The position numbers were made by a program, and so were the translations under genes. DNA of 20,715 nt from IMG/VR virus record IMGVR_UViG_3300047359_001578, positions 1 through 20,715 of that record; one strand, written 5' to 3'. This document shows positions 1 to 20,715 of this stretch, one piece after another. The DNA comes from a virus. Position 1 is the first letter of the stretch. Each line of letters opens with the position of its first letter. The notes below the pieces were generated by a model. It was not told the DNA's origin. It searched no databases and saw only the letters and a program-made list of their open reading frames with translations.

Positions 1-169
1 AAATGTTAGCCGGGTTTTGGTTTAGTTCTTCAATCTGTGAGATAACATTTTCTGGTACCCAAGCATCAAGCTCAATGATGTCACCTAGTGATTGAAATAA
101 CCATGATGTTGTTAGTTTTTGCACTGTACCTGTTTCAAGATCAGTACTAAAGTTAATCGCTCCATCCAT
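1..169 (-). CDS. Unidentified phage protein, N-terminal 56 residues, cut by left edge
   Basis: An open frame starts at an ATG (169-167) and runs off the window without a stop. The translation begins MDGAINFSTDLETG and continues with an acidic, mostly polar sequence; 56 residues are visible. A clear ribosome site (GGAG) lies about 9 bases upstream of the ATG, and a late-promoter octamer lies 50 bases upstream, so the gene has its own late transcription unit after the sheath terminator. In T4 the gene after sheath gp18 is tail tube gp19, but the visible N-terminus does not resemble gp19 as I know it, so I do not assign that name. Codon use and compactness match the neighbouring structural genes. 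A late virion protein is an inference from the promoter and position only. Confidence 0.7.
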   Translation of the reverse strand, partial: MDGAINFSTDLETGTVQKLTTSWLFQSLGDIIELDAWVPENVISQIEELNQNPANI

Positions 170-218
170 AATTTTTCTCCAATATAGCTATATATGGGAA
201 GATTGCATCTTCCACTGG

Positions 219-226
219 TATTTATC
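219..226 (-). promoter_or_regulatory. T4-type late promoter element (GATAAATA)
   Basis: The minus strand reads GATAAATA between the sheath terminator and the ATG at 169. It matches the T4 late consensus TATAAATA except at the first base. A start site about 6 bases downstream, near 213, would give a leader of about 44 bases containing the GGAG ribosome site. The same octamer recurs before the sheath and gp13 genes. Confidence 0.7.
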
Positions 227-234
227 GATTCTGC

Positions 235-264
235 AAAGAAAAAGGGCAGTGAATACTGCCCTTT
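235..264 (-). terminator. Rho-independent terminator after tail sheath gene
   Basis: Read on the minus strand, a perfect 10-bp stem (AAAGGGCAGT / ACTGCCCTTT) with the loop ATTC is followed by TTCTTT. It begins 23 bases after the sheath stop codon and ends just before the late promoter of the next gene, so it separates two late units. Confidence 0.85.
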
Positions 265-287
265 CTAATTTTATTTTTTAAAATTTA

Positions 288-2711
288 TTAGCCTAGTTCG
301 CCTGTGTTTACAATGCGTACTGGAATGTAAATAAATTCTGCTGCTTTTGTTGGCTCAATACCGATGTCAATGTATAGTTCATTTCTGTCAATACGTGCTG
401 GTGTGTTGTTTGTTTCATCGCAAACTACTGCGAAGTCATATACACCACGTTTTGCTAAAATGTCTGCCATAAATCCATCAAATGTACCTTTTGCATTTAC
501 ACGAGTGTTTGTGTCATTTGGCTCGAACAGGTATGGACGTCCAATAACTGCAAAACGCTCTCTTAGGTATGCTGTTAAGCGAGCTACGTTTACACGGTCT
601 AATGCACTTGCACCTGAGTGTAGTGATTTCTGACCAAAAATAACAATACCATCTGACACAAAACGTGCGATTGGGTTTAGTTTATTTTCATACATTGCAT
701 CACGTGCGCCTTGGCTTAGTGATACTGGTGTAAATTCGCCTTCGCTGTTAATATAACCAACATTTGCGGCATTTTGTACAACACCACGTGTTAGGCCTGC
801 TGGAGCAAACCACTGGAAGCTAATATTATCATTATATGCATAGCTGTATAGCACTGAATGTGATGCTGGAGCAACAACACTTGCGCCTGTTACTGGATCA
901 GTTGTATAAACTGATGGATAGTAAGTTGCTGCATATGTATTACGGCTTACAAGTCCATCTTCGCCATTTTCTGCGGCGTTTTGGCCTTGAACCCATGCTA
1001 CTGCTTCTGTAGGATTTTTACGAAGTGGCGAATCAACAATAACAAATGCTGTTTCGTTACGATCGCTGTTTAATGTTACCATTTCATCCATTAATTCTGC
1101 ATAGTTTGGTGCTGCAATTAAGCGGAATGAAACACCTTCTTCACGAAGTTCTGTTCCTGCTGTTGATGCTTGCATTGCATTTACTACTACTGCACGTTGC
1201 GCTTTGCGTCCAAATGAACCTGCGCCAGTTGCAGCGTTTGGTGCCATGTTGCGCCATTTCCATGCTGTTGCTAGAGATGAATCATACTGACGAGCAGTAC
1301 CACCTGAGCGACACATGTTAATTGCTGATGTACCCATTGGGTGTACTAGTGGATCTGCTGAACCTGCTAACGCTTGTGTTGCTGGATCAATAAAGTTACC
1401 ACCTGTTACTGCATCTGCTGTTAAATCGCCAAATACTACACCACTTGATGTAGATTGATCAGTATTATCTTTTAATACCCAATCAGTACCATTGTGACGG
1501 TAGATTGTTGGGTAATCTGCGTCTGAATCAATCCAGTAGTCACCGTCTGCTAGTGAACCGCCGTTTGAATCTGAAGTTGGTGCCATTGATGAGTATTGTA
1601 CATCTTCAACACGCTTCCATTTTTGAACACCGCTGTCCATTGCTACTTCAAACACTTCTAGCTCATCAATATCTGCGTCAAACCAAATTGTGCCGTTCAT
1701 TGGAGCACCAGTTGGCTGTGCAACCTGTGCAGTTAGTACATAACCACCAGTTGCTACTGTTGGATCTGTTGAAACATCGTCCCACTGACTTTGGATATCG
1801 TCATAACGTTTAATTGTAAATTCGCCTGAGCCAATTTCAAACCACATATCACCTTCTGATAGGTTGCGTACTGAACCGATAGTACCATCGTGATAAATGT
1901 CTGCTGCAATACCAGTTGGTGCACCTGCTTGTGCATATACTGGTGACTGTGCAACAAAGTTACCTGCCGTTGCTGTGAATAGTGAAACGTCTAAGTCTAA
2001 ACCTGCGCCTGGTGTTGTTGTTTTAATCCAAACATCGCCAGTTGAAGGGCTTGCTGGCACTGAGTAGTGCGGAGCAAATGTTGCTGACGTTGATTGTGAC
2101 CATGCACCGCCTACGCCTTTATAATATTCTACTTTTGTTTCTGTAGGAGTTGTTGATACTGCTACAAGGTAAGTATCGTTAACTACTGCTGATGTCGGTG
2201 CACCACCTGAAGTTAATTCTACTGCCGGTGTCTGAAGTTGCCAATCAGCACCGTCATATTCAAAAATTCCCCATTTTGAATTGCCTGGATTTAACCAGTA
2301 TGTGTTATTACTTGGGTTGCCTGTTGGTTCACTTGACTGTGGACGTAGGGCAGTTAAGTCAACGTCAGCTCTCACAATATATGCGGCTGATGACTGACCT
2401 AGGAAGCTATATGCTGCCAGTAGACCATATTCATTTGTTTCATCACCCTGTGCTACTGTGCCACTTACTGTACGGAAGTCTACGTTACCGAAGTACTGTG
2501 TTAGTTCACGCTGTGATGTTACTAGAACTGGCTTTCCTGCATTAGCTGGTTTGGTATATTTTGCAATACCATCAGTTTCTGTGCCAGTAGGGTCAACTTT
2601 ATTTGCGCCTGTTGCAACAAATAGCATTGGTACCGTTCCTGCGCCTGCTGGACCATAAACTGACTCATCTGTTATGCTAACCTGTACACCAGGTGAAACT
2701 AGATTTGCCAT
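288..2711 (-). CDS. gp18: Contractile tail sheath protein (T4 gp18-like), enlarged by repeats
   Basis: This 807-residue protein is the subunit of the contractile sheath around the tail tube. The start MANLVSPGVQV is typical of T4-like sheaths. The C-terminal third is the conserved sheath core, with VNVARLTAYLRERF at about 707-720, GRPYLFEPND at 724-733 and a polymerisation tail ending FIYIPVRIVNTGELG. T4 gp18 is about 660 residues; the extra length lies in an insertion at about residues 129-413 made of six degenerate copies of a Trp/Tyr/Gly motif, listed separately. AAGGAG lies 9 bases before the ATG and a late promoter lies 52 bases upstream. The gene ends at a strong terminator, so it is probably a monocistronic late transcript, which suits a high-copy virion protein. 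Identification is very secure; the insertion is more variable than the core. Confidence 0.96.
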   Translation of the reverse strand: MANLVSPGVQVSITDESVYGPAGAGTVPMLFVATGANKVDPTGTETDGIAKYTKPANAGKPVLVTSQRELTQYFGNVDFRTVSGTVAQGDETNEYGLLAAYSFLGQSSAAYIVRADVDLTALRPQSSEPTGNPSNNTYWLNPGNSKWGIFEYDGADWQLQTPAVELTSGGAPTSAVVNDTYLVAVSTTPTETKVEYYKGVGGAWSQSTSATFAPHYSVPASPSTGDVWIKTTTPGAGLDLDVSLFTATAGNFVAQSPVYAQAGAPTGIAADIYHDGTIGSVRNLSEGDMWFEIGSGEFTIKRYDDIQSQWDDVSTDPTVATGGYVLTAQVAQPTGAPMNGTIWFDADIDELEVFEVAMDSGVQKWKRVEDVQYSSMAPTSDSNGGSLADGDYWIDSDADYPTIYRHNGTDWVLKDNTDQSTSSGVVFGDLTADAVTGGNFIDPATQALAGSADPLVHPMGTSAINMCRSGGTARQYDSSLATAWKWRNMAPNAATGAGSFGRKAQRAVVVNAMQASTAGTELREEGVSFRLIAAPNYAELMDEMVTLNSDRNETAFVIVDSPLRKNPTEAVAWVQGQNAAENGEDGLVSRNTYAATYYPSVYTTDPVTGASVVAPASHSVLYSYAYNDNISFQWFAPAGLTRGVVQNAANVGYINSEGEFTPVSLSQGARDAMYENKLNPIARFVSDGIVIFGQKSLHSGASALDRVNVARLTAYLRERFAVIGRPYLFEPNDTNTRVNAKGTFDGFMADILAKRGVYDFAVVCDETNNTPARIDRNELYIDIGIEPTKAAEFIYIPVRIVNTGELG
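1473..2327 (-). repeat. Six degenerate Trp/Tyr repeats inside the tail sheath
   Basis: Residues of about 129-413 of the sheath contain six approximate copies of the pattern (A/Q)PT(G/S) ... G(D/T)xW(I/F) ... (I/V)Y(R/K)xxG..W. Approximate spans are 129-160, 171-205, 219-254, 264-312, 332-366 and 377-413. The sixth is the clearest, with GDYWIDSD followed by IYRHNGTDWVL. DNA identity between copies is low, so they look old or fast-evolving. The insertion probably projects outward from the sheath core as surface decoration. Related motifs occur at the C-terminal ends of gp14 and gp15. Confidence 0.75.
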
Positions 2712-2762
2712 TTTGGAATTCTCCTTATCTAAATTACGTAATTAGAAACTATGTTCTATACG

Positions 2763-2770
2763 TATTTATC
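2763..2770 (-). promoter_or_regulatory. T4-type late promoter element (GATAAATA) for tail sheath
   Basis: GATAAATA on the minus strand lies 52 bases upstream of the sheath ATG. A start near 2757 gives a leader of about 46 bases with AAGGAG. A 12-bp palindrome, AATTACGTAATT (2732-2743), lies in that leader; its role is unknown. Confidence 0.75.
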
Positions 2771-2800
2771 GAGAACCGCAGAAATAGGGCTGAAACAGAA

Positions 2801-3418
2801 TTAACTGATAAGTTTATAGGTTGAAATTGCGAGATCTTCCATAGTTCCTCGGTTGTCTAGTTCCATATCGAACTCCCAACCTGCCCAACTCCACTCGCTT
2901 GGATGGACTTCTGGATAATTTTCACTCATATTGGCTTGCTTATGCCCTCTATTTTCCATAGATGCAGTTTCCCACCATTCAGGCTTATCATTTCTCCATA
3001 CTACTGCTGTTTTTCCTCCAAAACGCTTGATTACCTCAAGTTCATTAAAAAATCTACAGTCTGAAATTACAACATTTTTGTCTGTCATCTCAATTTGGCG
3101 TTCACAAGCCGCTACCCAAATATCTGGATGGAAATGATGACGGAATACATTAGTACCAACGTTTTGTAAAACATATCTTGGAGTGAAGTGAGGAATATCT
3201 AGCCTGTTTGCCCACCATCTGTCTACCGTTTCACGGAAAACTCTACTTTCGGTAGTATTACCTTCAAGCAAAATACGATCCCACCCAAAAATGTTTGCAC
3301 AAGCATCTTTTAATGCACCAGCAAAGCTAATTCTTTGGAAACCTTCTTGTAATAGGAAGCTGGCGGCAGTATCCTTACCATGTCCTATTAATCCACATAT
3401 GCCAATAACTTTTTTCAT
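2801..3418 (-). CDS. gp1: Deoxynucleoside monophosphate kinase (T4 gp1-like)
   Basis: This 205-residue protein should phosphorylate dNMPs to dNDPs for phage DNA synthesis, using ATP. The P-loop GLIGHGKDT is at residues 9-17, right after a hydrophobic strand (KKVIGIC). SFAGALKDA at 31-39 and VVISDCRFFNE at 116-126 are typical of the dNMP kinase family, and the length fits. The start is fixed by the P-loop, which sits only eight residues from the ATG. There is no Shine-Dalgarno sequence before this ATG, and a perfect sigma70 promoter ends 6 bases upstream, so the transcript may be leaderless. The promoter's -35 box overlaps the stop codon region of the upstream oxygenase gene. Early expression suits a nucleotide-metabolism enzyme placed among late structural genes. 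Family identification is firm. Confidence 0.9.
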   Translation of the reverse strand: MKKVIGICGLIGHGKDTAASFLLQEGFQRISFAGALKDACANIFGWDRILLEGNTTESRVFRETVDRWWANRLDIPHFTPRYVLQNVGTNVFRHHFHPDIWVAACERQIEMTDKNVVISDCRFFNELEVIKRFGGKTAVVWRNDKPEWWETASMENRGHKQANMSENYPEVHPSEWSWAGWEFDMELDNRGTMEDLAISTYKLIS

Positions 3419-3424
3419 AGCTAC

Positions 3425-3453
3425 ATTATATTAAATTATTAATTATTTGTCAA
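3425..3453 (-). promoter_or_regulatory. Perfect sigma70 promoter (TTGACA-17-TATAAT) for dNMP kinase
   Basis: On the minus strand TTGACA (3453-3448), a 17-base AT-only spacer (3447-3431) and TATAAT (3430-3425) match the host consensus at every position. The usual start, about 7 bases past the -10 box, falls at about 3418, the A of the kinase ATG. The -35 box lies in the last codons of the upstream gene. Confidence 0.88.
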
Positions 3454-4072
3454 CAACAAAATTATTGTTTTCAAGTTTATGTATTACATCGTGAAATTTC
3501 TCTCCTAGCACTTTTATTCTAAGATAAATTCGTTCACTTGTAATATTCGGCACTCCATGAATTGCCATTCCATTAAATAACGTAGGGTGCTTACTGCTAT
3601 AGTAATGATTGTACTCGATATCGTCATCTGTCCAACCTCTTTTTTTATAATTTACATTACGCTCTGGTTCTACTCCATCTCTACTGTAGAAACTTATTGG
3701 TTCTCCAGCATCCTCTGGTAATATTGGAAACATTATACCGCACCACATGTAATGATCTGTATGAGGGTGGAATTTAAAGCCCACATCATAATGCAAAATA
3801 TCAATGTCACGTGGTTTTATTGGTTCTGCAAAATTAAACATATCTACATATTTTTTAATGACAGGATATTCTAATAAATCCTTGCCTTCAGTTTTTTGAA
3901 CAGCAATTGCGTTCATACCAGGCTTGCCTTTGAACTCTCTTTCCCATGGAGAAAGAAATTGCATGTAATCACCAAATGGCATTATGTGTTTATGTTGATT
4001 AACAAAGTCTAATAGCTCATCTCTATCATATGTGATTTCATCAATAGTACAATGATATTTTCCGAGTTGCAT
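3443..4072 (-). CDS. 2-oxoglutarate/Fe(II)-dependent oxygenase-like protein
   Basis: This 209-residue protein has the pattern of a double-stranded beta-helix oxygenase. A probable iron-binding HxD is H104-T105-D106 (within FHPHTDHYMW). The distal histidine is probably H172 in LFNGMAIHGVPN, and R181 or R185 in ERIYLRI could bind the 2-oxoglutarate carboxylate. Such enzymes hydroxylate amino acid side chains, nucleobases or small molecules, and they are common in marine T4-like phages with substrates mostly unknown. The gene starts 2 bases after the gp13 stop, so it is probably read from the gp13 late promoter; its ribosome site (AGG) lies in the last codons of gp13. The substrate cannot be inferred. 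Fold assignment is fairly confident, activity less so. Confidence 0.72.
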   Translation of the reverse strand: MQLGKYHCTIDEITYDRDELLDFVNQHKHIMPFGDYMQFLSPWEREFKGKPGMNAIAVQKTEGKDLLEYPVIKKYVDMFNFAEPIKPRDIDILHYDVGFKFHPHTDHYMWCGIMFPILPEDAGEPISFYSRDGVEPERNVNYKKRGWTDDDIEYNHYYSSKHPTLFNGMAIHGVPNITSERIYLRIKVLGEKFHDVIHKLENNNFVVDK

Positions 4073-4074
4073 TT

Positions 4075-4812
4075 TTAACCTATAATAAAGCCGAGCCCTG
4101 CACTACCGTCATTATATAATGTAAGCTCTGTTTCAAGTTTATCAATATCTTGCATAGCATCAGTACGTAACTGATCTGCATTCATTGTTGTACCACCTTG
4201 TGGTCCTGCAATTTGTGCAAACTTACCACGTGCTTCTGCAAGTATTAATCTTGCATGAGCGTATGCATAATCTTTAATCCAAGGACCAGCATACAGGTCT
4301 AACAGTAAGTTTTCGTCTGGACGATAATTGTAACAATGTAAAAATACATTATCTGTTGCTTTGATTTTTCTGTGTAGTAGGAGTTTATGATCTTGCTGTC
4401 TCCAAGTAAACAATATTTCTGCTCCAAATAAGCGACCCATTGTTTCTCTATGTTGTGATATAAAATCAAACATAGTTAATCCTCCTTGGCGGTTAGCGCC
4501 AAGAAGGTATGTTTGCAAGAATGCTGTTTGGAAAGGTTCAATATCATTACCACTATTGGCACTTACACCAGTAGTTCTACGATATATGTCCTTTACTTCT
4601 AACACTTCGTTAGGTAATGTATATTCGTTGACATCCTCTTGTAGCTCTAAAAACAAAAAACTTTCTTCTACTGCATTTTCAGCTCTTTGTCTATACTTGA
4701 GCAGTGATTTTGAAATCGCTAACTCATAATGCTCAGGATCAAGCTCAACATCTATCATTCCTCCGCCTAAACGAAGTTCCATTTCTTTAATTAGATCGCT
4801 CTTTGCACTCAT
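4075..4812 (-). CDS. gp13: Neck protein (T4 gp13-like)
   Basis: This 245-residue protein resembles T4 gp13, a head-completion protein at the head-tail neck. The N-terminal stretch LRLGGGMIDVELDPEHYELA (residues 14-33) parallels the gp13 start (RRLGAPIINVELTPDQ). Near the C-terminus, PWIKDYAYAHARLILAEARG, then GPQGGTTMNADQLRTDA, and the ending GLGFIIG parallel WVKDYATALAKELNG, the glycine-rich turn and GILVG in T4. It is shorter than T4 gp13 (about 309), mainly through a reduced middle. A late promoter lies 21 bases upstream and AGGAG lies in a very short leader. In T4, genes 13, 14 and 15 are contiguous; here gp14 and gp15 lie 10 kb away on the other strand. Confidence 0.88.
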   Translation of the reverse strand: MSAKSDLIKEMELRLGGGMIDVELDPEHYELAISKSLLKYRQRAENAVEESFLFLELQEDVNEYTLPNEVLEVKDIYRRTTGVSANSGNDIEPFQTAFLQTYLLGANRQGGLTMFDFISQHRETMGRLFGAEILFTWRQQDHKLLLHRKIKATDNVFLHCYNYRPDENLLLDLYAGPWIKDYAYAHARLILAEARGKFAQIAGPQGGTTMNADQLRTDAMQDIDKLETELTLYNDGSAGLGFIIG

Positions 4813-4832
4813 ACTCGTTCTCCTAGTACGAG

Positions 4833-4840
4833 TATTTATC
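4833..4840 (-). promoter_or_regulatory. T4-type late promoter element (GATAAATA) for gp13
   Basis: GATAAATA on the minus strand begins 28 bases upstream of the gp13 ATG. A start at about 4827 gives a 15-base leader that still includes AGGAG. It fills the gap after the stop of the preceding gene. Confidence 0.75.
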
Positions 4841-4843
4841 TAA

Positions 4844-6112
4844 TCAATTATTAAATGTACCCAATAGAATGATATCTTTGTTCATCCTACCATTAAGTTT
4901 TGTTTCTGTTGTTTTCAACGTATCAAATAGCTTAACAGTTTTAGATCTGGTAGTCTTTTTAATTTGAGGTAGCAATTCTGCAGGTTTTCTTACAGTTTTC
5001 TGAATACTCTTTTCAGGATCAAATCCTTGAATAGTAGTACCTTTAACTGTTAGCCCACTGCCTTCACGCTGTAGTCCTTTAGGGTCAACATTAGAAGCAT
5101 AATATAGTCCTAGCTTTCTAGTTTTAGTATTAAACACCATTGCAATATTACACCCAATCAAACCAGTTGCCGGAACACTTGCAATGCCATAAGAACTATC
5201 ACTAGTTTTTAGCTGTAGTTTCTTAACCAAATCATCAGCACTCTTAGCTTTAATTTTACGTGGCTTGCGTTGAGATTTACTTTCTAAAATTGTAATGTCA
5301 CATGCATCAACAATTTTTCTGTAAAGCTCTAGCATATTTTTCTTGCCTTTAGTACTTAGATGTGCATATCCTTCTTCAAGTTGTTCACGCATATCATCCA
5401 TGTCTTTTTTAGAAACTTTTGTATTAAGTTCAGTAAACTCTCCAAGTTCACCTTCATAAAATTTTCTAATAATACGAGCATGTCCTGCCTTTGCACTAAC
5501 CGCACGTAACATTTTAGCTGGATCAAACTTTTTTAATTCTGCAGAATCTTCAGCATCAAAAGAATCAACAAATTCTTCAATTTCATCTGTCATACGACAG
5601 CTTGCTTCAAACATTAACTCCTTAATACTAGGCTTGTAAATGTTTTTATTCTTATCTGCTTCAGCCGCACGTTTGGCTTCTTGTTCTTCTACATGCTCTT
5701 TACCATTTTCAATAGCACGTTCAATACGTGGCACAATCCAATCAGTAATTGGCTTAACTTCTCCCCCAGTGCCTGGCAAACTGATCCAGTATTCATTTTC
5801 TGCTTTATGGAAGTTTGGCATTCCCATAGTAAGCATACGACAATTGTATCCTACATTGTGTGAAATCTGATGAGATTTATCAGCTTTGGCGGCTCGGATT
5901 TGATCTTTTGTATAATCATTATCACGCATCCAGTGATAACAAAAGTCCTGTAAATCTGGAAGTTTGTAATGCTCATAATAATGTGAATGTGCTGAAATTT
6001 TAGCTCTGTGGAATTTTTCTCCACTCCACTTTTCACAACCATCCCACTTAGGATCAACCAATTGACTTTTACGCATTTTTTGCGCTACTTTTTTAACTGT
6101 TTTACGAGCCAT
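4844..6112 (-). CDS. Conserved-type phage protein of unknown function, lysine-rich
   Basis: This protein of about 422 residues was not recognised. I place the start at the ATG at 6112 (MARKTVKKVAQKM) rather than 21 bases upstream at 6133, because AGGAGG sits 9 bases before the 6112 ATG and this ATG overlaps the previous stop as TAATG, the junction used through this operon. The protein is highly charged. The N-terminus is basic, the region around residues 130-155 is helical and charged (EHVEEQEAKRAAEADK) and could form a coiled coil, and the C-terminal region has basic segments such as KKTTRSKTVK. No catalytic motif, signal peptide or membrane segment is visible. It is the last gene of the small-gene operon and ends just before the gp13 late promoter. 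DNA or RNA binding is possible from the charge but unproven. Confidence 0.8.
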   Translation of the reverse strand: MARKTVKKVAQKMRKSQLVDPKWDGCEKWSGEKFHRAKISAHSHYYEHYKLPDLQDFCYHWMRDNDYTKDQIRAAKADKSHQISHNVGYNCRMLTMGMPNFHKAENEYWISLPGTGGEVKPITDWIVPRIERAIENGKEHVEEQEAKRAAEADKNKNIYKPSIKELMFEASCRMTDEIEEFVDSFDAEDSAELKKFDPAKMLRAVSAKAGHARIIRKFYEGELGEFTELNTKVSKKDMDDMREQLEEGYAHLSTKGKKNMLELYRKIVDACDITILESKSQRKPRKIKAKSADDLVKKLQLKTSDSSYGIASVPATGLIGCNIAMVFNTKTRKLGLYYASNVDPKGLQREGSGLTVKGTTIQGFDPEKSIQKTVRKPAELLPQIKKTTRSKTVKLFDTLKTTETKLNGRMNKDIILLGTFNN

Positions 6113-6420
6113 TATACAGCCTCCTCTCGGCATAAATTTTCAATATGACGCTCAATGTTTTTATCGCTCCAATTAGCAAAGTCCAAAGAGCGAGCATATC
6201 CTTTACTAACACGGTCAGCAGTAAGATAGTACGCATCTTCTTCTAATTGAATACGCATATACTCTTTAAGAGTACCAGTAGGAACACGTTGACTCCAATA
6301 GTCAACTTCTGTTGCTGACGGCATCATGCCCATCCAACAACCAGGTTGTTTTGAAAACTCCTCAGCTTCTTTGCGCTGAGCATTAATGTAATCAACTAGT
6401 GCTTGTTCTACTTTATACAT
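6112..6420 (-). CDS. Small protein of unknown function
   Basis: This 102-residue protein was not recognised. It begins MYKVEQALVDYINAQ, is rich in acidic and aromatic residues, and has no membrane segment or clear enzymatic motif. Its start overlaps the end of the SWIM protein gene by 8 bases and its stop overlaps the next start as TAATG, so translation is coupled on both sides. This placement in a tightly overlapping operon is the main evidence that it is real. Confidence 0.75.
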   Translation of the reverse strand: MYKVEQALVDYINAQRKEAEEFSKQPGCWMGMMPSATEVDYWSQRVPTGTLKEYMRIQLEEDAYYLTADRVSKGYARSLDFANWSDKNIERHIENLCREEAV

Positions 6421-6613
6421 TGAATCCGTCCTCTACTGCTTTTATGTGTTTACATTTCTTAAATGCTGGACAATCACAAGTAAATCCGTTATCCACCATT
6501 TCAATATTATATGTACCTTTACTACCCTCAGCATTCCACACTGTACCTACAGCCCAATGTGAATTTGTATTTACGATATCGCTAGGATAAATTTTAGGGC
6601 CATATTTTGCCAT
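6413..6613 (-). CDS. Small SWIM-type zinc-finger protein
   Basis: This 66-residue protein carries the SWIM signature CxCx5CxH near its C-terminus: C46, C48, C54 and H56 in TCDCPAFKKCKHIKAV. SWIM domains bind zinc and act in DNA, RNA or protein binding. The part before it (TYNIEMVDNGFTCDC) fits the short beta-hairpin usually preceding a SWIM finger. The start overlaps the upstream stop as TAATG. This is close to a free-standing SWIM domain, whereas the domain is usually part of a larger protein. An early regulatory or DNA-binding role is plausible but inferred. Confidence 0.8.
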   Translation of the reverse strand: MAKYGPKIYPSDIVNTNSHWAVGTVWNAEGSKGTYNIEMVDNGFTCDCPAFKKCKHIKAVEDGFNV

Positions 6614-6960
6614 TAAAAGTTTTCCACTTCTCCATCAGGACCACGCATTTCTAAAATTACAAAAGGAACCTTTACAGCCCGAGTAACTTTGCTAGCCCAA
6701 TCACATGCATCTTCCCAATCTACAAAATGCATAGTTTCAGTTAAAGTAAGTCCCTCAGCAATACCACTGAGTACATACTTATCATACTCTACTTTGTAGC
6801 GCATGTCAAGAAATTCTTTTTTCAACACTTCGATTTTTTCAACTTCATCCGTTTCCTGCTCTTTAAGAGCGTTCCACAAGTCTTCACCAAAAGCCTGATA
6901 GCCTTTGTTTCTGTTATATGATACATAATCAAGATATGTGTTATGTGCAGTAGCTAACAT
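6613..6960 (-). CDS. Small protein of unknown function
   Basis: This 115-residue protein was not recognised. It is acidic and probably mostly helical, with a charged stretch at about 33-55 (KEQETDEVEKIEVLKKEF) and a later segment around MHFVDWEDACDWASKVTRA. There is no membrane segment or known motif. Both ends are coupled to neighbours by TAATG overlaps. It is the second gene of the small-gene operon. Confidence 0.75.
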   Translation of the reverse strand: MLATAHNTYLDYVSYNRNKGYQAFGEDLWNALKEQETDEVEKIEVLKKEFLDMRYKVEYDKYVLSGIAEGLTLTETMHFVDWEDACDWASKVTRAVKVPFVILEMRGPDGEVENF

Positions 6961-7277
6961 TATACGATCTCCTCAAAACCCATCATCGCAACTTCGTACT
7001 TGGTAGTACCAACAAGCATTTGGTCTCCCATTGAAGTTGAGCGCAAGCCCATGCCACCTTCATTTAGTGGTGCCATAACAGTTACATTAGGATTATAATC
7101 ACCATTTGCTTCGCCATTATCAAAATACTTTTCTTTACGGCTCCAAGAACCCATAACATTGTTAGTCCAACGGTATGCATATTCCAATGCTTCTTCATGA
7201 GTTGCATAAGGGGTGTCAACAAATGCTACTGTGCGAGGGCTATCTTCGAACGCTGTGTGTATAACTGCTACTTGCAT
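6960..7277 (-). CDS. Small protein of unknown function, first of operon
   Basis: This 105-residue protein was not recognised. It has a beta-strand-like start (MQVAVIHTAFED), then FVDTPYATHEEALEYAYRWTN and a glycine-rich stretch LNEGGMGLRSTSMGDQ. A GGAG ribosome site lies about 7 bases before the ATG and a sigma70-like promoter lies 34 bases upstream. Its stop overlaps the next ATG. As the first gene behind this promoter it is probably an early protein; the function is unknown. Confidence 0.77.
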   Translation of the reverse strand: MQVAVIHTAFEDSPRTVAFVDTPYATHEEALEYAYRWTNNVMGSWSRKEKYFDNGEANGDYNPNVTVMAPLNEGGMGLRSTSMGDQMLVGTTKYEVAMMGFEEIV

Positions 7278-7310
7278 TTTTATCTCCGTTGTTTCTTAAC
7301 TTATACATAC

Positions 7311-7339
7311 ACGATAACATAGTAAGACGTATTGGTCAA
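7311..7339 (-). promoter_or_regulatory. Sigma70-like promoter for small-gene operon
   Basis: On the minus strand TTGACC (7339-7334), a 17-base spacer (7333-7317) and TATCGT (7316-7311) give 5/6 and 4/6 matches to the host consensus with ideal spacing. It lies in the only gap before the operon, between the halogenase gene stop (7401) and the ATG at 7277. The rest of the 123-base gap is AT-rich and I see no clear terminator in it. Confidence 0.65.
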
Positions 7340-7400
7340 GAAAAAACAGAACAAAGATATCCTTTGAAATCAATGGGTTGTAATTTTTATTGAATTTTTT

Positions 7401-8612
7401 TTATTTTTTTGGCTGATAAAACTCAAAATCATCATACATTACGCCCAACATCGCCCATAATGCATCACTGTAAAAGTTAGTTTTCCAGTTACCTTTTGTT
7501 TTATAGTTGTGCCATACACTTTCGCTTGCAGATTGTTGTGAATAATATTGCCAAAAAGGAGTATCATTGCGCTTTGTTAAGGCATAATGATGCCAAATGA
7601 AATCACAGTTTTCTTTCCATAGCCTACGCATACTTCTGTTATAAGCCTTTTGAGATAATCCACGTTTTAGGCAATTACCTAATAGTTGTATACCATACAC
7701 TGTTACAAAGAGTCCATTGGCTTCTAGAGGGTCAACCCATCCAGAACTTAATCCAATGGCTACTACATTATCTTCCCATGGATTTTCTAAATACTCAGGT
7801 ATCCAACTAAGTTTGCGTGGAGGTATGTTATTGAATGGTTCTAAATCTTTTGTCCAAGAAACAAAATCCTGTAGTGCCTGATCATCACTTAACATATTAT
7901 TATTGTATACATATCCTGTACCAATACGATGCTGTAGTGCTACCTTAAACTGCCAACCATATGGACGAGCAATACTTTGTGTAAAATTAATATTATAACC
8001 TTCTGGTATAGTTTTAGGACACACCCAGGCGCTATTAACCAAATGTCCGCTTGGTTTAATTGTACTTTTGTCTTTAATAAATTTTCTAGCAAAGCCGGTA
8101 CAATCAATATATAAATCATAACCCTCTGGTAATGTATCAAGAGTAGCAACAATATGATTAACACGTTTGCAGTGATTTTTTACGACAATTCCTGCTAAAT
8201 TTGCGTCCAAATGATACGCTGTTGCTCTACGTCCACTCATTTTATACAAATCAGTTTTCATATCTTGTTTATTTTTATTTCCAGATCTATATTCTTTTAC
8301 CCATTCGTCAAACTCATTGTTGTCATTGTACCAGAATGTCCAATCCATTTGTTCACTATCAGTTTCATGATCCCAAAATTGTTTAATATTTCCATACTTA
8401 ATGACGGCATTACTTTCGTCCATCCAGTCTGTATCTTGTAACCCACAGTCATTTAAAAATGTACCAATTTGTGGTAACGTAGATTCACCTACACCTATTG
8501 TAGCAATTTCGTTACTTTCAATTAACGTAATTTCATAATCTGGAAATTGGTTTTCAAAATAGGCGGCTGCCCACCATCCAGTAGTTCCTCCTCCAATAAT
8601 ACATAACTTCAC
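7401..8612 (-). CDS. Flavin-dependent tryptophan-halogenase-like protein, copy B
   Basis: This 403-residue protein belongs to the PrnA-type halogenase family, which uses FADH2, oxygen and halide to form HOCl and halogenate aromatic rings. The FAD-binding GGGTTG is at residues 7-12 and the family's GVGESTLPQI at 40-49. K72, aligned with the catalytic lysine of PrnA (K79), lies in SNAVIKYGN. DPLEAN at 294-299 matches the EPLEST region, so E297 is the likely second catalytic residue. It is shorter than characterised tryptophan halogenases (about 500-540). The diagnostic WxWxIP motif is altered to GWQFKVAL (219-226). The start is GTG, overlapping the previous stop as GTGA, with GAGGAA upstream. 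It is the last cassette gene. Family membership is clear; true halogenation and substrate are not established. Confidence 0.87.
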   Translation of the reverse strand: MKLCIIGGGTTGWWAAAYFENQFPDYEITLIESNEIATIGVGESTLPQIGTFLNDCGLQDTDWMDESNAVIKYGNIKQFWDHETDSEQMDWTFWYNDNNEFDEWVKEYRSGNKNKQDMKTDLYKMSGRRATAYHLDANLAGIVVKNHCKRVNHIVATLDTLPEGYDLYIDCTGFARKFIKDKSTIKPSGHLVNSAWVCPKTIPEGYNINFTQSIARPYGWQFKVALQHRIGTGYVYNNNMLSDDQALQDFVSWTKDLEPFNNIPPRKLSWIPEYLENPWEDNVVAIGLSSGWVDPLEANGLFVTVYGIQLLGNCLKRGLSQKAYNRSMRRLWKENCDFIWHHYALTKRNDTPFWQYYSQQSASESVWHNYKTKGNWKTNFYSDALWAMLGVMYDDFEFYQPKK

Positions 8613-8950
8613 AATAAATTCCTCACAATAACCAGGCTACTTATAAAAATCCACAATGTATTAAATGCAACAAATGTTGGCAATAATTTTTTCTCACTTG
8701 CCCAAATTAAAAATCCACTAGTAAACAATGTTATAAAGTGAAATTGCCAAATATGCACATGCCATACTAGTCCTGGAAGTATGATTATGGCTTTTGCCAT
8801 CCACGCCCAAAACTCTACAACATTATAATTTACCCAATATCCAGGCTTAAACCATAATGCATAGCTATCTCTTATTCTTGTTAATCCTATTTTTAAATAA
8901 ACAAATAAAGTAACAATTAGAGCTAAACCTATTCCATAAATATATTCCAT
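8609..8950 (-). CDS. Small four-helix membrane protein between the two halogenases
   Basis: This 113-residue protein was not recognised. It has about four hydrophobic segments, at residues of roughly 3-19, 50-66, 68-84 and 91-109, and an aromatic, basic loop between the first two (SYALWFKPGYWVNY). It is very rich in Trp, His and Phe, with VWHVHIWQFHF at about 62-72. The start overlaps the stop of halogenase copy A as TAATG and the end overlaps the start of copy B as GTGA, so it is translated with both. It could anchor the enzymes at the membrane, transport their substrate or carry cofactors; none of these is shown. Confidence 0.78.
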   Translation of the reverse strand: MEYIYGIGLALIVTLFVYLKIGLTRIRDSYALWFKPGYWVNYNVVEFWAWMAKAIIILPGLVWHVHIWQFHFITLFTSGFLIWASEKKLLPTFVAFNTLWIFISSLVIVRNLL

Positions 8951-10128
8951 TATTTTCCAGTATAGTATGTAAATTCATTATAATATGTACCAAGTGTAGC
9001 CCAAATGCTATCTGGATACAAATTGGTATATCTATTACCATATTTTTGGTAATTCTTCCAAAGGCTTTCACGTACATCAAAATCTCTATAGTAACGCCAA
9101 AATTCAGTGTCTTCTCTATCACTCAACATATAGTGATGTAATATATATTCACTATTATCTCTCCATACTTTTCTTAAAGCACGATTGTATGCTTCTGGTG
9201 AACCTTTTCTTTTCAATACCCTAGCAAGCAGAGTAATACTATACTGTGTCATAAACAATGCATTTGATTCCAATGGATCTAAAAATCCGTTAGACAATCC
9301 TATTGCTACTGTATCTCCACTCCATGCATTTTGTAATACTTCAGGCTTCCATTGTATTAGTCTAGGTTCTTTGTCCATAAAAGGAGTTCTGTATTTGTTG
9401 TATTCGACAAAACTAGCATATGCATCGCTAGTGCTTTCTAGTTGACTAGCAAATACATAACCAGTTCCAATACGAGTTTTTAGATCAATAATAAACTGCC
9501 ATCCATAGTCACGTGCAATACTTTGAGTGTATCCAGTTTTATGTTTATCAACAAGAACGTAAGGACATACCCACGCACTATCAACTAAATGATGTTTAAA
9601 GTCCATAGTTGTTAAGTCGTTCACAAATTTGCGAGAAAGTCCAGTGCAGTCAATATAAAGATCATAACCTTCAGGCTTACTGTCTAATGTAGTAACAATA
9701 TGCTCAACTCGTTTACAATTATCTTTAACAATATCGCCTGCTAATTCTGCATCTAAATGATATGCATGATATCTTTCGCTATTATACTGCTGATTAAAAT
9801 CTTGGATATTTCTATCACCAGCCGCCCATTTATCAAATGGATTTCCTTCATTACTCCAAAAAGTAAATGCTAAATCTGGGTTTTTAGTCCATCCAGTTTT
9901 TATATTTCCTAATTTCTTAACAGCATTTGCCTTAGGCATCCATGTTTTTTCTTGTAATCCTAAATCATTAAAAAATTCAGCAATTTGAGGTAACGTACTT
10001 TCGCCTACTCCGATTTTTGGAATATCTTCACTCTCAAAAAGAGTAATTTTAGCTTTAGGAAATTTTTTCTCTAAATATCCAGCAGTCCACCAACCAGTGG
10101 TGCCGCCTCCAATAATACATATTTTCAT
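8950..10128 (-). CDS. Flavin-dependent tryptophan-halogenase-like protein, copy A
   Basis: This 392-residue protein is a paralogue of the protein encoded at 7401-8612, with conserved blocks along the whole length: CIIGGGTTGWW, GVGESTLPQI, AYHLDA, EGYDLYIDCTG, SAWVCP, TQSIAR, RIGTGYV and VAIGLS. The FAD motif is at residues 7-12, the candidate catalytic lysine is K72 and the candidate catalytic glutamate is E287 in DPLESN (284-289), closer to the usual EPLEST than copy B. The WxWxIP signature is again changed, here to GWQFIIDL (209-216). The ATG overlaps the upstream stop as ATGA. The two copies may act on different substrates or form a heteromer. Halogenases of this family are known in marine T4-like phages; the substrate is unknown. 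Confidence 0.88.
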   Translation of the reverse strand: MKICIIGGGTTGWWTAGYLEKKFPKAKITLFESEDIPKIGVGESTLPQIAEFFNDLGLQEKTWMPKANAVKKLGNIKTGWTKNPDLAFTFWSNEGNPFDKWAAGDRNIQDFNQQYNSERYHAYHLDAELAGDIVKDNCKRVEHIVTTLDSKPEGYDLYIDCTGLSRKFVNDLTTMDFKHHLVDSAWVCPYVLVDKHKTGYTQSIARDYGWQFIIDLKTRIGTGYVFASQLESTSDAYASFVEYNKYRTPFMDKEPRLIQWKPEVLQNAWSGDTVAIGLSNGFLDPLESNALFMTQYSITLLARVLKRKGSPEAYNRALRKVWRDNSEYILHHYMLSDREDTEFWRYYRDFDVRESLWKNYQKYGNRYTNLYPDSIWATLGTYYNEFTYYTGK

Positions 10129-11177
10129 ATTACATATTTCTCCGTATAAGGTTTTCTGTTTATTTTATAACTACTCACATCAAATGTGAGAGGTTTATTT
10201 TGTATCATTTCACTTAATGTAAGTCCTACTGCCGGACTATGCATTAGTCCTCTACCAGTAAATCCAGTAGCAAAAAAATACTTGTCTCTATGATCGATAA
10301 TTGCATTATTATCTATTGCACTTTTATCATAGTAACCTGCCCAAGCACCTGTCATTTTGGCTTCGTCAAAATAATCTGGAAAGCGATGATACAAGTGTTC
10401 CCATACCTCATCCCAACTATTCCAGTCAGGTTCTAAGTCCTCACTATCTAACGTACCATTTCCATCATATCCTACTATGTATCCGTTACCTTCAGGTCTT
10501 AAATAAATTCCTGTAATTAAGTCAGCTATAAGTGGCATGTCTTTTATAACTGGTTTAGATGTACTTACATTAAAAACTGTGTGCTTGTGTGGTAATACTG
10601 GAATACTTAATCCAAACGTTTTACCTACTTTATAACTCCAACACCCTGCTGTAATAACAACCGCTTCTGCATCATCATGATTAACTTTTGTGCCATCTGC
10701 ATATATAAATTTGCAATCTGTATTCTCTTTATACCATTTATGTAATGATACTGGATCCAACCACCCCTCACTGCCGTCAGTTGTGATACAACCACTATAA
10801 ATATCATCTGAATTAATATAGCTATGGCTAATTTCCATTTGCCTGTTGTTTAATTTAATGGTACTTGCACCCATTTCTCTTTGCATTTTATAACTATAAT
10901 CGTGATCAGCTTTTTGGTCTAGACCAAATAGCATTAAATATCCATTACCAGTAAATTCTACATCTGTTTGATTTTTAACAAAGTCTATACTATAGCGGCT
11001 CATTTCTACGTTTGTGGGAGTAAAATATTGAGCTCTAAATCCACCACAGCTACGAGCAAAACTACTCTCTGAATATGCAGGGTCTTTTTCAAATACAGTT
11101 ATTTCATGTCCGTCTTTGGAAAGCTGATAAGCGGTGCTCATTCCGATTATACCGCCGCCGATTACATGTATTTTCAT
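10125..11177 (-). CDS. FAD-dependent oxidoreductase, DAO (amine oxidase/dehydrogenase) family
   Basis: This 350-residue protein matches the DAO superfamily (D-amino acid, glycine, sarcosine and related oxidases or dehydrogenases). The N-terminal FAD-binding GGGIIG is at residues 7-12, with the acidic strand end TVFEKD. SSFARSCGGFRAQYFTP at about 38-54 resembles the region after the FAD site in sarcosine dehydrogenase-like and FOXRED1-like proteins. AVVITAGCWS and, near the C-terminus, FFATGFTGRGLMHSPAVG are the other family FAD contacts. The domain is complete and of usual length. It starts 5 bases after the hydroxylase stop and overlaps the next halogenase start as ATGA. It probably oxidises an amine or amino-acid group. 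It could also return reduced flavin to the halogenases, which need a flavin reductase, but that role is not typical of DAO enzymes. Confidence 0.85.
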   Translation of the reverse strand: MKIHVIGGGIIGMSTAYQLSKDGHEITVFEKDPAYSESSFARSCGGFRAQYFTPTNVEMSRYSIDFVKNQTDVEFTGNGYLMLFGLDQKADHDYSYKMQREMGASTIKLNNRQMEISHSYINSDDIYSGCITTDGSEGWLDPVSLHKWYKENTDCKFIYADGTKVNHDDAEAVVITAGCWSYKVGKTFGLSIPVLPHKHTVFNVSTSKPVIKDMPLIADLITGIYLRPEGNGYIVGYDGNGTLDSEDLEPDWNSWDEVWEHLYHRFPDYFDEAKMTGAWAGYYDKSAIDNNAIIDHRDKYFFATGFTGRGLMHSPAVGLTLSEMIQNKPLTFDVSSYKINRKPYTEKYVI

Positions 11178-11182
11178 TTAAT

Positions 11183-12025
11183 TTATGCTCCGTGTATTAA
11201 TGGCAATGCATGTACAATAACATGATATCGGTCTATCTCGCTGTTATTGTGTACATAATGATATTTATTAACATTTAATTCCACTGCGCCAGTCGTAGTA
11301 AAATCAACTATTCCATTGTAAGAAAAATCACTATCCCACATATGCATTACACAACCAGGAGGATTATTAATTGCAATATTAACTGGCAAAGTATGAAATC
11401 CTTCATCTCGATGTATATTAATAAACCCACCAGGCTTTAATAATTTGATAGATATAAGTCCATAATTTTCATGCATATTTAGGTTTTGGAAATACTCAGT
11501 AATGTTGGGTATTAGCTCACATGCTTCTGGTGTCCATCTTAAGTTTTTATAACCATCTTTTTCCTTTACTTGATGTTGATCATATGTTTCGCCATGTATA
11601 CTAAATGATAACCAAGTTGCATTTTTCTTACCATGTCTATTTGTAAACATATGCTTTATATTTTGTATTTCATGTAAAAAGATATCTGAGTCAAAATCAG
11701 GCACTGTAATAGGAGTGGCAAATGTTGCTATTTTATCTGGAGAGGTACGTTCAATATATTCATTAGTATAGGACTTTCCCCACCAAAATATATTTTTATT
11801 ATAAAGTATCTTTTCAAATAACCAATCTTGCATAAATTTCTGAGACTTTCCCACAAATTTATTTGATAACCATATCGCAGGAGATTTTGCTTGTGCAATG
11901 GCAGGATTAATTGATTGATCTGTTATAATATCTTCGCTAATAATAACACGTTGTACTCCGTATTCTTTAGCTTTTTGTATTTTTAGTCCATCACGTTCTG
12001 CTAATATCAAAGTATCATATTTCAT
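11183..12025 (-). CDS. Aspartyl/asparaginyl beta-hydroxylase-like protein, first gene of cassette
   Basis: This 280-residue protein has a C-terminal cupin-like domain of the Asp/Asn beta-hydroxylase type. KPGGFINIHRDEGFHTLPVN (197-216) supplies H205 and D207, VHN at 258-260 supplies the distal H259, and R266 in the ending IDRYHVIVHALP fits the 2-oxoglutarate carboxylate. The N-terminal 100 residues, ending in SYTNEYIERTSPDKIATFAT, were not recognised and may be a substrate-binding domain. The family hydroxylates Asp/Asn side chains or free amino acids and related compounds. The gene heads the five-gene cassette. There is no Shine-Dalgarno sequence; a late-type element ends 5 bases before the ATG. 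The domain assignment is good, the substrate unknown. Confidence 0.78.
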   Translation of the reverse strand: MKYDTLILAERDGLKIQKAKEYGVQRVIISEDIITDQSINPAIAQAKSPAIWLSNKFVGKSQKFMQDWLFEKILYNKNIFWWGKSYTNEYIERTSPDKIATFATPITVPDFDSDIFLHEIQNIKHMFTNRHGKKNATWLSFSIHGETYDQHQVKEKDGYKNLRWTPEACELIPNITEYFQNLNMHENYGLISIKLLKPGGFINIHRDEGFHTLPVNIAINNPPGCVMHMWDSDFSYNGIVDFTTTGAVELNVNKYHYVHNNSEIDRYHVIVHALPLIHGA

Positions 12026-12030
12026 ACTGA

Positions 12031-12038
12031 TATTTATT
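12031..12038 (-). promoter_or_regulatory. T4-type late promoter element (AATAAATA) for halogenase cassette
   Basis: AATAAATA on the minus strand ends 5 bases before the ATG at 12025, right after the terminator of the transporter gene. With T4-like geometry (octamer at about -13 to -6) transcription would start at the ATG, giving a leaderless mRNA. The intergenic site and the terminator beside it support it; the spacing makes it less certain than the other late elements. Confidence 0.6.
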
Positions 12039-12042
12039 AGTA

Positions 12043-12069
12043 ATAAGGCGGATTAACAATCCGCCTTAT
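12043..12069 (-). terminator. Hairpin terminator after SbmA/BacA-like gene
   Basis: A perfect 12-bp stem with a 3-base loop, centred on GGCGGATT/AATCCGCC, starts 2 bases after the transporter stop codon. The U-tract downstream on the minus strand is weak, so termination may be incomplete and some early transcript could continue into the halogenase cassette. Confidence 0.72.
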
Positions 12070-12070
12070 A

Positions 12071-13042
12071 TTATTTTTCGTTAATTTGACGTTCGAATTC
12101 TCTTAAACGTTTGTACACACTCATTAGTTCGATAATAGTTGGCCATGCTTTAAGTAAATATTGCATTGATCCTTCAACTCTACCAAATGCTCTAATAATC
12201 TGTTGCATTACACCTAGTGTTACTGCGCCTGCTACAATAGCTGGTGCTAAGAACACATAGGCTGATAAAACGTTTGCTTGCAAATAAGCTATTCTTCCTA
12301 CATTAAAATATAAGTATCTCAGATATGATTTAAAGTGAATACCACGTACATCTTCAAATAATTCATCAATAGTTTTTGGACGTACTTTTTCATCGTCCTC
12401 TGCAATAACAAGAATTTTCCTGTATGCCGCTTCTTTCTTTTGTAGATCATATTCTACGCCTACTAGACGTAAAAACCATCCTAGTGCTACTAAGAACAAT
12501 GTACCACCAATACTCCAAACTAGAGCACCAGTAACAAGTCCATATTCCCAATCACCAAAAAAGAAGACCGTTATACCTGCGCTTAGTCCTAGTAGGATTG
12601 GAACAAATTGTACTAAAATCATAATTGCTTCAATAAAACTAGTACCAAGCCCTTCCATAATTCGACTAAACTTAATAGTGTCTTCTTGTACACGTTGTGC
12701 GGCACCTTCAATAGTGCGAGCTTTATCGTATACACTATGATACCATTCAACCATTGCGGCTCTCCAACGGAACAAATAGTGAGCTGTAAAGAAACTTACT
12801 ACTACCGCAATAGCAACATAAATTCCTGCAAGGTATATAAAGTCAAATAAACCTTGCCAATACTCAGTCATTGTAATACTGTTTGGAGCAGCCAATGCTC
12901 GCTGAATCATATCATAAAATTGTCCAAACCATTCGTTAATCTTAACGTCGATTTCGACTTGAACCCATAATGAACTTAAAATCACAGCTGATCCTAGCCA
13001 TGACCATAATAGCCATTTTCGGGTGGTAAAAAATCTAAACAT
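12071..13042 (-). CDS. SbmA/BacA-family peptide transporter homologue
   Basis: This 323-residue membrane protein resembles the inner-membrane peptide importers SbmA and BacA, which use the proton gradient to bring in peptides such as microcin B17. Matching blocks in order are RKWLLWSWLGS, INEWFGQFYDMIQRAL, HYLFRWRAAM, IEGAAQRVQEDT (111-122), EAAYRK (204-209), YLYFNVGRIAYLQ (243-255), AGAVTLGVMQQI and ELMSVYKRLREFE. It is shorter than E. coli SbmA (406); the missing part is mainly the N-terminal 80 or so residues with the first membrane segments. No ATPase domain follows, as in SbmA. AAGGAAAC precedes the ATG and a perfect sigma70 promoter lies 48 bases upstream. I know of no usual role for this family in phages. 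Confidence 0.87.
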   Translation of the reverse strand: MFRFFTTRKWLLWSWLGSAVILSSLWVQVEIDVKINEWFGQFYDMIQRALAAPNSITMTEYWQGLFDFIYLAGIYVAIAVVVSFFTAHYLFRWRAAMVEWYHSVYDKARTIEGAAQRVQEDTIKFSRIMEGLGTSFIEAIMILVQFVPILLGLSAGITVFFFGDWEYGLVTGALVWSIGGTLFLVALGWFLRLVGVEYDLQKKEAAYRKILVIAEDDEKVRPKTIDELFEDVRGIHFKSYLRYLYFNVGRIAYLQANVLSAYVFLAPAIVAGAVTLGVMQQIIRAFGRVEGSMQYLLKAWPTIIELMSVYKRLREFERQINEK

Positions 13043-13088
13043 ACTGTTTCCTTTTTATCCTGATGTACTAGTTAAAGCACATGCATGC

Positions 13089-13108
13089 GATTATATACGA
13101 TTATATAC
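13089..13108. repeat. Tandem 10-bp repeat inside transporter promoter
   Basis: GATTATATAC occurs twice in direct succession (13089-13098, 13099-13108), followed by GAT. The repeat supplies the -10 box and duplicates it inside the spacer. It could reflect slippage or a binding site of one helical turn. Confidence 0.75.
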
Positions 13109-13118
13109 GATTTGTCAA
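13090..13118 (-). promoter_or_regulatory. Perfect sigma70 promoter (TTGACA-17-TATAAT) for SbmA/BacA-like gene
   Basis: On the minus strand TTGACA (13118-13113), a 17-base spacer (13112-13096) and TATAAT (13095-13090) match the consensus fully. Transcription from about 13083 gives a leader of about 40 bases with AAGGA before the ATG at 13042. It lies between the stop of the third channel-group gene (13125) and the transporter, so the transporter has its own strong, host-read unit. Confidence 0.9.
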
Positions 13119-13124
13119 TTAAAT

Positions 13125-13706
13125 TTAAAAAGCGCCATCGCTATAATCATAAGGGTCGACGTTGGCATTGTCACTATTTTGACTTGTGTTAGAATTTTGT
13201 GATTGTTGTTCAATCATTCTAACTAAACCATCGTCAACCCCCTGCGCTTTTAACGCTGACGACTTCGGTGGAAGTGAATCACGTTTGATCCTATCCCACT
13301 GATAGTCTTCATTTTGTGAGTCAGAACCTTTTCGAGGTTTCATTTTAAGTGAGCCTTCGATCTTCTGACCAATTTCTAGATCACGCTGTAATTTTCCCAT
13401 TAGTTTTTTATTTTCGTCAGTGTAGGGTATTCTGAAGTATAATGGGAGGCCTTCGCCGTCTATACGTGCTAGAAATACGATATCTGGTTTTGCGACTTCT
13501 ACAAATACAATTTCTATTTCGCCTGATGGAACACTACGCTTGGGTGTTCCTTGTAATGCAAAAATTGAATAACCAGCAAATATTGTTGATACTAATATGA
13601 AAGGAATTAAAATAAACAAGAGTATATAATTTTTTCTAGTTTGTATCAAAGCATATATTGATACTACTGCCATTAAGAAAAATAAAATTATTGATGTATA
13701 AATCAT
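13125..13706 (-). CDS. Membrane-anchored protein, third member of ExbB/ExbD-like group
   Basis: This 193-residue protein was not recognised. It has two hydrophobic segments near the N-terminus (about 2-22 and 27-50, separated by QTRKNY), then a soluble region. That region begins with a beta-rich part (GEIEIVFVEVAKPDIVFLARIDGEG), continues with a basic stretch and ends in a low-complexity Ser/Asn/Gln and Asp tail. The topology suggests a membrane hairpin with the larger domain on one face. The ATG overlaps the stop of the ExbD-like gene as ATGA, so it is probably made in proportion with that protein. It may be a partner of the channel pair, but nothing in the sequence names a function. Confidence 0.75.
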   Translation of the reverse strand: MIYTSIILFFLMAVVSIYALIQTRKNYILLFILIPFILVSTIFAGYSIFALQGTPKRSVPSGEIEIVFVEVAKPDIVFLARIDGEGLPLYFRIPYTDENKKLMGKLQRDLEIGQKIEGSLKMKPRKGSDSQNEDYQWDRIKRDSLPPKSSALKAQGVDDGLVRMIEQQSQNSNTSQNSDNANVDPYDYSDGAF

Positions 13707-14311
13707 GGTGCTCTTCCTCCCATTGGTGCCACTTTACGGTTGTGGTTAAATATATTAGTGATTTTTCCGTCTGAGTCGATTGAAATTCCTGGCCACTTTT
13801 CAATGGTTCTTACATTCATCATTTGTTTTGTTATACTATAAACTTGCTGAAATGGATTGACTTTAATAACAGTAATAGTTACGTTTAAAGGATCAACTTG
13901 TCCTTTTCGTTTACTATAATAGTGAGCAGCAATGTAGTAATCTCCGGGTACGATTCCTCTAATTGTCATTGTCTCTCTGTTAACTTTGATAAACGTTGCT
14001 CGTCCATCAATTAGAACCGTGTCATTTACCGATCCTAAATCATCTCTATCCAAGTGTAATGGTGCGCCTTCTTTTCTACTAAAACCTACAGGCGGATCAT
14101 TATCTCGTTGCATCCACAGATCAATATCATCTGATGATTCATCTTCCCATTCTATAGTAATAATAAATTCAGCTTTAACTGGAATGTCTGCTTTTTTAGT
14201 AATTGGATTAATTAGTAAGAAAGCAATAATGAATAGCATAACAAAACCAATAAGGACGTTAAACAATAAATCATTAAATGCTAAACCACTGCCTAGTCTT
14301 CTTTTACTCAT
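13703..14311 (-). CDS. ExbD/TolR/MotB-like single-pass protein with a beta-rich domain
   Basis: This 202-residue protein has one N-terminal membrane helix, FNDLLFNVLIGFVMLFIIAF (12-31), with an aspartate (D14) at its start, as in ExbD/TolR where that Asp carries protons. A periplasmic-type domain follows: ITIEWEDESSDDIDLWMQRD (51-70), GAPLHLDRDDLG (82-93) and IRGIVPGDYYIAAHYYS (118-134). The DIDLWM ... LDRDDLG pattern resembles the DUF2135/YfaP-like metal-binding beta fold rather than a normal ExbD domain. The start lies 8 bases inside the ExbB-like gene and the stop overlaps the next gene. Helix plus context support the ExbD-like call; the outer domain is atypical. Confidence 0.72.
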   Translation of the reverse strand: MSKRRLGSGLAFNDLLFNVLIGFVMLFIIAFLLINPITKKADIPVKAEFIITIEWEDESSDDIDLWMQRDNDPPVGFSRKEGAPLHLDRDDLGSVNDTVLIDGRATFIKVNRETMTIRGIVPGDYYIAAHYYSKRKGQVDPLNVTITVIKVNPFQQVYSITKQMMNVRTIEKWPGISIDSDGKITNIFNHNRKVAPMGGRAP

Positions 14312-14744
14312 CTTTAAACTCTTGAATTACAATTTGTATTTTTAGGAACAGGCTAGCAATAAGTCCAACTAATGTAGTTAACAATGCAGTACCCATACCT
14401 GCTGCCATATCAATAATTACTAGTCGCATGCTGTCAATATTTCCTGGATCAATTTCTGCAAAGCTACTTCCTAGCATAAGCATGAAGCCAGTCACTGTGC
14501 CAATCATACCTACAGACATACAAGACTCAGCTACAAACCAATTCATATCATGGTTGTTTTTGCCGAAATATGCATAATATCCAATTGACAGTGATGTTAT
14601 TAGCCACATTGCTGACGCTAAAAACGATAGTTTTGTTAAATCGGTTTCCCATAAGAATTCTAAAGAACCCATATAAACAGAAATACCGACTAGTATGGCT
14701 TGAATCACAAATACAAGCCACCAAATCATAAATTTTTTATTCAT
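14304..14744 (-). CDS. ExbB/TolQ/MotA-like proton-channel protein
   Basis: This 146-residue protein has about four hydrophobic segments (roughly 6-25, 40-60, 72-92 and 114-135). The last two carry the family signatures SVGMIGTVTGFMLML (77-91) and GMGTALLTTLVGLIASLFLK (116-135), where ExbB/TolQ form the proton path with Thr residues. It is shorter than ExbB (about 244) and lacks most of the large cytoplasmic loop. In bacteria such channels drive TonB, Tol or flagellar motion with a single-helix partner, and the next gene supplies such a partner. GAGGG precedes the ATG. The upstream region has a hairpin and a weak late-type element. Assignment to the superfamily is fairly secure; what it drives is unknown. 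Confidence 0.8.
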   Translation of the reverse strand: MNKKFMIWWLVFVIQAILVGISVYMGSLEFLWETDLTKLSFLASAMWLITSLSIGYYAYFGKNNHDMNWFVAESCMSVGMIGTVTGFMLMLGSSFAEIDPGNIDSMRLVIIDMAAGMGTALLTTLVGLIASLFLKIQIVIQEFKDE

Positions 14745-14763
14745 TCAATTACCCTCGTTGACG

Positions 14764-14784
14764 GAACACAGAAGTTCTGTGTTC
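14764..14784. promoter_or_regulatory. Perfect hairpin at predicted 5' end of ExbB-like mRNA
   Basis: A 9-bp perfect stem with a 3-base loop (GAACACAGA / TCTGTGTTC) lies 20 bases before the ATG at 14744. The start site predicted from the minus-strand element at 14790-14797 is 14784, the first base of the hairpin, so the mRNA would begin with it. A 5' hairpin could protect the message from decay. It might instead be an operator between the divergent genes. Confidence 0.6.
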
Positions 14785-14789
14785 AATAC

Positions 14790-14797
14790 TATTTAGC
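14790..14797 (-). promoter_or_regulatory. Weak late-type element (GCTAAATA) for ExbB-like operon
   Basis: The minus strand reads GCTAAATA, one change from ATAAATA in the core. It lies back to back with the plus-strand gp14 element and shares its first base. Its position relative to the hairpin and ribosome site fits a promoter, but the match is imperfect. Confidence 0.4.
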
Positions 14798-14804
14798 ATA
14801 AATA
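14797..14804 (+). promoter_or_regulatory. T4-type late promoter element (CATAAATA) for gp14-gp15
   Basis: CATAAATA ends 17 bases before the gp14 ATG. A start at about 14810 gives a 12-base leader that keeps GAGGA, the same compact design as at gp13. Confidence 0.75.
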
Positions 14805-14821
14805 CTATAAGAGGAATCAAT

Positions 14822-15889
14822 ATGCCACGTTTAAGTCTGTACAAACCATATAAAAGCAATGATTATAAATTCATGGATCGCAATATCAGAGAACAGTTTG
14901 ATATTGGCGGAACCGCTGTACATGTACACAAGTATTTAGGTCCAAGAGAACAGTCAAACAACACTGATCCAAGCGAGCCGAATTATGGTAGTGGTGACGT
15001 ATTAGACAACATATTCGAAGAAGAAATTAATCCGTCAGGTGAAATTGACGAAACTAACATACAAGATTTGTTGTTTATGGAAAACAGAGATCGCAAATAT
15101 GATCCAGATATTTTTGAATTACGTGGTGTTTACAATGTTAGTGATAATGATTTTGACTTAACACAATTTGGTTTGTTTTTAACAAACGACACATTGTTTA
15201 TTAGTTTTCATATCAATGATATGGTAGAAAAATTAGGACGAAAGTTAATGCCTGGCGATGTTTTTGAGTTGCCACATTTAAGAGATGACTTATTACTTAA
15301 CCACGACAGAGAAGCAGTTAATAAATTTTATGTAGTACAGGACGCAGCGAGAGGAAGTGAAGGATTCAGTCAAACGTGGTTCCCTCATATTTGGAGGGTT
15401 AAAGTGGCACCATTAACAGATACACAAGAATACTCAGACATACTTGGTAATGCTAACGATCCAGAAAGTCTTAAAAATGCACTAAGTAGTTACCAAACTG
15501 AAATGAATATCAGTAATGCTATTGTAAAAAGTGCTGAAGAAGCAGATCCATTAGGAATACCATTAGCAGATCATTTATTTGGTTCTAATGAGGATACTGA
15601 AGAATACGATCACGGTGAAACACTACAACAAGGTGATCAATTTCCACAAGATCCAACCGATGGAGAATATTTTGTAAGAACAGATTTTAGTCCTAATAGA
15701 CTGTTTGTATACAGAGGAAGCCGTTGGCACAGATTATATGATCAAGAAAACACCACAACATGGAGTGATAGAACATATAATGCAAGCTCGTTTATCGAAA
15801 ATAAAAATACCACTGTTGTTGATAACCAAGAATTTGGTGAGCGCCAAGCATTAAGTAAAGTAATTAAACCAAAGAGTGATTTTGAATAA
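14822..15889 (+). CDS. gp14: Neck protein (T4 gp14-like)
   Basis: This 355-residue protein resembles T4 gp14, which with gp13 completes the head and joins it to the tail. YDPDIFELRGVYNVSDNDF (93-111) and GDVFELPHLRDDLL (145-158), followed by the VVQDAARGSEGFSQTWFPHI region (171-190), correspond to the gp14 stretches around the VSPDLIFGEDL and EGDLIYFPMDN segments. T4 gp14 is about 256 residues; part of the extra length is a C-terminal region with a Trp/Tyr motif, DPTDGEYFVR ... LFVYRGSRWHRL (277-304), like the repeats in the sheath. GAGGA precedes the ATG and a late promoter lies just upstream. Its stop overlaps the gp15 start as TAATG, which keeps the T4 order gp14-gp15. Assignment is good from the order and these blocks. 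Confidence 0.83.
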   Translation: MPRLSLYKPYKSNDYKFMDRNIREQFDIGGTAVHVHKYLGPREQSNNTDPSEPNYGSGDVLDNIFEEEINPSGEIDETNIQDLLFMENRDRKYDPDIFELRGVYNVSDNDFDLTQFGLFLTNDTLFISFHINDMVEKLGRKLMPGDVFELPHLRDDLLLNHDREAVNKFYVVQDAARGSEGFSQTWFPHIWRVKVAPLTDTQEYSDILGNANDPESLKNALSSYQTEMNISNAIVKSAEEADPLGIPLADHLFGSNEDTEEYDHGETLQQGDQFPQDPTDGEYFVRTDFSPNRLFVYRGSRWHRLYDQENTTTWSDRTYNASSFIENKNTTVVDNQEFGERQALSKVIKPKSDFE

Positions 15890-17241
15890 TGGCACAATAT
15901 TTTTATGACAAACAATTAAGACGTTATATCCAACAGTTTATTAGACTGTTTGGTGGGTTTAATGTACAAATGGGTTCAGATAATGCTGGGCTACCTATCT
16001 ATCAAAAAGTTCCAGTAAGATACGGTGATATTAATCGTATGGCGGCACACATAACCAGAGAAAATAGTGAAAATATTGTTAACACTGTTCCTCTTATTAG
16101 TTGTTATGTTACAGATTTAAATATGGCTCCAGAAAGAAGATTAAGTCAAGACTATGTTGAAAAAGTACAAGTGGCAGAGAAGAAAATAAATCATGAAACT
16201 GGTACATATGAAAATGAAATAGGAAGAACTTATACTGTAGAAAGACACATGCCAGTTCCGTACAATCTTGTTATGAACTGTGATGTATGGACATCAAATA
16301 CTGATCAAAAATTACAATTATTAGAACAAATACTAGTATTATTTAATCCTACACTTAACATAAACACTAGTAGCAATCCACTTGATTGGAGTTCATTAAG
16401 TTATGTTGAAATGACAAACACACTTTGGAGTAGTAGGAGCATTGGTAGTACTATTGACGATATTATTGATGTATCAACACTTACGTTTCAGATGCCAGTA
16501 TTAATAAACCCACCAGCAAAAGTAAAACAGCAAAAACTTATTCACACACTTATTAATGAACTTTATAGTTTAGATGATACTAATTTAGATTTATTTAAAG
16601 AAAATTTACCATTTGATGAAACAACATTAAAATATACAGTTGTCACATTTGAGCAGAGAAAATTACGTTTTGAAAACGGTAATGCTTTTTTACTTACAGC
16701 ATCTGGAGAAGATAATAATAACGGAACAATACTGTCATGGAAAGACGAGTTAGAAAACTTTGGTGAACTACGTAGCGGTATTAGCCAAATACGTCTAAGA
16801 AAAAGTGACGATCCTGGTGATATTGATAATGATATTGTTGGTACTTTAAGTTTTGATCCGCAAGATGATAACATTTTAATTGTAGACGTTGATCAGGATA
16901 CACTTCCTGCAAATACAATATCACCTATTGATGGTGTTATTGATCCAACGATAGCATATCCTGGTTCAGGCAATGTACCAGTTGCATCACAAGGACAACG
17001 ATATATGGTTACAAAAGATACAATTGGATCAGGACCATGGGGAGGTGTTGTAGCAAATACTAATGACATTATCGAGTATAATGGTACTAATTGGGTTGTA
17101 TCATTTGACAGTAAATCAAACAATAATCAGCAGTACTTACTAAACAATGCAAGCCAAGATCAACTTGAATGGAATGGAAAAGAATGGTACAATAGTTATG
17201 AAGGTATATACAAACAAGGCTATTGGAGACTATACTTGTAA
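15889..17241 (+). CDS. gp15: Tail terminator / proximal sheath stabiliser (T4 gp15-like), extended
   Basis: This 450-residue protein matches T4 gp15, the ring that ends the tail tube and stabilises the sheath. The N-terminus MAQYFYDKQLRRYIQQFIRL parallels MFGYFYNSSFRRYATLM in T4. IYQKVPVRYGDINRMAAHI, the PVPYNLVMNCDVWTSNTDQ region and LLEQILVLFNPTLNI follow in the same order. The core ends near residue 215 (VLINPPAKVKQ). T4 gp15 is about 272 residues; here a further 235 residues form a C-terminal extension containing the pattern QGQRYMVTKDTIGSGPW ... IIEYNGTNWVV (368-403) and ending WNGKEWYNSYEGIYKQGYWR (428-447). The extension probably lies on the outside of the neck. Start and stop are coupled to the genes on either side. 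Confidence 0.92.
   Translation: MAQYFYDKQLRRYIQQFIRLFGGFNVQMGSDNAGLPIYQKVPVRYGDINRMAAHITRENSENIVNTVPLISCYVTDLNMAPERRLSQDYVEKVQVAEKKINHETGTYENEIGRTYTVERHMPVPYNLVMNCDVWTSNTDQKLQLLEQILVLFNPTLNINTSSNPLDWSSLSYVEMTNTLWSSRSIGSTIDDIIDVSTLTFQMPVLINPPAKVKQQKLIHTLINELYSLDDTNLDLFKENLPFDETTLKYTVVTFEQRKLRFENGNAFLLTASGEDNNNGTILSWKDELENFGELRSGISQIRLRKSDDPGDIDNDIVGTLSFDPQDDNILIVDVDQDTLPANTISPIDGVIDPTIAYPGSGNVPVASQGQRYMVTKDTIGSGPWGGVVANTNDIIEYNGTNWVVSFDSKSNNNQQYLLNNASQDQLEWNGKEWYNSYEGIYKQGYWRLYL
16534..17238 (+). other. C-terminal extension of gp15 with Trp/Tyr motifs
   Basis: Residues 216-450 of gp15 have no counterpart in T4 gp15. The clearest part (368-407) resembles the GD/GQ-x-Y-x-V ... W ... I..Y.G..W pattern of phage tail-fibre DUF2793-like domains and the sheath repeats. 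It probably adds a surface domain at the neck. Confidence 0.65.
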
Positions 17242-17808
17242 ATGATAAAAGTTGATGGTCATGATTGTTGGCATGAGATTTTAAATAATAAAAGAGGCAG
17301 TGTGTTAAACACTGTAAAAATTTTAAATTACAATTTAAAACAAACAAATAGTATTTGTGTAGAAGTTTCCTGGTTAAACTTGCATCATGCAACCACTGTT
17401 ATTGAAAAATATCTACCTAAATATCCAAATATAAAATATGCTTTGTTTTATAAGTCTCCTATAGAATATTTAAATCCAAACTACGGGTTATATAACGAAA
17501 TTAATAAATTTAACAGTTGGATTAAAAGTCATAAAACTATTAAAACTGATTTTTTAAATTTGTCAGACATATCACAACAAAAAATGAACCCCACACAAGT
17601 ACATCAAAGTATGATTTACCTAAGCAAATTATTTTGGCATGTAAATAGTAGTGAATATTTTGACACTAATGATAAAAATCCTAATGGATATTACAGGTGG
17701 TATAAAGTACTAAAACAACATAATCCAAATTTTTCAGTTAGAGATTATCACAAAATTATAAAAAACAATATGGTTAAATACCCTGTAATAACTTTTAATC
17801 AAGAATAG
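17242..17808 (+). CDS. Protein of unknown function downstream of gp15
   Basis: This 188-residue protein was not recognised. The ATG follows the gp15 stop directly (TAAATG) without a clear ribosome site, so translation is probably coupled. The protein is rich in Asn, Lys and Tyr, with no membrane segment. Visible features are LHHATTVIEKYLPKYPNI at about 47-64, HQSMIYLSKLFWH at about 119-131 and an aromatic stretch NGYYRWYKVLKQHNP. The DNA looks more AT-rich than the flanking genes, which may mean recent acquisition. T4 gp16 (small terminase) follows gp15 in T4, but I see no resemblance here. Confidence 0.72.
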   Translation: MIKVDGHDCWHEILNNKRGSVLNTVKILNYNLKQTNSICVEVSWLNLHHATTVIEKYLPKYPNIKYALFYKSPIEYLNPNYGLYNEINKFNSWIKSHKTIKTDFLNLSDISQQKMNPTQVHQSMIYLSKLFWHVNSSEYFDTNDKNPNGYYRWYKVLKQHNPNFSVRDYHKIIKNNMVKYPVITFNQE

Positions 17809-17817
17809 GTAAATTAA

Positions 17818-18237
17818 ATGAATGCAAGTGGATGCATAATTTTAGCCAAAGCAACAGGCAGAATTTTAATGCAACAAAGAAGTAGCCAAGTAAAGTATCC
17901 AAGTACATGGGGGTTTTTTGGCGGAAAAAGTGAAGGTGCTGAGCGTCCTATAGAAACTCTTCTTAGAGAAATTCAAGAAGAGATTGGCAGTATACCTGCC
18001 TACCAAAAAGTGTTTCCATTAAGTAGTTACACAAGTAATGATAATAAATTTACATATCACACATTTGTAATTTTAGTTAAAAAAGAATTTATACCTAAAA
18101 AATTAAATGCTGAAAGTAATGGTTATAGTTGGACTGGTATTGGTAATTTTCCACAACCACTACATCCAGGTGTGAAAAGTCAACTAAGTAACAAGCATAT
18201 TTTAGCCAAAATAAAAACCATTCAAGAACAATCCTAA
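17818..18237 (+). CDS. NUDIX hydrolase
   Basis: This 139-residue protein has a complete NUDIX box, GX5EX7REUXEEXGU, at residues 36-58: G36, E42, R50, E51, E54, E55 and G57 are all present. WGFFGGKSEG leads into it. The catalytic glutamates bind magnesium. The family cleaves nucleoside diphosphates linked to other groups, including damaged dNTPs, ADP-sugars and mRNA caps; the exact substrate is not visible. Length is normal for a single-domain enzyme. The start follows the previous stop by 9 bases, with a weak AGG site. It is the last plus-strand gene and converges with a glycosyltransferase gene. Confidence 0.88.
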   Translation: MNASGCIILAKATGRILMQQRSSQVKYPSTWGFFGGKSEGAERPIETLLREIQEEIGSIPAYQKVFPLSSYTSNDNKFTYHTFVILVKKEFIPKKLNAESNGYSWTGIGNFPQPLHPGVKSQLSNKHILAKIKTIQEQS

Positions 18238-18246
18238 ATGGTTTTT
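18213..18246. terminator. Bidirectional terminator between convergent genes
   Basis: A perfect 10-bp stem (AAAAACCATT / AATGGTTTTT) encloses a 14-base loop that includes the NUDIX stop codon. Each arm ends in a run of A or T, so it can serve transcripts from both directions. It is the only structure in the 15-base gap between the converging genes. Confidence 0.65.
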
Positions 18247-18252
18247 AAATTA

Positions 18253-19335
18253 TTAATCGTCTGCTGAAATACGTTTTTTCATACTCTCAACAAAACGTTC
18301 ACGTAGCCAATCGAAGTCATTAATTTTATTTAATTCGTCTACATTATCAAAAAACTCTTCACCATACTCTTTACCTTCTAGTGCGCCTTTGATACAATAA
18401 CGTCCAAATCGGGCGCCATTATCAATAGTAGTCCATCCTTCAAGTCTTTCAGTTGTTTGTTTCGACGGTGTATTTTGCTGTTGAATACCACTTGCAAGTT
18501 TTGCACATTCACGGAATGCACTTCTCCAAGTACGGAACGGGTCTTTATTAAAGCGTGTAATACATGCAACATTACTGATTGGTTGATAAAATGCTGCACC
18601 ACCAGTAAAGTCAGGAAGCTCATGTCCCATTTCAAGAAGTTGTTCACGTGGGAATAACTTAATTCCGCCAAAACCATATTCTAAACCATTAATTGGATTT
18701 CTAGCCGCCCAAACATATGTTGTGTTGTCTCTTTTAGACATAGGCGGAATATAGTCAAAGTTAAAACTATCCACAATATCAGCATCTGCATCAACAATAT
18801 AAACCATCGCAGTATCACACATAGCGGCGGCTTCTTTGTGAGCGTTTCCAATACCTTTAACATTTTTTACATGTTTTGCATCTGGATATTTCAATTTTAA
18901 TTTCTGAAAATTTTGATCTGCTTCTGCTTCGTGGTAGCTGATCATAACCACATCAAATGTTGTTTCATTAAATGTACCAACAATTTTATTTTTGATAGTT
19001 CCTTTAACATTGTCGATATTTGTAGGAATAAGTTTTATTTTACCCCAACCAACAACACTACCTGTTCTTGCAATTACGTTTGGAAATAAGTGAATAAAGT
19101 TACGGCTATCATCAGATGGTCGGAAGTGCCAAGGAAAGTTTTCTCTGGCCTTTGCTTCTGGATCTTTTAACCATACAAAATCAGAAACACCTTGGTGCTC
19201 TTTGGCAATTTGTATGATTTCTTCCATATTGTCTGTATTTGTTTCCACTACTGGATAACTGTTAAACACAAACTTTTTTAGTCTATCCCAAGGCGTAACT
19301 ACACTTTGATTTTTAAATTTTTCCATATTAAACAT
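18253..19335 (-). CDS. Putative GT-A-type glycosyltransferase, large partner
   Basis: This protein of about 360 residues has a glycosyltransferase-like centre: FDVVMISYHEAEADQNFQKL, then VKNVKGIGNAHKEAAAMCDT, then MVYIVDADADIVDSFNFD, with the acidic DADAD (182-186) in the place of the metal-binding DxD. Later segments YVWAARNPINGLEYGFGGIK and FTGGAAFYQP are typical of sugar-transferring proteins in T4-like marine phages. I place the start at the ATG at 19335 (MFNMEKF) because AAAGG lies about 8 bases upstream; the GTG at 19344 would be too close to it. The start overlaps the end of the upstream glycosyltransferase by 8 bases. Sugar and acceptor are unknown; DNA bases, virion proteins or host surface are options. 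Confidence 0.72.
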   Translation of the reverse strand: MFNMEKFKNQSVVTPWDRLKKFVFNSYPVVETNTDNMEEIIQIAKEHQGVSDFVWLKDPEAKARENFPWHFRPSDDSRNFIHLFPNVIARTGSVVGWGKIKLIPTNIDNVKGTIKNKIVGTFNETTFDVVMISYHEAEADQNFQKLKLKYPDAKHVKNVKGIGNAHKEAAAMCDTAMVYIVDADADIVDSFNFDYIPPMSKRDNTTYVWAARNPINGLEYGFGGIKLFPREQLLEMGHELPDFTGGAAFYQPISNVACITRFNKDPFRTWRSAFRECAKLASGIQQQNTPSKQTTERLEGWTTIDNGARFGRYCIKGALEGKEYGEEFFDNVDELNKINDFDWLRERFVESMKKRISADD

Positions 19336-19978
19336 TGCAGTCACCTTTTAAAGTATAAATTTTTGTTCCGGAATGTCCTATGCTATTGCTAAGAGTTTTT
19401 TCAACCCATATTTCATATCCGTGTTCTCTTGCTTTTTCGCAAAAAAAGATATCTTCTCCAACCATATTTGAATAGTCGTCGTTCCATGTAACGCTATAGT
19501 GTGGTCTAGGCATTTGCTCGTAAACTTGTCTTTTTACTAACATGCATCCTGCACCTACAGCGAAAACAGATTGTAATCCTTCTCCGCTCAAAACTCTACT
19601 ATCCAAATTTCCTGGATTGTCAAACGCTACTGGTCTGTGAGGTTCAACTCTAGTAGAATAATTACATGCAATAATGTCTTTTTCATGTGACAATAATGCT
19701 TGTAATAGATTAGATGGAAATAACATATCACTATCTAACCATAATATATGTGTGCATGCTGTTTCAAGTGCTTGCTCAACCAATTGCTGGCGTTGCATTG
19801 CTACTTCACTTCCCATAACCATATGTAACGATGTCTTTTGATTAGTCTCCCCACACTTTTTCATAAGCATAGAGAGACTAAAGGTAAAAGAAGATGTTAC
19901 ATAATCTCGCACAGGAACACAGATTGCAACATTTGTTCCTTTACTGTCTTTATAGTAAAAGTTAGGGGTACTAACCAT
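19328..19978 (-). CDS. Glycosyltransferase, GT-A fold (family 2-like)
   Basis: This 216-residue protein has the order of a GT-A enzyme. NVAICVPVRDYVTSSFTFSL (15-34) gives the nucleotide-binding strand, THILWLDSDMLFPSN (76-90) contains the DxD metal site (D82 and D84), VGAGCMLVKRQVYEQM (141-156) is the acceptor-side strand, GEDIFFCEKAREHGYEIWVE (174-193) holds the probable catalytic acid (E175/D176), and H202 in IGHSG could complete the metal site. It transfers a sugar from a nucleotide donor. The start overlaps the upstream stop as TAATG and the end overlaps the next gene, so the two transferases are made together, probably early. Confidence 0.85.
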   Translation of the reverse strand: MVSTPNFYYKDSKGTNVAICVPVRDYVTSSFTFSLSMLMKKCGETNQKTSLHMVMGSEVAMQRQQLVEQALETACTHILWLDSDMLFPSNLLQALLSHEKDIIACNYSTRVEPHRPVAFDNPGNLDSRVLSGEGLQSVFAVGAGCMLVKRQVYEQMPRPHYSVTWNDDYSNMVGEDIFFCEKAREHGYEIWVEKTLSNSIGHSGTKIYTLKGDCNV

Positions 19979-20397
19979 TAGCTATTAACAATATCAGAAC
20001 CAAGTTCAGCTTCAATTTCACGTACTGAATCATTAAGTGTACGTGCTAATGCTGTTGCTGATTTTACAGAAGCAGAAAATGCCTCATCTGAAAGTGATGC
20101 CATATAATTCATATGTTCTGGCTGTACCTTACCAATTGTTAAAATATCAATTGCCGCTAGACGAGCTAGACGGTTTACCCAATATTCTTCTTCTGATTCT
20201 TCAATGTTCGCTACTAATGTAGCAACGTCATTGTCTTTTTCAAAATCAGCCATAATTGCTTCTAATACTGGTAGGTCTGGGTGATTTGTTTTTCGTGCTT
20301 CTAAAAGTTCTGATTGAAGCACCTGTGCTTTACGTGCCGCTGTTGGATGGGCGCCTAGCAAAAATGTTTCGATTTCAAATCGTGTTCGAATACTCAT
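19978..20397 (-). CDS. Helical protein of unknown function, first of glycosyltransferase group
   Basis: This 139-residue protein was not recognised. It is probably all helical and soluble, with many Glu and Ala residues, for instance TAARKAQVLQSELLEARK (19-36), NIEESEEEYWVNRLARLAA (64-82) and SVKSATALARTLNDSVREIE (109-128). There is no cysteine or membrane segment. AGGAG lies 8 bases before the ATG and a perfect sigma70 promoter lies about 50 bases upstream. The stop overlaps the next start as TAATG. It may be an early structural or regulatory protein; linkage to the glycosyltransferases is the only clue. Confidence 0.76.
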   Translation of the reverse strand: MSIRTRFEIETFLLGAHPTAARKAQVLQSELLEARKTNHPDLPVLEAIMADFEKDNDVATLVANIEESEEEYWVNRLARLAAIDILTIGKVQPEHMNYMASLSDEAFSASVKSATALARTLNDSVREIEAELGSDIVNS

Positions 20398-20446
20398 AGT
20401 TTTCTCCTGTGTTTGAGTTTACTCTATCATGTAGATGATTTTTTAT

Positions 20447-20475
20447 ATTATATGTGATTAGATTGGTGTTGTCAA
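20447..20475 (-). promoter_or_regulatory. Perfect sigma70 promoter (TTGACA-17-TATAAT) for glycosyltransferase group
   Basis: On the minus strand TTGACA (20475-20470), a 17-base spacer (20469-20453) and TATAAT (20452-20447) match the consensus fully. A start at about 20440 gives a 43-base leader with AGGAG. The -35 box is part of a perfect inverted repeat. Confidence 0.88.
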
Positions 20476-20489
20476 CTGTTGACAACACC
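20465..20489. terminator. Perfect inverted repeat overlapping the -35 box
   Basis: An 11-bp perfect stem (GGTGTTGTCAA / TTGACAACACC) with a 3-base loop starts 10 bases after the stop of the right-edge gene. It could terminate that gene, but it is not followed by a U-tract. Because one arm holds the -35 box of the next promoter, it may instead, or also, be an operator. Confidence 0.55.
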
Positions 20490-20499
20490 TTTAATCCAA

Positions 20500-20715
20500 T
20501 TATATTGTATTTACTCCATCTGGTGCTGGATATACTGCGCCTGGACCTTCGTCTGATCCTGGTGCTACACCTGATGCTGTACCGTAGAGGTTCGGGTTTT
20601 GCCATCCGCCAAATGTTGCAGATAAGCTAATGTTACTTGTTACGTTAGGTGAGATATGTGTACCTAGTTGGTATAGTGAAATTGATCCACTTAGACCAAA
20701 GTAGTTACGTACCTG
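20500..20715 (-). CDS. C-terminal 71 residues of an unidentified protein, cut by right edge
   Basis: The minus-strand frame enters from the right edge and ends at TAA (20502-20500). The visible part, from QVRNYFGLSGSISLYQLG to PAPDGVNTI, is rich in Gly, Ser, Asn, Thr and Pro and has almost no charge. NISLSATFGGWQNPNLYGTA followed by GPGAVYPAPDG looks like the beta-rich end of a tail or virion surface protein. No known family is recognised from this fragment. A hairpin follows 10 bases after the stop. Confidence 0.72.
   Translation of the reverse strand, partial: QVRNYFGLSGSISLYQLGTHISPNVTSNISLSATFGGWQNPNLYGTASGVAPGSDEGPGAVYPAPDGVNTI

Follow-up and report, generated by a model that had tools for sequence, protein, structure and literature searches.

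The repeats in the tail sheath protein of virus record IMGVR_UViG_3300047359_001578 are probably tandem copies of a fibre-type three-strand β-meander, a unit common in phage virion proteins, which would be used for exposed or docking surfaces and for stability. The unit is about 35 residues long and occurs in six degenerate copies within aa 125-416 of the sheath. A further copy appears to lie near the end of an adjacent structural protein, and gp15 appears to end in two more. The record, referred to here at its full length as the window, comprises 20.7 kb (20,715 nt) and is of the marine giant-phage type. For the sheath, neck and gp15 proteins, the closest matches are found in PA5oct, Atu_ph07, Phosso, RaK2, 121Q, GAP32 and SCTP-2, which are large myoviruses of 280-490 kb. 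Relatives are frequent among IMG/VR contigs, near-identical as well as 45-90% identical.

The sheath gene (288..2711, minus strand) encodes a protein of 807 aa. It belongs to the contractile tail sheath proteins of the T4 gp18 family, as recognised by PF17482 (E 3.5e-12, 46.7 bits, cut-off 26.9), by phrog_10581 (E 1.9e-197) and by hhalign to T4 gp18 itself (99.8% over 239 columns). The core is formed by aa 1-118 and about 500-807, with a variable outer block between them at aa about 119-500. The ORF adjoining the sheath gene, 2801-3418 (-), is nucleotide-kinase-like by eye, and in several relatives an annotated deoxynucleoside monophosphate kinase adjoins the sheath gene.

A unit HMM seeded with the sixth unit (U6) alone and iterated over 62 sheath homologues recovers exactly six domains in the window sheath, at aa 126-158, 171-204, 211-250, 282-312, 332-368 and 375-414, each with a domain E of 4.3e-7 or better. 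The six degenerate repeats reported in a preliminary description of the window are thereby borne out. The regions it had given in the sheath, gp14 and gp15 are also correctly placed, at aa 129-413 (1473-2327, minus strand, in the sheath), 277-304 and 368-407, respectively.

All units of the sheath lie on the minus strand. U1 (2214..2339, aa 125-166, with W139 and W157) and U5 (1599..1727, aa 329-371, with W343 and W365) are detected by the HMM, by AlphaFold2 (AF2) strands and by hhalign of unit profiles, in which they match each other at up to 96.7%. The seed unit, U6 (1464..1598, aa 372-416, with W393 and W411), is seen by the same three means and matches U1 at 94-96%, U3 (1944..2072, aa 214-256) at 81.8% and U4 (1764..1928, aa 262-316) at 57%; U3 and U4 are likewise found by the HMM and in the AF2 strands. 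The most degenerate is U2 (2088..2210, aa 168-208), which is weak by hhalign and is identified by its HMM domain (E 2.4e-7 in the last iteration) and its AF2 strands. A probable degenerate seventh unit, U7 (1218..1358, aa 452-498), is predicted where the chain re-enters the core; its A-B-C strand pattern is known from the AF2 model alone, and hhalign gives no significant profile signal for it. Scans of Pfam and PHROG with single units return no family other than the sheath PHROG, and the best hit of the unit profile among PDB sequences, at E 0.47, is an unrelated protein. A match of PF16606 (zf-C2H2_assoc) to the block is below its cut-off and was taken as compositional.

The unit profile matches 60 of the 62 sheaths. 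The sheaths of XacN1 and RAS14 (714-715 aa) align without the block, and distant jumbo-phage sheaths hold three to four detectable copies each. As units are present in all the related jumbo-phage sheaths examined except these two, they are regarded as old and not as a module that the tail has gained, as had been supposed. Judged from sequence, they are a conserved feature of RaK2-, PA5oct- and Atu_ph07-type jumbo-phage sheaths. In most marine relatives the outer block has diverged faster than the core (46-66% versus 74-93% identity), yet the signature Trp positions are retained. Residues W139, W157, W204, W343, W365, W393 and W411 are conserved at 90-100% among 50 diverse sheaths, and in U1, U5 and U6 the signature residues do not vary across wide divergence.

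Structures were predicted as AF2 monomers for two proteins, the sheath (aa 112-500, from 50 sequences) and gp15. The model of the sheath block has a mean pLDDT of 92.9 and a pTM of 0.81. Every unit in it is a three-strand meander with a constant strand order, A-B-C. Strand A holds the GxYW or G-x-x-W motif, strand B ends in a Tyr and a turn Gly (Y-x-x-G), and strand C starts at the second Trp. Seven separate three-strand meanders are delimited by DSSP of the model. A β fold common to the sheath units and the gp15 units, named earlier as an outcome that would support the idea, is predicted by AF2.

A Foldseek search of the PDB with the sheath block returned nothing at E <= 0.001. No Ig chains occur among the Foldseek or VIA matches for the block, an absence that does not exclude an Ig-like β-sandwich. 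The three best solved-structure neighbours of U6 are the T5 tail tip, JBD30 gp54 and the T7 gp12 nozzle, with Z of 3.0-3.5 over 40-45 residues. These are short, weak matches, all with Z under 4; as the values are low, their weight lies in their agreement of kind, all three being phage tail proteins. The match in JBD30 gp54 covers aa 40-86, where the motif is visible in the sequence and the second unit has some profile support. Profile support for T5 pb4 is borderline. The T7 gp12 segment (aa 247-294) is unit-like by eye and in structure (Z 3.0), but its hhalign score is at the level of shuffled profiles and it was kept as a lead only.

The alignment with T4 gp18 sets the sheath units between residues about 91 and 325-348 of the T4 protein. 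Domain I of T4 gp18 comprises residues 98-188 and domain II residues 88-97 and 189-345, both of which are solvent-exposed in the tail (PMC3004832). The mapping on the T4 sheath called for earlier therefore places the block at gp18 residues about 91-345, the exposed domains I/II, and by this homology it is expected to face outward. Since the units stand at the place of domains I/II, the block would replace the outer domains of T4 and not be an addition to them. The chain position is the same, whereas the T4 domains are a six-stranded β-barrel and a β-sandwich and the block is modelled as tandem three-strand meanders; no sequence similarity is found between the block and the domain I/II region. 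Domain I of T4 protrudes from the tail; its binding partners are the baseplate, when the sheath is extended, and the retracted long tail fibres (PMC3004832).

Another possibility is that the block is neutral bulk, kept since the site tolerates insertions and without a role of its own. In T4, domain I takes no part in sheath-sheath contacts, the extra T4 domains were regarded as nonessential (PMC3004832, PMC9230969), and in relatives the block can be as short as about 365 aa or longer than 700 aa, all of which would suit such an account. Bulk would not need the invariance of the U1, U5 and U6 signature residues over wide divergence, however, and this explanation is considered quite unlikely.

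Extra outer domains in jumbo-phage sheaths are already known. In Evseev et al. 2022, the sheaths of RaK2, SCTP-2 and Atu_ph07 are modelled with extra outer (type 3) domains; jumbo-phage sheaths with five or more domains are described, most of the extra domains are called Ig-like, and adhesion or stability is proposed for them (PMC9230969). The type 3 domains have the same place in the sheath protein as the present block, but are described there mainly as Ig-like β-sandwiches. In the text searched, neither fibre-type units in tandem nor their presence in neck proteins is mentioned, so that the make-up of the block from such units, shared with neck proteins, appears undescribed to that extent. 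The present analysis gives a concrete composition to the extra outer sheath domains in a large group of jumbo phages abundant in the ocean, probably tandem fibre-type units as opposed to the usually reported Ig-like domains. The published outer sheath component of phiKp24 is related to phiKZ gp29 (PMC9700779); it is therefore not a structure of the sheath block and was ruled out as one.

Comparison of profiles places units of one type in the sheath, in the protein at the gp14 position and in gp15, the last being the weakest by sequence; this part of the earlier proposal agrees with the results. The gp14-position protein (14822..15889, plus strand, 355 aa) is a virion structural protein matching phrog_11591 and lies upstream of gp15. 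Its single unit is near the C terminus, at aa 275-306 (15644..15739, plus strand), with hhalign values of 25-41% against U6. Column-shuffled profiles, 60 per comparison and scored by hhalign, served as the control for chance. The segment at aa 277-305 scores 25.3-27.5 with U6, against 10.8-11.2 +/- 1.9-2.3 for shuffled profiles. None of the 60 reaches the true score, which is 7-8 SD above them and in register with the sheath units. The comparison with U1 is also reached by none of 60.

The same protein had been named gp14. Against T4 and P-SSM2 gp14, hhalign gives 0.1-1.5%, where gp15 in the same test gives 95.8-98.1%, and the only PHROG match is phrog_11591. As no similarity is detectable, identity with T4 gp14 was rejected, and the name is best abandoned or flagged as positional. 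The protein may be distantly related to T4 gp14, with which its position beside gp15 agrees. Its counterparts in 121Q, GAP32 and XaC1 are of about 490-498 aa and contain several tandem copies by eye, two of which are scored by the sheath-only profile in 121Q. These genes (L006:34057-35547, L005:30801-32294 and L007:40829-42301 for 121Q, GAP32 and XaC1) seem to have been enlarged by tandem duplication of the unit, in comparison with the one copy in the window.

The gp15-type protein (15889..17241, plus strand), a tail terminator or sheath stabiliser, is a relative of T4 gp15 by PF16724 (E 3.9e-25, over the cut-off) and by its AF2 model, which matches T4 gp15 (4huh) with a Z of 17.7 over 170 aa at 3.0 A. 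It has a C-terminal extension of about 215 aa (aa about 235-450) ending in two units. The first, C1 (16993..17109, plus strand, aa 369-407), has a long A-B loop and AF2 strands at 371-374, 394-397 and 402-406; the second, C2 (17128..17196, plus strand, aa 414-436), was missed by the preliminary description and has strands at 415-419, 424-428 and 433-435. The strand order equals that of the sheath units, at about 90 pLDDT. C1 matches U1 at 29% by hhalign; at aa 380-404 the score is 25.9 against 11.7 +/- 2.4 for shuffled profiles (0/60 reach, z 5.9). C2 matches C1 at 63% (z 5.6, 0/60) and the unit of a fibre-like protein of Atu_ph07 at 79% (z 4.7 for gp15 against that unit). Scores with U2, U3 and U5 are at noise. 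As the link rests on U1, on C1 with C2 and on the Atu_ph07 unit, with the other sheath units silent, the relationship of the gp15 units to the sheath units is held to be likely but not proven. Near gp15, a gene at 17818-18237 (+) is NUDIX/MutT-like by eye; MutT/NUDIX genes also adjoin gp15 in PA5oct, GAP32, 121Q, XaC1 and Vibrio phage 2.275.O.

The noise-level gp15 scores raise the question of convergence, by which short aromatic β-meanders would be alike through chance or composition and the gp14-position and gp15 segments would not be homologous to the sheath units. The shortness of the units, only about 30 residues, and the want of clear profile support for the T7 and T5 matches point the same way. 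Convergence is nevertheless thought improbable, given that the register is constant between units, that shuffled profiles fail in all four comparisons (the gp14-position unit with U6 and with U1, gp15 with U1, and C1 with C2) and that the 121Q-type proteins carry tandem copies recognised by a profile built from sheaths.

The unit also occurs outside the sheath and neck. The sheath-only profile matches two collagen-bearing proteins of P-SSM2 (E 3e-5 and 1e-4), one of them annotated as a tail fibre, and a 614-aa fibre-like protein of Atu_ph07, whose unit matches the sheath block at 84.6% by hhalign (z 8.5 over shuffles). By the sheath-only HMM and the shuffles, the profile of the P..P..G-D-x-W unit is common to sheath and tail-fibre copies beyond chance. 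For the P-SSM2 unit, 119 phage records give a match, and many of these are annotated as tail fibre; the unit of Atu_ph07 is found in many PHROG families, including tail fibre. In tail fibres (P-SSM2 PSSM2_024/027 and those of cyanophages, Vibrio and Enterococcus phages) the P..P..G-D-x-W..L-x-V-Y..W unit has the motif and spacing of the sheath unit; it is carried there by fibre or collagen-bearing proteins, as opposed to a contractile sheath. The unit is a widespread and old virion building block, found above all in tail fibres and not peculiar to the sheath and neck, and a role special to the tail exterior, as first put forward, is not upheld. A short building block with no Pfam family recurs in fibres, in the sheath and neck and in receptor-binding proteins.

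The N-terminal domain of JBD30 gp54, DUF2793 (PF10983), has by eye, like the C terminus of gp15, a two-unit layout in which G-x-RY ... Y-x-G-x-W is followed by a shorter unit. PF10983 gives no match to the gp15 C terminus or the sheath block at E up to 10, and JBD30 gp54 itself scores only 17.9 bits with it; DUF2793 is unconfirmed as the family of the gp15 C terminus, for which one relative comes from bacterial genomes. The domain with the similar unit, known as the thigh domain, joins the baseplate hub and the receptor-binding protein (PMC11445458).

The preliminary description had put forward glycan binding, in which exposed aromatics would bind host or environmental polysaccharide and the tail would be coated with weak adhesins. 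The block has many aromatics, is exposed by T4 homology and diverges fast, its unit is found in tail fibres too, and adhesion was suggested for extra sheath domains by Evseev et al. (PMC9230969). The signature Trp residues, unlike a receptor site, are near-invariant in phages whose hosts are Pseudomonas, Agrobacterium, Klebsiella or unknown marine organisms, which fits a structural role better, and the similar unit in the solved JBD30 structure belongs to a connecting domain. No match to a CBM family is above threshold, the only one seen being CBM96 on the 121Q protein (E 0.11, below cut-off), and there is no convincing lectin-like match among the Foldseek and VIA results for the block; chains of the Ralstonia RSL lectin (E 0.6 or worse, TM about 0.1) were treated as noise. 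Glycan binding is accordingly rated unlikely, and the constant aromatics, with no CBM family or convincing lectin fold, favour a structural unit serving exposed surfaces and virion docking. Of the original interpretation, the shared unit type and the exposed place stand; the gain, the gp14 name, the tail-specific role and the glycan binding find no support.

As a structural element, each unit would be held together by its conserved Trp, Tyr, Pro and Gly residues, the aromatics presumably packing against one another. Strung in tandem, the units could form a rigid outer shell with faces free to vary. The shell surface may then mediate contacts between virion parts, such as sheath to neck ring and sheath to fibres or appendages, and add stability. 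The docking role is modelled on T4 gp18 domain I, with its retracted long tail fibres and baseplate, and on the JBD30 gp54 domain. A bolder version, in which sheath, neck and fibres dock through like-like contacts of one interchangeable β-unit, a 'fastener' over the tail exterior exchanged between fibre and sheath genes, is highly doubtful. What the exposed layer of the sheath does becomes testable in the culturable relatives PA5oct, 121Q and GAP32.

The remaining genes of the window include several outside the tail module. A MotA/TolQ/ExbB-like protein at 14304-14744 (-) is weakly matched (E 9e-5, just under the cut-off) and is followed at 13125-14311 by two small ORFs, each with a hydrophobic start. 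A peptide transporter of the SbmA/BacA family, unusual for a phage, is encoded at 12071-13042 (-) (PF05992, E 4e-140), and a glycosyltransferase-like protein of the Anp1 type at 19328-19978 (-) (PF03452, E 1.6e-8). Two tandem FAD proteins of the tryptophan-halogenase family, here in a phage, occupy 7401-8612 (-) and 8950-10128 (-) (PF04820, E 8e-66 and 6e-68), with blocks 70-75% identical at the DNA level. They adjoin an FAD-dependent oxidoreductase at 10125-11177 (-) (DAO, E 5.5e-42), and the three genes may form one metabolic cassette.
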